NCBI GenBank assembly: GCA_022769665.1
Contig: JALEIR010000014.1
Location: 1 to 64,000 of the forward strand
DNA from: Lachnospiraceae bacterium
GTDB lineage: Bacteria > Bacillota > Clostridia > Lachnospirales > Lachnospiraceae
DNA: 64,000 nt
Direction of reading: 5' to 3'
Shown piece by piece: positions 1 through 64,000 of this stretch (position 1 is its first letter; each line of letters opens with the position of its first letter). The notes below the pieces were generated by a model. That model was not told the DNA's origin and searched no databases. It saw nothing but the letters and a program-made list of their open reading frames with translations. The position numbers and the translations under genes were made by a program.

Positions 1-1
1 T

Positions 2-979
2 AACAAGGTAAAGCAATCTACATTATTTAATTATGAGAATTATTATAAGTGGTATGTAAAAGATAGTGTAATTGACAGAATGCCTATTAAAGATTTAAAA
101 CGTACGCATGTAGTAGCACACTTTCAACATTTGGCTGAAAAGAAAAATCTTGCACATGGTACGTTAAGGTCATTAGCAAGTATGTTGTATAACTGTTTAC
201 AGCAGGGTGTGTATGATGGTGTCATTCAATTAAATCCTGCAATAGACATTATGAAAGATGTATGTGCTACACCTAAAGCGGTAAGAGAGGCTTTATCGGT
301 AGAAGAAACACAAGTTTTTATTAAGTTTCTGAAAAGAGAGGGAGAGTGGCAGAATATTCATCTTCCTGCAATGGCGATAGGTCTTAGCACGGGGTTAAGA
401 TTTGGAGAATTATATGGGCTGACATGGAAGGATGTTGATTTCAAAAATAAGGTAATAGACATTAACCACAGTATCAATTATCGTGATAGGGGTAACGGAC
501 ACGAATATTTTATTACATCCCCGAAAACAAAAAACGCATACCGACAGTTTCCGATGACAGAAGAAGTTGCAGAGTTATTCAGAATACAGAAAAAGTACCA
601 GAATGATATGAGGATACGGCAGGATATAAAAATTGATGGTTACAGCCAGTTTGTATTTACAGCAAAAACTGGTGTGCCATTTACACATGAAGCGGTTGTA
701 AGGTCTTTGAAAAATATAGTTAAGCAGGCGACTGAGTGGGAAAGAAAAAGAGCAGAAGAGGAAAACCGTGAGCCTGTTGTGATACCAGTACATACTCCTC
801 ATGTGTGGAGGCATACGCTGACGACAAGACTTGTAGAAAAGCAAATTCCGTATGAGCGTCTAAAAGTTTTGATGGGGCATAGCTCGATAAAAACAACGAT
901 AGATATTTATACTCACATCACGCAAAGTAATTTAAAGGAAGTGCGGACGGATTTGGATGGTATCATTAAGGTGTTATAG
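2..979 (+). CDS. Tyrosine recombinase / phage-type integrase, 5' end cut by window
   Basis: Site-specific recombinase of the tyrosine (phage integrase) family, which cuts and rejoins att sites of an integrated element. The frame is open to base 2, so the true start lies outside the window; about 325 residues are visible. The first ~90 form the helical core-DNA-binding (SAM-like) domain (LFNYENYYKWYV..., then a run leading to LNPA). The catalytic domain carries the expected residues: Arg in STGLRFGELYGLTW, HVWRHTLTTRL (HxxR) and the nucleophile Tyr in IDIYTHI, preceded by LMGHSS. The C-terminus is intact. It lies at the end of an element whose body is to the left; the sequence to about 1.2 kb may hold the att site. 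Family certain, element type (ICE or prophage) unknown. Confidence 0.93.
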   Translation, partial: NKVKQSTLFNYENYYKWYVKDSVIDRMPIKDLKRTHVVAHFQHLAEKKNLAHGTLRSLASMLYNCLQQGVYDGVIQLNPAIDIMKDVCATPKAVREALSVEETQVFIKFLKREGEWQNIHLPAMAIGLSTGLRFGELYGLTWKDVDFKNKVIDINHSINYRDRGNGHEYFITSPKTKNAYRQFPMTEEVAELFRIQKKYQNDMRIRQDIKIDGYSQFVFTAKTGVPFTHEAVVRSLKNIVKQATEWERKRAEEENREPVVIPVHTPHVWRHTLTTRLVEKQIPYERLKVLMGHSSIKTTIDIYTHITQSNLKEVRTDLDGIIKVL

Positions 980-1088
980 TCTGACACAAAAATGAGAGAA
1001 AAGGAGCCGAAACAGGGCTTCTTTTTTCGTGTTTTGACACAAGATTTGACACAACTTTATGTACAAAACGGGTCTTATAGGGTGCGGA

Positions 1089-1100
1089 ACGAGTACTCGT
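1089..1100. repeat. 12-bp perfect palindrome downstream of integrase
   Basis: ACGAGTACTCGT is perfectly self-complementary and sits in the 290-bp gap after the integrase, where an attachment site would be expected. No second copy can be seen because the other end of the element is outside the window, so its role is only a guess. Confidence 0.3.
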
Positions 1101-1198
1101 ATATATGTGAGGAGGCTTGATAAATGGGGAATGGTGCGTGTATGGTGGTGTCGGCAAGTGGAGTAGCGGTGATGCCTTACGTTCAGGACTAAAGAAAT

Positions 1199-1240
1199 GA
1201 AAGACCAATTACTCGAAAGGGTAGTTGGTCTTTCTTTATT
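1199..1240 (+). terminator. Rho-independent terminator
   Basis: A 14-bp stem (GAAAGACCAATTAC paired with GTAGTTGGTCTTTC, one G-T pair) with an 8-base loop is followed by TTTATTTTC. It ends the integrase-side transcript and separates it from the convergent minus-strand genes. Confidence 0.75.
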
Positions 1241-1266
1241 TTCTGGCAGAAAATCTATGATTGCAA

Positions 1267-1914
1267 CTATACGGATGAAATGCTTTGATAACACAGTTTG
1301 TAATCAATAACACTGGCTGCGGTGTATCCTATTAAAGGAATCGCAAGCGGAAACAGCGGTAAAAACAGTAGCATTGAAGCGATTAGCAGAATGATATTTT
1401 TTATCTTTTGCTTCCTTTTTTTGACTTCATATTGCGTCATATCCACATCAGGAAAAGAATCTTGTGATGCTTTCTCATTTTCTTGCTTTCGGATTTCAAT
1501 CCATTTTCTTATATCAAAAACGATATAATAAATGCATCCAACTGTGAAAATCGTGCTATACAGAAAAGCTTTTGTGGTTTTTGATACCAAAACGCTTTCA
1601 TATGGTTTTTTCTTATTATAAAAAATAGTGATATTCTTTCCTTCTTGTCCCGAATAATCTGCCTTTATGGTAAAAGTTTTTCTATACTCCAGGTTACTAA
1701 CATTATAACGACATTTGATTTCACTTTCTGTATAGTAGTATTGGTCATCACTTGTGCCGCCGATACGCTCCTCAGTAGCTACTGATACAATGATAGCCTG
1801 TGCTTTTCCATAAAACAACATCTTTTCCATTGTTGTATACAAAACAGCGATTGAAAAAGGTAAGATAATTGCTGCAATAATCAGAAAAATATAGTTCCGC
1901 TTTTGTCTTTTCAA
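1267..1914 (-). CDS. Hypothetical membrane protein, DUF3592-like
   Basis: A 215-residue protein of unknown function. I chose the TTG at 1912-1914 because GGAGG stands 7 bases before it; the longer frame to 1989 has no such site. One membrane segment near residues 8-30 (IFLIIAAIILPFSIAVLY) is followed by a ~75-residue soluble domain (GKAQAIIVSV..., ending in IFYNKKKP), then two hydrophobic segments around 115-135 and 180-205. Segment order and the IFYNP-like motif resemble DUF3592 proteins, but this is a weak likeness. The upstream gene overlaps it and looks related in plan, suggesting duplication. No neighbour gives a function; it may be cargo of the integrated element. Confidence 0.6.
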   Translation of the reverse strand: MKRQKRNYIFLIIAAIILPFSIAVLYTTMEKMLFYGKAQAIIVSVATEERIGGTSDDQYYYTESEIKCRYNVSNLEYRKTFTIKADYSGQEGKNITIFYNKKKPYESVLVSKTTKAFLYSTIFTVGCIYYIVFDIRKWIEIRKQENEKASQDSFPDVDMTQYEVKKRKQKIKNIILLIASMLLFLPLFPLAIPLIGYTAASVIDYKLCYQSISSV

Positions 1915-2428
1915 GAGACACCTCCGGGAGTTTAAGTGTAGCAGTATGTTTGTAGACTTCATATTCATGCACATTTGTGATTGTAGCAATTGTTTTATTG
2001 CCCTGCTCGGTAATTTCTCTCGAATCCTTTATGTGTTTATATCCACTATATAGAAGAGACAGACCGATTATCCAGAAGATTGACGAAAATATACAAAAGC
2101 CAAGAATACTATTATGCCGTGGAAGACTTTTATGCTCATCGACAGTCTGGCAAATTAATGTATCTGAAACACAATGTTCTTGCCTTTTATGGCTTTTTGT
2201 TATTTTGGTTACCGCATATGCTAAAATAAAACAAATAAAAATGGATAAATAGATAGACAATGTTATTACTCCCCATTCGATTGTATGTTTACTATATACG
2301 AACGGACGTGTGTGGTCTATCGTAATGATGTAAAAATGAAGTAAAATTATTTCTACTTCTTTTTTTTGCAGGTCAACCGAAAACCCGGTTGACCAAATAT
2401 TCGTTACAATTCCCCTGATAATCTTCAA
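1772..2428 (-). CDS. Hypothetical membrane protein, possibly truncated DUF3592-like copy
   Basis: A 218-residue frame starting at a TTG (2426-2428) with GAGGAAGG just upstream. Two membrane segments are visible (about residues 50-75 and 107-130), followed by EQGNKTIATITNVHEYEV, which looks like the opening of the same kind of soluble domain as the next gene. From about residue 165 on, the frame runs over the start of the downstream gene (overlap 143 bp), and that part is probably only the shadow of the other frame. The likeliest reading is a gene that lost its 3' half, leaving the downstream copy intact. Function unknown. Confidence 0.45.
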   Translation of the reverse strand: MKIIRGIVTNIWSTGFSVDLQKKEVEIILLHFYIITIDHTRPFVYSKHTIEWGVITLSIYLSIFICFILAYAVTKITKSHKRQEHCVSDTLICQTVDEHKSLPRHNSILGFCIFSSIFWIIGLSLLYSGYKHIKDSREITEQGNKTIATITNVHEYEVYKHTATLKLPEVSLEKTKAELYFSDYCSNYLTFFNRCFVYNNGKDVVLWKSTGYHCISSY

Positions 2429-2477
2429 AACCTTCCTCTTTTTGACAAATTAAATTGTAGCATAGTGTTGTGGAGTA

Positions 2478-2486
2478 TGGTATAAT
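2478..2486 (+). promoter_or_regulatory. Extended -10 promoter upstream of gdpP leader
   Basis: TGGTATAAT is an extended -10 element (TGn-TATAAT). A clear -35 is not visible at 17 bases; TTGTAG lies 20 bases upstream. Transcription from about 2493 would give gdpP a roughly 210-base leader containing the hairpin and repeats described below. Confidence 0.5.
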
Positions 2487-2510
2487 ATCCAAGTAGCAAT
2501 GAGCAGTGCG

Positions 2511-2571
2511 CAAAAGTCTGATAAGAAGACGCGTCATGCTTGCATGTAAGCGTCAGCTTATCAGACTTTTG
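2511..2571 (+). repeat. Long inverted repeat in gdpP leader
   Basis: Perfect 15-bp arms CAAAAGTCTGATAAG (2511-2525) and CTTATCAGACTTTTG (2557-2571) enclose a second 5-bp stem (GACGC/GCGTC) and a CATGC/GCATG tip, giving an almost continuous 61-base hairpin. No T-run follows at once, so it is not a standard terminator. Confidence 0.7.
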
Positions 2572-2618
2572 ACATAGTGCGAAGCACGTGAGCGAGATGA
2601 AGCGTAGCGGAATCGAGC

Positions 2619-2663
2619 TTGCACTGCGAGAGCAGAACAAAGAACTTTGCACTGCGAGAGCAG
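2619..2663 (+). repeat. 17-bp direct repeat pair before gdpP
   Basis: TTGCACTGCGAGAGCAG occurs at 2619-2635 and exactly again at 2647-2663, a 28-base period. GCACTGC can also pair with GCAGTGC at 2503-2509, placing the hairpin inside a larger fold. The style (GCGAGAGC, GCGAAGC) is like the GC-rich repeat at 63.7-63.9 kb. Confidence 0.6.
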
Positions 2664-2703
2664 TATATTTGATGGGGATATCGACCGTACGGGGTATATG
2701 TAT

Positions 2704-4755
2704 ATGAAAAACAGAATCAAATTAAAGGGTCGTATTAAGACCTATATACAATTCAGTATTTATCTTGGAGTGCTTTTATGTGTTGTGGACATTGCGATGT
2801 TCATGATTAATCTGAGGGCCGGCGCACTTCTTGCCGGTTATACGCTTGTTTATTTTGGGATTACACTTTCTCTGTATTTTTACAATAAGCCCATTATTAT
2901 GAATGAACTTGTGAGCTTTGCGACGGAATACGGACAGATTCAGCGAAAGCTTCTCAGAGATATGGATTTGCCCTATGCCCTTTTGGATGATAACGGAAAG
3001 GTCATTTGGACAAACACTGCTTTTGAATCTGTGATTCATCAGCCCAAGGGTTTTAACAAGTCCATTACGGCATTGTTCCCCAATATTACCCGTGATCGTC
3101 TGCCGGATGACAGTGGTTTGGACGAGGCGCAATATGAACTGGAATATGAGGGCAGTGAATATGTGGCAAAGTTCAAAAAAGTTTCCTTGAAGGAAATGGC
3201 TGAGCACAGTGATATGATTGATGCAGCCGATTACAACGGATATCTGATTGCTGCATACCTTTATGACGAGACCGCACTTCACATAGCTTTACAGGAGGTA
3301 GATGACCAGAGCCTTGCTGTGGGAATGATATATCTGGACAATTATGAGGAAGCATTGGAGAGTGTGGAAGAGGTAAGACGTTCTCTACTGATTGCGTTGA
3401 TTGACCGAAAGGTAAACAGATATATTTCAGCATTGGACGGTATTTGTAAGAAACTTGAAAAGGACAAGTATCTCGTCATTATGCGGAAACAGGCGATAGC
3501 ACAGCTGCAGGAATCACGCTTTGACCTGTTGGAAGAGGTAAAGACGGTAAATATCGGGAATGAGATGGCAGTGACCATTAGTATCGGAGTGGGCCTGGAC
3601 GGTTTGACTTATGCGCAGAATTATGAATTCGCACGAAACGCCATTGATTTGGCACTGGGACGTGGCGGAGATCAGGCGGTGATTAAGACTCCGGAGAGTA
3701 TTACATATTATGGCGGAAAGAGCCAACAGGTGGAGAAGAATACGAGAGTAAAAGCCCGCGTCAAAGCACATGCGCTGCGTGAGATTATTACCAGCAAGGA
3801 TTTAGTGCTTGTGATGGGACACTGTATGCCGGATGCTGACAGCTTTGGAGCAGCAGTGGGTATCTATCGAATCGCCCAGACATTGGGAAGAAAGGCACAT
3901 ATTGTTTTGAATGATGTACCGGCCTCTATTGCTCCTATGGTGGAACTGTTTAAGAATAATCCGGAATATGAGGAGGATATGATTGTAGGAAACCAGCAGG
4001 CTATCGATGAAGCAAACAGCAATTGTGTGCTTGTTGTGGTTGATGTAAACAAACCTTCTATTACAGAGTGTCCGGAATTGTTGCGATTTTGCAAATCTGT
4101 GGTGGTGCTTGATCATCACAGGCAGGGGACAGAGACTATTGAAAATGCAACTCTTTCCTATGTGGAGCCTTATGCCTCTTCTTCCTCTGAGATGGTATCC
4201 GAGATTTTACAATATACCTATGACAATATCAAAATCCGCACAGAAGAAGCAGATTGCATGTATTCAGGTATCATGGTAGATACCAACAACTTTATGACAA
4301 AGACCGGTGTGCGTACCTTTGAAGCTGCTGCTTTCCTGAGAAGAAACGGTGCGGATGTTACGAGAGTACGAAAGCTTTTCAGAGAAGATGCGTTGGAATA
4401 TAAGGCAAAAGCAGATACCGTCAGTCAGGCTGAGATTTACAGACAATATTTTGCCATTTCCGTATGTACCGCTGATGAGTTGCCAAGTCCTACCATTATC
4501 GGGGCTCAGGCAGCCAACGAATTATTGAATATTAAAGGAATCAAGGCCAGTTTTGTCCTTACAGATTACCAGGGCAAGATTTATATCAGTGCCCGTTCCA
4601 TTGATGAAGTGAATGTTCAGGTAATTATGGAAAGACTGGGCGGAGGAGGTCACCTGAGTACGGCAGCCTGTCAGATGGAAGGAACGGGAATTATTGAGGC
4701 AATCGGAGCACTTAAACGCACAATTGATTCCATGCTTGAAAATAACGAGATTTAG
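2704..4755 (+). CDS. gdpP: Cyclic-di-AMP phosphodiesterase GdpP
   Basis: Membrane-bound DHH-DHHA1 phosphodiesterase that degrades the second messenger c-di-AMP to pApA. The start at 2704 (MKNRIKLKGRIK) is preferred to the longer frame from 2647, which begins inside a leader repeat; the resulting 683 residues fit the family. Order: two membrane segments (about 15-60), a PAS-like sensor domain (to about 180), a degenerate GGDEF domain in which no GGDEF signature is visible, then the DHH domain with GHCMPDADSFGA and VVVLDHHRQG, and the DHHA1 domain with GGGGH near the end. It is followed by rplI and dnaB, the gdpP-rplI-dnaB order known in many Firmicutes. The promoter and complex leader upstream suggest regulated expression. 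Confidence 0.95.
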   Translation: MKNRIKLKGRIKTYIQFSIYLGVLLCVVDIAMFMINLRAGALLAGYTLVYFGITLSLYFYNKPIIMNELVSFATEYGQIQRKLLRDMDLPYALLDDNGKVIWTNTAFESVIHQPKGFNKSITALFPNITRDRLPDDSGLDEAQYELEYEGSEYVAKFKKVSLKEMAEHSDMIDAADYNGYLIAAYLYDETALHIALQEVDDQSLAVGMIYLDNYEEALESVEEVRRSLLIALIDRKVNRYISALDGICKKLEKDKYLVIMRKQAIAQLQESRFDLLEEVKTVNIGNEMAVTISIGVGLDGLTYAQNYEFARNAIDLALGRGGDQAVIKTPESITYYGGKSQQVEKNTRVKARVKAHALREIITSKDLVLVMGHCMPDADSFGAAVGIYRIAQTLGRKAHIVLNDVPASIAPMVELFKNNPEYEEDMIVGNQQAIDEANSNCVLVVVDVNKPSITECPELLRFCKSVVVLDHHRQGTETIENATLSYVEPYASSSSEMVSEILQYTYDNIKIRTEEADCMYSGIMVDTNNFMTKTGVRTFEAAAFLRRNGADVTRVRKLFREDALEYKAKADTVSQAEIYRQYFAISVCTADELPSPTIIGAQAANELLNIKGIKASFVLTDYQGKIYISARSIDEVNVQVIMERLGGGGHLSTAACQMEGTGIIEAIGALKRTIDSMLENNEI

Positions 4756-4784
4756 ATAGAAAATGACAGAAAGGATTTGATACA

Positions 4785-5231
4785 ATGAAAATTATATTGT
4801 TACAGGATGAGAAGAAGCTGGGAAAGAAAGGCGATGTCATTGAGGCCAGCGAGGGATACGCAAGAAATTATATTTTACCGAAAAAGATAGGTGTAGAAGC
4901 TACTCCCAAGAATATGAATGATTTGAAACTTCAAAAGGCAAACAGCGAGAAAATTGCACAGGAACAGCTGGATGCGGCGAAGACGTTGGCAGCAGAGCTG
5001 GAGAGTAAGATTGTCATTGTGAAGATTAAGGCAGGAGAGGGAGGAAAGGCTTTTGGCTCTGTGTCAAGTAAGGAAGTGGTAGCTGCTTTGAAAGAGCAGC
5101 ATAATATCGAGATAGATAAGAAGAAGCTTCAACTCCCTGAGAACTTAAAGAATTTCGGAAGTTATGAAGTAGCCGTAAAGCTACATCCCCAGGTTACCGG
5201 TAAGTTGACGGTAAAAGTAACAGAAGCCTGA
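4785..5231 (+). CDS. rplI: Ribosomal protein bL9
   Basis: Large-subunit ribosomal protein L9, 148 residues, the usual length. The N-terminal rRNA-binding domain has the family signature (MKIILLQDEKKLGKKGDV, then GYARNYILPK), followed by the long central helix and the C-terminal domain ending VTGKLTVKV. AGAAAGGA lies upstream of the ATG. It sits 29 bases after gdpP and 74 before dnaB, probably in one operon. Confidence 0.98.
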   Translation: MKIILLQDEKKLGKKGDVIEASEGYARNYILPKKIGVEATPKNMNDLKLQKANSEKIAQEQLDAAKTLAAELESKIVIVKIKAGEGGKAFGSVSSKEVVAALKEQHNIEIDKKKLQLPENLKNFGSYEVAVKLHPQVTGKLTVKVTEA

Positions 5232-5305
5232 TATGTTTTAAACTGATGCATGTAAGCCTATTTCTGCATGGAAGAGAAGCGTGTGGGAAAGGCATGGGTA
5301 TAAAT

Positions 5306-6652
5306 ATGGAAGAAAATGTGATAAAAAGAATACTGCCGCACAGTGTGGAGGCGGAACAGTCTGTAATCGGATCCATGATAATGGATCGTGAAGCGATTGT
5401 GGTGGCTTCTGAACTGATTACAGGAGAAGATTTCTACAATAAGCAATACGGTATTCTCTTTGAAACAATGGTAGAACTGAATGATGCGGGAAGTCCTGTA
5501 GATTTGGTGACACTTCAGAACAAACTGAAGGAGAAAGATGTACCGCCTGAGGTCAGCAGTCTTGAGCTTATCAGGGACCTGATAACAGCGGTACCAACAT
5601 CTGCGAATATAAAATATTATGCGAATATAGTTGCTGAAAAGGCTACATTGAGGCGCTTAATTCGATTGAATGAAGAAATTGCAAATACCTGCTATGCCGA
5701 GAAAGAAAGTCTTGAGTATATACTGGAGGATACTGAGAAACGTGTTTTTCAGCTGGTGCAGAAGCGTACAACAGATGATTTTGTGCCGGTGAGACAGATA
5801 GTCATGAATGCCATGGACAAGATTGAACTGGCAGCGAAAAACAAGGGCAGCGTCACCGGTATCCCCACAGGTTTCATAGATTTGGATTATAGGACAGCCG
5901 GTATGCAGCCTTCGGATTTGATTCTTGTTGCGGCTCGTCCTTCCATGGGAAAGACAGCTTTTGAGTTGAATTTAGCGCAGTATATGGCTTTTAAGAAGAA
6001 TATGACAGTTGCCCTGTTCAGTCTGGAAATGAGTAAGGAACAGCTGGTAAACCGTATGTTTTCTCTGGAGTCTAATGTGGATGCCCAGAAGCTTCGTACC
6101 GGGCAGCTGAATGATCAGGAATGGGAACGCCTGATTGAGAGTGCAGGCACCATTGGAAAATCCAAGTTGATTATCGATGATACACCCGGTATCAGCATTG
6201 CTGAGTTGCGTTCAAAGTGCAGAAAGTACAAGCTGGAGCATGATTTAAATATTATTATGATTGACTATTTACAGCTGATGTCGGGAAGCGGCAGGAGTGA
6301 ATCCAGACAGCAGGAGATTTCGGATATATCACGTTCCCTGAAGGCGTTGGCAAGAGAGTTAAACGTACCGGTAATAGCATTATCGCAGCTGTCACGTGCA
6401 GTTGAACAGAGACCGGATCACAGACCTATGCTCTCTGACTTGCGTGAATCAGGTGCCATTGAGCAGGATGCCGATGTGGTTATGTTTCTTTATCGTGATG
6501 ATTATTATAATCACGATTCACCGGACAAGGGAATTTCGGAAGTCATTATTGCAAAACAGAGAAACGGCCCTATCGGTACGGTAAAATTGGCATGGTTGCC
6601 TGAGTATACAAAGTTTGCCAATCTTGAACATAAGAAGGGCGAAGAACAATAA
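5306..6652 (+). CDS. dnaB: Replicative DNA helicase DnaB (DnaC in Bacillus naming)
   Basis: Hexameric ATP-driven helicase that unwinds DNA at the replication fork. The start at MEENVIKRILPHSVEAEQ gives 448 residues, the normal size; an ATG at 5294 (MGIN...) is a possible alternative, and neither has a perfect ribosome site. The N-terminal DnaG-interaction domain covers about residues 8-110; the RecA-like motor follows with Walker A ARPSMGKTA, Walker B IIMIDYLQLM, and the conserved LSQLSRAVEQRPDHRP and SGAIEQDADV segments. Its likely loader genes dnaD and dnaI are at 36.8-38.9 kb in the same window. Confidence 0.97.
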   Translation: MEENVIKRILPHSVEAEQSVIGSMIMDREAIVVASELITGEDFYNKQYGILFETMVELNDAGSPVDLVTLQNKLKEKDVPPEVSSLELIRDLITAVPTSANIKYYANIVAEKATLRRLIRLNEEIANTCYAEKESLEYILEDTEKRVFQLVQKRTTDDFVPVRQIVMNAMDKIELAAKNKGSVTGIPTGFIDLDYRTAGMQPSDLILVAARPSMGKTAFELNLAQYMAFKKNMTVALFSLEMSKEQLVNRMFSLESNVDAQKLRTGQLNDQEWERLIESAGTIGKSKLIIDDTPGISIAELRSKCRKYKLEHDLNIIMIDYLQLMSGSGRSESRQQEISDISRSLKALARELNVPVIALSQLSRAVEQRPDHRPMLSDLRESGAIEQDADVVMFLYRDDYYNHDSPDKGISEVIIAKQRNGPIGTVKLAWLPEYTKFANLEHKKGEEQ

Positions 6653-6670
6653 AGAAAGCATATTACGAAA

Positions 6671-6700
6671 GAGAATGAACAATCTGTTCATTCTCTTTCT
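6671..6700 (+). terminator. Terminator after dnaB
   Basis: GAGAATGAACA, a 3-base loop and TGTTCATTCTC form a perfect 11-bp hairpin followed by TTTCT. It ends the gdpP-rplI-dnaB unit; the next gene begins 20 bases later. Confidence 0.7.
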
Positions 6701-6720
6701 GCATATAGAAAGGAGAATTT

Positions 6721-7347
6721 ATGAGTAACTATCTTTTTATTTCAGATGCAGCTAAAGAAGTGAAGGTGGAAAGTCATGTGCTGAGATATTGGGAGGAAGA
6801 ATTGCATCTTCCTATCAAACGAAATGAATTGGGACATCGCTATTATACTGAAGAGGATATAGAACGTTTCAAGCAGATTAAAGGCATGAAAGAGAGGGGA
6901 CTGCAATTGAAAGCAATTAAAATGATTCTGAAAGACGGACGACTGGATGTGTTGCCACAGGAAACAGAGCAGGATAAAAAAATGACAGGAAATAAAGAAG
7001 AGAAAGGACAACCTGAAGGTGGACTTGCCATTGAAATTGTGAATAATCGGGAGAATATGGTATCTGCGGAATCCAAGGAGGACAAATCCAGAAAGCTTCA
7101 ATGGTTGCTTCAACAATTGATACGTGAAACAATACAGGAAAATAACAGCAGTCTGTGTAAGGAAATTAAGGAAAGCGTCGTAAAGGAATTGGATTATCAG
7201 TTCAGAATGCAGGAGGAGAGAGAGGAAGCCAGAGAAAGGAAAATGGAGCAGCGTGATGAAGAGTATTATAAAAGAATGGATGAACTCTTACGTAATAAGA
7301 GTAAAGTCAAACTGGGATTAGGTAAAAAAAGAAAAGGCACCCAATAG
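6721..7347 (+). CDS. MerR-type DNA-binding protein with C-terminal coiled coil
   Basis: A 208-residue protein with an N-terminal MerR-like winged helix (about 3-70: LFISDAAKEVKVESHVLRYW, then GHRYYTEEDIERFKQIKGM and ERGLQLKAIKMIL). The rest is a charged, Glu/Lys-rich region (about 85-205) likely to form a coiled coil; there is no cysteine cluster or drug-binding domain. This build resembles RacA-like or phage-type MerR relatives rather than metal sensors. AGAAAGGAG precedes the ATG. The function and targets are unknown; the position after dnaB gives no firm clue. Confidence 0.8.
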   Translation: MSNYLFISDAAKEVKVESHVLRYWEEELHLPIKRNELGHRYYTEEDIERFKQIKGMKERGLQLKAIKMILKDGRLDVLPQETEQDKKMTGNKEEKGQPEGGLAIEIVNNRENMVSAESKEDKSRKLQWLLQQLIRETIQENNSSLCKEIKESVVKELDYQFRMQEEREEARERKMEQRDEEYYKRMDELLRNKSKVKLGLGKKRKGTQ

Positions 7348-7355
7348 GGTGCCTT
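7334..7355. terminator. Bidirectional terminator between MerR gene and ferredoxin
   Basis: AAGGCACCC, loop AATA and GGGTGCCTT form a perfect 9-bp stem flanked by A-rich sequence upstream, so it can act for both convergent genes. The stop codon (TAG, 7345-7347) of the MerR-type gene lies across the loop and right arm. Confidence 0.75.
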
Positions 7356-7359
7356 CACT

Positions 7360-7530
7360 TTAAGCTTGCTCGATAGCGCCGGTAGGGCACTGACCTGCAC
7401 AGGAACCGCAGTCGATGCACTTCTCTGCATCAATTTCAAACTTGCCGTCTCCCATACTGATTGCACCAACGGGGCACTGAGCCTCGCAAGCACCACATGC
7501 TACACAAGCATCACCAATTGCATATGCCAT
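7360..7530 (-). CDS. 2[4Fe-4S] ferredoxin
   Basis: A 56-residue bacterial ferredoxin, a low-potential electron carrier. The start at MAYAIGD is fixed by AAGGAGG before the ATG; the longer frame to 7608 lacks one. Both cluster-binding motifs are complete: CVACGACEAQCP and CIDCGSCAGQCP, eight cysteines in all. It lies 87 bases downstream of pflA on the same strand, so it may support the radical-SAM activase or other pyruvate metabolism, but ferredoxins are general carriers. Confidence 0.96.
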   Translation of the reverse strand: MAYAIGDACVACGACEAQCPVGAISMGDGKFEIDAEKCIDCGSCAGQCPTGAIEQA

Positions 7531-7617
7531 AACTTTATCCTCCTTATTGTTTGATACAATTTTATCAATAACTGTACTTATTGTAATATAAATAGGTATT
7601 GAATACAAGTGTTAAAT

Positions 7618-8370
7618 TTATAATTCTGCCCGTCTCTTTTTAATTCCATCCAGAATTACCTGTTTTTTATCCAAGAGCTTATTCGGATCCATCGGCGGAA
7701 CTCCGTGAAGCTTATACTCCATACCGAGACTTTGATATTTTTTTTCTCCCATGGTATGGTAGGGAAGTACATCCAACGCTTTCAAATTGCTAAACTGTCC
7801 AATAAAGTATCCTAATTCAAACAGATATTTATCATCGTCTGTAATACCGGGAACAACTACATGGCGTATCCACATATCTACATGTTTCTCGTTAAGATAT
7901 GCAGCAAATTTTAGAATATTGGTATTTGGCTGCTGAGTCAGTTCCTTGTGTTTCTCAGGGTCGATATGTTTGATATCGAGCATAACGAGATCCGTAAGAC
8001 TCATGAGCTTGTCCATCTTCTCCATCTGGGTTGCACTGTCAGGATTGAAAGCAATGCCCGAAGAGTCGATGCAGGTATGAATATTACGTTCTTTTGCAAG
8101 AGTAAATAAATCAATTAAGAAGTCTATTTGCATCAATGGCTCTCCGCCGGTGACAGTAATACCGCCGCCGTTTTGGTAGAACGCACTGTTTCTTTCGTAT
8201 TGTTCAATAATATAGGAAGGCTCCATCAGTGTGCCACCGTTCATATCCCAGGTATCAGGATTGTGACAATATGCGCATCGCATGGGACAGCCTTGAACGA
8301 ACACTACAAAGCGCGTTCCCGGACCGTCAACCGTTCCAAAACTTTCCAAAGAATGAATTCTGCCTTGCAT
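7618..8370 (-). CDS. pflA: Pyruvate formate-lyase activating enzyme
   Basis: Radical-SAM enzyme that uses a [4Fe-4S] cluster and S-adenosylmethionine to abstract hydrogen from the active glycine of pyruvate formate-lyase. 250 residues, usual size. The cluster motif is CAYCHNPDTW preceded by GCPMR (CxxxCxxC), and VTGGEP lies in the SAM-binding region. Because the glycine here is on a separate 80-residue protein encoded just upstream, this activase presumably acts on that small protein docked to the PflB core. A hairpin terminator lies between the two genes, so pflA may be made at a lower level. The ribosome site (GAAAGGA) is somewhat distant. Confidence 0.95.
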   Translation of the reverse strand: MQGRIHSLESFGTVDGPGTRFVVFVQGCPMRCAYCHNPDTWDMNGGTLMEPSYIIEQYERNSAFYQNGGGITVTGGEPLMQIDFLIDLFTLAKERNIHTCIDSSGIAFNPDSATQMEKMDKLMSLTDLVMLDIKHIDPEKHKELTQQPNTNILKFAAYLNEKHVDMWIRHVVVPGITDDDKYLFELGYFIGQFSNLKALDVLPYHTMGEKKYQSLGMEYKLHGVPPMDPNKLLDKKQVILDGIKKRRAEL

Positions 8371-8394
8371 AAAGATTCAACGTCCTTTCTTGTT

Positions 8395-8427
8395 TTAAAA
8401 AGACCGGAAGGAATTACCTTCCGGTCT
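8395..8427 (-). terminator. Hairpin terminator between glycyl-radical domain gene and pflA
   Basis: AGACCGGAAGG / CCTTCCGGTCT, 11 bp with loop AATTA. On the minus strand it is followed by TTTTTAAAAC, a short T-run, so it would end or attenuate the pfl transcript before pflA. Confidence 0.7.
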
Positions 8428-8455
8428 TCTGATGTTTCTTCTGAACCGACCGCGA

Positions 8456-8698
8456 TTAAATTGCCTCGTGGAAAGTACGAGAGATAACGTCAGCCTGCTG
8501 TTCGGGAGTCAACTTGATAAAGTTAACTGCATATCCGGATACGCGGATGGTCAGCTGAGGATAATTCTCGGGATGCTGCTGAGCATCCAATAAGGTTTCT
8601 CTGTTCAGAACATTTACGTTCAAATGATGGCCACCCTTTGTTGCGTAACCATCCAATAAGTTTACAAGGTTATTCACCTGTGTTGCACTTGCTGCCAT
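8456..8698 (-). CDS. Stand-alone glycyl radical domain of pyruvate formate-lyase (GrcA-like)
   Basis: An 80-residue protein equal to the C-terminal domain of pyruvate formate-lyase. It contains [20 protein letters not shown] and the glycyl-radical loop RVSGYAV, with Gly55 as the expected radical site, and ends [11 protein letters not shown] as normal PFL does. AAGGAGG stands before its ATG, so it is an independent gene, not the product of a sequencing frameshift. The pflB gene upstream lacks this domain, so the protein is probably an essential part of a split enzyme rather than the repair spare part that E. coli GrcA/YfiD is. Order: pflB core, 67-residue protein, this gene, terminator, pflA. 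Confidence 0.93.
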
Positions 8699-8722
8699 GA
8701 TTTTTTCCTCCTTAATTATTTG

Positions 8723-8926
8723 TTATTGATAGTCATCTAAGCCTTGTTCCAAGGTGGGTACACTGCAGGCTAACGGAGTTCTGGAGCAGTCCGTACAGCC
8801 CATGGTCTGAACGTTCTTTGATTCTTGATTATCCTGATCGTAATCCACGTTTACATGGCCAACCCCGTCAGTCATGCCGGAATCCAGCATTTTTACAAGG
8901 TCATCAATCATTTTCTTTTCGTCCAT
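8723..8926 (-). CDS. 67-aa Cys-rich protein resembling a truncated glycyl-radical domain
   Basis: A small protein between the pflB core and the glycyl-radical domain gene, with its own CTGGAGG ribosome site. Residues ~7-30 (DDLVKMLDSGMTDGVGHVNV) match the opening of the neighbouring 80-residue protein ([20 protein letters not shown]), so the two look homologous, but the RVSGYAV loop is absent. Instead the C-terminal half has MGCTDCSRTPLACSVPTLEQG with three cysteines, which could bind metal or do thiol chemistry. I do not recognise a named family. Its place suggests a role in assembling, protecting or inactivating the split PFL; that is inference. Confidence 0.8.
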   Translation of the reverse strand: MDEKKMIDDLVKMLDSGMTDGVGHVNVDYDQDNQESKNVQTMGCTDCSRTPLACSVPTLEQGLDDYQ

Positions 8927-8950
8927 AGGGTACCTCCAGGATGTTTGTTT

Positions 8951-10990
8951 TTACTTATTCAAATCAAGTTCGATATCACCGGCAAATACCTTATCCTCTT
9001 TACCAAGAGCTCCGGGAATGATGGTGAAGGTATTGGAGATACCGTCCTGTGCATCATTGAAAGGAAGCTTGGATACGGAAGACAGGGATGCAACAGCACC
9101 ATGAGTATCACGGCCGTGCATAGGGTTAGCACCGGGTGCGAAAGGCTGTCCCTTCTTACGTCCATCAGGAGTATTACCTGTTGCCTTACCATAGGTAACG
9201 TTAGAGGTAATGGTCAGGATGGAGGTGGTAGGAATACCATTTCTGTAGGTGTGATGTCTTCTGACAGCGGTCATGAAGGTATGAACAACCCACTGAGCAA
9301 TCTCATCTACGCGGTCATCATCGTTACCGTACTTAGGGAAGTCACCGGTTGTCTTGAAGTCAACGATGATACCATCCTCATCACGGATAGGCTCAACCTT
9401 AGCGTACTTAATAGCGGAAAGAGAGTCAGCTACGATGGAAAGACCTGCAACACCTGTTGCAAAGTATCTCTTTACATCTCTGTCATGAAGAGCCATTTCT
9501 GCTCTCTCATAGCAGTACTTATCATGCATGTAGTGAATGATGTTCAGAGTATTTACATAAACATCAGCCTGCCACTCCAGCATATCAACGAACTTGCTTA
9601 CTACATCATCGTAATCAAGAACATCACCGGTTACAGGACGATACTTAGGACCTACCTGCTTCTTGGTAACTTCATCGATACCGCCGTTCAAAGCGTACAA
9701 CAGACATTTAGCTACGTTTGCACGTGCGCCGAAGAACTGCATTTCCTTACCGATTACCATGGAGGATACACAGCAAGCGATACCGTAGTCATCACCGTGA
9801 GTTACTCTCATAAGGTCATCGTTCTCATACTGGATAGAAGAGGTCTGGATGGAAGTCTTTGCACAGAACTTCTTCCAGCCTTCGGGAAGTCTGGTAGACC
9901 AAAGTACAGTCAGGTTGGGCTCGGGAGAAGGTCCAAGGTTGTACAGAGTGTTCAGGTAACGGAAGCTCATCTTTGTTACCATGTGACGTCCGTCAACACC
10001 AACACCACCCAGAGACTCGGTTACCCATACGGGGTCGCCGGCAAAAATCTGGTTGTACTCAGGGGTACGTGCAAACTTGACGCAACGCAGCTTCATGATG
10101 AAGTGATCAACAAACTCCTGAATCTGTTCCTCGGTGAAAGTACCGTTCTTTAAGTCTCTCTCAGCATAAATGTCAAGGAAGGTGGAAGTACGTCCAAGGG
10201 ACATAGCAGCACCGTTCTGCTCCTTAACGGAAGACAGATATCCGAAGTATACGGCCTGAATAGCTTCCTTAACGTTAGTTGCGGGATTAGAAATGTCACA
10301 GCCGTAAGAAGCAGCCATTTCCTTCATCATCTTCAGAGCGGTAATCTGCTCGGAAAGTTCCTCACGAAGACGGATAACGTCATCGGTCATAACACGTCCG
10401 GTAGAATCCTTCTGAGCCTGCTTGTCCTCAATCAGTCTGTCGATACCGTACAGAGCAACACGTCTGTAGTCGCCGATAATACGTCCACGTCCGTAAGCAT
10501 CGGGAAGACCGGTAATGATATGAGCGGAACGGCAAGCTCTCATCTCCTGATTGTAAGCATCGAAGCAACCTGCGTTGTGAGTCTTTCTGTGAGTGGAGAA
10601 AAACTCGGAAATCTCAGGGTCAACCTCATAGCCGTTATCTGCACAAGCCTTCTCTGCCATACGAATACCACCGTAAGGCTGAAGAGATCTCTTGAAAGGC
10701 TTGTCGGTCTGGAAACCTACGATGGTCTCCTTGCTCTTGTCAAGATATCCGGGGCCATGGGAAGTAATGGTAGAAACAACCTTGGTGTCCATATCAAGAA
10801 CGCCGCCTGCTTCTCTCTCTTTCTTCTGCAGGTCAAGTACCATTGCCCACAGGTCTTTTGTGTTCTGGGTAGGACCTGCCAGGAAAGACTCATCACCGTC
10901 ATAGGGATGATAGTTTCTCTGGATGAAGTCACGTACATTGACTTCTTTGTCCCATTTGCCACGTACGAAATCAGTTTCAATTGGTTTCAT
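8951..10990 (-). CDS. pflB: Pyruvate formate-lyase core, lacking the C-terminal glycyl radical domain
   Basis: Catalyses CoA-dependent cleavage of pyruvate to acetyl-CoA and formate in anaerobic fermentation. 679 residues against about 740-760 for full-length enzymes. The catalytic cysteine pair is present (ACC at about residues 405-407 in [10 protein letters not shown]), as are [10 protein letters not shown] and the conserved tail [16 protein letters not shown]. The frame stops after [20 protein letters not shown], where full-length enzymes continue into the glycine-bearing domain; here that domain is a separate gene 252 bases downstream. The ATG has AGGAGG upstream. Promoter and palindrome upstream suggest regulation in response to redox or carbon state. 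Confidence 0.95.
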
Positions 10991-11055
10991 TTTGAAATGC
11001 CTCCTATATAAATTTGATTAGAATAATAAAAATGTTACCGCTAATCTTTATGCTT

Positions 11056-11084
11056 ATTATAAGAAAAACAGTGCTTAGAGTCAA
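11056..11084 (-). promoter_or_regulatory. pflB promoter
   Basis: Minus-strand -35 TTGACT (11079-11084), 17-base spacer, -10 TATAAT (11056-11061), giving a predicted start near 11049 and a leader of about 60 bases. A perfect palindrome lies 25 bases upstream of the -35. Confidence 0.75.
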
Positions 11085-11108
11085 GGCGTGGAGAGGCACT
11101 TTGATGTA

Positions 11109-11128
11109 CTTTTTTGTATACAAAAAAG
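11109..11128. promoter_or_regulatory. Perfect 20-bp palindrome between divergent pflB and DUF1858 promoters
   Basis: CTTTTTTGTATACAAAAAAG is fully self-complementary. It lies upstream of the pflB -35 and six bases before the -35 of the divergent gene, a natural place for one dimeric regulator controlling both. It does not fit the known consensus of Rex, FNR or CcpA well, so the regulator is unknown. Confidence 0.6.
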
Positions 11129-11134
11129 AATAGC

Positions 11135-11163
11135 TTGTCAGAATTTTGGGAAAGTACTATACT
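11135..11163 (+). promoter_or_regulatory. Promoter of DUF1858 gene
   Basis: -35 TTGTCA (11135-11140), 17-base spacer, -10 TATACT (11158-11163). Predicted start near 11170, leaving a 35-base leader with GAAAGGAG before the ATG at 11205. Confidence 0.7.
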
Positions 11164-11204
11164 GATAGCAGGCATCTTCGGATGCAGGAAAGGAGAATAC
11201 AAAC

Positions 11205-11396
11205 ATGAGCGGTATTACAAAGGAAATGACTATCGGTGAGATTTTGCGGACAAATCCTGATGTGGCGCCTCTTTTGATGGAAGCCGGAATGCATTGCCTG
11301 GGCTGTCCTTCTGCACAGGGTGAATCCCTTGAAGAAGCTGCGATGGTACATGGTATTGATATTGATGCTTTGATGAAGGCCATCGAGGAGCTGTAA
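11205..11396 (+). CDS. DUF1858 domain protein (redox-disulfide domain)
   Basis: A 63-residue protein made of a single DUF1858 domain: [21 protein letters not shown] followed by [16 protein letters not shown] with a CxxC pair. The family is often found near hybrid-cluster proteins and is thought to take part in redox or sulfur/NO-related chemistry; the exact role is not settled. It is transcribed away from pflB across a shared palindrome, which suggests common anaerobic control. A strong terminator follows 12 bases after the stop, so it is a one-gene unit. Confidence 0.9.
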
Positions 11397-11408
11397 GCAT
11401 ATCATTAA

Positions 11409-11434
11409 AACCCGGCTGAAAAGCCGGGTTTTTT
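11409..11434 (+). terminator. Terminator after DUF1858 gene
   Basis: AACCCGGCT, loop GAAA, AGCCGGGTT and a run of six T: a textbook intrinsic terminator. Confidence 0.9.
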
Positions 11435-11474
11435 ATGGGTGCGTCCAACGGTATATATTTCAAACGAGCCGATA

Positions 11475-12203
11475 TCAGCCTGTCTGGGTATTGCCAAGAG
11501 AGTTCACAGCATTGCTGCGAATCAGTACTTCGCAATGCTCGTCGAGAAAACTGCTGCCGGAAGGCTGGCTGCGCTGTAGAGTACCGTATTCTGAGACAAT
11601 GTTGCAAATCCTGTCAAAATCTGTCCTGTTTTTGGCGGAGCCTGCAAGTAACAGGAAAAAATTACCTGTGGAGGCATCTTTGTACAAAGTACTTTCTCCT
11701 ACAAAGCGAGAAGAAATCAACTGACAGACATTCATAACCTGTTGGAGAGTACTCATGAGGAAAATCCGGGTAATGACTTCTCCTTCGGGAATATCGTTTT
11801 CTGTATGATCTGATGCAGCTTCAGACTTCTTGGCTTGAATCTGACGAAACAAGTCCATAACCTCACTGCCTTCGTGGTCACTGTACTCTTCGTCCCCGTC
11901 ATCTTCCTCTGTAACGGAGGGAGCAAATCTGGAAAAACGGGTGTCTAACTCCTCCGGGTCTTCCACCTTGGTGATAATCAGCACAATACATTCGGCGTTT
12001 AACGGAATAGCCTCAATCATCAGGGGAATATCCTCTGCCTCAAAACCAAATTCAAAGTTGGCCTGGCGCATCATGTCGCGGAACAGGGTTTTTGCCTTTT
12101 CCGTTCCGTAGGCAAGTTCGCTTATTTTCAGTTCGCGGCTTACTAAATCCTCGCGGGTCAGTGTGCAGCGGATTTGATTTTCATTTACTTTTTCTATTTT
12201 CAT
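11475..12203 (-). CDS. mecA: Adaptor protein MecA
   Basis: Adaptor that delivers substrates to the ClpC-ClpP protease. 242 residues from the ATG at 12203 (MKIEKVNENQIRCTLTREDL), chosen because GGAAGGG precedes it; the longer frame to 12269 has no site. The N-terminal substrate-binding domain (1-85) is typical, a variable acidic linker (about 100-150, many Glu/Asp) follows, and the C-terminal ClpC-binding domain ends near SGSSFLDEHCEVLI. No ClpC gene is visible nearby. Confidence 0.93.
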   Translation of the reverse strand: MKIEKVNENQIRCTLTREDLVSRELKISELAYGTEKAKTLFRDMMRQANFEFGFEAEDIPLMIEAIPLNAECIVLIITKVEDPEELDTRFSRFAPSVTEEDDGDEEYSDHEGSEVMDLFRQIQAKKSEAASDHTENDIPEGEVITRIFLMSTLQQVMNVCQLISSRFVGESTLYKDASTGNFFLLLAGSAKNRTDFDRICNIVSEYGTLQRSQPSGSSFLDEHCEVLIRSNAVNSLGNTQTG

Positions 12204-12327
12204 GCGACAACCCTTCCTTTCTGCATTATAGGCATGCCGAGTGATTAAATGTATCATATCCTCTTGCATCCTTTAAGTCAATAGCAGGCTTCAAGTTTAA
12301 AAATATTTAATAATTTTCATATAGTGC

Positions 12328-12356
12328 TTGCTAAAATGATGTTTATAGTTTATAAT
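12328..12356 (+). promoter_or_regulatory. Promoter of candidate structured RNA
   Basis: TTGCTA (12328-12333), 17-base spacer and TATAAT (12351-12356). The predicted start at about 12363 falls on the first bases of the closing stem of the RNA described next. Confidence 0.6.
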
Positions 12357-12360
12357 CATA

Positions 12361-12575
12361 TTGTAAATGCCTCCGACATTCAGTACAGGAAAGGAGGCAG
12401 CGGTCTGTAGCTCAAGTTGATATAACTTACTAGGGGCAAGTCGTCCCGCTTCATCCTATCATATTATATGGCGGTTCTTTGAATTCTGACATATATTCTA
12501 TGGATGTCTTACAAGTGTCGACACAAAAAGCTGGTGTCTGCACAGTCGTGGTATTTCAACTAATATTTTTTCACC
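12361..12575 (+). ncRNA. Candidate ~200-nt structured RNA (6S-like layout?)
   Basis: A 490-base stretch between mecA and the next ORF has no coding frame but has its own promoter. Its ends can pair: TTGTAAATGCC (12361-12371) with GGTATTTCAA (12550-12559), then CGAC (12374-12377) with GTCG (12545-12548). Inside are local pairings such as AAGTT/AACTT and AGGCA with TGTCT. A T6 run lies about 10 bases after the closing stem. A ~200-base rod with a long closing stem recalls 6S RNA, but no signature motif was recognised. The bases from 12576 to 12680 hold nothing else I can name. Confidence 0.4.
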
Positions 12576-12692
12576 AAAATAATTCGATTTAGTCTTTATT
12601 AGCATTGGCAAATTTTGCCGATATGTACAGCCGGTGGCATTTACGATTCATCACAATCCTTTTGGTCTAGGAACCGGGTGGGAGGTATATTC

Positions 12693-12929
12693 TTGTGTGA
12701 AGTAAATGAAGAAATAATGAATATGGAAGCTGCCCGAGAACGTATGATAATACTTCTCGAACAAATGAGGGACAGAGGAGTTGAACTTTATGTGGATGGA
12801 GAAGCTGCACTTCCCGGGGAGGCGGCAGCAAAATCTGTTCGTGAAAACAGCCCATATATGGCAGATTATGTATTTGGGGATGCCGGGAACATAGAACAAG
12901 TACGCTTTGACAAAGTGATTCATCGGTAA
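12693..12929 (+). CDS. Small hypothetical protein, 78 aa
   Basis: Start taken as the TTG at 12693, seven bases after GGAGG; ATG 12717 is an alternative. The product begins with a helical segment (EAARERMIILLEQMRDRGVE), then LYVDGEAALPGEAAAK and YMADYVFGDAGNIEQVRFDKV. It has no signal peptide, membrane segment or cysteine motif apart from one N-terminal Cys. The pattern of a short helical protein ending in a beta hairpin reminds me of short unnamed proteins in Lachnospiraceae, but no function can be given. The gene stands alone between the candidate RNA and the GH18 gene. Confidence 0.65.
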   Translation: MCEVNEEIMNMEAARERMIILLEQMRDRGVELYVDGEAALPGEAAAKSVRENSPYMADYVFGDAGNIEQVRFDKVIHR

Positions 12930-13057
12930 GCGGCATGCCTTCTGCTTGCTCAGAATCCTGCCGTACAAAAGACGGATTGCCTCTCGTGCTGAAACGGCAG
13001 GGAAAGGGAATGAACTCAAAAAAGGGTAATGACTTAAAACACGGTATGTGATATGAT

Positions 13058-13091
13058 GTAACTGTCCGTTTTGGACAAAACGGACAGTTAC
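13058..13091 (+). repeat. Perfect 15-bp inverted repeat before GH18 gene
   Basis: GTAACTGTCCGTTTT, loop GGAC, AAAACGGACAGTTAC. There is no T-run after it (CACATATACATTTG), so it may be an operator or a processed hairpin rather than a terminator. The rest of the 200-base gap (12930-13146) has only weak secondary hairpins. Confidence 0.6.
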
Positions 13092-13146
13092 ACATATACA
13101 TTTGTTGAAAGTATATCTATAATTTGGGAAGGGATTGTGTCGAATA

Positions 13147-14862
13147 ATGAAAAAAGTGATACCGATGATAATAGCCGTGCTGCTGATTGTAGTAGTAGGA
13201 GCGATAGCATTCGGAGGGAAAATACTGGACAAGTATTCGTATAGTAAGGAACTCGCGGATTTGGATGAATATTACGGAGTGACAGATGCTTCCGTCGGCG
13301 CAGAGGATGGCAATCTTGCCATTGTTTTACAGGATGAAATGATTGCTGAGCAGGCGGTTTTAAAAGAAGGAACGGTCTACTTCGATTTGGATACGGTGCA
13401 AAAATACTTCAACGAAATATTTTACGCTGATATGTATGAACAAAAGCTGCTGTTTACCTCGGCGGAGGATACATTCACGGCTTTGTTCGGGGAAAAGAGC
13501 TATAGTGACAGCGAAGGAGTACACGGAACGGAATATACGATTTGCTACTATACGGGAGATATACTCTACATAGCTGCTGAGTATGTGAAGCAGTTTGCAA
13601 ATTTTTCATATGAAAGATTTGACAGACATCTGCAGGTGTATACGGAGTGGGGTGTAAAGCAAACCTATGAAGTGGCGAAGGATACGCAACTGAGGGTGAA
13701 AGGCGGAATCAAAAGCCCGATTCTGAGGGAACTGGAAAAAGGTGAAACGGTTGAACTTTTAGAGCAGATGGAGACCTGGAGCAAGGTTAAGACATCCGAT
13801 TCGGTAATCGGATATGTGGAGAACAAGCGGCTAAACAATATGAGCACAGAAGTTGAGACTCCGGTGACATCATATGTGCCGGCCGAATACACGACAATCG
13901 GATTGGACGGTAAGGTTAGCCTGGGCTGGCATGCAATCTACGGTGTTGGCGGAAATGATACACTGGATGCCATGGTTGCTGAGGGTAAAGGAATGAATGT
14001 CATCGCACCCACATGGTTCAGTCTGACGGATGAGGAAGGTTCCTTTCGCTCCTTTGCTTCGCAGCAGTATGTTAACAAAGCACATAATTATGGACTGAAG
14101 GTTTGGGGAGTCTGGGACGATTTTAATGCCGGTGCGGAGATTGACAGCTATCAGCTTTTTGCATTTACGGAGAAGAGGCAGAAGCTGGTACAGAATATGA
14201 CGGAAGCTGCTGTGGAGTATGGCTTGGATGGCATCAACATTGACTTTGAAAAGATGTCGGGAGAAAGCAGAACGCATTTCAACCAATTTTTGAGGGAATT
14301 GTCGGTTCAGTGCAGAAAGAACGGACTGACATTGTCCATAGATAATTATGTGCCTTTAAATTCCGCAAATTACAGCAGACTTGACATTCAGGGACAGGTT
14401 GCGGACTATGTCATCGTTATGGGTTATGATGAGCATTGGGGCGGCTGTGGAGAAGCAGGCAGTGTTGCAAGCATTGATTATGTATCCGGAGGCATTGACA
14501 GAACGCTGGAACAGGTGCCGGCAGAGAAGGTGGTTAATGCACTTCCGTTTTATACAAGAGTGTGGAAGACAGAAGGAACTCAGGTGACGGATGATGCTAT
14601 TCCGCTGTGCAACATAGCAGATTATCTCAAACGAATCGGAAAAGAAGATGCTGCTGTATGGGATGAGACAACCTGTCAGAATTATCTTGAGTGGCAGAGC
14701 GGTGATGCAACGTATCAGATATGGCTGGAGGATTTGGAGTCTTTGAGAGTAAAGATGAATGTCATGAATGCCAGAAATATCGGAGGTGTAGCCGTATGGA
14801 GGCTGGGATATGGTACTCCGGCAGCATGGGAACTTGTGGCGGCATATGCCGGCTCTGACTGA
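13147..14862 (+). CDS. Membrane-anchored family 18 glycosyl hydrolase with SH3b domain
   Basis: A 571-residue extracytoplasmic protein with an N-terminal membrane anchor (about 5-25), a stalk domain resembling copper-amine-oxidase-like repeats (about 55-165), a bacterial SH3 domain (about 180-235, TQLRVKGG...IGYVENKRL) and a C-terminal GH18 barrel (about 250-565). The barrel has the catalytic signature DGINIDFE and YDEHWGG. Related proteins (YdhD, spore SleL types) cut N-acetylglucosamine linkages in peptidoglycan or spore cortex; here a cell-wall or spore role is inferred. AAGGGA precedes the ATG at 13147. It is a single-gene unit closed by a strong terminator. Confidence 0.9.
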   Translation: MKKVIPMIIAVLLIVVVGAIAFGGKILDKYSYSKELADLDEYYGVTDASVGAEDGNLAIVLQDEMIAEQAVLKEGTVYFDLDTVQKYFNEIFYADMYEQKLLFTSAEDTFTALFGEKSYSDSEGVHGTEYTICYYTGDILYIAAEYVKQFANFSYERFDRHLQVYTEWGVKQTYEVAKDTQLRVKGGIKSPILRELEKGETVELLEQMETWSKVKTSDSVIGYVENKRLNNMSTEVETPVTSYVPAEYTTIGLDGKVSLGWHAIYGVGGNDTLDAMVAEGKGMNVIAPTWFSLTDEEGSFRSFASQQYVNKAHNYGLKVWGVWDDFNAGAEIDSYQLFAFTEKRQKLVQNMTEAAVEYGLDGINIDFEKMSGESRTHFNQFLRELSVQCRKNGLTLSIDNYVPLNSANYSRLDIQGQVADYVIVMGYDEHWGGCGEAGSVASIDYVSGGIDRTLEQVPAEKVVNALPFYTRVWKTEGTQVTDDAIPLCNIADYLKRIGKEDAAVWDETTCQNYLEWQSGDATYQIWLEDLESLRVKMNVMNARNIGGVAVWRLGYGTPAAWELVAAYAGSD

Positions 14863-14884
14863 TAAAGAATTTTGGATAATATGA

Positions 14885-14917
14885 ACCCCCTGCATATCAC
14901 ATGCAGGGGGTGTTTTT
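14885..14917 (+). terminator. Terminator after GH18 gene
   Basis: ACCCCCTGCAT, short loop, ATGCAGGGGGT and GTTTTT: strong GC-rich hairpin with T-run. Confidence 0.85.
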
Positions 14918-14948
14918 CGTCATGGGCGTGCTCTAACGGGTTTCTGTG

Positions 14949-15788
14949 TTATCTTGATTTCTTCCTGAGCATGCGGCTTCCGGCAAAGCAGGATGCGGAA
15001 ACGCAGAACAGCCAAAGATATACGCTGCTGTCACCGGTCTTGGGAACCTTATCGTATTCGGAAGCAGCCTGAGAAGTATTGTTCTCTGCAGAAGAAGCGG
15101 GGGCGGAAGCAGATCCCTTGGCCTGCAGATAATCTTCGGTGGGCTCGGGACTGTATTTATCGTAAGGAATCTGAGAGGTACCGTCCTTTATCAGGAATGC
15201 CCCCTTGCTTATATTGTAAAACTCAAAATATCTTCTGCCATCATATGTGGGATCGGCTGTAAAATGTCCCACTGTGCCGGCGCAACTGATGTTTGATGTC
15301 GGAGTAGTGCCACTGTAATAAAGAGCCATGTCCAGAACATCATTGTTAAAGGTACAGACAGTGCTGTCATACAAATAGGCATTAGTGACATTGCCGTTAA
15401 TTGCAGAGGTACTGCCGGCAAGAACATAGCAGTCTTTTACACCGCCGGTGAGAACTGCCGCAAAAGCATTCTGGTAAATTGTCAGGTTGCCTAACTTTAC
15501 GGTTCCCAAATCCAACTCTTTGTTAGGGGTGACTTCTCCGGCATAAACGACTACGGCATCTCCGTCCTTCAAATCTTGGTTGAGTAAATAAAGGCTCGAG
15601 TGGTAGGCACTGTCATCAAAGGTTGCACCCTGCTGGAAGCGCCAATCGTTAAAACTTCCACCGATGTATTTTACGGAATATGTTACAGGTTCCGCTGCCT
15701 TGACAGGGAGCACATTGCCGGACGGTACCAATGTCAGAACGGCAATTGCAGACAACATTGATACAAATAATTTGATTCTTTTTTTCAT
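14949..15788 (-). CDS. Secreted protein with C-terminal sortase-type sorting signal
   Basis: A 279-residue exported protein. Residues 1-32 are a signal peptide (MKKRIKLFVSMLSAIAVL..., cleavage near VKAAEP). The body (33-210) is beta-rich with many Gly, Thr and Asn and no recognised domain. A Ser/Ala/Glu-rich stretch (about 225-245) leads to VPKTGDSS, a hydrophobic segment and the positive tail RMLRKKSR, the layout of a cell-wall sorting signal. The class B sortase gene lies 28 bases upstream in the same direction, so the two are probably enzyme and substrate. AAGGAGG before the ATG is strong. Function at the surface is unknown. Confidence 0.8.
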   Translation of the reverse strand: MKKRIKLFVSMLSAIAVLTLVPSGNVLPVKAAEPVTYSVKYIGGSFNDWRFQQGATFDDSAYHSSLYLLNQDLKDGDAVVVYAGEVTPNKELDLGTVKLGNLTIYQNAFAAVLTGGVKDCYVLAGSTSAINGNVTNAYLYDSTVCTFNNDVLDMALYYSGTTPTSNISCAGTVGHFTADPTYDGRRYFEFYNISKGAFLIKDGTSQIPYDKYSPEPTEDYLQAKGSASAPASSAENNTSQAASEYDKVPKTGDSSVYLWLFCVSASCFAGSRMLRKKSR

Positions 15789-15816
15789 TTTGAATCCTCC
15801 TTATTGTTTGATATAT

Positions 15817-16695
15817 CTATTCTTGAATGGGAAGGTAGCTGTCGCCGCTTTCCACTTCCTTTGCAACAACTACAAATCTGCCCTGTTCCACATGATATGA
15901 GCAGGTGGAGAGTGTGATAAAGTGATCGCCGAACTCTGCCGTGACACCGGTATCATATAGGGACAAAGCCTTGATGTTTTCATAAAAATCATCGAATTCT
16001 TCGGGGGTGTCTGCCTGAAAAAATTTGTAAAACTTAAATACCGAGTCTGTCTTTTTGTAAACCTGAGAGCGGAAGACGGCAATCACCTCATAATTGCGCT
16101 GACATTCCCGGGTGTACAAGATAATTGCTTTATGCTCCTGATAAAATGCTTCATCCTCATAATCGTCGAGATGCCCGAACATTGTTCCGGATTTCATATT
16201 ATGTCCATGAATAATCAAATTAGTCGTCAAAGGATCCAGACAACTGTCTGTGTCAAGAATCAGACAACCGTTTTTGTTATCGGAACCGTCAAAACCTCTG
16301 CGCAGATAATATTCTTCGTCCCTCGGTGTCCACATGACAGGGTAATCAATATTGGTATCCGGAATCTGCAGCCAGGCAGCCATATCACTGTTGGCCAGAA
16401 AACTGTCCAGATAAGGATTGGCAACAGGTTCCGGAGTGGAGCCGGGCGTGGGGGCGGGAGATTCGGCGGGCTCCGGAGATTTCGTGGAAACAGGTTCGGA
16501 AGAGGGAGCTTCCGATTGCTCCGGAGCAGAAGACTCTTCCTTCACGACTTCTGCCGAGGCGCGAAATTCATCAAGTGTCTCTTCCGAATGAATATAGTCG
16601 GTATACTGATGCACTGCAAAAATAAGGGCAACAACAAGGCAACCGACAGCGATAATCGCCAACAGGACAGATAAAAGTTTCCTGAAGTTTTTCAT
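15817..16695 (-). CDS. srtB: Class B sortase
   Basis: Membrane transpeptidase that cuts a sorting signal and links the protein to peptidoglycan. 292 residues: N-terminal anchor (about 7-28), a Pro/Ser/Glu-rich linker (about 48-92, many PEP/SPEPAESPAP units), then the catalytic domain. Visible class B features are WLQIPDTNIDYPVMW, the catalytic His in IIHGHNM, the Cys in TLSTCSY and the Arg in EQGRFVVVAK. GAGGAAA precedes the ATG. Co-transcribed with the preceding putative substrate gene, whose VPKTG motif differs from the NPQTN of classical SrtB. Confidence 0.93.
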   Translation of the reverse strand: MKNFRKLLSVLLAIIAVGCLVVALIFAVHQYTDYIHSEETLDEFRASAEVVKEESSAPEQSEAPSSEPVSTKSPEPAESPAPTPGSTPEPVANPYLDSFLANSDMAAWLQIPDTNIDYPVMWTPRDEEYYLRRGFDGSDNKNGCLILDTDSCLDPLTTNLIIHGHNMKSGTMFGHLDDYEDEAFYQEHKAIILYTRECQRNYEVIAVFRSQVYKKTDSVFKFYKFFQADTPEEFDDFYENIKALSLYDTGVTAEFGDHFITLSTCSYHVEQGRFVVVAKEVESGDSYLPIQE

Positions 16696-16819
16696 ATATT
16701 TCCTCTTTTTTTATTCAATAAATTCATATTAACTGAAATGTACACGCAATGCAATACTTTTAAGGGTTTTAAAGAAAAATTAAGAAGAATATATATAGGA
16801 AAAAAGAGATGGTTGTGAC

Positions 16820-17527
16820 ATGGATAAACGAAATCAAAGATTGATTTCAGCGTTGGCAGGAATGTTGCTTCTGCTTTCACTGATTTACATAGGAAAGGAA
16901 GTGGTTTGGTATACGACCGGAGGTACTGCAACAAAGGGAAATGGAAGGTGTGTGGTGATTGATCCGGGACACGGCGGAGACGACCCGGGAAAGGTTGGAA
17001 TTAACGGTGCAAAGGAAAAGGACGTTAATCTTCAGATTGCGATGCTGCTCAAAAAGTATTTGGAAGCCAGTGATGTCAGGGTGATACTGACCAGAGACAG
17101 TGACGAAGGTCTGTACAGTGAAGGGACTTCCAACAAAAAGGTGCAGGATATGAAGAGGCGTATTGAACTGATAGACCGGGCGAATCCCGACGTAGCCGTC
17201 AGTATTCATCAGAACAGTTATCCGGAAGAGTATGTGCACGGAGCGCAGGTGTTCTTCTATACCGGCAGCATGGAAGGAGAAGCGCTGGCGGGAGCAATTC
17301 AAAAACAGCTGGTGGAAAAGACAGATCCGGAAAACAAGCGGCAGATAAAGGCAAATGATAGTTACTATCTTCTGAAAAAGACAGGAATTCCGATTGTTAT
17401 AGTTGAATGTGGATTTTTGTCTAACAGCGCTGAAGCGGAAAAGCTTTGTGACAGTGATTACCAGGAATATGTGGCATGGGCAATACATATGGGGATTATG
17501 CAGTATCTGAACTGCTGCGATGAATAG
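16820..17527 (+). CDS. cwlD: N-acetylmuramoyl-L-alanine amidase, CwlD-like
   Basis: Amidase_3 family zinc enzyme. 235 residues with a membrane/signal segment (about 8-27) and the catalytic domain from 40: VIDPGHGGDDPG (first zinc His), EKDVNLQIA (Glu ligand), SIHQNS (second His) and VECGFLSN (catalytic Glu). Size and single-domain build match CwlD, which with PdaA makes muramic-delta-lactam in spore cortex; a vegetative autolysin cannot be excluded. It is divergent from the sortase gene across a 124-base gap in which I see no clear operator. Confidence 0.88.
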   Translation: MDKRNQRLISALAGMLLLLSLIYIGKEVVWYTTGGTATKGNGRCVVIDPGHGGDDPGKVGINGAKEKDVNLQIAMLLKKYLEASDVRVILTRDSDEGLYSEGTSNKKVQDMKRRIELIDRANPDVAVSIHQNSYPEEYVHGAQVFFYTGSMEGEALAGAIQKQLVEKTDPENKRQIKANDSYYLLKKTGIPIVIVECGFLSNSAEAEKLCDSDYQEYVAWAIHMGIMQYLNCCDE

Positions 17528-17597
17528 TGGTAAATATTCGTGAGTACTTTATCTTTTTGGAAAATTGTGATATACTGACCATGTTTGAGGTAAGATT

Positions 17598-18662
17598 ATG
17601 AAAACACGAATTGTTAGAGTCAGACAAAATGCTGAGACATTTACGCCCCGGGAGGATGCGGATTTGCGCAGTGCCGGAGAACTGATACGTTCCGGGGGAC
17701 TGGTGGCTTTCCCCACCGAGACAGTCTACGGACTTGGAGGAGATGCATTAAACAGGGAATCTTCCCGTAAAATATATGCAGCCAAGGGAAGACCATCGGA
17801 CAATCCGCTGATTGTACACATATGCAGATTGGAGGATATCAGGGAGATTGCTTCCGAAGTGCCGGATGTGGCATTGAAAATTGCAGATGCATTCTGGCCG
17901 GGTCCCCTTACCATGATATTGAAAAAGGCGGATAAAGTACCACCTGAGACGACAGGTGGCCTGGATACGGTTGCGGTACGATTCCCTTCTGACAGAACAG
18001 CACAGAAATTAATTGAATACAGCGGAGGATTTGTGGCGGCTCCCAGTGCAAATCTTTCCGGAAGACCCAGCCCTACGATTGCCAGATATGTGGAAGAGGA
18101 TATGGACGGCAGAATAGAAATGATTGTGGACGGTGGTGAGGTGGGAATCGGTTTGGAATCAACCATTATCGATGTAACGGTAACACCGCCCCAAATATTA
18201 CGTCCCGGCTATATCACCCGTGAGATGCTGGAGAATGTTCTGGGAAAAGTGGATACCGACGTCACGATATTGAAAGCAGACAGCGGACAGGCTCCGAAGG
18301 CGCCGGGAATGAAATACCGGCATTATGCTCCCAAAGGTGAATTGACAATCGTTGAGGGTAAGCCGGATGCGGTTGCGGAGTACATCAACCGGGCTGCAGA
18401 GGCGGATGGCAGAAACGGCGAAAAAACGGGAATCATCGGAACCCGGGAACTTCTTTCCGAATATCATGCAGATGTGGTAAAATGTGTGGGAAACCGTGGG
18501 GATGAAGAAACAATAGCAAGGCGCCTGTTTACGGTGCTCCGGGAATTTGACGATGAAAATGTTACCAAAATCTACTCGGAGAGCTTTGAAACAGCAGGAC
18601 TGGGACAGGCTATTATGAACAGGTTGCTGAAAGCAGCAGGACACAAGGTAATTCATGTGTGA
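17598..18662 (+). CDS. Threonylcarbamoyl-AMP synthase (Sua5/YwlC type)
   Basis: Makes L-threonylcarbamoyladenylate from threonine, bicarbonate and ATP for the t6A37 modification of tRNAs. 354 residues: YrdC/Sua5 catalytic domain (about 20-210; LVAFPTETVYGLGGDA, AAKGRPSDNPL, APSANLSGRPSPT) and the C-terminal Sua5 domain (about 235-350; GMKYRHYAPKGEL). First gene of a run sua5-rpiB-upp-comEB that echoes the Bacillus ywlC to upp region upstream of the atp operon. GAGGT precedes the ATG. Confidence 0.95.
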   Translation: MKTRIVRVRQNAETFTPREDADLRSAGELIRSGGLVAFPTETVYGLGGDALNRESSRKIYAAKGRPSDNPLIVHICRLEDIREIASEVPDVALKIADAFWPGPLTMILKKADKVPPETTGGLDTVAVRFPSDRTAQKLIEYSGGFVAAPSANLSGRPSPTIARYVEEDMDGRIEMIVDGGEVGIGLESTIIDVTVTPPQILRPGYITREMLENVLGKVDTDVTILKADSGQAPKAPGMKYRHYAPKGELTIVEGKPDAVAEYINRAAEADGRNGEKTGIIGTRELLSEYHADVVKCVGNRGDEETIARRLFTVLREFDDENVTKIYSESFETAGLGQAIMNRLLKAAGHKVIHV

Positions 18663-18696
18663 ATATCATTTTGAAATGAATGAGGAGGAATGAAAA

Positions 18697-19128
18697 GTGA
18701 TAGCTATCGGATGTGATCATGGCGGTTATGAATTAAAGGAAAGGGTAATTCGTTATTTACAGGATAAAAATATACCCTATCGTGATATGGGATGCAACAG
18801 TAAAGAATCGGTGGATTATCCCGAGTACGGGCATGCAGTGGCGAAGGCTGTTGCGGACGGTTCCTGTGAAAAGGGGATTGTAATCTGCACAACAGGTATC
18901 GGTATCAGTATTTCCGCAAATAAGGTGCCGGGAATCCGCTGCGCGCTTTGCTCGGATCCGCTGTCCGCGAAAATGACCCGTCTTCACAATGATGCAAATG
19001 TACTTGCAATGGGAGCCGGCATGATAGGGGAGAATCTGGCGCTGGACATTGTAGAAACCTTTTTGAATACTGATTTTTCAGGAGAAGAACGGCACCGGCG
19101 CAGAATTGATTTGATTGAAAAATTGTAG
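18697..19128 (+). CDS. rpiB: Ribose-5-phosphate isomerase B
   Basis: Interconverts ribose 5-phosphate and ribulose 5-phosphate. 143 residues, GTG start with GAGGAGG upstream. Conserved features: [33 protein letters not shown], the catalytic Cys/Thr segment [19 protein letters not shown] and [12 protein letters not shown]. Normal length for RpiB. 34 bases after sua5 and 65 before upp. Confidence 0.96.
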
Positions 19129-19193
19129 AAATCATAACCGGTAGCTATATGCCCGCCGGTTACAAAAATATACATTTCAGGAGGAAAAGAAAA

Positions 19194-19823
19194 GTGGCAA
19201 AAGTAGTTATTATGGATCATCCATTGATTCAGCACAAAATCGGATTTATCCGCAGACAGGAGACAGGCACCAAGGATTTCAGACAGACAATCAGTGAAAT
19301 TGCCATGCTGATCTGCTATGAGGCAACCAGAGATCTGAAGCTGGATGATGTGGAGATTACAACACCTATCTGCAAGACTACCGTTAAAGAATTAAAGGGA
19401 AAGAAAATGGCAATTGTTCCCATTTTACGTGCCGGGCTTGGCATGGTTGACGGTGTGCTGGCTCTGATTCCTGCCGCAAAAGTGGGTCATATCGGACTTT
19501 ACAGAGATCCGGAGACTTTGAAGCCGGTGGAGTATTATTGCAAGCTCCCTGCCGATTGTGCTGAGCGCGAAGTGTTTGTTGTGGATCCTATGCTGGCAAC
19601 AGGCGGTTCCTCTATTGCAGCTATTCAGATGTTGAAGGACAAAGGGTGCAAGAACATTCATTTTATGTGCATTATTGCGGCACCCGAGGGCATTGAGGCG
19701 ATGAAGCAGGCTCATCCGGATGTGGACATGTATGTGGGAGCGCTTGACGAAAAGCTGAACGACCATGGATATATTGTGCCCGGACTTGGTGACGCTGGAG
19801 ACCGTATTTTCGGAACTAAATAG
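19194..19823 (+). CDS. upp: Uracil phosphoribosyltransferase
   Basis: Converts uracil and PRPP to UMP in pyrimidine salvage. The GTG at 19194 follows GGAGG and gives 209 residues, exactly the usual size (longer frame from 19149 rejected). Motifs: [15 protein letters not shown] at the start, [12 protein letters not shown], the PRPP loop [11 protein letters not shown] and the C-terminal uracil-binding [12 protein letters not shown]. Supplies UMP together with the neighbouring dCMP deaminase for pyrimidine balance. Confidence 0.97.
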
Positions 19824-19854
19824 CGGAAAACGAGAGGAATGATACGGGGACGAG

Positions 19855-20334
19855 ATGAAGAGAAAAGACTATATCAGCTGGGATGAGTATTTTATGGGGG
19901 TTGCTCATTTGTCCGGTATGCGCTCCAAGGATCCAAATACACAAGTGGGAGCCTGCATTGTCAGCAATGACAACAAAATTTTGTCTATGGGTTACAACGG
20001 ATTTCCCAATGGCTGTTCGGATGATGATTTCCCTTGGGAGAGAGAAGGGGAAGAACTGGAGACCAAATATCCCTTTGTAACCCACGGAGAACTGAATGCG
20101 ATTCTGAATTACCGCGGAGGTTCTCTGGAGGGGACGAAGTTATATGTCTCGTTATTTCCCTGCAATGAATGTGCAAAAGCGATTATTCAGGCGGGAATCA
20201 AAACGGTGGTGTACGACAGTGATAAGTATCTGGGAACACCGGGAAATCGTGCGTCAAAGAAAATGTTTGATGCTGCAGGGGTAACATATATCCCCTATTC
20301 CCGTTCGGGACGACAGATTCATATTATGGTGTGA
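19855..20334 (+). CDS. comEB: dCMP deaminase / ComEB-like
   Basis: Zinc-dependent cytidine/deoxycytidylate deaminase family. 159 residues with the ligands HGELNAILN (HAE-type motif, here HGE) and PCNECAKAIIQAG (PCxxC). DPNTQVGACIVS and a substrate loop DDDFPWERE are also typical. Converts dCMP to dUMP, feeding dTMP synthesis. 31 bases after upp, same operon; the ribosome site (GGGACGAG) is weak. Confidence 0.92.
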   Translation: MKRKDYISWDEYFMGVAHLSGMRSKDPNTQVGACIVSNDNKILSMGYNGFPNGCSDDDFPWEREGEELETKYPFVTHGELNAILNYRGGSLEGTKLYVSLFPCNECAKAIIQAGIKTVVYDSDKYLGTPGNRASKKMFDAAGVTYIPYSRSGRQIHIMV

Positions 20335-20359
20335 TTTTTGCTTTGTGAGGAAGATTAGA

Positions 20360-21556
20360 TTGCGGTATTTGAAGGTTTGGAAGAAAACAGCTGTCATAAT
20401 GACCATAGTGCTTTTGACCGGAATGTTCGGCAGAGTCGGGAGTGACGGAAAAATTCCCGGTGTACTGGTGGTGTCCGCAACCACGAATACTCAGCAGCAG
20501 ATCAACGAGGCAGAGCAGAGACGGCAGGAACTGGAGAACGAAAAGAATCAGAACGAGGATGAGCTACAGGACCTGAAGGGTGAACAGAAAGACTTAAAAC
20601 AGGAACTGGACGAACTGAATAAAGAACTGACCCGGGTTGTGAATAATCTGGAAAATCTGGAACAACAGATACGGGACAAGGAGCAGGCAATAGCCGAAAC
20701 CCAGGCGGCATTGGAAGAAGCCAAGGCTACCGAAGCCTGGCAGTATGAATGCATGGTGATGAGAGCCAGAGACATGTATGAACGCAAGGAAGACAATTAT
20801 CTTGTGGCACTGCTTGCCCGGGGCAGCCTGTCTGAAATACTGAATATTGCCGATTACATTGAAAGAATTGCAGCTTACGAACGAAATAAGATGGATGAGT
20901 TCACAGCAAACCGTATTTTCGTTGAAGAAGAGGAAGCAAGGCTTCAGGCGGAAAAGGTGGAGCTGGATAATCTGAAGGTTCAGGCAGAAGCTGAGAAAAG
21001 CAAGGTTTCCGGACTGATCAGCCAGACCTCCAACTCCGTTGCCCGGTATGCCGATCAGATTGAAGAAGCGGAGCGGCGGGCCAGGGAATATGAGGAACAG
21101 ATTAAAAAGGAAGAAGAAAATCTCGAATATCTGAAAAAGAAGCTGGCAGAAGAACTTGCACTTTCCCAGGCGGCGGCCAATGCGAAATGGAGAGATATTT
21201 CGGAGGTGACCTTTTCGGAGGGAGACAGACATCTTCTTGCAAACCTGATTTACTGTGAGGCCGGAGGCGAACCGTATGAGGGACAGCTTGCGGTAGGCAG
21301 TGTGGTAATCAACAGAGTCCTGAGTTCGAAATTTCCCGACACAGTGATCGGTGTTATTTACCAGAACAGACAGTTTTCACCTGTGGCCAGCGGACGGCTG
21401 GAACTGGCTCTCGGTGCAAACAAAGCTACCGCCAAATGCTATCAGGCAGCAGATGAAGCCATGTCCGGTGTGACCAATGTGGGAAACTGCTTGTTTTTCA
21501 GAACGCCGGTGGAGGGACTGACAGGAATCAATATCGGAGGACATGTATTTTATTAA
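20360..21556 (+). CDS. Exported cell-wall hydrolase: coiled coil plus SleB-type domain
   Basis: Start placed at the TTG 20360, six bases after GAGGAAG; the GTG at 20345 has no upstream site. The 398-residue product has a signal peptide (about 1-40, ending VVSATT), a long Glu/Gln/Lys-rich coiled coil (about 45-270, PcsB/CwlO-like) and a C-terminal Hydrolase_2 (SleB) domain (about 285-398; LLANLIYCEAGGEPYEGQLA, NRVLSSKFPD, QFSPV) with the catalytic Glu in YCEAGGE. SleB domains are lytic transglycosylases acting on spore cortex or cell wall; the coiled coil suggests control by a partner at the membrane. Its stop overlaps the convergent DUF402 gene by 4 bases. Confidence 0.9.
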   Translation: MRYLKVWKKTAVIMTIVLLTGMFGRVGSDGKIPGVLVVSATTNTQQQINEAEQRRQELENEKNQNEDELQDLKGEQKDLKQELDELNKELTRVVNNLENLEQQIRDKEQAIAETQAALEEAKATEAWQYECMVMRARDMYERKEDNYLVALLARGSLSEILNIADYIERIAAYERNKMDEFTANRIFVEEEEARLQAEKVELDNLKVQAEAEKSKVSGLISQTSNSVARYADQIEEAERRAREYEEQIKKEEENLEYLKKKLAEELALSQAAANAKWRDISEVTFSEGDRHLLANLIYCEAGGEPYEGQLAVGSVVINRVLSSKFPDTVIGVIYQNRQFSPVASGRLELALGANKATAKCYQAADEAMSGVTNVGNCLFFRTPVEGLTGINIGGHVFY

Positions 21557-22032
21557 AGTCCCAGGCTGTTCAGCCTGGTCTGCAGACGGTCAAATTTATC
21601 ACGATATATCATGGAGAGCAGATGATTTAAATTGCGCAGGCATGTGGTCATCTGCTCTTTTGTTATCAGTTCCCGCTCCATGGCTTCTGCCAGTTCGTCC
21701 AAGTCTACAACTTCCATCCGCCCTTCGGGATAAAGAATAACATCAGCAAGTAAATCCGTGACTGTCAAAGTTTCTGTGGATTCTTCAAAGGAGAAATCCA
21801 CAATGTCGCAGTACCAATAGACCAGAGAACCATCCTCCCGGTATATTTTGCTGACCTTGATGCCTTCTCGAAGAAAATAGCAGGAACATCCGTGGGAAAA
21901 GTCCGGTTTAGGGTGAATGGTATTCCATTTTGTGATTATGAATTCGTCGTTTTGCTCCAAAATGATATCATCCTTTAAGAGAATGCATTCGGAGGGAATC
22001 AATCTGCGGCGGTAAAGCTTGGAAACAGTCAT
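21553..22032 (-). CDS. DUF402 family protein (nucleotide phosphatase-like)
   Basis: 159 residues, AAAGGAG upstream. The DUF402 core is visible: WYCDIVDFSFEE, LTVTDLLADVILYPEGRMEVVDLDELAEA, with conserved acidic residues that bind metal in this fold. Some members are nucleoside di/triphosphatases (Ntdp); whether this one is cannot be read from sequence. Convergent with the SleB-domain gene and 64 bases downstream of the acetyltransferase. Confidence 0.85.
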   Translation of the reverse strand: MTVSKLYRRRLIPSECILLKDDIILEQNDEFIITKWNTIHPKPDFSHGCSCYFLREGIKVSKIYREDGSLVYWYCDIVDFSFEESTETLTVTDLLADVILYPEGRMEVVDLDELAEAMERELITKEQMTTCLRNLNHLLSMIYRDKFDRLQTRLNSLGL

Positions 22033-22096
22033 AACAAGAATACTCCTTTCGGGTGTACTTTTTAGTCAGTCATTTGTTAAGGCTCGAAAGATACGG

Positions 22097-22636
22097 TCAA
22101 AGGGACAGTTTCGGAAAAGGAATAAAAGGCATTGGCGGAACCTCGTGAGGGCAAAGTTCTTTTTCCATCCATATCATATCGTACCAGGCACCCTGCTTAT
22201 AGCCGGAAGCATGGAAGTGGGCAACGGTCTGATAACCCAACGCTTCGTGAAATGCAATGCTGTCAGGGTTGGGATAGGAAATGCAGGCGCATATATTACA
22301 GACATGCTGCTTTTGCAGTATTTTCTCCAATGCACTGTAAAGCGTCTGACCAATGCCTCTTCTCTTACAGTCCTGCCTGATATAGATAGAGGTTTCCACA
22401 GACCAGTCATAGGCGGCTCTTGACTTAAATGGAGAGACATAAGCGTAGCCCATAATAATGCCGTCCTCTTCGGCTACCAGATAGGGATAATTTTCCAGAG
22501 TATGCCGGATACGGCTTTTAAACTCATCCGTGGAAGGCACGGCGTATTCAAAGGTGATGGAGGTGTTTTCCACATAAGGAGCATAAATACTCACAAGCTC
22601 CGGGGCATCTTCCGGAGACGCAGTACGGATTTTCAT
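22097..22636 (-). CDS. GNAT acetyltransferase, phosphinothricin/methionine-sulfoximine type
   Basis: 179 residues, AAGAGG upstream. The family pattern is clear: MKIRTASPEDAPELVSIYAPYV, ITFEYAVPS, ETSIYIRQDCKRRGIGQTLY (acetyl-CoA P-loop), NPDSIAFHEALGYQTVAHF and GAWYDMIWMEK. Enzymes of this type N-acetylate amino-acid analogues such as phosphinothricin, methionine sulfone or related amines; the natural substrate here is unknown. Probably a unit with the DUF402 gene. Confidence 0.88.
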   Translation of the reverse strand: MKIRTASPEDAPELVSIYAPYVENTSITFEYAVPSTDEFKSRIRHTLENYPYLVAEEDGIIMGYAYVSPFKSRAAYDWSVETSIYIRQDCKRRGIGQTLYSALEKILQKQHVCNICACISYPNPDSIAFHEALGYQTVAHFHASGYKQGAWYDMIWMEKELCPHEVPPMPFIPFPKLSL

Positions 22637-22731
22637 AGCGGCCTCTTTCTTTCGTTGAAATGTACTTTGTACAAATACTACAACTGCCTTACTTTCAAGT
22701 CAATGTCATTTCTAAAAAATTAGTGAAATCC

Positions 22732-22760
22732 TAGACATTTGACCGTAAATTGGATATAAT
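22732..22760 (+). promoter_or_regulatory. atp operon promoter directly abutting first gene
   Basis: -35 TAGACA (22732-22737), exactly 17 bases, -10 TATAAT (22755-22760). Only seven bases separate the -10 from the ATG of atpZ at 22768, so the predicted start is at or next to the start codon. Confidence 0.65.
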
Positions 22761-22767
22761 CATATTC

Positions 22768-23031
22768 ATGAAACAACACAGCAATGACAGGAAAAAAACA
22801 GTTCAAATATTGAGCATGATTACACAGATGGGCCTGGTTATGATTGTGGCAATCGGTATGACTACTGCGCTGGGAGTTTGGCTTGACCGTAAGCTTGGGA
22901 CATCCTTTATTACTGTTATTTTCTTTTTTTTGGGCGCAGCAGGAGGAGTGCAGGGAATCTATGGCCTGGTAAAGCAGATTTTCAAAGACGAAGACGGGAA
23001 AAATGATAAAATTTCTAAAAAAGACAGATAG
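22768..23031 (+). CDS. atpZ: AtpZ/AtpI-family small membrane protein
   Basis: 87 residues with two membrane segments (about 18-38 and 48-70), GVWLDRKLGTS between them and a charged tail. AtpZ-type proteins sit at the head of ATP synthase operons and are linked to magnesium/calcium transport or rotor assembly. The ATG at 22768 has no ribosome site and lies seven bases after a TATAAT box, so the mRNA may be leaderless; a longer TTG start at 22750 would overlap the -10. Overlaps atpI by 29 bases. Confidence 0.85.
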   Translation: MKQHSNDRKKTVQILSMITQMGLVMIVAIGMTTALGVWLDRKLGTSFITVIFFFLGAAGGVQGIYGLVKQIFKDEDGKNDKISKKDR

Positions 23032-23479
23032 AACACTTTTGGAGATGCACACCGGCATGATGCTTTTTGGCTTAGCGTGCCAGATTGTGGGTGCTTTTAT
23101 TGTAAAAAATCAAATCAGATATGCGGAGAGCCTTTGGTTCGGGGTTTTGTTTGCTGTTGTGAGCAGTATTCACATGGCAAGAACGCTTGACAGAGCTCTG
23201 GTGGATCCGTCATGTACGGCTAAAGTACTTACCAGAGGATATGTGTTGCGCTATATCGCGGTTGCGGCTGTGTTTATCGCAATATCGCTGACTGCAGTTT
23301 TGAACCCTTTGATTGTATTTCTGGGATATATGAGCATGAAGGTAACGGCTTATCTTCAGCCGCTTACTCATAGATTTTATAATTGGATGTTCCATGAGAC
23401 GGACCCTGTTCCCCGGCCGCTTTCAGAGGAAGAGGAAAGGGAGGACATCTCGCGGGAGGGAGTATGCCTTCCCGAATAA
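23003..23479 (+). CDS. atpI: ATP synthase protein I
   Basis: 158-residue membrane protein with four hydrophobic segments (about 18-38, 44-62, 80-98, 100-120), the build of AtpI, which helps assemble the c-ring. The N-terminal segment overlaps the end of atpZ (ATG preceded by GACGGGA). Tail is acidic. Identification relies partly on position between atpZ and atpB. Confidence 0.8.
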   Translation: MIKFLKKTDRTLLEMHTGMMLFGLACQIVGAFIVKNQIRYAESLWFGVLFAVVSSIHMARTLDRALVDPSCTAKVLTRGYVLRYIAVAAVFIAISLTAVLNPLIVFLGYMSMKVTAYLQPLTHRFYNWMFHETDPVPRPLSEEEEREDISREGVCLPE

Positions 23480-23514
23480 GCTCCAAAAATTTGTAAAAAG
23501 GAGGAGGTGAGAGT

Positions 23515-24255
23515 ATGGAACATGGAATTTTGTTATCCGGGGGAACTGATGTGGATTTTATGATTCACGGAATATTTCAATATTCCTTTTTCGGACATCA
23601 GGTCTGGATAACAACCACACATGTATGCCTGTTTATTGTAATGTTGATTCTTATTGGCTTTGCTGTTGCAGCAAATCGTTGTATGGCAAAAGCAAAAGAG
23701 GTGCCGGGCGGATTTCAGAATGTGGTGGAACTGATTGTTGAGAAATTGGATGGCATGGTAGATGTCTCCATGGATCAGTCAGCTCCGAAGTTTTATAACT
23801 ATATCGGAACAGTCTTCATTTTTATCCTGTTCAGTAATATTTCAGGTCTTTTAGGACTGCGTCCCCCCACGGCGGACTACGGCGTCACCCTGCCGCTTGC
23901 TCTGATTACATTTACTTTGATTCATGTCAATAAATGGAAGTATCAGAAGCCTATGACAATCTGGGAAGATATCTGCTCCCCGTTGCCGAAATGGCTGCCA
24001 ATCTGGGCACCTATCAATTTGGTCAGCATTATTGCAGTCCCTATCTCCCTGTCCCTGCGTTTGTTTGCTAACGTGTTATCGGGAACAGCGATGATGGCAT
24101 TACTTTACGGATTGCTGGGCTGGTTTGCCACAGCATGGCCTGCAGCACTACATGTGTACTTTGACTTGTTCTCCGGAGCAATTCAAACTTATGTATTCTG
24201 TATGCTGTCCATGACCTATATTTCAAATGAAATTGGGGATGGAGTACGTCACTAG
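23515..24255 (+). CDS. atpB: ATP synthase subunit a
   Basis: Membrane stator subunit forming the ion half-channels against the c-ring. 246 residues, five or more membrane segments, and the essential arginine in the conserved ISLSLRLFANVLSG segment (about residue 180). AAGGAGGAGG precedes the ATG. Third gene of the operon. Confidence 0.97.
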   Translation: MEHGILLSGGTDVDFMIHGIFQYSFFGHQVWITTTHVCLFIVMLILIGFAVAANRCMAKAKEVPGGFQNVVELIVEKLDGMVDVSMDQSAPKFYNYIGTVFIFILFSNISGLLGLRPPTADYGVTLPLALITFTLIHVNKWKYQKPMTIWEDICSPLPKWLPIWAPINLVSIIAVPISLSLRLFANVLSGTAMMALLYGLLGWFATAWPAALHVYFDLFSGAIQTYVFCMLSMTYISNEIGDGVRH

Positions 24256-24282
24256 AATTTTACAAAATTAACTATATTTTAG

Positions 24283-24549
<267 letters not shown>

Positions 24550-24598
24550 GTTTGATTGCACAAGACATGCTTGAAAAAAGGCAGAAAGGAGGCAGAGA

Positions 24599-25128
24599 AT
24601 GATATTTTTAACAGAAGTTCAGGGAATGTCGAGACTTTTCGACCTGGACTGGCAGCTGATTGCTGACTCCTGTCTGTCGATTATTGCAGTATTTGTTCTG
24701 TTCCTTTTGATGAGCTATCTTCTGTTCAACCCTGCAAGGAATATGTTAAACAGCCGTAAGGATAAAATCCGCAACGATTTGGAGACGGCAAAGCAGGATA
24801 AGGAAGAGGCAGGACGGTTAAAGGAAGAATATGAAACAAAGCTGAAGGAAATCGACAGGGAAGCGGAAAGTATTCTGAGCGAGGCCCGCAAGAAGGCTCT
24901 GAACAATGAAAATCAAATTATTGCTCAGGCAAAGGAAGAAGCAGCGCGTATCTTAGAAAGGGCGCGGACCGAGGCGGAGCTGGAGAAACAGAAAATGTCC
25001 GATGAAGTGAAGCAGGAGATTATTTCCGTTGCATCCATTATGGCCGGGAAAGTGGTATCAGCGTCCATCGATACTACCGTCCAGAATCAGTTGATTGATG
25101 AAACCTTGAAGGAAATGGGTGATAAGAC

Positions 25129-25141
<13 letters not shown>
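24599..25141 (+). CDS. atpF: ATP synthase subunit b
   Basis: Peripheral stalk subunit. 180 residues: one membrane segment (about 20-45), then a long charged helix (SRKDKIRNDLETAKQDKEEA...) that dimerises and reaches the F1 head. GGAGG just upstream. Overlaps atpH by 13 bases, implying coupled translation. Confidence 0.96.
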
Positions 25142-27220
<2,079 letters not shown>

Positions 27221-27236
27221 GTAAGGAGACAAGAAT

Positions 27237-28097
27237 ATGGCATCAATGCGTGATATTAAGCGCCGTAAAAGCAGTATACAGGGTACTCAGCAGATTACAA
27301 AGGCAATGAAGCTGGTATCTACCGTTAAGCTGCAGCGTGCCAGAGCAAATGCAGAGCGTTCCAAGGAATATTTCACCTGTATGTATGATACCGTCAACAG
27401 TATTTTGAAACGCGTGGGACATATTGAACACAAATTTCTGACCAGGGGGAATTCCGACAAAAAGGCTGTTATTGCAATCACCTCAAACAGAGGTCTTGCC
27501 GGCGGCTATAATTCCAATGTAGTGAAGCTGATTACCAGAAATCCGGATTGGAAGAAAGAAGATTTGTGTATATACTCTCTGGGTAACAAAGGAAGAGAGG
27601 CATTTCTGCGTTATGGATATGAGGTGAAGGACTGCGACAATGAAATCGTGGAAAATCCATCCTATTCTGATGCAATGCAACTTTCTTCCGAACTGTTGAA
27701 AGCATATGCAGAGGGAGAAATCGGTGAAATTTATCTGGCATACACGGCATTCAAAAATACAGTCAGCCACATACCTACCCTTTTGAAGTTACTGCCGGTA
27801 GAGGTTTCGGCGGAAGAAGAGAAGTCCGAGGGAGCAAAGGCTATCATGAATTTTGAACCCGAGGATGCAGATACGTTGGATTTGATTATTCCGAAGTATG
27901 TGACAAGCCTGATATATGGTGCACTGATGGAATCGGCAGCCAGTGAAAACGGAGCCCGGATGCAGGCTATGGACAATGCCACCAGCAATGCGGAAGAAAT
28001 GATAAGCGATTTGGCACTGAAGTATAACAGAGCGCGTCAGGGCTCTATTACACAGGAATTGACTGAAATTATCGCCGGTGCGGAAGCATTAGGCTAA
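27237..28097 (+). CDS. atpG: ATP synthase subunit gamma
   Basis: Central rotor shaft of F1. 286 residues with the N-terminal helix MRDIKRRKSSIQGTQQITKA, central VAITSNRGLAGGYN and C-terminal helix MDNATSNAEEMISDLALKYN RARQ region. AAGGAGA upstream; 16 bases after atpA. Confidence 0.97.
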   Translation: MASMRDIKRRKSSIQGTQQITKAMKLVSTVKLQRARANAERSKEYFTCMYDTVNSILKRVGHIEHKFLTRGNSDKKAVIAITSNRGLAGGYNSNVVKLITRNPDWKKEDLCIYSLGNKGREAFLRYGYEVKDCDNEIVENPSYSDAMQLSSELLKAYAEGEIGEIYLAYTAFKNTVSHIPTLLKLLPVEVSAEEEKSEGAKAIMNFEPEDADTLDLIIPKYVTSLIYGALMESAASENGARMQAMDNATSNAEEMISDLALKYNRARQGSITQELTEIIAGAEALG

Positions 28098-28111
28098 CAG
28101 AGTTTTAGTAA

Positions 28112-29551
<1,440 letters not shown>

Positions 29552-29573
29552 GATTGTTTTAGGAGGATGGAAA

Positions 29574-29978
29574 ATGGCAGATAAGAACAGCTTTCTTCTG
29601 CGCATTATTACACCGGACAGAGTGTTTTACGAGAACCAGGTTGAAATGGTGGAGTTTAATACGACAGAGGGAGAGATTGGCGTACTGCCGGGGCATATTC
29701 CGCTGACGGTTATTGTGAAGCCCGGAATTCTGAATATTACGGAAACTGAGAGTGACAAAGAGGCGGCGCTCCATGCGGGATTTGCCGAGATTCTTCCGGA
29801 CAGGGTGACGATTCTGGCTGAGATTATTGAATGGCCGGAGGAAATCGACGAGGAGCGCGCGGAAGCGGCGAAAGAACGTGCGGAGGAGAGGCTTCGCAGC
29901 AGGACGCCTGAGACAGATATAATGCGTGCCGAGACTGCTCTTCAACGTGCAATGGCGCGCATAGAAGTATTAAAATGA
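29574..29978 (+). CDS. atpC: ATP synthase subunit epsilon
   Basis: 134 residues: N-terminal beta sandwich (LLRIITPDRVFYENQVEMVEF, GEIGVLPGHIPLTV) and C-terminal helical hairpin rich in Glu/Arg/Ala that can inhibit ATP hydrolysis. GGAGG before the ATG. Last gene of the operon; no strong terminator is visible in the next 60 bases, so read-through to the following genes is possible. Confidence 0.96.
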   Translation: MADKNSFLLRIITPDRVFYENQVEMVEFNTTEGEIGVLPGHIPLTVIVKPGILNITETESDKEAALHAGFAEILPDRVTILAEIIEWPEEIDEERAEAAKERAEERLRSRTPETDIMRAETALQRAMARIEVLK

Positions 29979-30046
29979 AAAGGACGGCAGTAACGCTTAG
30001 ACGAAAATCTGCATATGCTGTAAAAAAGGTTTTTTGAGGAATGCAT

Positions 30047-30454
30047 ATGGAATTTCATTCTAAACTGTTACAGTCGCCTACGGAACAGAAGGTAAGGGGC
30101 TGGAATGGGCCCCTTCCTTTTTATATGACTTACCCGGGATATTTCGGACCGGGACAGGAAGCATTGCTGTTGCAGGATTTGGAGTATCTGCAGCAAATGT
30201 ATCCCGCAGATGTGAAACGTTATCAGAAAAGAATTGCTGAAGTATTGGATAAAACAGATTATGAAGGCAGCATGATATATGACGAATACCCTGACCGGTA
30301 CAGCCTCAGGGCTTTGGCAGGCTCCATGCAGAAGGTGCTGCAAAATGAAGAAGAAAATCCCCCTTCAGAGGGTATGATACAGGTACTGTTATTTAATGAA
30401 ATTTATAAGCGCCGACATGGCGGAAGGCGCGGAATGTACGAAAGGATTTTTTGA
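30047..30454 (+). CDS. Hypothetical protein, 135 aa
   Basis: Starts at MEFHSKLLQSPTEQ with GAGGA seven bases ahead (ATG 30041 is too close to it). A soluble, aromatic-rich protein (GWNGPLPFYMTYPGYFGPGQ), then a helical middle (LLLQDLEYLQQMYPADVKRYQKRI) and a basic end (YKRRHGGRRGMYERIF). No domain recognised. The stop overlaps the TTG start of the methyltransferase gene, so the two are translationally coupled and may act together. Confidence 0.7.
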   Translation: MEFHSKLLQSPTEQKVRGWNGPLPFYMTYPGYFGPGQEALLLQDLEYLQQMYPADVKRYQKRIAEVLDKTDYEGSMIYDEYPDRYSLRALAGSMQKVLQNEEENPPSEGMIQVLLFNEIYKRRHGGRRGMYERIF

Positions 30455-31545
30455 TTGATCGTATGAGGGAGTGCGAAAGTATTTTTCGACAGGTGTTGAA
30501 TAGAGAATTGTTGCAGATGACCTTGAGCAATACGCGGAATGTTGACAGGGCGGTGAAAGTAAAAGTCCGCCCGGTACTTATTCAGGATAAATTGCTCTTT
30601 CAAGAGACGGTTTATCGCGGAACCCAGGTTTTTCATGCCAATTATACCGACGTGGAATTGGCGGAAAAGCTTGATGAATATATGGTTCATTTGTTTCGGC
30701 AGGCTCAAATCAGTTGCGAGACGGAAGATATTTCGATATTGGTTGGGAAAAAGGGAACGGTGACCGTTAAGCGAAAGAAAAAGAATGTATCCCGAAAGCA
30801 AAACTGTGAGGCGGATACTGCCGGAAAAAGAGACTTTTCACATAATCGTCGTAAGAAGTATATATTGAGCGGGGGCGATCCGGTGGATTTCCTGGTGGGT
30901 CTTGGAGTACAGACACCTGACGGACGTGTGACAAAGGCATATTATGATAAATTTCGCCAGATTAACCGATATCTGGAATTTATTGAGGATATATTGGATA
31001 AGCTTCCCACAGACAGAACGATTCGAATCATTGACTTCGGTTGCGGAAAATCTTACCTGACCTTTGCCATGTATTATTATCTGCATCAGATGCAGGGACG
31101 GGACATCAGGGTTACAGGTTTGGATTTAAAGGCGGATGTGATTGCACATTGTAATCAGCTTGCCGAAAAATTAGGATATCATCAGCTTGATTTTGAAGTT
31201 GGTGATATTAAGAGTTATACAGGTGAAGACAAAGTTGATATGGTGGTTTCTTTGCATGCCTGTGACAAGGCGACCGATTATGCTTTGGAAAAGGCTGTTA
31301 AATGGGGTGCGCAGGTCATTTTGGCTGTGCCCTGCTGTCAGCATGAACTGAATGGGCAGATACAGTGTAAGGCGCTTCAACCGGTGCTGAAATATGGTGT
31401 AATCAAGGAAAGAATGGCAGCATTGATTACAGATGCCCTGCGTGCGGATATACTGGAACAGAACGGGTATGATACGCAGATATTGGAGTTTATTGACATG
31501 GAGCACACTCCCAAGAACCTCTTAATACGAGCCGTAAAAAGCTGA
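30451..31545 (+). CDS. SAM-dependent methyltransferase, Methyltransf_32-like
   Basis: 364 residues. The first ~130 are a poorly conserved N-terminal domain with a Lys/Arg-rich linker (VKRKKKNVSRKQN). The class I methyltransferase domain begins about 150: IIDFGCGKSYLTFAMYYYL is the SAM-binding motif I, VTGLDLKADVI motif II, DMVVSLHACDKATDYAL motif IV, and VPCCQHEL is typical of the METTL25/Methyltransf_32 group. Substrate unknown, possibly RNA or protein. TTG start with AAAGGA upstream, overlapping the previous gene's stop. Confidence 0.85.
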   Translation: MIDRMRECESIFRQVLNRELLQMTLSNTRNVDRAVKVKVRPVLIQDKLLFQETVYRGTQVFHANYTDVELAEKLDEYMVHLFRQAQISCETEDISILVGKKGTVTVKRKKKNVSRKQNCEADTAGKRDFSHNRRKKYILSGGDPVDFLVGLGVQTPDGRVTKAYYDKFRQINRYLEFIEDILDKLPTDRTIRIIDFGCGKSYLTFAMYYYLHQMQGRDIRVTGLDLKADVIAHCNQLAEKLGYHQLDFEVGDIKSYTGEDKVDMVVSLHACDKATDYALEKAVKWGAQVILAVPCCQHELNGQIQCKALQPVLKYGVIKERMAALITDALRADILEQNGYDTQILEFIDMEHTPKNLLIRAVKS

Positions 31546-31548
31546 AAA

Positions 31549-31632
31549 ATGCGCCCGGCAGGAAAGTTTGCTTCTCTTGACGAAGTAATGGAATTCCTGA
31601 AGGTGAATCCAACACTGAAGGAGCTGTTATGA
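31549..31632 (+). CDS. Possible 27-aa ORF coupled to the next gene
   Basis: ATG 31549 to TGA 31632 encodes MRPAGKFASLDEVMEFLKV and NPTLKELL, an amphipathic, protein-like sequence. The stop overlaps the ATG of the 843-residue gene (ATGA), and AAGGAG for that gene lies inside it. It lacks its own clear ribosome site, so it may be read by reinitiation after the methyltransferase stop three bases upstream, or be the tail of a longer ancestral frame. Confidence 0.4.
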   Translation: MRPAGKFASLDEVMEFLKVNPTLKELL

Positions 31633-34160
31633 AGAAAGGCATTATAAAAATTACCGTTTTTATAGCCACATTTGTATTGGCGTTAATCATTATCGGCAAA
31701 ATTATGAATAAAGGTCATGATAATCTGACTGTTGAAATGTCTTCTGCTTCCCTTCCGCTAATTACAATGCAGATTGACGGAACGGAGTACAACCGGCTTC
31801 ACGGATATGTACAGGCTATGGATGTGGCGTTTCAAAGAGATACTGTCTCTGTTTTGGGAGAGGACAGGGATGCGCAGTTTTTTGTGGATACCTACGGAGA
31901 AAATGTGACCGGTATTTCCATCGAAGTAAGGAATACAGATGGCTCCAGACTGATAGAAAATACGGAGATTACGGATTATCGTACCACAAAGAATCGGATA
32001 TATGGGAAGATTATGCTGAAAGACCTGATAGAACAGGATACAGAGTATTCGCTTGCCATTGTTCTTGAATTGGACGAAGCCAGAAAGGTATATTATTATA
32101 CAAAGGTAATATGGAGCGAAAATCTTCATACAGAGGAAAAATTGGAATACGTGTTGGATTTTCATCAACGCCTTTATGACAGAGAGGCTGCCAGAGAACT
32201 GACAAAGTATTTAGAGACCAATTCCAAACTGGAAGATAACAGTAGCTTTCACAAGGTAAATATACACAGCAGCTTCCGCCAGATTACATGGGGAGAGCTG
32301 GATGTCAGTGAGGTTTTGGAACCGGTGGTTCAACTAAAGGAAATCGCAGGTCAGACGGCATCGTTTTTGATGAATTATGTTGTATCGACTTCGGAGGGAC
32401 GGAATCGGACTTACTATATGGTAGAGGAATTCTACAGGATACGATATTCTGCCGAGAGAATGTATCTTCTGGACTATGAGAGAACGATGACCCAGATACC
32501 GGACACGGAAAGTATGTACGGAAATGACAAAATTTTACTGGGTATTACGGATACGGATATTCCTATGTTGGAAAGTGAAGACGGTAATATTGTGGTCTTT
32601 GAGGTGGCTGACAGGTTGTTCAGTTACAATGTGGCGACGAACAGGCTTGCTGTTATTTTCAGCTTTTATGACGAAAAAAATGCTGATGAGAGAACCATTT
32701 ATAATCAGCATGCCATTAAGATATTGGATGTGGATGAGGGCGGGAATGTACAGTTTGCGGTTTATGGTTACATGAACAGAGGCAGGCATGAAGGTGAAGT
32801 GGGGATTCAGGTATATACCTATAACAGCAGTTTGAATACAATAGAGGAACTGATTTATATTTCCACTGATATGACGTATTCCGTGTTGGCGGCAGAGTTA
32901 GACAGGCTTCTTTATCTCAATCGTGATTCACAGCTTTACTTATCGTTGAACAACAGTATATACGGTATAGATATTGTGGAGAGAACGGGGACGAAGCTGA
33001 TTGATATTGGGGAAAGTACCACACTTCAGGTATCGGCTAATCACAAGATTATGGTCTGGTCTGAGGGAGAGGATATCTATAACAGCGGAGTTCTCAAAAT
33101 TCGGAATCTGAGCAGTGAATTGACGCGCACGGTCACTGCATCGGAAGAAGACGCCATTATGCCGCTGGGCTTTATGGATGAGGATATTATTTATGGAGTT
33201 GCACGAACAGAGGATGTTGTCAGGGACAACGCGGGAAGAACTTTGTTTCCCATGTATAAGGTGTGTATATGCAATTCCGAAGGCGAACTGCTGAAGGAAT
33301 ACAGCCAGCCGGATATTTATGTCACAGGTTGTACTGTTGAAGAAAATCAAATTGTATTAAATCGTATCTGTAAACAGGAAAACGGAGAATATAAAGAAGC
33401 GGATCAGGATCATATTATGAACAGTGTGAAGACTGCCGTCGGAAAGAATGTAATCGCTGCTGCGGATATTGATGTATATGAGCGGTATGTACAAATTCAG
33501 CTTCGTAGTGCAATTGATGTAAAAAACATTATGATACTGACGCCGAAAGAAGTGGTTTACGAAGGTGGACGGAAGCTCTCCCTGTCGGATGAAAAGAAAG
33601 AAAACAGGTATTATGTGTATGGAAATTATGGTGTGGACGGAATATACACCTCACCGGCCAAGGCGGTAAATCAGGCATATGATGTTTCCGGCGTGGTTGT
33701 GGACAACAGCGGGAAATGTATTTGGCTGAAAGGACACCGGGTAGCAAGAAATCAGATTATGGCAATCAGGGAAGCTTCTGTTACCGAGGACAAGAATAGT
33801 CTTGCAGTGTGTTTGGATACTATTTTCAGCTTTGAAGGACTGGTGCGCAATTCGGAATATCTTTTGACACAGGGAAAAACAGTACCGGAAATATTGGAGG
33901 ACAATCTGGAAGATGTCCGGGTGCTGGATATGACCGGGTGCAGTCTGGATGCCATGCTGTATTATGTAAACCGGGATATTCCCGTATTAGCATTGCTGGA
34001 AAACGGGGAAGCCGTTTTGATTACAGGATTTAACGAGTATAATGTTGTGATTATGGAACCATCTGCCGGAAAACTCTATAAAAAGGGAATGAATGATTCG
34101 GCAGAATGGTTCAAAGAAAACGGTAATTGTTTTATTACTTACATCAGAATGGAGGAGTAA
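31629..34160 (+). CDS. Large membrane-anchored extracytoplasmic protein, unknown function
   Basis: 843 residues with one N-terminal anchor (about 5-25, IKITVFIATFVLALIIIG). Residues ~45-170 look like a beta-sandwich domain; ~280-650 has repeated beta-strand blocks (IVVFEVADRLFSYNVATNRL, LYLSLNNSIYGIDIVERTG, MVWSEGEDIYNSGVLKIRNL) resembling a beta-propeller. The last ~110 residues (DMTGCSLDAMLYYVNRDIPV, AVLITGFNEYNVVIMEP) resemble a C39-like cysteine-peptidase fold, but the expected His before AVLITG is Glu and the Asp of the DP motif is Glu, so it is probably inactive. No named family recognised. Convergent with queT, stops one base apart. Confidence 0.75.
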   Translation: MKKGIIKITVFIATFVLALIIIGKIMNKGHDNLTVEMSSASLPLITMQIDGTEYNRLHGYVQAMDVAFQRDTVSVLGEDRDAQFFVDTYGENVTGISIEVRNTDGSRLIENTEITDYRTTKNRIYGKIMLKDLIEQDTEYSLAIVLELDEARKVYYYTKVIWSENLHTEEKLEYVLDFHQRLYDREAARELTKYLETNSKLEDNSSFHKVNIHSSFRQITWGELDVSEVLEPVVQLKEIAGQTASFLMNYVVSTSEGRNRTYYMVEEFYRIRYSAERMYLLDYERTMTQIPDTESMYGNDKILLGITDTDIPMLESEDGNIVVFEVADRLFSYNVATNRLAVIFSFYDEKNADERTIYNQHAIKILDVDEGGNVQFAVYGYMNRGRHEGEVGIQVYTYNSSLNTIEELIYISTDMTYSVLAAELDRLLYLNRDSQLYLSLNNSIYGIDIVERTGTKLIDIGESTTLQVSANHKIMVWSEGEDIYNSGVLKIRNLSSELTRTVTASEEDAIMPLGFMDEDIIYGVARTEDVVRDNAGRTLFPMYKVCICNSEGELLKEYSQPDIYVTGCTVEENQIVLNRICKQENGEYKEADQDHIMNSVKTAVGKNVIAAADIDVYERYVQIQLRSAIDVKNIMILTPKEVVYEGGRKLSLSDEKKENRYYVYGNYGVDGIYTSPAKAVNQAYDVSGVVVDNSGKCIWLKGHRVARNQIMAIREASVTEDKNSLAVCLDTIFSFEGLVRNSEYLLTQGKTVPEILEDNLEDVRVLDMTGCSLDAMLYYVNRDIPVLALLENGEAVLITGFNEYNVVIMEPSAGKLYKKGMNDSAEWFKENGNCFITYIRMEE

Positions 34161-34161
34161 G

Positions 34162-34638
34162 CTAAAAGATATATCGTTTGTATTTGTTCAAAACTCCGAG
34201 CAACAGCATGCCCAATACACCGCAGGAAATGATTTCGCCGGCTCCTACGGTTATAAAGGACAGCCAGAGAGGCTTTATTCCGTAGGCATAAAGCAGAACA
34301 AAAGGAATAATAACAGTATTTGCTACAATGGGAGGAATGGGGGCAAGCCATTTATGATTGCGGAGCAGGTATGTAAAAACTGCTCCCAAAAGCGTTGCTG
34401 CCGTTCCGAAAATAATGTCAGGGAGAGCACAGCCTGTCATAATGTTGGACAACAGGCAACCGATACAAAGTCCCGGTATGGCTGCAGGTGTAAAAAAGGG
34501 TAAAATCGTGAGGGCTTCAGAAAAACGGACCTGGACGGCATAGTTTGCCAATCCGAGAGCATTGGCCAACAGTGTCAGCACAACATAAAGAGCAGCGATG
34601 ACCGCTGCGTGGACGATAAACAATACTTTCTTATTCAT
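34162..34638 (-). CDS. queT: Queuosine precursor ECF transporter S component QueT
   Basis: 158-residue integral membrane protein, about five membrane segments (8-28, 42-62, 76-96, 102-122, 128-150). The sequence VQVRFSEALTILPFFTPAAIPGL is typical of QueT, the substrate-binding part of an ECF-type uptake system for queuosine precursors. The preQ1-I riboswitch directly upstream supports this strongly. AAGGAG before the ATG forms part of the riboswitch expression platform. Confidence 0.95.
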   Translation of the reverse strand: MNKKVLFIVHAAVIAALYVVLTLLANALGLANYAVQVRFSEALTILPFFTPAAIPGLCIGCLLSNIMTGCALPDIIFGTAATLLGAVFTYLLRNHKWLAPIPPIVANTVIIPFVLLYAYGIKPLWLSFITVGAGEIISCGVLGMLLLGVLNKYKRYIF

Positions 34639-34644
34639 TTTTTT

Positions 34645-34688
34645 CTCCTTTAGTTTTGTTTATGGTGAGGAAGGTCTCGAACTCACCG
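34645..34688 (-). promoter_or_regulatory. preQ1-I riboswitch upstream of queT
   Basis: On the minus strand: stem CGGTGAG / CTCACC closing a loop TTCGAGACCTTC, then the A-rich tail ATAAACAAAACTAAAGGAG. The loop and tail can form the H-type pseudoknot of class I preQ1 riboswitches, and the tail runs into the ribosome site, so preQ1 binding would block translation of queT. Confidence 0.9.
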
Positions 34689-34704
34689 TGTATTCCGAAA
34701 ATCT

Positions 34705-34732
34705 ATTATATCGAAAATAAAGTGAATGTCAA
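34705..34732 (-). promoter_or_regulatory. queT promoter
   Basis: Minus strand -35 TTGACA (34727-34732), 16-base spacer, -10 TATAAT (34705-34710). Predicted start about 34698, ten bases before the riboswitch stem. Confidence 0.8.
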
Positions 34733-34740
34733 GGGCTGAA

Positions 34741-35319
34741 TCATTTTTGAATCAGCCCTGCTTTTAACAGCCTTTTTCTTACCTGAAAACCTACGACCAT
34801 TGCAATAATCAGCTTGACCAAATCGCCGGGGATATAGGGAATCACACCGGCCATAAGTGCTTTAGGAAAACTCATGTTCATCTGAAAACCAAGCCAGAGG
34901 GTTCCAAGAAGGTAACACACAGCGGTACCAAGCAGCATGCCAAGGAAATAGACAGGCAGTTTACGTCCAAAATGATCTACAAAAAAGCCACAGATGAGTG
35001 CCATGAAAATATAACCAATAATGTATCCGCCGGTAGGTCCGAAAAGCTTTCCGGGTCCTGAGGTAAAGCCTGCAAATATAGGTACACCGGCAAGACCCAA
35101 CAAGATATAGATGATAACGCTTATGGTACCAAGCTTCATGCCAAGCACAGAAACAACAAAATAAATTGCAAGAGTACCCAGTGATATAGGAACCGGGCTC
35201 ACAGGAATATTGAGTGCCAGTGGGCCGAGGACACAGATGACAGCAGTCATCAGTCCTACCAGGGCAAGTTGTTTTACGGTAAATTTCGGTTTGGTTTCAA
35301 GAGTAGTTGTATCGCTCAT
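34741..35319 (-). CDS. bioY: Biotin ECF transporter S component BioY
   Basis: Substrate-specific membrane component of biotin uptake. Start at MSDTTTLETK (GGAGG upstream) gives 192 residues. About six membrane segments; signature segments are LALNIPVSPVPISLGTLAIY, LLGLAGVPIFAGFTSGPGKLFGPTGGYIIGY split by short loops, and MAGVIPYIPGDLVKL. An upstream promoter overlapped by a BirA-type operator indicates repression when biotin is plentiful. Confidence 0.95.
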   Translation of the reverse strand: MSDTTTLETKPKFTVKQLALVGLMTAVICVLGPLALNIPVSPVPISLGTLAIYFVVSVLGMKLGTISVIIYILLGLAGVPIFAGFTSGPGKLFGPTGGYIIGYIFMALICGFFVDHFGRKLPVYFLGMLLGTAVCYLLGTLWLGFQMNMSFPKALMAGVIPYIPGDLVKLIIAMVVGFQVRKRLLKAGLIQK

Positions 35320-35409
35320 TTTTTTCCTCCGTTTAGAAGTGCACAGGTTAGCCGCATTATGCATTTGCACAAACTATACCGGTGCATACTTCTGTTCTTT
35401 CTCTTTTGA

Positions 35410-35440
35410 TTGTAAACCGTTATACTCAATCAGATAACAA
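35410..35440 (-). promoter_or_regulatory. Putative BirA operator of bioY
   Basis: TTGTAAAC, 15 bases, GATAACAA: two half-sites of the BirA type (TTGTTAAC-N14/15-GTTAACAA), with two mismatches. It starts four bases downstream of the bioY -10 box, covering the transcription start. Confidence 0.7.
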
Positions 35441-35444
35441 TAAG

Positions 35445-35473
35445 AATATACAAGAGAAGAAATAAAATGTCAA
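35445..35473 (-). promoter_or_regulatory. bioY promoter
   Basis: Minus strand -35 TTGACA (35468-35473), 17-base spacer, -10 TATATT (35445-35450). The BirA-like site lies just downstream. The leader to bioY is about 115 bases with no riboswitch seen. Confidence 0.75.
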
Positions 35474-35552
35474 CCAAAATATTTTTGAAGTTAACAATTA
35501 CGTATCAACCATAGAAGAGAGTGGAACAAGAGTATGACGGAGAAAAGAAATA

Positions 35553-35579
35553 CCCCTGCCGATATATAAACGGCAGGGG
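35553..35579 (-). terminator. Terminator of prs
   Basis: CCCCTGCCG / CGGCAGGGG, 9-bp perfect stem, followed on the minus strand by TATTTCTTTT. It lies 15 bases after the prs stop codon. Confidence 0.8.
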
Positions 35580-35593
35580 AAATGTTTTGCGGA

Positions 35594-36778
35594 TTAAAGC
35601 TCTCCTTTTTTATACTTTGCAACAATGTTTTGAATTCTTTCATTAGGATTCAGTAAATCGCTGATGGAGGAGTCATGATTCAAGGTATCAATGATGTAGG
35701 CAATGTACTTGCTCATATCACAGTTGATATACCATTCACGCTGCAGCAGGTCAGGAGTCTGATAAATCAGGTTGGTTGTCAGAACCTTGTCGATAATACC
35801 TTCCTGAAAAGCCTTGTCGAACTTGTCCAGTCCACTGGTAAATAATCCGAAGGTGGCAAAAACAAAAATCTTGTTGGCCTTGCGCTCCTTCAGGGCAGCA
35901 GCAACTTCTAAAACACTTTCACCGGAGGAAATCATATCATCAATGATAATCATATCCTTACCTTCTACACTGGTGCCGAGAAATTCGTGTGCAACGATAG
36001 GGTTGCGTCCGTTGACAACGCGAGTGTAGTCACGTCTTTTATAGAACATACCCATATCCAGGCCCAACACGTTTGCAATATAGATTGCCCGGCTCATGCC
36101 GCCTTCATCAGGGCTGATAACCATCATATGGTCGGAGTCAAGTTTCAAATCCTTGACATTGCGCAACAATCCTTTAATAAACTGATAAGCAGGCTGTACC
36201 GTTTCAAAGCCATGAAGCGGAATTGCGTTTTGAACTCTGGGGTCATGAGCGTCGAAAGTTATGATGTTGTCAACACCCATCTGTACCAACTCCTGAAGTG
36301 CAAGTGCACAATCCAGAGATTCTCTTGCAGTTCTCTTGTGTTGGCGGCTTTCGTAGAGGAATGGCATAATCACTGTAATTCGACGTGCTTTTCCGCCGAC
36401 TGCGGCAATAATTCTTTTTAAATCCTGATAATGATCATCGGGAGACATGTGATTTTCGTGCCCGCAGAGAGAATAGGTAAGTGAATAATTACATACATCC
36501 ACCAATAGATAAAGGTCTGTACCACGAACAGATTCTAAAATCATTCCTTTGGCTTCGCCGGAACCAAATCTGGGAACTTTTGCATTGAGCAGATACGAAT
36601 CCCTCTGATAGCCGGCAAATGCAAGAGAGTCCTTATGTTCGCTTTCTCTTTCGGCTCTCCATTTTACAAGGTACTTATCCACCTTTTCACCAAGAGGTTT
36701 ACAGCCTTCCAGTGCTATGATTCCCAAAGAACCGACGGGAATGGTCTCAAGATTTCTTTTTTCTTCGCGATTGGCCAT
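35594..36778 (-). CDS. prs: Ribose-phosphate pyrophosphokinase (PRPP synthetase)
   Basis: Makes PRPP from ribose 5-phosphate and ATP for nucleotide, His and Trp synthesis and for Upp and PncB, both encoded in this window. The ATG at 36778 has GTGAGGA upstream; 394 residues, longer than the ~315 of the common class but with the full fold. Visible: FGSGEAKGMILESVRGTDLY (N-terminal domain), YESRQHKRTARE flexible loop, ITFDAHDPRVQNAI and the PRPP loop IIIDDMISSGES. The longer form is familiar to me from clostridial genomes. Confidence 0.93.
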   Translation of the reverse strand: MANREEKRNLETIPVGSLGIIALEGCKPLGEKVDKYLVKWRAERESEHKDSLAFAGYQRDSYLLNAKVPRFGSGEAKGMILESVRGTDLYLLVDVCNYSLTYSLCGHENHMSPDDHYQDLKRIIAAVGGKARRITVIMPFLYESRQHKRTARESLDCALALQELVQMGVDNIITFDAHDPRVQNAIPLHGFETVQPAYQFIKGLLRNVKDLKLDSDHMMVISPDEGGMSRAIYIANVLGLDMGMFYKRRDYTRVVNGRNPIVAHEFLGTSVEGKDMIIIDDMISSGESVLEVAAALKERKANKIFVFATFGLFTSGLDKFDKAFQEGIIDKVLTTNLIYQTPDLLQREWYINCDMSKYIAYIIDTLNHDSSISDLLNPNERIQNIVAKYKKGEL

Positions 36779-36795
36779 AATTGAAGTCCTCACTT

Positions 36796-37800
36796 TTACT
36801 CATATTGTTTATTATTGCGCATATTCGGAAATCGTTTTTTATAAATTCGGATGTCCGGACCTGTCAGTTTACACAAATCGAAAGAACTGGTAATCCTGGA
36901 GAAAATGCGGTCGGAATATCGGTCGCGAAGCTCCTCCAGACTAAGGTTTGTGGAAATAATCGTCGACTTTTTCCGGAGATTTCGTTCATTCAGGCAGGAA
37001 AAAAGCTGGGATGCAACAAAACTGTTTGTGATTTCTGTACCTAAATCGTCAACAATCAATAAATCACAGCCGTATATGTCCTGGTAAAAATCCTGAAGAA
37101 CATTTTTTTCTCTGTAATCAAAAGAATATCGGGCAAGCATTTCAAAAAGCCCGGATGCGCTGAAATAGATAACAGAATTTCCGTTGTCTATCAGCTCTTT
37201 GGCGATACATCCCGACAGAAAGCTTTTGCCCGTACCTACTGTACCATAAAATAGAATATTGTGGTAGTCCTGTTTGAAGTTTTTTATAAATTCTTTGCTC
37301 AGCTTAACAGCTGCTTCAAATCGCTGCAAATCCTCACCCTGATAGTATGCGGAGGAAAGAGTGGAAAAATTCTCTTTTTGGATCATATCCTGAATATGGG
37401 ACTGAGAGTAGAGAAGAGAAATTTCTCTTTGCCGGAAGCAGGCACACTTCTGCTTTCGATTATCTGAATCCAGTATGTATCCGGTATCCCGGCACTGAGG
37501 ACAGTTGTAGATTGGCTCTAAATAATCGGAAGGGAAGCCGGCAGAAACCAGAAGCTTCTTCTGGCGTTGCTTGATTTCGGCAAGATTATCATGAAGTCTT
37601 GCCTGTGCAGTGTCATCGCCCTCCAGTACGGATTTTGCCGCAGAGACGGAGAGACTGCTAACGGATTCTTCCAAATCCCAATATTCCGGAATGGTCTGGT
37701 AAATTTGTTCTCTTCTGGATTCCGTGAGATATCGGTTGGCATCTCTGATTTTTTCATATTCTCTGATAATTGATTCATATTGCGAGTTGGTAAGTGCCAC
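36796..37800 (-). CDS. dnaI: DnaC/DnaI-like helicase loader ATPase
   Basis: 334 residues, GTG start with GGAGG nine bases ahead. The N-terminal part (1-100) is helical and contains a zinc-binding set CPQCRDTGYI...CACFRQR; the AAA+ domain follows with Walker A GTVGTGKSFLSG, Walker B LLIVDDLGTE and sensor ISTNLSLEEL. Such proteins open the DnaB ring and load it on DNA. Immediately downstream of dnaD, stop-to-start 18 bases, and its likely client DnaB is at 5.3 kb. Confidence 0.93.
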   Translation of the reverse strand: MALTNSQYESIIREYEKIRDANRYLTESRREQIYQTIPEYWDLEESVSSLSVSAAKSVLEGDDTAQARLHDNLAEIKQRQKKLLVSAGFPSDYLEPIYNCPQCRDTGYILDSDNRKQKCACFRQREISLLYSQSHIQDMIQKENFSTLSSAYYQGEDLQRFEAAVKLSKEFIKNFKQDYHNILFYGTVGTGKSFLSGCIAKELIDNGNSVIYFSASGLFEMLARYSFDYREKNVLQDFYQDIYGCDLLIVDDLGTEITNSFVASQLFSCLNERNLRKKSTIISTNLSLEELRDRYSDRIFSRITSSFDLCKLTGPDIRIYKKRFPNMRNNKQYE

Positions 37801-37818
37801 AGCCTTGTTCCTCCATCC

Positions 37819-38910
37819 CTAATTGCTCAGTAATTCCTTTTCAAGCGCGTCAAAATCGTAGGTGTTTTGAGCAAACTGGTTAAAACGGTTGTTATATTGC
37901 TTGGAAGCGGCTGAAGTGGTGTTCTTTCTGCGCTGCTTGTACATCTCATCAATTTTGGAGATGTCGGATTTATGCTGAACATGTTGCTCGTGCCAGCTGG
38001 ACAGAATACGGTCTGCGTATTCAAAGCGGTTCTTATCTGTAGCCATGACAGTGCGCTCGCAGGCTTCAAAGATAATATCATTTTCAAAACCGAACTCCTT
38101 AATCCAACGGTTGATATATTCCGCTTCTTTGGGAGTGGGTGTATTGTTCTTTCCAAGTTCTCTCATGATAGAGTATATGTTTTTGTCATAAAGAAAAGCC
38201 TTTTCCTGAGCCTGCTTAGGGGTGGTAATTCCTTCTTCGGCCCAGTTTACGGCGACCTTTTCAATATATTTAAAGTCCTTTTTGCCCTTATCCACACAGT
38301 ACTGGAGCAGATAATCAATTAAATCATCCGAAAAATGAAGAACATCGGTAAAGTAAAGGATCGATTTCATTTCGGACGGTGTTAAAGGCTTTCCGATATA
38401 AGATTCGGCGATAAAAAGCAGCTGGGCGGTATCCTGGCGCTCCTTAAATTCCCGAAGCTGATCTGCGGAGTAAACCGGTTTCGCAAATGGTGAAACACCT
38501 TCGCCGGAATTATCGGGTTCTGACTTAAATACAGTTGTCCGAGTGGGGAGTGCGGGCATTGGTACAAAAGAGGAAACAGTGGCGCTGCTGTGGCGTTCCT
38601 TTGCATTATTGTCGGCGTTTAAGTCACGGATATGAATTCCGATAAGATTTTTGTCTTCATCGTAATCAAGGTCAAGAAGATGGTTTTTTTCCCAATACTT
38701 TAAAGCACGAATTACGTCTTTTTCCGTATGGTTAAACTTGTCCGCAATATCGGACACACTGGTAGCCAGATGTGCATTCATCATACGGAGCAGATACAGA
38801 TAAATCTTCAGCTGTGCGTCGTTGGCATCTTTCATATATTCATCAATAAAAAGATTGGACACAACCGTTGAGTCCGCATCATTATCTTTATAAATCGTCA
38901 AACGTGCCAT
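37819..38910 (-). CDS. dnaD: DnaD-domain primosomal protein
   Basis: 363 residues from MARLTIYKD (GAGGGAAG upstream; the longer frame to 38970 is unlikely). Winged-helix-like N-terminal domain (about 15-95; IDEYMKDANDAQLKIYLYLL, SVSDIADKFNHTEKDVIRAL), a linker, and two DnaB_2/DDBH2-type helical domains (about 155-235 and 240-320, with YINRWIKEFGFENDIIFEAC). Such proteins remodel DNA at the origin or at stalled forks before helicase loading. Forms an operon with dnaI; a DnaA-box cluster lies 126 bases upstream. Confidence 0.92.
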   Translation of the reverse strand: MARLTIYKDNDADSTVVSNLFIDEYMKDANDAQLKIYLYLLRMMNAHLATSVSDIADKFNHTEKDVIRALKYWEKNHLLDLDYDEDKNLIGIHIRDLNADNNAKERHSSATVSSFVPMPALPTRTTVFKSEPDNSGEGVSPFAKPVYSADQLREFKERQDTAQLLFIAESYIGKPLTPSEMKSILYFTDVLHFSDDLIDYLLQYCVDKGKKDFKYIEKVAVNWAEEGITTPKQAQEKAFLYDKNIYSIMRELGKNNTPTPKEAEYINRWIKEFGFENDIIFEACERTVMATDKNRFEYADRILSSWHEQHVQHKSDISKIDEMYKQRRKNTTSAASKQYNNRFNQFAQNTYDFDALEKELLSN

Positions 38911-39035
38911 AAGTAACACTTCCCTCTTTGAAATTGCGCGGAATTTCACGCAGTAGACAAAGTATAGCATAAGGATTTTAAAAAAGAAATAGTCAAATTA
39001 CCGAAACACTGATCTACGCTGAATTTGGAAGAAAA

Positions 39036-39206
39036 TGTGGATAATGTGGATAATGTGGATAAAGTTGTGACATAAAAATGAAAACACCGTATACATTTGG
39101 AAGGAGAGTATTTCTGCCGGTCACTTCTTATCCACAACTCAAAAAGAAAATATCCACAGAACGGAGAAAAGAATACAGCTCTCCGTTCTGTGGATAATGT
39201 GGACAA
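39036..39206. promoter_or_regulatory. Cluster of seven DnaA boxes between dnaD and murC
   Basis: Three exact TGTGGATAA boxes stand head to tail without gaps (39036-39062). TTATCCACA follows at 39128-39136, ATATCCACA (one mismatch) at 39150-39158, TGTGGATAA at 39189-39197 and TGTGGACAA (one mismatch) at 39198-39206, which abuts the murC stop codon. Five of seven match the consensus exactly within 171 bases. The site is upstream of the dnaD-dnaI operon, so DnaA control of helicase-loader expression, a DnaA reservoir or an origin-like element are all possible. Confidence 0.85.
39141..39196 (-). terminator. Terminator of murC, containing DnaA boxes
   Basis: A perfect 17-bp inverted repeat (39151-39167 with 39180-39196, outer bases TATCCACAGAACGG) with a 12-base loop is followed on the minus strand by TTTTCTTTTT. 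Its arms carry two DnaA boxes. Confidence 0.8.
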
Positions 39207-40589
39207 CTATAATCCAAGGAGGTTTTCGCCGATTTTTAGGACATCACCGGCCCCCATAGTTATCAACAAATCTCCCTTTATGCAATTTTCCAATAAAAAA
39301 TTTTCTATTTCGTCAAAGGATGGGAAATAGTAACAATCATGTCCCATGGCTTTTATTTCTGCCTGTAAATCTTCGGAACTGATGCCGAGATTATCGGTCT
39401 CTCTGGCGGCATAGATGTCTGCAAGAACTACTTTGTCAGCCAGACAAAGAGCCTTTGCAAAATCCTTCATAAATTCCTTGGTTCTGGAATAAGTATGAGG
39501 TTGGAAAACACACCATAAAGTCTTGTGGGGATAATTATGGGCAGCAGACAAGGTTGCGGTTATTTCTGTGGGATGATGTGCATAATCATCTATTACAGTG
39601 ACTCCTCCCACACAGCCCTTGTATTCGAAACGTCTGTCTGTTCCCGTATAGCTGTTTAGCGCTGCAACTGTTACAGACCGGTCAATTGAAAGATAATCAG
39701 CCAAAGCGACAGCAGCAGTGGCATTTCCCACATTGTGGAGCCCGGGAACTTTTAAGGTGAAGGTGCCGGTCTCGTTTCCCTGATGATGGAGCAGGAAGGA
39801 GGGATGACCGAAGTCATCGTAAGAAATATCGGTGGGATAATAATCTGCATTTTTGTCAGAGGAGGAATAAGTCACTACTTTACAGGACAGGCCTCCGGCG
39901 ATTTCTTCGTAATCAGGGATGTCCTTATTGATGATGAGGCATCCTTCAGTCGGAAGAAGCTCCGCAAATTTTCGGAAAGAGTGCCGAATATCGTCGAGGT
40001 CTTTGAAAAAGTCGAGATGGTCTTCTTCTATATTAAGAATCATTCCGACAGTGGGGAAAAAGCTTAAAAAACTGTTGGTGTATTCACAGGCTTCCGTGAC
40101 AAAGTATTGATTTCCGCCAATGCGGATGTTGCCACCGATGGTTTTAAGAATGCCGCCGATGGATAAGGTGGGGTCGGTATCTGCCTTCAGCAAAATTTCG
40201 CTGACCATGGATGTGGTTGTTGTTTTTCCGTGGGTACCGCTGACAGCGATGGAGATCTTGTAATTCTTCATCAACTGTCCCAGGAGCTGCGCTCTGGTCA
40301 GATATGGAATTCCCTTTTCGCGGATGGCTTTAAATTCCAGATTGCTCTCTTTCACGGCACTTGTCAGTACTGCACAGTCGATGTCGGCGGTGACGTGGGA
40401 TGCATTTTCACCGTATTTAACTTCTATGCCTTTTTTTTCTAAAGATTGTGTGATGGCTGAGGATTTCCAGTCGGAGCCGGACACGGTAAATCCGGCCTGA
40501 TGCAGAATTTCTGCCAGACCACTCATGCTGATACCGCCGATACCCACAAAATAAATATGAGAAGGATTTTTAAAATCAATTTTGTACAT
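39207..40589 (-). CDS. murC: UDP-N-acetylmuramate--L-alanine ligase
   Basis: Adds L-Ala to UDP-MurNAc, the first amino acid of the peptidoglycan stem. 460 residues: N-terminal Rossmann domain (HIYFVGIGGISMSGLAEILH), central ATP-grasp-like Mur ligase domain with SGTHGKTTTTSMV and NIEEDHLDFF, and C-terminal domain with VIDDYAHHPTEI and FQPHTYSRT. GGAAG precedes the ATG. Monocistronic, with its own promoter and terminator. Confidence 0.97.
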   Translation of the reverse strand: MYKIDFKNPSHIYFVGIGGISMSGLAEILHQAGFTVSGSDWKSSAITQSLEKKGIEVKYGENASHVTADIDCAVLTSAVKESNLEFKAIREKGIPYLTRAQLLGQLMKNYKISIAVSGTHGKTTTTSMVSEILLKADTDPTLSIGGILKTIGGNIRIGGNQYFVTEACEYTNSFLSFFPTVGMILNIEEDHLDFFKDLDDIRHSFRKFAELLPTEGCLIINKDIPDYEEIAGGLSCKVVTYSSSDKNADYYPTDISYDDFGHPSFLLHHQGNETGTFTLKVPGLHNVGNATAAVALADYLSIDRSVTVAALNSYTGTDRRFEYKGCVGGVTVIDDYAHHPTEITATLSAAHNYPHKTLWCVFQPHTYSRTKEFMKDFAKALCLADKVVLADIYAARETDNLGISSEDLQAEIKAMGHDCYYFPSFDEIENFLLENCIKGDLLITMGAGDVLKIGENLLGL

Positions 40590-40619
40590 GGTTACACTTC
40601 CTTTTATTTGTTACATTCT

Positions 40620-40648
40620 ATTATAAGCATTATGGACATAAAAAACAA
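40620..40648 (-). promoter_or_regulatory. murC promoter
   Basis: Minus strand -35 TTGTTT (40643-40648), 17-base spacer, -10 TATAAT (40620-40625); predicted start about 40613, a leader of some 24 bases. Confidence 0.65.
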
Positions 40649-40854
40649 ATACAAAATGTCATTTTGACGGGAGGACAGGTCAATATCCGGCAAAATGTTG
40701 AAAATGACAATGAAAAACAAAAAATAAGGGAAATGAATTGGAAAAAACATACAAATATTTTTTGCACAATTTAAAAAATATGTCAAAAAACGCTAGATAA
40801 CTTGCAAAAACGACAAATTTTTTCGAACTAAATATTCCCTTTCAAATTTGGGTA

Positions 40855-40863
40855 TGGTATAAT
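40855..40863 (+). promoter_or_regulatory. Extended -10 promoter of glgCD
   Basis: TGGTATAAT is an extended -10 box 45 bases before the glgC ATG. No good -35 is seen. The rest of the 318-base divergent gap murC-glgC is AT-rich, with a weak GGTAT/ATACC hairpin next to the -10 and nothing else I recognise. Confidence 0.55.
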
Positions 40864-40907
40864 TGATATACCGATAAAACGGTAGAAGGCAAGACAGAGG
40901 TGATGAC

Positions 40908-42176
40908 ATGATAAAAAAAGAAATGATTGCCATGTTGTTGGCAGGTGGGCAGGGCAGCCGTCTTGGAGTGTTGACTTCTAAGGTAGCGAAGCCTGCAGTC
41001 GCATTCGGAGGAAAGTATCGTATTATTGATTTCCCCCTTTCTAACTGTATCAATTCGGGAGTGGATACGGTTGGCGTTTTGACGCAGTATCAACCGTTGC
41101 GACTGAATACACATATCGGAATAGGTATTCCGTGGGATTTGGATCGCAACATCGGAGGTGTCACAGTTCTTCCGCCGTATGAGAAGAGCTCTAACAGTGA
41201 ATGGTATACCGGCACTGCCAATGCCATTTACCAGAATCTGGAGTACATGGAGAGCTTTAATCCGGACTATGTATTGATTCTTTCCGGTGACCATATTTAT
41301 AAAATGGATTACGAAGTGATGCTTGATTTTCATAAGGCGAACAATGCAGAGGTTACCATTGCCGTTATGCCGGTTCCGATTGAGGAAGCAAGCCGTTTCG
41401 GTATTATGATAACCGATGAAAACAGGCGCATTACGGAGTTTGAAGAAAAGCCGGAGCATCCCAGAAGCAATCTTGCAAGCATGGGAATCTACATATTTAA
41501 TTGGAAGACCTTAAAGGAAGCGCTGATTGCAATGGCCGATCAACCGGCTCTTGACTTCGGCAAGCATGTAATCCCTTACTGTCATGAGAAAGAAGCTCCC
41601 CTGTATGCGTATGAGTTTACGGGATATTGGAAGGACGTGGGAACACTCAGCTCTTACTGGGAAGCGAATATGGAACTGATCGATATCGTTCCGGAGTTCA
41701 ACCTGTATGAGGAATATTGGAAGATTTATACCAGAAGCGAGATTCAGCCGCCTCAATACCTGTCTGAGGACAGTGTGGCAGAGCGATGCATTATTGGTGA
41801 AGGTTCGGATATTTACGGAAAGGTCTATAACTCGGTTATCGGCTGTGGCGTTACAATCGGAAAGGGAACCGTAATCCGCGATTCCATTATTATGAACCAT
41901 ACGCAGATTGGGGACGGCTGCGAGCTGAATAAGGCGATTGTAGCCGAGGAGGCAAGGATAGGAAACAATGTTCGATTGGGCATAGGAGAGGAGGCGCAGA
42001 ACGAAACCGCACCTCATATCTATAACCATGGCATTGTTACAATTGGTGAAAAGAGCGTTATCCCGGATGGCATAACCGTAGGTAAGAACTCTGTTATCTT
42101 CGGCGAGACATCGGCTGCAGACTATGAGAATTCTTATCTCGCAAGCGGCAAAACTTTGATTAAGGCAGGTGAATAA
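40908..42176 (+). CDS. glgC: Glucose-1-phosphate adenylyltransferase
   Basis: Makes ADP-glucose, the first committed step of glycogen synthesis. 422 residues: nucleotidyltransferase domain with [32 protein letters not shown] and [11 protein letters not shown], and a C-terminal left-handed beta-helix (about 295-400, hexapeptide-like [20 protein letters not shown] split by turns). AGAGGTGATG precedes the ATG. Two bases separate it from glgD. Confidence 0.96.
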
Positions 42177-42178
42177 CA

Positions 42179-43300
42179 GTGAGAGCAATCGGAATAGTTT
42201 TAGCGGGCGGTAATAATCACAGGATGCAGGAGCTGTCACAGAAGAGAGCCATCTGCGCAATGCCCGTTGCGGGCAGCTACCGCAGCATTGATTTTACATT
42301 GAGTAATATGTCAAATTCTCATATTCAGAAAGTGGCAGTGTTGACTCAGTACAATGCCAGAAGTCTGAACGAACATCTCAGCTCTTCCAAATGGTGGGAC
42401 TTCGGACGTAAACAAGGCGGTCTGTTTGTGCTGACACCTTCCGTGACGGCAGACAACAGCAACTGGTACAGAGGCACCGCAGATGCAATTTATCAGAATC
42501 TGTCCTTTTTGAAGAACAGTCATGAACCCTATGTGGTCATTGCTCCCGGAGACTGTGTATATAAGCTGGATTTTAACAAGGTGCTGGAATACCACATCGA
42601 CAAAAAGGCTGACATCACCGTTGTATGCCGTGATATGGAGCCCGGAACCAATGTGGAACGTTTCGGTACAGTGCGGATGAACGAGGAATCCCGTATTGAG
42701 GAATTTGAAGAAAAGCCTCTTCAAGCGAAATCAAATACCATTTCTTGTGGCATTTATGTAGTTCGCCGCCGCCAGCTCATTGAGATGATTGAGAAATGCG
42801 CGGAGGAGGACAGATACGATTTTGTAAGGGATATTTTGATTCGCTATAAGGATTTGAAGAGAATCTATGGCTATAAGATTAAGGATTATTGGAGAAATAT
42901 TGCTTCTGTGGATGATTATTTCAAGACCAATATGGATTTCCTGAAACCGGAGGTTAGAAATTATTTCTTCAAACAATATCCTGATATTTATTCCAAGGTG
43001 GATGATTTACCGCCTGCAAAATATAATGTCGGGTCCAGCGTGAGGAACAGTCTGATTTCCAGCGGCTGTATTGTAAACGGAGTAGTGGAAAATTCCGTTA
43101 TCTTTAAGAAGAGCTATATCGGAAATAACTGTGTCATCAAGAATTCCATCATTTTGAATGATGTAGACATCGGGGACAACACCTATATAGAAAATTGTAT
43201 TGTTGAGAGCCGTGATACGATTCGTGCAAATTCACACTATGTAGGTGAAGAAGGTAAGGTTAAGATTGTTGTGGAGAAAAACGAAAGATATACAATGTAA
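42179..43300 (+). CDS. glgD: Glucose-1-phosphate adenylyltransferase regulatory subunit GlgD
   Basis: GlgC paralogue of 373 residues; in Bacillus-type systems it pairs with GlgC and raises activity, having a degenerate catalytic site. Here the N-terminal motif is VLAGGNNHRMQELSQKRAICAMP rather than GGxGxRL..T..xxKP, in line with a non-catalytic role. GTADAIYQN and the C-terminal beta-helix are kept. GTG start, coupled to glgC. Glycogen phosphorylase is at 59.7 kb. Confidence 0.94.
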   Translation: MRAIGIVLAGGNNHRMQELSQKRAICAMPVAGSYRSIDFTLSNMSNSHIQKVAVLTQYNARSLNEHLSSSKWWDFGRKQGGLFVLTPSVTADNSNWYRGTADAIYQNLSFLKNSHEPYVVIAPGDCVYKLDFNKVLEYHIDKKADITVVCRDMEPGTNVERFGTVRMNEESRIEEFEEKPLQAKSNTISCGIYVVRRRQLIEMIEKCAEEDRYDFVRDILIRYKDLKRIYGYKIKDYWRNIASVDDYFKTNMDFLKPEVRNYFFKQYPDIYSKVDDLPPAKYNVGSSVRNSLISSGCIVNGVVENSVIFKKSYIGNNCVIKNSIILNDVDIGDNTYIENCIVESRDTIRANSHYVGEEGKVKIVVEKNERYTM

Positions 43301-43331
43301 CAGGGTAAAAGAACTAAGGGGGGTTATGTAA

Positions 43332-43604
43332 ATGCAGATTACGGATGTAAGAGTGCGAAAGATTGCCAAGGAAGGTAAGATGAAGGCAATCGTGTCAATT
43401 ACTCTGGACAATGAATTTGTGGTGCATGATATCAAGGTCATTGAAGGCGATAAGGGATTATTCATTGCGATGCCCAGCAAGAAGGCAGCAGATGGAGAGT
43501 ACAGAGATATAGCACATCCTATCAATTCAGCTACAAGAGACCTGATTCAGAGGATTATTCTGGAGAGCTACGAAAAGGCTGTACCGGAACCGGACGGGGA
43601 ATAA
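43332..43604 (+). CDS. spoVG: SpoVG
   Basis: 90-residue RNA/DNA-binding regulator first known from spore septation. [38 protein letters not shown] and [15 protein letters not shown] are highly characteristic. AAGGGGGG precedes the ATG. Single gene with a terminator after it. Confidence 0.97.
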
Positions 43605-43620
43605 AAGACGTCAATTCGGG

Positions 43621-43654
43621 ACTGCCGCGGTAGAAATACTGCGGCAGTTTTTTC
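43621..43654 (+). terminator. Terminator after spoVG
   Basis: ACTGCCGCGGTA, loop GAAA, TACTGCGGCAGT (one G-T pair) and TTTTTT. Strong intrinsic terminator. Confidence 0.9.
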
Positions 43655-43718
43655 GTTAATTGCTCTTTACAAGAATCTGCACTGCCTTTAGAATACAATA
43701 CGGAAGGCGGTTAAAAAT

Positions 43719-44309
43719 ATGTATATCATTGTTGGATTGGGAAATTTCGGAAAAGAATATGTGAATACGAGGCATAATGTGGGCTTTGATGTCATAGATA
43801 AACTGGCAGAACAGGAAAATATTGCCGTGCTGGAAAAAAAACACAAAGCGGTTATCGGAAAGGGAACAGTGGCGGGACAGAAATGTATTCTTGCAAAACC
43901 TCTGACATATATGAATCTCAGCGGAGAGTGTGTCAGGGAATTACTTGACTATTATAAATCAGACGAAACGTCAGAACTGATTGTGATTTCCGATGACATC
44001 AGCTTGGATGTAGGTCAGCTGCGCATCCGTAAGAAGGGCAGTGCCGGCGGACATAACGGGCTTAAGAATATCATAGCTCATCTGGGACACGATTCTTTCA
44101 TTCGGATTAAGGTTGGAGTGGGTGAAAAACCGAAAAACTGGGATTTGGCAGATTATGTACTGGGACGTTTTTCTGCACCTGAGCGGAAGATGGTGGATGA
44201 AGCGGCTGAGCAGGCAGCAGATGCAATCCGTACAATTATAACACAGGATGCGGACACGGCCATGAACCGGTTTAACGGTACAAGGAAGAAAGAACGGCAG
44301 GAAACATGA
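43719..44309 (+). CDS. pth: Peptidyl-tRNA hydrolase
   Basis: Recycles peptidyl-tRNA released from ribosomes. 196 residues with MYIIVGLGNFGKEYVNTRHNVGF (catalytic His in TRHNVG), KPLTYMNLSGE, VISDDISLDVGQLRIR and SAGGHNGLKNI. GAAGGCGG upstream. Followed by mfd, the pth-mfd order common in Firmicutes. Confidence 0.97.
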   Translation: MYIIVGLGNFGKEYVNTRHNVGFDVIDKLAEQENIAVLEKKHKAVIGKGTVAGQKCILAKPLTYMNLSGECVRELLDYYKSDETSELIVISDDISLDVGQLRIRKKGSAGGHNGLKNIIAHLGHDSFIRIKVGVGEKPKNWDLADYVLGRFSAPERKMVDEAAEQAADAIRTIITQDADTAMNRFNGTRKKERQET

Positions 44310-44336
44310 TAACGGTACAACCGGGAGGAGAATAAA

Positions 44337-47300
44337 ATGCAGGCATTGCTTTCACCCCTTCGGGAATTGGCTGAATACGACAGCCTGAAGGAGACGCTGC
44401 GAAAAGGAAAAGGCCCGATAGCTCTGACGGGATGTGTGGATTCGCAAAAACTGCATATGATATATGGACTCAGCGATGGCATTCGAATTAAGGTCATCGT
44501 TACTTACAGTGATTTAAAAGCCCGTGAACTCTATGAAGAGTACAAGTTTTATGACAGAAATGCCATGCTGTATCCGGCAAAGGATCTGATTTTTTTTCAG
44601 GCCGACATTCATGGAAATCAATTGGTGAAAGAGCGTGTCAGAACAATGCGCCGACTGATGGAGAGAAAGCCTCTTACCATTATCACAACCTATGCTGCAC
44701 TTATGACACCGCTTGCCCTCTGGGACAGGGAGACGGATGTGATTGATGTGGAAAAAGGAGGAACTTTAAATGAAAAAAGTCTGGCAGAAAAACTGGTATC
44801 CTTCGGATATGAAAAAAGTTATCAGGTAGAAAGTCCCGGACAGTTTTCTGTTCGAGGCGGTATTATTGATATTTTTGATTTGACTGAGGATAATCCCTAT
44901 CGTATTGAACTTTGGGGAGATGAAGTGGAGTCCATCCGCAGTTTTGATATTTTAAGTCAGCGATCCATTGAAAAGCTGGAAAGTATTTCCGTATTCCCGG
45001 CTACAGAGTTTGTGCTGGAGGATGAGAGAATCAAAGCTGGGCTGAAAAAGCTTGAGGAAGAGGCAAAAAGGCAGGAAAAACTGTTCCGTGACAGTTTCAA
45101 GACAGAGGAGGCACACAGAGTTGCTGTGCAGGTTAAGGAGCTAAAGGAACAGCTTTTGGAATTGAAAAGTAAAGTGAATCTGGAGGGTTATATCCGATAT
45201 TTTTACGAGGATACGGTAACATTACCGGAGCTCCTGATACACGTGTCGAGAAAGGAAGGACTGGGAGAAACACCGGTGTTTTTCCTGGAGGAACCGGTTC
45301 GAATTAAGGAGCAGGCAGATGCCGTGGAACTGGAGTTCCGTGAAAGCATGACGCAAAGGGCGGAAAAAGGATATATTCTGCCGGGTCAGATGAATATTCT
45401 CTACAGTGGAGAAGAGGTTGCGGCAAAACTTCTGCAAGGAAGTGTGGTCACAGTTTCCACGATGGACGGAAGAGGCGGCTATTTCAAGCCGGAACGAAAG
45501 ATTGACGTTGCTGCGAGAAGTATAGCCCCCTATAATAACAGTTTTGAAGCACTTGTGAAAGACCTGAAGCAGTTCAAGAAAAACGGCTCACGGGTATTGC
45601 TGCTCTCCGGCTCACGTACCAGGGCAAAGCGTCTTGCGGAGGATTTGCGGGATCAGGAGCTGACTGCGGTTTACACGGAGGATCCGTACAGGGAAGTACA
45701 GCCGGGAGAGGTTTTGACCTATTACGGACATGTTTCCAAAGGCTTTGAATATCCACTTTTAAAATTTGTAGTGTTGTCCGAGACAGATATTTTCGGTGCG
45801 GAAAAGAAAAAAAAGAAGGCGAAAAAGCTCTATCAGGGACAAAAAATAAAAGATTTCAATGAACTGAAGGTGGGAGACTATGTAGTTCATGAAAGTCATG
45901 GACTGGGCATCTACAGGGGTATTGAGAAGGTGGAGATGGAGGGTGTAGTCAAGGACTACATCAAAGTCGAATACAGAGACGGGGGCAATCTCTATGTACT
46001 GGCTACCGGACTGGATGTAATTCAAAAGTACGCTTCCGCAGATGCGAAAAAGCCGAAACTGAACAAATTGGGTTCCAAGGAGTGGGAGAAGACCAAGACG
46101 AAGGTTCGCGGAGCTGTCAATGAGGTAGCAAAGGACCTTGTAGAGCTGTATGCGGCAAGACAGGCAGGAGAAGGCTATCGCTTCAGCAGGGATACGGTAT
46201 GGCAAAGAGAATTTGAAGAGATGTTCCCTTTCGAGGAGACGGAAGATCAATTGAATGCCATCGCTGATACCAAGAAGGATATGGAGAGCGGCAAAATTAT
46301 GGACCGCCTGATTTGCGGCGACGTAGGCTACGGAAAGACGGAGATAGCCATTCGCGCAGCTTTTAAGGCGGTGCAGGACGGAAAGCAAGTGGTATATCTG
46401 GTTCCTACGACCATCCTGGCGCAGCAGCACTATAACACATTTGTTCAGAGAATGAAGGATTTCCCGGTTCGCGTGGAGCTGATGAGCCGTTTTCGCACAC
46501 CCGGCGAGATAAAAAAGACAATTACCGACTTACAGAAGGGCTTTGTGGATATTGTCATCGGTACTCACAGGGTATTGTCGGAGGATGTAAAGTTTAAAGA
46601 TTTGGGATTGTTGATTATCGACGAGGAGCAGAGGTTTGGTGTAGCTCATAAGGAGAAAATCAAGAAACTGAAGGAAAATGTGGACGTATTGACTTTGACA
46701 GCCACACCTATTCCCAGAACTCTCCATATGAGCCTTATCGGAATACGGGACATGAGCGTGCTGGAAGAGGCGCCGGAGGACCGGCTGCCTATCCAGACCT
46801 TTGTCTGCGAATATAACGAGGAACTTGTACGTGAGGCAATCTCCCGCGAGCTTTCCAGAGGTGGGCAGGTGTATTATGTCTATAACCGGGTGAACAATAT
46901 TGCTGATGTGGCGGCGCAAATTGCGAACCTTGTACCGGAGGCGACAGTGGCTTTTGCCCATGGACAGATGAAAGAGCATGAGTTGGAAAAGATTATGTAT
47001 GACTTTATCAACGGAGAAATTGATGTACTGGTATCCACCACTATCATCGAAACCGGTCTGGATATTTCCAATGTCAATACTATGATTATCCATGATTCCG
47101 ACAATATGGGCTTATCCCAGCTCTATCAGCTCAGAGGGCGGGTGGGACGATCCAATCGTACAGCTTATGCATTTTTGATGTATAAAAGAGACAAAATGCT
47201 GAAGGAGGTTGCAGAGAAGCGACTGGAAGCAATCAGGGAATTTACTGATTTGGGAAGCGGTTTTAAGATTGCCATGCGGGATTTGGAAATCCGTGGAGCC

Positions 47301-47894
47301 GGTAATCTGCTTGGGGTTCGTCAGCACGGTCACATGGAGGCTGTAGGATATGATATGTACTGTAAAATGCTGAATGAAGCGGTACAGAGCCTGAAGGGAG
47401 TCAGGGTGGCGGAGGACTTTGCAACACTGATAGATTTGGATGTGGATGCCTTTATTCCGCCGACCTATATTGTGAACGAAGTACAAAAGCTGGATATCTA
47501 TAAGCGGATTGCCGGTATTGAAAACGTAAAGGAGCGGGACGACATGAAGGATGAGCTCCTGGACCGCTTCGGAGACATTCCGAAGTCAGTGGACAATCTG
47601 CTTCGGATTGCCTTAATCCGCGTTGCCGCACACAGATTGTTTATGACGGAGATTAAGGGAAAGAGCGAGAGAATTACTTTTACCTTCCGGCCGGATGCGG
47701 CTGTAGACCCGCTCAAGATTCCGGAACTTTTGAAAAAGTATGGACAAAACCTTGCATTTACTGCTTACGGAACGCCTTTCTTTACCTATAAGTATAAGAA
47801 GACGGGATTGGTGGAAACGGATGCGGAGCTGCTGCTGGGCAAGACAGAGGAACTGTTGAAAGAGATGGAACTGCTGTTACCGGTCGAAAGGTAG
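44337..47894 (+). CDS. mfd: Transcription-repair coupling factor Mfd
   Basis: ATP-dependent translocase that removes RNA polymerase stalled at DNA lesions and recruits UvrA. 1185 residues, normal size. N-terminal UvrB-like region (to about 340; QVESPGQFSVRGGIIDIFD), RNA polymerase interacting domain around 500-560 (FNELKVGDYVVHESHGLGIY), superfamily 2 helicase motor with GDVGYGKTEIAIRAA, DEEQRFG, LTATPIPRTLHMS and QLRGRVGRS, and the C-terminal TRCF domain. GGGAGGAG upstream. An SOS-like box and a 34-aa ORF follow. Confidence 0.98.
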   Translation: MQALLSPLRELAEYDSLKETLRKGKGPIALTGCVDSQKLHMIYGLSDGIRIKVIVTYSDLKARELYEEYKFYDRNAMLYPAKDLIFFQADIHGNQLVKERVRTMRRLMERKPLTIITTYAALMTPLALWDRETDVIDVEKGGTLNEKSLAEKLVSFGYEKSYQVESPGQFSVRGGIIDIFDLTEDNPYRIELWGDEVESIRSFDILSQRSIEKLESISVFPATEFVLEDERIKAGLKKLEEEAKRQEKLFRDSFKTEEAHRVAVQVKELKEQLLELKSKVNLEGYIRYFYEDTVTLPELLIHVSRKEGLGETPVFFLEEPVRIKEQADAVELEFRESMTQRAEKGYILPGQMNILYSGEEVAAKLLQGSVVTVSTMDGRGGYFKPERKIDVAARSIAPYNNSFEALVKDLKQFKKNGSRVLLLSGSRTRAKRLAEDLRDQELTAVYTEDPYREVQPGEVLTYYGHVSKGFEYPLLKFVVLSETDIFGAEKKKKKAKKLYQGQKIKDFNELKVGDYVVHESHGLGIYRGIEKVEMEGVVKDYIKVEYRDGGNLYVLATGLDVIQKYASADAKKPKLNKLGSKEWEKTKTKVRGAVNEVAKDLVELYAARQAGEGYRFSRDTVWQREFEEMFPFEETEDQLNAIADTKKDMESGKIMDRLICGDVGYGKTEIAIRAAFKAVQDGKQVVYLVPTTILAQQHYNTFVQRMKDFPVRVELMSRFRTPGEIKKTITDLQKGFVDIVIGTHRVLSEDVKFKDLGLLIIDEEQRFGVAHKEKIKKLKENVDVLTLTATPIPRTLHMSLIGIRDMSVLEEAPEDRLPIQTFVCEYNEELVREAISRELSRGGQVYYVYNRVNNIADVAAQIANLVPEATVAFAHGQMKEHELEKIMYDFINGEIDVLVSTTIIETGLDISNVNTMIIHDSDNMGLSQLYQLRGRVGRSNRTAYAFLMYKRDKMLKEVAEKRLEAIREFTDLGSGFKIAMRDLEIRGAGNLLGVRQHGHMEAVGYDMYCKMLNEAVQSLKGVRVAEDFATLIDLDVDAFIPPTYIVNEVQKLDIYKRIAGIENVKERDDMKDELLDRFGDIPKSVDNLLRIALIRVAAHRLFMTEIKGKSERITFTFRPDAAVDPLKIPELLKKYGQNLAFTAYGTPFFTYKYKKTGLVETDAELLLGKTEELLKEMELLLPVER

Positions 47895-47942
47895 CAAAAT
47901 TTTTGGAAAATTGTAAATGGAGAAAACAGAACACGAACAAAA

Positions 47943-47956
47943 CGAACAAATGTTTA
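47943..47956 (+). promoter_or_regulatory. LexA/SOS-like box before 34-aa ORF
   Basis: CGAACAAATGTTTA matches 13 of 14 positions of the Bacillus-type SOS box CGAACRNRYGTTYC. It lies 15 bases upstream of a possible -10 (TATAGT, 47971-47976), a fitting place for repression by LexA. No lexA gene is in the window. Confidence 0.55.
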
Positions 47957-48040
47957 TTTCGAGGTGGGTTTATAGTACTTGAAAAATGTTACCTTCTATT
48001 CAGAACAAAGAAATAAATTCTGAACAGGAGGTAATTTTTT

Positions 48041-48145
48041 ATGAAAGGTTATCATACGGCAAGTGGCTACATGGGATTGGTGGATGGCAACTATATTCTT
48101 TTTGCCAGCGAGGGCGAGTATCGGGAGTACATGGAGGAAGAATGA
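48041..48145 (+). CDS. 34-aa small protein downstream of mfd
   Basis: ATG 48041 with CAGGAGG eight bases ahead encodes MKGYHTASGYMGLVDGNY followed by ILFASEGEYREYMEEE. It is soluble, with Tyr/Gly-rich strands and an acidic helical end (EYREYMEEE). The strong ribosome site and possible SOS box point to a true, perhaps damage-induced, gene. Function unknown; it has no hydrophobic helix as SOS division inhibitors such as YneA do. Confidence 0.7.
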   Translation: MKGYHTASGYMGLVDGNYILFASEGEYREYMEEE

Positions 48146-48255
48146 ATGACGCTATGTTAAATTTTTAATTAATATCTGTCCTCTTTTATCGTTACGTGCC
48201 TTGTGATAAAATAAAAAAAGAAATACATAATATTCAGACAAGAGAGGACAAGGAT

Positions 48256-49278
48256 ATGAAAAAGGATTTTGATTTACTGTCTTTGGGAGAAATCATGCTG
48301 AGATTGTCACCGCCGGACAACGAACGTATTACCAGAGGTGATAGCTTCAGCAAGCAGGCGGGCGGTGCCGAATTAAACTCCGCTACCGGTGCGGCTATGT
48401 TGGGACTTCGTTGCGGAATCATCTCCAAGCTCCCGGCCAATGACCTCGGAATATATATCAAAAACCGTGTCCGTCTCTGTGGCGTCAGCGATGACTATCT
48501 GGTGTACGATGACAGTAAGGATGCCAGATTAGGCGTATATTATTATGAGAACGGTGCGTATCCCAGAAAGCCCCGTATTGTCTATGACAGGAAGAACACT
48601 TCTGTGAACAAGATTTCGATTAGTGACTATGATGAGCATCTTTTCAGTGCAACAAGATGTTTTCATACCAGCGGAATTACGCTGGCGCTGAGTCCACAGG
48701 TGCGGGAGACTGCAATCGAGATGATAAAGCGCTTTAAGGAGCAGGGGACGATTATTTCCTTTGATGTGAACTTCCGCGGGAATCTTTGGACAGGCGCTGA
48801 AGCAAAGGAATGTATTGAAGGAATTTTGCCTTATGTAGATATTTTTTTCTGCTCCGAGGATACGGCACGTCTGACCTTCTTAAAGGAAGGAGACGCCAAG
48901 TCTATTATGAAAAGTTTTGCTGAAGAATATCCTATTTCAATCGTGGCTTCCACGCAGCGTATCGTGCACAGTCCCAAGCGCCATACCTTTGGCTCCATCA
49001 TCTACAGTGCAAAGGAAGATAAATTTTACGAGGAGGCGCCTTATGCCGATATCGAGGTGGTAGACAGAATCGGAAGCGGAGACGCTTACATTTCGGGAGT
49101 CCTTTACGGATTGTTGGCACATGAAGGGGATTATCAGAGGGCATTGGAATACGGAAATGCGGTCAGTGCTCTGAAAAATACCATCCCCGGCGATTTGCTC
49201 AGCACCGACCTAAAAGAAATCGAGGGAATCATTAAAGAGCATAAATCCACAGGACGAATTGCGGAGATGGATCGCTAA
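48256..49278 (+). CDS. PfkB-family sugar kinase, 2-keto-3-deoxygluconate kinase-like
   Basis: 340 residues from MKKDFDLLSLGEIMLRLSP, with GAGGACAAGG upstream. Ribokinase/PfkB fold: the first glycine signature KQAGGAELNSATGAAMLGL and the catalytic DRIGSGDAYISGVLYG (Asp base; GSGD anion hole, usually GAGD). Similarity in plan is to KdgK-type kinases, but the sugar cannot be fixed from sequence. No other sugar-acid gene is adjacent. The 110-base gap before it holds a TGTCCTCT/AGAGGACA inverted repeat and an AT-rich promoter-like stretch. Confidence 0.85.
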   Translation: MKKDFDLLSLGEIMLRLSPPDNERITRGDSFSKQAGGAELNSATGAAMLGLRCGIISKLPANDLGIYIKNRVRLCGVSDDYLVYDDSKDARLGVYYYENGAYPRKPRIVYDRKNTSVNKISISDYDEHLFSATRCFHTSGITLALSPQVRETAIEMIKRFKEQGTIISFDVNFRGNLWTGAEAKECIEGILPYVDIFFCSEDTARLTFLKEGDAKSIMKSFAEEYPISIVASTQRIVHSPKRHTFGSIIYSAKEDKFYEEAPYADIEVVDRIGSGDAYISGVLYGLLAHEGDYQRALEYGNAVSALKNTIPGDLLSTDLKEIEGIIKEHKSTGRIAEMDR

Positions 49279-49280
49279 AA

Positions 49281-49325
49281 CGAGAGAGCCAATGGGGACA
49301 GGTTTACTGTCCCCATTGACTCTCG
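49281..49325. repeat. Inverted repeat after sugar kinase gene
   Basis: CGAGAG-CAATGGGGACAG, 5-base loop, CTGTCCCCATTG-CTCTCG (12 plus 6 bp with a small bulge). It could end kinase transcription but lacks a T-run; it looks like a mobile palindromic element of the kind scattered in intergenic DNA. Confidence 0.6.
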
Positions 49326-49371
49326 TACTGATCAATTACCCAGTCAATACCGGCTAAATCCGCTTCACTGT

Positions 49372-49775
49372 TGCAATACAGGCATTTACAACCATTCTTT
49401 AAAGAAAGCGAAAGCGGACGGAGACAAGGGCGCGAATGCGAGAGCAGCGGTCAGGCTTCTCGAAAAGTATCGAAATGAAGGAGACCTTCTTAGCGGAGTA
49501 GAATTGAAAGAAGAAGGCATTCTCAAAATTACGCACAGGTAAAACTCCCGGAAGATCTACCGGAGGATAAGTCGGACAACCGGATACTAAAGGTATGCAA
49601 AGGTCTGCAGGAAGCTCTTATGACAGATGCAGAGCACGCACCGTTGGTTATCATTCAGGGGATGGCGGGAACGGCCAAAACATTTTATTCGCTGGCAGTG
49701 GGTCTTGATAAGGTGTATAACAACCTGTCCAGGCATACGGCAATACAAAAAGAGCCTGAGGTTCTGCGAATATAA
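49372..49775 (+). pseudogene. Remnant of a PhoH-family PIN/ATPase gene
   Basis: Two partial frames of one broken gene. Frame one (to the TAA at about 49541) reads KAKADGDKGANARAAVRLLE and ends GILKITHR, like the PIN domain of PhoH2-type proteins. The next frame reads KLPEDLPEDKSDNRILKVCK and continues to PLVIIQGMAGTAKTFYSLAV, the Walker A region of the PhoH ATPase (GTAKT for GTGKT), then stops at 49775. So the gene has lost its start, most of the middle, its frame and its end. The stretch 49326-49371 and 49776-49867 hold no other gene. Confidence 0.7.
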
Positions 49776-49867
49776 TTACCAATTTTCCACATACTAACTC
49801 CATATCCAATGATTTGGTATCTATAAATCGAAATCATGCAGAAAAAAACGGAGGAAACATAAGGAAA

Positions 49868-50413
49868 ATGAAAGCAACAGGAATTGTGAGAAGAATAGAT
49901 GAACTTGGGCGGATTGTCATCCCCAAGGAAATCCGCCGGACACTGCATATAAGGGAATCTGACCCTCTGGAAATATATACGGATAGAGAAGGGCAGATTA
50001 TCCTAAAAAAGTATTCTCCCATCGGTGAAATGGCTACCTTTGCCAGACAGTATGCGGAAAGCCTTGCCCAGGTATCGGGGCATGCGGCGCTGATTGCTGA
50101 CAGAGATCAGTTTATTGCCGCTGCGGGAGGATATAAACAGCTTGTAAATAAGGCGGTAGGTAGGCAACTGGATGAAAAGGTGCATAATCGGGAGAGCCTG
50201 ATGGCATCCAGAGGAGACAGAAATTTTGTCAGTGTGTGTGATGAGGGCTCGGATGAGTACCAGCATGAAGCCATTGTACCTATTCTCTGTGAAGGAGATA
50301 TTATCGGAAGTGTGGTGCTTTTGGAGAATGACAACAAGAGCCGTATGGGAGAGGTGGAACAAAAATTGCTCCAGTCCGCCGCCACATTTCTGGGTAGACA
50401 GATGGAGCAATAA
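49868..50413 (+). CDS. spoVT: Stage V sporulation protein T
   Basis: 181-residue transcription factor that tunes sigma-G-dependent genes in the forespore. Start at MKATGIVRRIDELGRIVIPKE, the AbrB/SpoVT swapped-hairpin DNA-binding domain (1-50), followed by a GAF-like C-terminal domain (about 55-178). AAGGAAA and GGAGG lie upstream. Together with cwlD, spoVG and the SleB gene it supports a spore-forming host. Confidence 0.95.
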   Translation: MKATGIVRRIDELGRIVIPKEIRRTLHIRESDPLEIYTDREGQIILKKYSPIGEMATFARQYAESLAQVSGHAALIADRDQFIAAAGGYKQLVNKAVGRQLDEKVHNRESLMASRGDRNFVSVCDEGSDEYQHEAIVPILCEGDIIGSVVLLENDNKSRMGEVEQKLLQSAATFLGRQMEQ

Positions 50414-50415
50414 TA

Positions 50416-51870
50416 TTATTTTTCACTCGTTTTTTGCAACAGTTCGATTTTTATGTCGTAAAGACGCTGTGAAAGGTCTACATGTACTTCCTGAGGATTT
50501 ACGAGACGCTTTGATTCATCCCAGAGGGTGTCCAGTTCTATTTGACAGTATGCCCGGATATCCATGACTTTTGGAGAGTTGTAGCAGCATTCTCCATTTT
50601 TGAAAATTTGTTCCAGAATGGGGCGGAGGGTATAGCTTCCGCCTTTCAGCTTTGTCTTTTTCCAGGGCTCCTGAGGATCAAAGAGCAGCAAATCATCCTG
50701 TTCCCTATATTGCTCATCTGCCAGACATATCAGGTCTGCTTTGATTTTACCGCTTTCTTTATCGTATATACGGTATATTTTTTTGTCTCCGGGATTTGTA
50801 ATCTTTTCTGTGTTTTCGGAGAGCTTAATTTTGGGAATAAACTTTCCGTTGGGGCCCATAACGGCAGCCAGTTTATATACACCGCCGAAAGAGGGATTGT
50901 CTTTGGAGGTAATCAGATTTGTGCCCACACCCCAGGAAGTAATGGCAGCACCCTGAGCCTTTAGGCTGTCAATCAGATATTCATCCAAATCATTGGAGGC
51001 AGAGATGACAGCATCGGGGAAGCCTGCATTGTCCAGCATTTGGCGTGCTTTCTTGGACAGGTATGCCAAATCGCCGCTGTCCAACCGGATTCCGTAGAAG
51101 GCGAGAGGAATACCTGCTTCGCGCATCTCGGTAAAGACACGAATCGCGTTGGGAACCCCTGATTTTAAAGTGTCATAGGTATCTACAAGAAGGATACAAG
51201 CGGAAGGATACATGTCTGCATAGGTTTTAAAAGCAGTGTATTCATCAGGGAAGCTCATTATCCAGCTGTGGGCATGTGTTCCCTTGACCGGTACGCCAAA
51301 CAACTGTCCGCACAGGACATTACTGGTGCCGATGCAACCGCCTATTACTGCAGCTCGGGCTCCGTAGGTTCCCGCATCGGGTCCCTGAGCCCGGCGCAGA
51401 CCGAATTCCATGATACCGTCACCCCTTGCGGCATAACATACTCTCGCTGCCTTTGTGGCAATCAGGCTTTGGTGGTTGATAATATTTAGGATTGCCGTTT
51501 CCACCAACTGGGCTTCCATAATCGGAGCCACTACCTTTATCACAGGTTCCCTCGGGAACATAACGGTGCCTTCGGGGATAGCATATATATCTCCGGAGAA
51601 CCGGAAGCTGCTCAGATAATCCAGAAAATCGGAGGAAAAAATGCCAAGAGAGGAGAGATAATCAATGTCCTCTTTGGCAAAGTGCAGCTCCTTGATGTAT
51701 TGAATAACCTGTTCCAATCCGGCGGAGACGGCGTAACCGCCGCCGCAGGGATTACTGCGGTAAAAGGCGTCAAAGATAACAGTTTCGTTTCGATCTTTGT
51801 TTTTAAAGTAGCCCTGCATCATGGTGAGTTCATATAAATCTGTCATTAGTGTCAGGTTTTGCCTGCCCAT
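50416..51870 (-). CDS. pncB: Nicotinate phosphoribosyltransferase
   Basis: Converts nicotinate, PRPP and ATP to nicotinate mononucleotide for NAD salvage. 484 residues: [15 protein letters not shown] at the start, [44 protein letters not shown] and [17 protein letters not shown] are signature segments. The first ATG has only a weak ribosome site; Met9 is possible. Convergent with spoVT, two bases between stops. Confidence 0.96.
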
Positions 51871-51902
51871 TTTGACTCTCGCTTTCCGGTATAAACACCA
51901 TT

Positions 51903-53180
51903 TTATTGAATAATACGATTTCTACCCGTAGTTTTTCCTTCGTACAGCTTTTCATCCGCACTTCGTAGCAGGGTAGTGACATCTTCGGTGTTTCCGTGGG
52001 TTAGCCCAAAGGTCATGGTAACCTTCACTTTATGCTCATCGTATTCACTTTCCATCGAGCGGATATCGTCCATAATGGATTCCAGAATCCGGAGAGATTC
52101 CTCTTCGTTTTTGCCCTCGAAAATCAGTAAAAATTCTTCACCGCCCCATCTGGCGGCAGTTCCGTTGCCGTGCATATGCGAGCGAAGCTTGTAGGCAACA
52201 TTTTTTAGAACCAAATCACCGCATTCATGGCCGTATGTGTCATTTACTTTTTTAAAGAAATCAATATCACCGATAGCAATACAGAAGTCCTTGCCATTGT
52301 CTGCAGAGCTGCGGACAACTTCCCGAAGTTTTTTATCGCCGGAACGTCGATTGGCCAGGGAAGTCAGTGCATCTTGTTCAACCAATGTATGCAGGGAGTG
52401 CTGCATGTTCAGAGCGGAGTGAGCAATTTCACCCAACTCATCACTGCGGCCAAGCACTGAGGAAGGAAGGCTGGCACTCAGATTCCCGGCGGATACTTCT
52501 TTCAAAAAACCGTGAATCTGCATCAGAGAGGATACAAATCTTCTGGTGTACAGAAAGGTAAAGGCGGAGACAAACACAATGATGATTATATCAACCAAAA
52601 CAAGAGGTTGAACAGCTTTTCGGACAGCGGCATCTACCTCGTCGGTCGGTCTGCCGGCAAAAATCATGCCGATGATGGTTCCGTCACTGTTAAACAGAGG
52701 AGTATAATATGAAAAATAGCTGGAATTATATATGATGGCCTTGGGATAAAAATGTGGTTGCCCGGTTTGAAGAACATTTTCGATGACCACAGAAGGAGCG
52801 CCGGAACCTACAATCCGGCCGCCGCTGTTACCTGTGAGAGTGGTCAGAACTCTGGTGTCCTGATAAAAGAGGGTAAAATCGAAGCCGGTTTCCTCTTTCA
52901 GGCGGTCAATCAGGCAGTAATCATTGGTGAGATTGTGTTCGCCTTTGTAGAGCTGATACGCATTATCGCCAACCAATTTATAATCTCCGGGATAAAGCGT
53001 ATCGAGCATGACGGAGAGACTGCTTGTCACATTAGAAAGTTCTGTCTCAACTTCGGTGTACATACACTGTGTAAACCAGTGTGTACCCAACAGCATAATG
53101 AGAATTCCAAAAAGTAAAAGAGGCAAGATGTTGATGGCTTGCAGAGCATATGCTATTTTTCCTTTACCACCTGTTTTCAT
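51903..53180 (-). CDS. Membrane sensor diguanylate cyclase (Cache-HAMP-GGDEF)
   Basis: 425 residues from ATG 53180 (AAAGGCG upstream). Two membrane segments (about 12-34 and 190-212) bracket a ~150-residue extracellular domain of single-Cache type (ELSNVTSSLSVMLDTLYPGD..., FYPKAIIYNSSYFSYYTPLF). A HAMP region (about 215-268) leads to a GGDEF domain (270-425) with ALTSLANRRS, DIDFFKKVNDTYGHECGD and active-site GGEEF. It should make c-di-GMP in response to an outside ligand. An I-site RxxD does not stand out. Confidence 0.92.
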   Translation of the reverse strand: MKTGGKGKIAYALQAINILPLLLFGILIMLLGTHWFTQCMYTEVETELSNVTSSLSVMLDTLYPGDYKLVGDNAYQLYKGEHNLTNDYCLIDRLKEETGFDFTLFYQDTRVLTTLTGNSGGRIVGSGAPSVVIENVLQTGQPHFYPKAIIYNSSYFSYYTPLFNSDGTIIGMIFAGRPTDEVDAAVRKAVQPLVLVDIIIIVFVSAFTFLYTRRFVSSLMQIHGFLKEVSAGNLSASLPSSVLGRSDELGEIAHSALNMQHSLHTLVEQDALTSLANRRSGDKKLREVVRSSADNGKDFCIAIGDIDFFKKVNDTYGHECGDLVLKNVAYKLRSHMHGNGTAARWGGEEFLLIFEGKNEEESLRILESIMDDIRSMESEYDEHKVKVTMTFGLTHGNTEDVTTLLRSADEKLYEGKTTGRNRIIQ

Positions 53181-53324
53181 GAATTCGCCTTTCATCTGAA
53201 ATTGTATATGTGACATAAGTTTAGTATAATCATTCCTTGCGCAGAAAGCAACAGTCCTTTACTTTTTGTAGTACTTTTGATATGATATTACTTAAGAGTA
53301 GTGTATATTTGGAGGCGTGTTAAA

Positions 53325-55103
53325 TTGGGGATTGAAAATATAGAAGCAGCATATCCGTCAGGCAGATTTGACAGATCTTTATTGATTATCAGCGGAAATC
53401 AGCAGATGTATGAGTTTATGGGGGAATACAGCTATTTACCTTTATATAAGATGGTTCAGGAAAAGGACGTGCACAGATTACAGGCTGCAGTCTCTTTTTG
53501 TGATGTGTCGGAATCTGCTCTTGCGGAAGAATGTATTCACATTATAAATAAAGACGGTGGATACGATACGTATGTGGTTAATATCCGAAAAGGCCAGGAC
53601 TTCGAAGGATATTTCCTGGAGCTTCAAAATGTATCTGCCAATATCAAACAATTGGAACAGACAGACAAACGTCTTGATATCGTCAGGGATTACCTTTCTT
53701 TATCCGGAGGAATATTGTTTTCCTATTCTCCTGAAGATGAGCATTTTTGCCTGTTTTGGCAGAATTACGAGCAAAGAGTGAACCTGGAGGATTGCCGGTT
53801 TGACGAATGGGAAAGAAAAATAATCCGCGAGGGACAGGTCGACGAAAAGGATGAAGTGCTTTTTGAAACTTTCTGCAATTCCGTGCGGACTACCGAATAC
53901 GAGCAGACATATACCTTTCGGGGAAGTTTTCTGACCTGGGGAAAGAATATGGATACTTACCGTGTTAAGCTTGTATCACGGACATATGACGGTAAGAAGT
54001 TGGTAATCGGAGTCTGGACAGTCATCAATGAACAGAGCGGAAACGTGGTGGAAGACTATGTGGAAGGAATTTATCTGGACTCCATGACGAAAGTGATGAA
54101 TAAGAAGGGCATAACCACATATGCGGAAGCAGCTGTGGATTCCGGAGAGCAGATAGCTGTGGTTATGTTGGATATTGATAACTTTAAAAGTGTAAATGAT
54201 ACCTATGGACATTTGTTCGGCGATACGGTAATCGCAACTGTGGCTGATGTGATAAAAAAGGTAGTTGGAGAGCATGGTGTTGTAGGACGTGTGGGCGGTG
54301 ATGAATTTTTGGTTATTCTGGATGATTACGGGGATGAACTGGGTCTGCGAAATTATCTGAGAAGTATCAAGGTGAACGTAAATACTCTTTTCCTGGAAAA
54401 GGTAGGGGAAAACAGATTGTCCTGTTCCATCGGAGTGTCACAGTGTCCGATAAATTCAGACAAATTTAAAGAGCTGTATATGATTGCAGACAGAGCCCTT
54501 TATCTTGCCAAGGAAAAGGGAAAGAATTGCTATATTATTTACAAAGAGAAGCTGCACGGCAGGTTCCGTATGACAGAGGAAAATGCGGATTTAAAAGAAA
54601 TCCGTGAGGCATTTTATGCCGAGAAGGATTTGTTTAGACTGAATAAGTGTCTTTCTGATATGGTGTTTAAGGGAAAGGATGCCATGCCTGAAGTGTTGGA
54701 ACAGATGGCACGTGTTTTGGCAATACAAAGAATCATCGTTATTTGGGGACAGGAGAAGAGAGAAGTGATTTGTTCCTATCCGCTGTCTTTAATCTGGATG
54801 GAGTGTACAGAAGTTTTCTTTGAGTGTGAAGAGTACAAAAAGCTTTTCAACGATGATATGCTGGTGCTTACCAATGTGCATACATTGGAATACAGCATGC
54901 CTAAGGAGTATGATGTGTTTTATCAGAACGGCGTCAACAGTATCATGCAGCATTATCTTCGAAACGAGGACGGTGATATTTGCGGATTTGTGTCTGCGGA
55001 AGGCGATCAAATCAGAAGATTTCCTAAACTTGCAGTACAAATTTTTGAGAATATGTGCAGAATCATCAACGGCGTGCTGCTGAGGGAGGACCGTGACAGG
55101 TGA
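53325..55103 (+). CDS. GGDEF protein with N-terminal sensor and C-terminal GAF-like region
   Basis: 592 residues from the TTG at 53325, GGAGG nine bases ahead. No membrane segment. Residues 1-120 look PAS-like (FDRSLLIISGNQQMYEFMGE), ~130-250 a second PAS-like block, ~255-415 the GGDEF domain (DSMTKVMNKKGI, VMLDIDNFKSVNDTYGHLFG, RVGGDEFLVIL) with an intact active site, and ~430-590 a C-terminal region that may be GAF-like. Predicted cytosolic diguanylate cyclase. Its stop overlaps the GTG of the acyltransferase gene, so the two are coupled. Confidence 0.9.
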   Translation: MGIENIEAAYPSGRFDRSLLIISGNQQMYEFMGEYSYLPLYKMVQEKDVHRLQAAVSFCDVSESALAEECIHIINKDGGYDTYVVNIRKGQDFEGYFLELQNVSANIKQLEQTDKRLDIVRDYLSLSGGILFSYSPEDEHFCLFWQNYEQRVNLEDCRFDEWERKIIREGQVDEKDEVLFETFCNSVRTTEYEQTYTFRGSFLTWGKNMDTYRVKLVSRTYDGKKLVIGVWTVINEQSGNVVEDYVEGIYLDSMTKVMNKKGITTYAEAAVDSGEQIAVVMLDIDNFKSVNDTYGHLFGDTVIATVADVIKKVVGEHGVVGRVGGDEFLVILDDYGDELGLRNYLRSIKVNVNTLFLEKVGENRLSCSIGVSQCPINSDKFKELYMIADRALYLAKEKGKNCYIIYKEKLHGRFRMTEENADLKEIREAFYAEKDLFRLNKCLSDMVFKGKDAMPEVLEQMARVLAIQRIIVIWGQEKREVICSYPLSLIWMECTEVFFECEEYKKLFNDDMLVLTNVHTLEYSMPKEYDVFYQNGVNSIMQHYLRNEDGDICGFVSAEGDQIRRFPKLAVQIFENMCRIINGVLLREDRDR

Positions 55104-56212
55104 AGGAAGGAATCACCAGACAGCAGTCCTCTGCGATACAGGGAACAGCTATATTATTGATGCTGTGGCATCATTTCTTTTCGGATATACAAGCTTACGG
55201 AAATCAGTTGTATTTCGCATGGGGCGAGATGGTATGGAGAGCAGCCTGGTTTGGTAAAATATGTGTTGCACTTTTTGCGTTTGTAAGCGGCTACGGCATG
55301 TTCCATGTGTTGATGCGAAGCAGGGAAGACAGTTTTTTCCCGAGACTTCTGCAAGATTATGGAGCTGTTTTACGACAGCTTTTCTCTTTATATCTGAAGT
55401 ACTGGCTGGTATTTCTGCTGTTGCCGGGAGCAGAGCTTCTGGCGGGAGTCAGAACTTTTGACATGGAGGAATTTATCGGTAATTTTCTGGGAATCTCGAG
55501 CACTTATCAACAAACCTGGTGGTATATGTGGCAATATGTGAAAATGCTTATGCTGTTACCGTTTTTGGAGCTTCTCTTTTTTACTTTCCCTCAACAGAAA
55601 GAAAAAAAGAAAAAAGTGCTTTTTTTCATAATATTGTCAACGGTTGCCATATTGCTTGCGGTAACGGGTTTGGTATTGTACCCTCCGCTGTGGGAGTGGA
55701 TGCTGACTGTGGCAAGGAACCTGAGAATCTCCTATTTTATGCCTTTTTGCATTGGATTTCTGATGGCACGTTTCAGCCTTTATCAACGATTGGCAGAAAG
55801 GCTGGAGAAGCTTGGAAAACCGTGGAATATCGGCATTTCGGTTGTCGCTCTTTGCTCAGTGGTTGCTGTGAGAGTGGCATTGTCTGACTCTGCCGCTTAT
55901 GCGGAGACAGATTTCCTTCTGGTTCCCATATTTGTGTATGCGTTATTGACATTATTCCTATTCCTGCCTTATGTGGAAAGGATATTGATATGGTTTGGAA
56001 AACAATCCACCTACATGTGGCTGACTCATGTCTATATATGTGCATATCTGGGGACATGGTTGGCGGAACATGTTCGTTTTGGATTGCTGTTCTATCTGAT
56101 TTTGCTTGCGCTGTCGGCAGCAGCGGCAGCTTTGCTTAATTTGCTGACAAGAAAGCTCTTGACAATTAAAAATAGGCAGAGATATAATGACGAAAAGAGA
56201 AAAATGCGGTGA
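55100..56212 (+). CDS. Acyltransferase-3-like integral membrane protein
   Basis: 370 residues with about ten hydrophobic segments. The start RQQSSAIQGTAILLMLWHHFF has the catalytic-type His of acyltransferase family 3 (as in OafA), and FVSGYGMFHVL and STYMWLTHVYICAYL fit the same family. Such enzymes O-acylate exported sugars or cell-wall polymers. Overlaps the GGDEF gene by 4 bases (GTGA), so surface modification may be tied to c-di-GMP; that is inference. The ileS promoter lies inside its 3' end. Confidence 0.85.
   Translation: MKEGITRQQSSAIQGTAILLMLWHHFFSDIQAYGNQLYFAWGEMVWRAAWFGKICVALFAFVSGYGMFHVLMRSREDSFFPRLLQDYGAVLRQLFSLYLKYWLVFLLLPGAELLAGVRTFDMEEFIGNFLGISSTYQQTWWYMWQYVKMLMLLPFLELLFFTFPQQKEKKKKVLFFIILSTVAILLAVTGLVLYPPLWEWMLTVARNLRISYFMPFCIGFLMARFSLYQRLAERLEKLGKPWNIGISVVALCSVVAVRVALSDSAAYAETDFLLVPIFVYALLTLFLFLPYVERILIWFGKQSTYMWLTHVYICAYLGTWLAEHVRFGLLFYLILLALSAAAAALLNLLTRKLLTIKNRQRYNDEKRKMR
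56159..56188 (+). promoter_or_regulatory. ileS promoter inside upstream gene
   Basis: TTGACA (56159-56164), 18-base spacer, TATAAT (56183-56188). Both boxes are perfect; predicted start about 56195, at the 5' end of the T-box leader. Confidence 0.8.
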
Positions 56213-56471
56213 CGAAGAGAGTAGTTGTCTCAGGAAAGTTTCAGCGAGCCGGTGAGGGTGCAAGACCGGTACCAGTAGCGTGACAACGAAAATCACTTCC
56301 GAGCAGTCAGGACAAAAGGAAAGGCTTGGCCCGGTACCGGTAGCCCTGAACGGTATTCCCCCGTTACGGGAAAGCATATAATTCCGCAAAGGCGCGGAAC
56401 GTATGATTGTAACAGGTGGTGAAACGCAGGTAATAACAGACCTCGTCCTATTACGGGACGGGGTCTTTTTT
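56195..56471 (+). promoter_or_regulatory. T-box leader (tRNA-Ile) of ileS
   Basis: A T-box riboswitch that senses uncharged tRNA-Ile. Stem I begins near GAAGAGAGTAG; the specifier loop contains ATC (56292-56294, in GAAAATCAC), an Ile codon. The T-box core AGGTGGTGAAACGC (56414-56427) holds TGGT, able to pair with the tRNA ACCA end. It is followed by the terminator hairpin GACCTCGTCC / GGGACGGGGTC (56439-56465) and TTTTTT. Uncharged tRNA would favour antitermination. Confidence 0.92.
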
Positions 56472-56495
56472 ATATTTTAAGAAAGGAAGGAAAGT

Positions 56496-59400
56496 ATGTA
56501 TAAACAGGTTGACACGAATCTGAATTTTGTGGAACGCGAGAAAGCGGTGGAGAAGTTCTGGAAGGATAATGACATTTTCAGAAAAAGTATTGACAGCAGA
56601 AAGGAAGGCCCCACATATACCTTTTACGACGGCCCGCCCACTGCAAACGGTAAACCGCACATAGGTCATGTAGAGACCCGTACCATCAAGGATATGATTC
56701 CCAGATACCGCACCATGAAAGGTTATATGGTACCCAGAAAAGCGGGCTGGGATACTCACGGACTGCCCGTGGAATTAGAGGTGGAGAAGCTTCTGGGATT
56801 GGACGGCAAGGAGCAGATTGAGGAATACGGCCTCGCACCTTTTATTGACAAATGTAAGGAGAGTGTCTGGAAGTATAAGGGTATGTGGGAGGATTTCTCC
56901 GCAACGGTCGGTTTCTGGGCAGACATGGATAATCCTTATGTTACCTATGATGACAATTTTATCGAGTCCGAGTGGTGGGCTTTGAAGACCATCTGGGACA
57001 AGGGGCTGCTTTACAAGGGTTTTAAGATTGTTCCTTATTGTCCGCGCTGCGGTACCCCTCTTTCCAGCCATGAGGTGGCTCAGGGCTATAAGGCTGTGAA
57101 GGAACGTTCTGCCATTGTCAGATTTAAGTGCGTTGGCGAGGATGCGTATTTCCTGGCCTGGACCACAACTCCCTGGACTCTGCCCTCCAACGTTGCGCTC
57201 TGCGTGAATCCGGATGAAACCTATTGTAAGGTAAAGGCAGCGGACGGACGTACCTATTATATGGCCCAGGCTTTACTGGACACTGTTCTCGGCGGACTGG
57301 CTGAGGAGGGAAAGCCGGCATATGAGATATTGGAGACATATAAGGGTAAGGAATTGGAATACAAGGAGTATGAGCCCTTGTATGCCTGCGCCGGAGAAGC
57401 GGCAAAGAAGCAGAATAAGAAGGGACATTATGTGACATGTGACACATATGTCACAATGTCAGACGGTACCGGAATTGTACACATTGCACCTGCATTCGGT
57501 GAAGACGATGCCAATGTTGGAAGAAAATATGACCTGCCTTTTGTACAGTTTGTGGACGGAAAGGGTGATTTGACGGCGGAGACTCCCTATGCCGGAAAAT
57601 TCGTGAAGGATGCTGATCCCGAGGTGTTGAAAGACCTGGATGCGGAGGGAAAACTGTTTGCTGCGCCTAAGTTTGAGCATGATTATCCCTTCTGTTGGAG
57701 ATGCGATACTCCTCTGATTTATTATGCGAGAGAATCCTGGTTCATCAAGATGACGGCTGTTCGCGATGACCTGGTTCGCAACAATAAGACAATCAACTGG
57801 ATTCCCGCTTCCATCGGAGAAGGACGATTCGGCAATTGGCTGGAGAATATACAGGACTGGGGTGTTTCCCGTAACCGTTACTGGGGTACTCCTCTGAATA
57901 TTTGGGAATGTGAATGCGGGCATATGCTTTCTGTGGGAAGCCGTGAGGAACTGTATCGTTTGAGCGGAAATGAGGATGCGAAGACGGTTGAATTCCACAG
58001 ACCTTATATCGATGCCATCACCATTCCTTGTCCTAAGTGCGGAAAGACCATGCATCGTGTGCCGGAGGTAATCGACTGCTGGTTTGATTCCGGTGCAATG
58101 CCTTTTGCGCAGCACCACTATCCTTTTGAGAACAAGGAACTGTTTGAACAGCAGTTCCCCGCAAAGTTTATTTCAGAGGCTGTAGACCAGACCAGAGGCT
58201 GGTTCTATTCCCTGTTGGCAGAGTCAACCCTGTTGTTCAACAAGGCGCCTTACGAGAATGTCATTGTTCTGGGACATGTGCAGGATGAGAACGGTCAGAA
58301 GATGAGTAAATCCAAAGGGAATGCCGTAGATCCCTTTGAGGCGTTGCAGGAGTACGGCGCTGCTGCCATCAGATGGTACTTCTATACGAGCTCTGCACCC
58401 TGGCTGCCCAAGCGTTTCTCCGGCAAAGCCGTAATGGAAGGTCAGCGTAAGTTCATGGGAACTTTGTGGAACACATACGCATTCTTTGTGCTGTATGCAA
58501 ACATTGACAGTTTTGATGCTACGAAATACAAGCTGGAATATGATAAGCTGCCGGTTATGGATAAGTGGCTTCTGTCCAAGCTGAATACCGTTGTGGGTGA
58601 AGTAGACGATAATCTTGACAAGTACCGTATCCCGGAGGCGGCAAAGGCCCTGCAGGATTTTGTGGATGAGATGAGTAACTGGTATGTGCGCCGCAGCCGT
58701 GAGCGTTTCTGGGCAAAAGGTATGGAGCAGGATAAAATCAATGCTTATATGACGCTGTATACTGCGCTTGTGACAATCTGTAAGGCAGCGGCTCCCATGA
58801 TTCCTTTTATGACAGAGGATATCTATCAGAATCTGGTGCGCAGTATTGATGCGAATGCTCCCGAGAGCATTCACCTCTGCGACTTCCCTGTTGTAGAGAC
58901 AGCTTATATTGATAAGGAGCTGGAGGAAGACATGGAAGATGTTCTGGATGCTGTTGTCATGGGCAGAGCTTGCCGCAACGATGCAGCCATCAAGAACCGT
59001 CAGCCCATCAGCAGAATGTATATAAAGGCAGACTTTACGTTGAGCGCATTCTATACGGATATCATTGAGGATGAGTTGAATGTCAAGGAGGTTGTATTTA
59101 CCGATGATGTTAGAGATTTCACCTCATACACCTTTAAACCCCAGCTTCGGACCGTTGGACCCAAGTATGGAAAACAACTGGGCGGAATTCAGAAAACGCT
59201 GGCGTCCCTTGATGGAAATGCTGCAATGGATGACCTGAATGCAAACGGAAAGCTGACCTTTGACGTGAACGGTGTCATTGTAGAACTGACCAAGGATGAC
59301 CTGCTCATTGACATGGCGCAGAAGGAAGGCTATGTGTCTCAGGAGGACAACAGGATGACGGTTGTCCTTGATACGAACCTGACGGAGGAGTTGATTGAGG

Positions 59401-59651
59401 AAGGCTTTGTATACGAAATCATCAGTAAGATTCAGACCATGCGTAAGGATGCAGGCTTTGAAGTAATGGATCATATCAGGGTATCCCTGAACGGCAATGA
59501 AAAGCTGGCCGGACTGGCACGGAAGAATTCCGATGCCATCTGCGGAAAAGTTCTGGCCGAAGAACTGACAAGCGATAAGAACTTTGCAGTGGAAAAGGAA
59601 TGGAACGTGAACGGAGAAAAGGTAGTCATTGCTGTTGAGAAAATTGGCTGA
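56496..59651 (+). CDS. ileS: Isoleucyl-tRNA synthetase
   Basis: Charges tRNA-Ile. 1051 residues, the size of the type-2 (eukaryote-like) IleS. Class I signatures PPTANGKPHIGHVETRT (HIGH) and KMSKSKGNAVDPFE (KMSKS) are intact; the editing domain contains LAWTTTPWTLPSN; zinc-binding CECG and CPKCGKT pairs lie in the middle. The type-2 form often gives mupirocin resistance. GAAAGGAAGG upstream. Controlled by the T-box before it. Confidence 0.97.
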   Translation: MYKQVDTNLNFVEREKAVEKFWKDNDIFRKSIDSRKEGPTYTFYDGPPTANGKPHIGHVETRTIKDMIPRYRTMKGYMVPRKAGWDTHGLPVELEVEKLLGLDGKEQIEEYGLAPFIDKCKESVWKYKGMWEDFSATVGFWADMDNPYVTYDDNFIESEWWALKTIWDKGLLYKGFKIVPYCPRCGTPLSSHEVAQGYKAVKERSAIVRFKCVGEDAYFLAWTTTPWTLPSNVALCVNPDETYCKVKAADGRTYYMAQALLDTVLGGLAEEGKPAYEILETYKGKELEYKEYEPLYACAGEAAKKQNKKGHYVTCDTYVTMSDGTGIVHIAPAFGEDDANVGRKYDLPFVQFVDGKGDLTAETPYAGKFVKDADPEVLKDLDAEGKLFAAPKFEHDYPFCWRCDTPLIYYARESWFIKMTAVRDDLVRNNKTINWIPASIGEGRFGNWLENIQDWGVSRNRYWGTPLNIWECECGHMLSVGSREELYRLSGNEDAKTVEFHRPYIDAITIPCPKCGKTMHRVPEVIDCWFDSGAMPFAQHHYPFENKELFEQQFPAKFISEAVDQTRGWFYSLLAESTLLFNKAPYENVIVLGHVQDENGQKMSKSKGNAVDPFEALQEYGAAAIRWYFYTSSAPWLPKRFSGKAVMEGQRKFMGTLWNTYAFFVLYANIDSFDATKYKLEYDKLPVMDKWLLSKLNTVVGEVDDNLDKYRIPEAAKALQDFVDEMSNWYVRRSRERFWAKGMEQDKINAYMTLYTALVTICKAAAPMIPFMTEDIYQNLVRSIDANAPESIHLCDFPVVETAYIDKELEEDMEDVLDAVVMGRACRNDAAIKNRQPISRMYIKADFTLSAFYTDIIEDELNVKEVVFTDDVRDFTSYTFKPQLRTVGPKYGKQLGGIQKTLASLDGNAAMDDLNANGKLTFDVNGVIVELTKDDLLIDMAQKEGYVSQEDNRMTVVLDTNLTEELIEEGFVYEIISKIQTMRKDAGFEVMDHIRVSLNGNEKLAGLARKNSDAICGKVLAEELTSDKNFAVEKEWNVNGEKVVIAVEKIG

Positions 59652-59665
59652 AAAGGAGAATGACA

Positions 59666-62164
59666 ATGAAGGGAACAATACAAAAGGCAGAAAAATCTGC
59701 AGAAAAGCCGAAATTCGACAAAGAACTCTTTAAAAGAAGTGTTGTCTACAATGTTAAGACCTTGTATCGTAAGGACCTGAATGAGGCGACTCCTCAGCAG
59801 GTGTTCCAGGCAGTTTCCCTGGCAATCAAGGATCGGATTATGGATAACTGGATTGATACCCAGAAGGCTTATGAAAAGCAGGATCCCAAGATGGTCTATT
59901 ATATGTCCATGGAGTTTCTGATGGGGCGTGCTCTGGGCAACAACATCATCAACTTACAGGCGTATGCACCTGTAAAGGAAGCACTGGAGGAGTTGGGGCT
60001 GGATTTGAACACCGTGGAAGATCAGGAGCCGGATGCTGCGCTGGGAAACGGCGGACTGGGGAGACTGGCTGCCTGCTTCCTGGACTCTCTTGCAACCCTG
60101 GGATACCCTGCATACGGCTGTGGTATCCGTTACCGTTACGGCATGTTCAAGCAGCAGATTAAGGACGGTTATCAGGTGGAGGTTCCCGACAACTGGCTGG
60201 AAAACGGCAACCCCTTTGAACTGCGCCGTCCCGAGTATGCGAAGGTTGTAAAGTTCGGAGGCCATGTCTCCATGCATTGTGACGAGTTTGGACGCAGCCA
60301 TTTTGTGCAGGAAGATTATCAGGCTGTGAGAGCCATTCCCTTTGATTTTCCCATTGTGGGATACGGAAACGGTATTGTGAATACTCTGCGTATCTGGGAT
60401 GCGGAGCCCATAGAGGGCTTTCAGCTGGATTCCTTCGATAAGGGGGATTACCGCAAAGCGGTGGAACAGGAGAACCTGGCAAGAAATATCGTTGAGGTGC
60501 TTTATCCCAACGATAATCACTATGCCGGAAAAGAGCTGCGCCTGAAGCAGCAGTATTTCTTCATCTCCGCATCCGTACAGGAGGCAGTGGAAAAATTTAT
60601 GAGGAAACACGATGATATTCATCGTTTCCCGGAAAAGGTAACCTTCCAGCTCAATGATACCCATCCCACTGTGGCAATTCCGGAGTTGATGCGTATCCTT
60701 CTGGATGACTATAATCTGGGCTGGGATGAAGCATGGGACATCACCACCCGTACCTGTGCTTATACCAACCATACCATTATGGCGGAGGCTTTGGAAAAGT
60801 GGCCCATTGATTTGTTCCAGAGACTGCTTCCCAGAATTTACCAGATTGTGGAGGAAATCAACCGCCGCTTTGTGCAGCAGATTGAAGTAAAGTACGCCGG
60901 TACTTACGGTGTGGATGTGCAGGAGAAGATTCGCAAGATGGCTATTCTGTACAACGGACAGGTGAAGATGGCTCATATGGCCATTGTGGCAGGTTATTCC
61001 GTTAACGGTGTGGCAAGGCTTCATACCGAAATCTTAAAGAATCAGGAACTGAAGGACTTTTACGAGATGTTCCCCGAACGTTTCAATAATAAGACCAACG
61101 GCATTACCCAGAGACGGTTCCTGCTTCACGGTAATCCTCTGCTGGCAGACTGGGTTACCTCCAAGGCAGGTAACGGATGGATTACAGACTTGCCTCAGAT
61201 TGCCAAGCTGAAAGATCTTGCTGATGACAAGAAAGCCCGCAAGGAGTTCATGGAAATAAAGTACAAGAACAAGCTTCGTCTGGCAAGCTATATACAGGAG
61301 CACAACGGCGTAACCGTTGACCCCAACTCAATCTTTGATGTACAGGTAAAACGTCTTCACGAATACAAGAGACAGTTGTTGAACATTTTGCATGTGATGT
61401 ATCTGTACAATGAATTGAAGGCGAAGCCGGATACGGAGTTCTATCCCAGAACCTTTATTTTCGGGGCAAAGGCTGCGGCAGGCTACCGCAACGCGAAGCT
61501 GACCATCAAGCTGATTAATTCCGTTGCGGATGTAGTAAATAATGACGCATCCATTGGTGGAAAGCTGAAGGTAGTATTTATTGAGAACTACAATGTATCC
61601 AACGCGGAGATTATTTTTGCGGCAGCAGATGTGTCCGAACAGATTTCAACCGCCAGCAAGGAGGCCTCCGGTACAGGAAACATGAAGTTCATGCTGAACG
61701 GTGCCCTGACCCTTGGAACTATGGACGGTGCAAACGTTGAGATTGTTGAGGAGGTTGGTGCGGAAAATGCTTTTATATTCGGCCTATCCTCAGATGAGGT
61801 CATCAATTACGAGAACAACGGCGGCTATAATCCTATGGATATATATAACAGTGATAAGGATATCCGAAAGGTGGTTGACCAGCTGATTGACGGAACCTAT
61901 TCCTCTGACAGGGAGCTGTTCCGCCCCCTTTACAATTCTCTGCTGAATACCCTAAGCACTTCCAAGGCTGACACATACTTTATTCTGAAGGACTTCAGGT
62001 CCTACGCGGAAGCACAGAAAAAGGTAGAGGCTGCTTACAGAGACAGGGAAAGCTGGTCGAGAAGCGCAATCCTCAATGTGGCATGCTCCGGCAAATTTAC
62101 ATCCGACAGAACCATCCAGCAGTATGTGGATGAAATTTGGCATCTGGATAAGGTGACGCTGTAA
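59666..62164 (+). CDS. glgP: Glycogen/maltodextrin phosphorylase
   Basis: Releases glucose 1-phosphate from glycogen or maltodextrins with a pyridoxal-phosphate cofactor. 832 residues from the second ATG (AAGGAGA is too close to the ATG at 59660). MSMEFLMGRALGNN, ALGNGGLGRLAACFLDSLAT, QLNDTHPTVAIPELMRIL and the PLP-lysine motif EASGTGNMKFMLNGA are clear. Nine bases of gap-plus-start after ileS, closed by a terminator. Complements glgC/glgD at 41-43 kb for glycogen turnover. Confidence 0.97.
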   Translation: MKGTIQKAEKSAEKPKFDKELFKRSVVYNVKTLYRKDLNEATPQQVFQAVSLAIKDRIMDNWIDTQKAYEKQDPKMVYYMSMEFLMGRALGNNIINLQAYAPVKEALEELGLDLNTVEDQEPDAALGNGGLGRLAACFLDSLATLGYPAYGCGIRYRYGMFKQQIKDGYQVEVPDNWLENGNPFELRRPEYAKVVKFGGHVSMHCDEFGRSHFVQEDYQAVRAIPFDFPIVGYGNGIVNTLRIWDAEPIEGFQLDSFDKGDYRKAVEQENLARNIVEVLYPNDNHYAGKELRLKQQYFFISASVQEAVEKFMRKHDDIHRFPEKVTFQLNDTHPTVAIPELMRILLDDYNLGWDEAWDITTRTCAYTNHTIMAEALEKWPIDLFQRLLPRIYQIVEEINRRFVQQIEVKYAGTYGVDVQEKIRKMAILYNGQVKMAHMAIVAGYSVNGVARLHTEILKNQELKDFYEMFPERFNNKTNGITQRRFLLHGNPLLADWVTSKAGNGWITDLPQIAKLKDLADDKKARKEFMEIKYKNKLRLASYIQEHNGVTVDPNSIFDVQVKRLHEYKRQLLNILHVMYLYNELKAKPDTEFYPRTFIFGAKAAAGYRNAKLTIKLINSVADVVNNDASIGGKLKVVFIENYNVSNAEIIFAAADVSEQISTASKEASGTGNMKFMLNGALTLGTMDGANVEIVEEVGAENAFIFGLSSDEVINYENNGGYNPMDIYNSDKDIRKVVDQLIDGTYSSDRELFRPLYNSLLNTLSTSKADTYFILKDFRSYAEAQKKVEAAYRDRESWSRSAILNVACSGKFTSDRTIQQYVDEIWHLDKVTL

Positions 62165-62191
62165 AAAATGAAGTAAATCATCAATAAAGAA

Positions 62192-62226
62192 GGGAACATT
62201 TCCGGTGGTTGAAATGTTCCCTTTTT
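62192..62226 (+). terminator. Terminator of glgP
   Basis: GGGAACATTTC, 8-base loop, GAAATGTTCCC and TTTTT. The T-run touches the stop codon of the convergent GGDEF gene. Confidence 0.88.
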
Positions 62227-63094
62227 ATTGGATATTTCCGATATGGTATCCGGCCTTCCCGAAGGCCTTGGCAGTGTATAATGCCTTATCTACAGCTTTG
62301 TACAGAGTATCAAAACTGTAATTTCCGGAAGCAACGGGGACGATGCCGATGGAACAGCTCTGTTCCAGCTGATAACTGTTTAGCAGAGCGGTCACAGAGT
62401 TGATTACTGCCTGAGCCGTTTCCGCCGGAGAGCGGGACAGAAGGCTTTCTTCCGTCAAAATCAAAAATTCATCTCCGCCCACGCGCCCGATAATTGCTTC
62501 CCCGCCAAAGGTTTTTTGTAAGATTTGAGCTACAAGGGTAAGGATTTCGTCTCCCACGGGGTGTCCCAGAAAATCATTGATATATTTAAAGTTATCCAAA
62601 TCTGTCATAAATAGGACATGGGGACTGTTTTCTGTCTGAAGACGTTGCAGCATATATTTTTCAGTATACATACGGTTTAGAAGACTTGTCAGTGAATCCT
62701 GTGTTCTTTCCTGCTCACAGACGGGATCAAAGGGAACGGACAGATGCAGGCTGTTGATCAGAGGAAGACCGGAAGCACTGAGGCTGCAGACACAGGAACA
62801 TCGTACCGAGGCGGCAAAGCCGTAAACGACACAACTGTAAGAGTTCAGGCTTCGGACAAGGCAATTCAGCCCCTGTTTACGGTTGTACAGATTATGATGG
62901 GAGCAGATATTACTTCCTGAAATCAGCGCTGACCATCCCTGAACCACATTTGCATTGCACTCGTCAATGAAGACAAAGTTCTCTGAAAGTAAATGTACCG
63001 TATTTTGCAGTTTTTCCCTGTTGCCTGACAAATAAGCATCCAATAGTATCTGTACAACTGCCAGACACTGCTGCTCGAAGGCTGATTCGTTCAT
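62225..63094 (-). CDS. GGDEF protein with N-terminal SnoaL/NTF2-like or sensor region
   Basis: 289 residues from MNESAFEQQ (GGGGGGAAA upstream). No membrane segment. Residues 1-120 form a small sensor-like domain (LLDAYLSGNREKLQNTVHLL, NVVQGWSALIS) with several cysteines between 75 and 105 (CLVRSLNSYSCVVYGFAAS and CSCVC). Its pattern of helix-strand with FIDECNANVV recalls NTF2-like folds, but the match is weak. The GGDEF domain (about 130-289) has DSLTSLLNRMYTEKYM, DLDNFKYINDFLGHPVGDE and RVGGDEFLIL, so it should be active. Confidence 0.85.
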   Translation of the reverse strand: MNESAFEQQCLAVVQILLDAYLSGNREKLQNTVHLLSENFVFIDECNANVVQGWSALISGSNICSHHNLYNRKQGLNCLVRSLNSYSCVVYGFAASVRCSCVCSLSASGLPLINSLHLSVPFDPVCEQERTQDSLTSLLNRMYTEKYMLQRLQTENSPHVLFMTDLDNFKYINDFLGHPVGDEILTLVAQILQKTFGGEAIIGRVGGDEFLILTEESLLSRSPAETAQAVINSVTALLNSYQLEQSCSIGIVPVASGNYSFDTLYKAVDKALYTAKAFGKAGYHIGNIQ

Positions 63095-63226
63095 TTGTAA
63101 TTTTCCCCCCGTTAGCCAGTGTGGTATAAGCAAATTATAGAGTTTATAACTCTAAAATTCAAGGAAATACTAGTGTGTGAATTATACTTAATTACACAGA
63201 GATTCGGTATTTCGAGGGACAGGGAA

Positions 63227-63451
63227 ATGAATTATAATGAGAGGATTCGCAATCTGCGGGAAACGCATTTTTACACGCAGCAGAGGATAGCAGGCTTACT
63301 CAACGTGGGTCAGCGGACATACTGTGATTATGAAAGCGGTAAGACACGTATTCCGGTGGACAGTCTGATTACGCTGGCAAAATTTTATAACGTGAGTATG
63401 GATTATATATCCGGGGTGACGGATAAGATAACACCGTTTCCCAAACACTGA
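63227..63451 (+). CDS. Small XRE-family HTH regulator
   Basis: 74 residues from MNYNERIRNLRE (AGGGAA upstream; the longer frame to 63119 is not likely). A single Cro/C1-type helix-turn-helix: QQRIAGLLNVGQRTYCDYES followed by GKTRIPVDSLITLAKFYNVS and DYISGVTD. Such solo regulators are common; target unknown. Own terminator follows at once. Confidence 0.92.
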   Translation: MNYNERIRNLRETHFYTQQRIAGLLNVGQRTYCDYESGKTRIPVDSLITLAKFYNVSMDYISGVTDKITPFPKH

Positions 63452-63487
63452 TGGGTGAAAGCAGAAAACTGTTTTCACCCATTTTTT
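63452..63487 (+). terminator. Terminator of XRE gene
   Basis: TGGGTGAAA / TTTCACCCA with an inner CAG/CTG pair, followed by TTTTTT. Starts at the stop codon. Confidence 0.8.
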
Positions 63488-63585
63488 GTAAAAACAGTTG
63501 ACAGATGAAAAACATTGTGGTTGAATAATACATGTCGGCAGCTTAGTCACCTGCAGATAATATGAAAGAAAGAGAGGTAACGAAA

Positions 63586-63666
63586 ATGACTTTATCGGTA
63601 TTGGTAATGAATGAATTCCATAAAGTGAAGAGTAATGACATTGTTACCTCGGTTTCGCTTACATAG
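63586..63666 (+). CDS. Possible 26-aa ORF before ABC transporter
   Basis: ATG 63586 with GAGAGG 7 bases upstream encodes MTLSVLVMNEFHKVKS and NDIVTSVSLT. GAGGTAAC at its ribosome site is complementary to GTTACCTC near its end (63645-63652), so the mRNA could fold back on its own start. A strong terminator follows at 63712. It could be a leader peptide or a tiny independent gene. Confidence 0.4.
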   Translation: MTLSVLVMNEFHKVKSNDIVTSVSLT

Positions 63667-63711
63667 TTATTTTGCGTATCGTGCAATCTAATCTAATGAG
63701 TAATACTTTTT

Positions 63712-63740
63712 ATCCGGGCAACTTTTGCCCGGATTTTTTT
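63712..63740 (+). terminator. Strong terminator upstream of ABC transporter
   Basis: ATCCGGGCAA, loop CTT, TTGCCCGGAT and a run of T. It would end the short transcript carrying the 26-aa ORF, or act as an attenuator for the ABC gene 170 bases on. Confidence 0.88.
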
Positions 63741-63743
63741 TGT

Positions 63744-63868
63744 GCGAGCAGCGAGGAAAGCTGTGCGGGCGCTTGCGCACGGCACAGTTTGACGAGCGCC
63801 GCAGCAACGAGAGGCGAAGCCAAGAGTCGGAGCGAGCAGCGAGGAAAGCTGTGCGGGCGCTTGCGCAC
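63744..63868 (+). repeat. 37-bp GC-rich direct repeat
   Basis: A 37-base unit beginning GCGAGCAGCGAGGAAAGCTG and ending GCGCTTGCGCAC occurs at 63744-63780 and exactly again at 63832-63868 (88-base period). Each unit ends with a GTGCG...CGCAC inverted pair. The text between is similar in style (GCGAAGCC, GAGCGCCGC). Base composition is well above its surroundings. Confidence 0.75.
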
Positions 63869-63913
63869 AGGTATACGAAACCGGGGGAAAGAGAAAGACA
63901 GGAGGGGATGTTT

Positions 63914-64000
63914 TGAAAAAGTTAAGTAAGTATGTTCTTCCGTTCTGGAAGAGCTATCTGTTTGCCATAGTCAGTCTGATTCTGGCAATTCTGCTGGAGA
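63914..64000 (+). CDS. ABC transporter (exporter type) N-terminus, cut by window end
   Basis: TTG start with GGAGGGG seven bases upstream. The 29 visible residues begin MKKLSKYVLPFWKSYLFAIV and continue into a hydrophobic helix (SLILAILLE). This is the typical opening of the first membrane helix of half-size ABC exporters (ATPase and permease fused). The frame is open at the window edge. Identity is likely but rests on a short piece. Confidence 0.6.

Follow-up and report, generated by a model that had tools for sequence, protein, structure and literature searches.

Pyruvate formate-lyase (PFL) is a central enzyme of fermentation and a textbook example of an oxygen-sensitive radical enzyme. 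In the stretch of DNA analysed here, referred to as the window (64,000 nt of Lachnospiraceae bacterium, assembly GCA_022769665.1, contig JALEIR010000014.1, positions 1-64,000, forward strand), the PFL gene stops short of the domain that carries the radical glycine, and that domain is encoded by a small gene of its own. Could such a set of pieces be a working PFL, and what might be the role of the further gene lying between them? The gene order on the minus strand is core, MID, GRD, pflA and ferredoxin, and two putative signals accompany the genes:

11056-11084, minus strand: promoter-like site (TTGACT-17-TATAAT) upstream of the core, agreeing with the consensus at 11 of 12 positions
8951-10990, minus strand: split PFL core, 679 aa, without the radical domain (TIGR01255, PF02901)
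8723-8926, minus strand: MID, the third component, 67 aa, with C44, C47 and C54 in GCTDCSRTPLACSVPTL and without the radical glycine loop
8456-8698, minus strand: stand-alone glycyl-radical domain (GRD), GrcA3-like, 80 aa (NF038360, PF01228)
8400-8428, minus strand: terminator-like hairpin between GRD and pflA, with a 12-bp stem, the minus strand running into TTTTT
7618-8370, minus strand: pflA, radical-SAM activating enzyme, 250 aa (TIGR02493, 294.3 bits, cut-off 231.75)
7360-7530, minus strand: small ferredoxin with two 4Fe-4S motifs, 56 aa (NF058577, 87.4 bits, cut-off 65)

MID was passed over in the original prediction. The NF058577 score refers to the frame counted from 7536, the start at 7530 having been set with the ribosome site; this ferredoxin is a possible electron donor to PflA.

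A pyruvate formate-lyase divided over separate genes

The core scores 1088.3 bits against TIGR01255 (formate C-acetyltransferase; cut-off 994.2) and matches PF02901 with an E value of 6e-219. It retains the vicinal active-site cysteines of the family, C406 and C407 (codons 9773-9775 and 9770-9772), which are invariant in 44 aligned cores and also in 57 split and 26 full-length cores. What it lacks is a C-terminal GRD on the same polypeptide, as its match ends at position 665 of the 744 in the model. Since the core covers model positions 5-665 and the GRD positions 665-743, together they amount to one PFL. The GRD contains LNVNVLNRE and RVSGYAV, the radical glycine being G55 of the latter (codon 8534-8536), and matches PF01228 with an E value of 1.5e-23. 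It lies just over the cut-off of the GrcA3 family, which is already defined at NCBI (NF038360; 159.2 bits, cut-off 158), and below that of GrcA (TIGR04365; 100.5, cut-off 170).

The original prediction had proposed a split pflB with the radical glycine on a separate 80-aa gene, and had argued from the ribosome sites that this is not a simple frameshift; both points hold. Sites read by eye precede all three genes (AGGAGG for the core, GGAGG for MID and AAGGAGG for the GRD). A comparison of pflB lengths across relatives, which had been suggested at the time, covered the 55 cores that could be extracted complete from 80 related loci, and every one has 678 or 679 aa. When relatives are compared with the window, dN/dS has a median of 0.039 in the core (7 loci) and 0.055 in the GRD (14 loci). 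The uniform core length and the low ratios rule out a frameshift or an assembly error.

The search for a full-length PFL that had likewise been recommended found none in this genome, which is 98.09% complete and in which the only PF02901 match is this core; a hidden full-length enzyme was therefore dropped as an explanation. Consequently no full-length partner that the GRD could repair, as would be expected of GrcA or GrcA3, was found in the same genome. The other PF01228 matches are a second stand-alone GRD, on contig C22, and two class III ribonucleotide reductases (C58 and C66), which are called NrdD-like from their own sequence and not through a family search. The GRD on C22 shares 76.7% DNA identity with that of the window at a dS of about 1.7, and is an old paralogue that has been kept. 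With no full-length PFL found, a functional core would have to receive its radical from either the 80-aa GRD or the C22 paralogue. The genome also encodes a pyruvate:ferredoxin oxidoreductase, so PFL need not carry all of the pyruvate flux.

The promoter scan taken as a whole finds no more sites than shuffled sequence does (7 against 7.7), and what favours the one near the core is its position and not the number of sites. The terminator scan, which lists the hairpin for the plus strand, gives 3 sites against 3.4 in shuffles. Among relatives, 52 of 79 have a terminator-like hairpin after the GRD, compared with 1 among the shuffled controls, and none of 80 has one after the core. Because the hairpin comes after the GRD and never after the core, core, MID and GRD look like a single transcription unit. 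pflA lies downstream in 65 of 80 related loci, several of which are incomplete. An RNA element was discarded as a candidate, since Rfam gave no match at the gathering threshold between 7000 and 12000, as was a regulatory palindrome upstream (TTGTATACAA), present in only 4 of 47 relatives.

The original prediction had left the spread of this arrangement as a question. Among 150 sampled family genomes, matches to TIGR01255 occur in 130 and exceed the cut-off in 112; by a hand count, 59 of the 112 carry a full-length PFL (a match reaching model position 742-744), 56 a split one (a match ending at 663-704) and three both (G085, G119 and G132). A sample of the class (291 genomes) holds stand-alone GRDs in at least 18 genomes. 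At least 13 of these belong to other families, and the core stops before the GRD in all 13.

A maximum-likelihood tree of 87 cores, whose bootstrap had not settled, joins 57 of 76 split cores with 30 full-length ones and leaves out 10 full-length rows without a recognised motif. All 57 split cores fall in one clade together with four full-length PFLs, one at or near its base (G657) and three nested within it (G096, G011 and G108). Forcing the split cores into an exclusive clade is rejected (p-AU 0.009, in a test that assumes a group named beforehand). Changes between the full-length and split states number four on this tree and three on a mixture-model tree; the latter would be explained by one split and two re-fusions. 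Earlier, smaller trees built from partial row sets (68 and 70 rows) gave three changes each and were replaced by the 87-row tree.

Structural comparison is not counted as evidence for the assignment of the core. An AlphaFold model, built on a shallow set of 44 sequences whose column identity averages 95%, is poor (mean pLDDT 45.7), and with this model Foldseek places E. coli PFL first (E 8e-36), the first four matches having TM scores of 0.41-0.49. The best sequence matches to the core in the PDB are 38la and 38lb, both named formate acetyltransferase; they are absent among the GRD matches and are not among the 50 matches listed by the structure search (Foldseek with the core model, in a copy ending 2026-04-08). 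The 38lb sequence, read up to its last 36 residues, continues beyond the end of the core, with a C-x2-C motif just after that point. It seems that others are studying or solving GRD-less PFLs. Among the open-access papers listed in literature searches, none was on a natural split PFL by title or abstract.

MID, a relative of the first half of the radical domain

By profile comparison, MID is a conserved relative of the first half of the GRD in which a cysteine motif takes the place of the radical loop. Residues 2-33 of MID align with GRD residues 3-34, a helix and a strand (hhalign, profile-profile; E 6.2e-9, probability 95.9). A MID profile retrieves the same stretch in full-length PFLs and in stand-alone GRDs of other genomes. 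The likeness is faint in ordinary searches: Pfam gave no match at an E value of 10, and GrcA3 only a hint (E 0.04). MID has neither the PF01228 match nor the RVSGYAV loop by which a glycyl-radical domain is recognised, and the loop is found neither in the window's MID nor in a consensus built from 70 aligned MIDs. No credible match to MID was found in the PDB.

A typical MID has at its end a motif resembling DC-x(5)-AC-x-[VI]-PTL-x2-G-x-D. Among 32 diverse sequences, D15, G21, G23, A53, C54 and P57 are invariant, and the residues present in at least 90% include D46, C47, T58 and L59. Two of the cysteines are thus nearly invariant and the third occurs in part of the family. The MID alignment (A1) excludes the shortened copies of G012 and G026 as well as MIDs missed by the search pattern. 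For MID the median dN/dS against the window is 0.047 over 14 loci, of which 6 show saturation at synonymous sites; with this proviso MID looks to be under selection as strong as that on the core (0.047 against 0.039).

A scan of named genomes for MID gave 579 candidate stretches, of which 531 counted as relatives. The 80 best of the 531, mostly from Acetatifactor and unnamed Lachnospiraceae and including Kineothrix alysoides, all have a core upstream and a GRD downstream of MID. A separate MID pattern matched 72 of these 80 loci, the remaining 8 holding the MID match of the scan itself. More widely, full MIDs occur in at least 9 of the 291 genomes of the class sample, all with a stand-alone GRD; in a phylum sample of 398 genomes they occur only in the window's genome and in G371, of the same family. 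A chance open reading frame is ruled out by the existence of this conserved family. Phage carriage was also considered, and the one match among viral contigs (L077), which falls in a transglycosylase-like frame on a phage contig, was judged to be chance. No description of MID, or of a cysteine element in cis or in trans, was found in the sources searched, which is weak evidence of novelty.

The cysteine element in cis and in trans

When a split core lacks MID, it ends in most cases in a tail that bears cysteines and has a motif similar to that of MID, as in IEECGNQACNIPNIMESIDNE and DCASGACISPTLLQGLDTD. The comparison covers 76 split cores, 60 from the family (including four broken over contigs) and 16 from the class sample, and all 76 have a separate GRD. 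In 44 the locus holds a MID and the tail has no cysteine; in 27 MID is missing and the tail has two or more cysteines; no core has both elements. Put otherwise, 27 of the 32 cores without a MID in the locus have the cysteine-pair tail. Five cores have neither element nearby. One of them (G002) has an unlinked MID on another contig, and in the other four (G130, G687, G786 and G724, of which G687 is 82% complete) neither a MID in the genome nor a tail pair was found; the cysteine element is therefore not indispensable.

Taken over the rows, the mutual exclusion is strong (Fisher p 7e-16), but the rows are related. In five well-supported independent pairs, tail and MID change in opposite directions in 3.6 on average and in the same direction in none, which is not significant (sign test p 0.125). 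Sampling was done partly through MID, which affects the proportions but could not by itself produce the lack of cores with both elements. The best core tree requires 8 or more switches between the cis and trans forms; if only well-supported branches are counted, the tail must still have been gained or lost 4 times and MID 5 times.

All 27 tails and all 46 MIDs compared have at least two cysteines, the tails being so called because of them. Both kinds carry a cysteine pair near the C-terminus, the mark of redox tails of the ribonucleotide reductase type. Spacing ranges from CC to C-x6-C in the tails and up to C-x9-C in the MIDs, of which 40 of 46 have C-x6-C. The pattern C-x2-G-A-C, found in 7 of the 27 tails, is also that of the end of E. 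coli NrdA (...DDGCESGACKI), and with spacing so varied this likeness may be chance. As read, the cis tails comprise only the cysteine part, without the GRD-like half, so what the cis and trans forms share is the cysteine pair and not the mimic.

Linkers were read in 30 full-length PFLs. Only that of G096, a re-fused PFL nested among split cores, has a cluster of cysteines joining core to GRD; the likewise nested, re-fused G011 and G108 have none, and the other 27 linkers contain zero or one cysteine. This suggests, on few events, that the cysteine element matters while the GRD is separate. A direct comparison of the element with the split state involves 5 changes and is uninformative (independent pairs, p 1).

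A proposed multi-part enzyme and its alternatives

From these sequences we infer how the parts may assemble, how the GRD may be exchanged, where MID may dock and what redox role it may have. The overall reading, to which a probability of about 0.6 is given, is an obligately multi-part PFL with a swappable GRD and a cysteine element supplied in cis or in trans. Core, MID and GRD would belong to one enzyme, in which the core holds the vicinal catalytic cysteines and cannot work alone. PflA would activate the 80-aa GRD, which would then insert its radical glycine beside the core cysteines as an exchangeable part, in line with the original prediction, by which the small subunit would take part in every cycle and could be replaced after oxygen damage. 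MID would dock on the core through the piece that imitates the start of the GRD, a helix and a barrel strand, and present its C-terminal cysteine pair; in other lineages the pair would be presented by the core's own tail. The element may hold or guide the GRD site, and may act as a dithiol shuttle, keeping C406 and C407 reduced, or restoring them to that state, while they are exposed with the GRD out. On this account it would be needed because the GRD comes and goes.

The confidence attached to these steps differs. That the locus encodes a working PFL with an obligately separate GRD is quite probable. The core resembles PflB (TIGR01255) in sequence over model positions 5-665, in its catalytic cysteines and in its pflA neighbour, and differs in having its radical domain on another polypeptide and an extra cysteine element. 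The alternative, that the core is not a working PFL and that the GRD is a spare part for something else, could appeal to the pyruvate:ferredoxin oxidoreductase of the same genome, but it is hardly credible against the strong purifying selection, the invariant catalytic cysteines, the frequent presence of pflA downstream (65 of 80 loci, several incomplete) and the lack of any other PF02901 protein found in the genome.

The GRD itself resembles YfiD/GrcA, T4 Y06I and GrcA3 (NF038360), small radical-loop proteins that complete a PFL without its loop. E. coli YfiD has 127 aa against 80 in the window's GRD and serves a full-length PFL that oxygen has cleaved (PMC8683613), whereas no full-length PFL was found in the window's genome. 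According to the same study, oxygen-cleaved E. coli PFL (residues 1-733) accepts YfiD, while with a core cut at 695 YfiD binding is undetectable and 32-fold less radical is formed, the enzyme being fully active once activated; its authors ascribe the defect to the loss of a recognition element, residues 696-733 (PMC8683613). The natural split cores end near this cut at 695, and the first half of MID overlaps the 696-733 region by homology, which makes a docking role a natural guess. MID is likely to act on the core, either at the GRD site itself or close to it.

What MID would do there is more tentative. Dithiol exchange is proposed by analogy and is, on present odds, somewhat doubtful. In the class of E. 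coli NrdA, a C-terminal cysteine pair re-reduces the active-site cysteines (PMC5704485), and in the class II ribonucleotide reductase of Pseudomonas aeruginosa this redox function lies on a separate subunit, NrdJb (PMC4520616). NrdJa/NrdJb (PMC4520616) is thus a similar case, a radical enzyme in which a small protein of its own bears the cysteines, with relatives that carry them in cis (PMC5704485). The likeness is drawn from the arrangement of the parts, and dithiol exchange is shown for NrdJab and only proposed for MID.

Three other explanations of the element compete with a dithiol shuttle. MID or the tail may be a placeholder or docking piece that occupies the GRD groove while this is empty, shields it and brings in GRD and PflA, with cysteines that are purely structural. 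The resemblance of MID's first half to the helix and strand of the GRD would suit this well, as would the poor binding of YfiD by truncated E. coli PFL without this region (PMC8683613), but the cis tails keep the cysteine part alone and have no GRD-like half; we regard this explanation as unlikely, yet the foremost of the three. It is less likely still that the cysteines bind a metal or an Fe-S cluster and so regulate radical transfer. Accessory subunits of benzylsuccinate synthase offer a precedent, being small subunits with [4Fe-4S] that regulate another glycyl radical enzyme (PMC12590467), a parallel in which the role of MID is only presumed; MID differs from them in its two nearly invariant cysteines and GRD-like first half.

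The cluster of these X-succinate synthase subunits sets a simple requirement. A [4Fe-4S] cluster takes four ligands, and MID has too few cysteines for one unless ligands come from elsewhere, which is possible. Often there are just two cysteines, at varied spacing, and no cysteine or histidine column following the split state was found in the core; a split-specific metal site there was dropped, as C429, retained in the three nested re-fused PFLs, and the other columns are lineage markers. Finally, MID may be a decaying duplicate of the GRD with no role, in line with its homology to half a GRD, its shortened copies in G012 and G026 and the four split lineages that lack it. This is very improbable given a median dN/dS near 0.05 (6 of 14 pairs saturated), a conserved cysteine motif and gene position, and the cysteine-pair tail found in 27 of the 32 cores without MID in the locus.

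The reading of an obligately multi-part PFL also has wider and more speculative forms. One, which may well prove wrong, is a three-part glycyl radical enzyme built for repair, in which a GRD-derived protein would bring a dithiol shuttle in trans to the vicinal active-site cysteines when the swappable radical part is absent or damaged by oxygen; the shuttle would have moved between core and separate protein, convergently with the cis and split ribonucleotide reductases. In a bolder variant, the PFL dimer would hold GRD at one site and MID at the other, which would give a structural basis for half-site behaviour.

If the multi-part reading is true, the normal PFL of many anaerobes would carry its radical on a cheap, exchangeable piece, the enzyme being split in 56 of the 112 family genomes over the cut-off. 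MID, as third component, would offer a concrete entry to how the radical part docks and how active-site thiols are protected. It would also bear on a question raised by work on E. coli in 2021, namely why truncated PFL accepts YfiD poorly (PMC8683613).

Core residues and re-fused enzymes

The split pyruvate formate-lyase (PFL) core carries four residues, C429, H398, S410 and E416, that flank the active-site cysteine pair on both sides and mark most of the split clade. The same four are kept in its re-fused members, the full-length PFLs nested among split cores. In one of these (genome G096, locus L242), a cysteine cluster, CGCEEVTC, is retained between the core and the glycyl-radical domain (GRD).

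In G012 (L061) and G026 (L062), MID, the gene that lies between core and GRD in the window, ends directly after C-x2-C, lacking the usual AC-x-VPTL end. The order in G130 (L058) is core, activating-enzyme gene pflA and GRD, with neither MID nor a cysteine tail on the core. In G684 (L174), MID follows the GRD.

Upstream region and phage-collection matches

Two features lie upstream of the core in the window:

11205-11396, + strand: 63-aa ORF, divergent from the core
11110-11127: palindrome TTTTTTGTATACAAAAAA, between the 63-aa ORF and the core

The predicted product of the ORF resembles a small cysteine protein of the DUF1858 type. TTGTATACAA is found again upstream in 4 of 47 relatives.

Window 8456-10990 matches 790 records of a phage collection at 60-80% DNA identity; these may be phage genes or host contamination. 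At least 80% of this segment is covered by four of the 790. Two Staphylococcus phages are among them, as are two records that lack annotation and come from human faeces.

A second stand-alone GRD

The window's own genome (G000) encodes another stand-alone GRD, unlinked to the PFL operon:

Contig C22, 5450-5735: second stand-alone GRD (L189)

Its DNA is about 77% identical to that of the operon GRD, and it is adjoined by a gene that, reading the sequence by eye, we take to resemble spoIIIAA. This second GRD may serve the split PFL as a genuine spare part.
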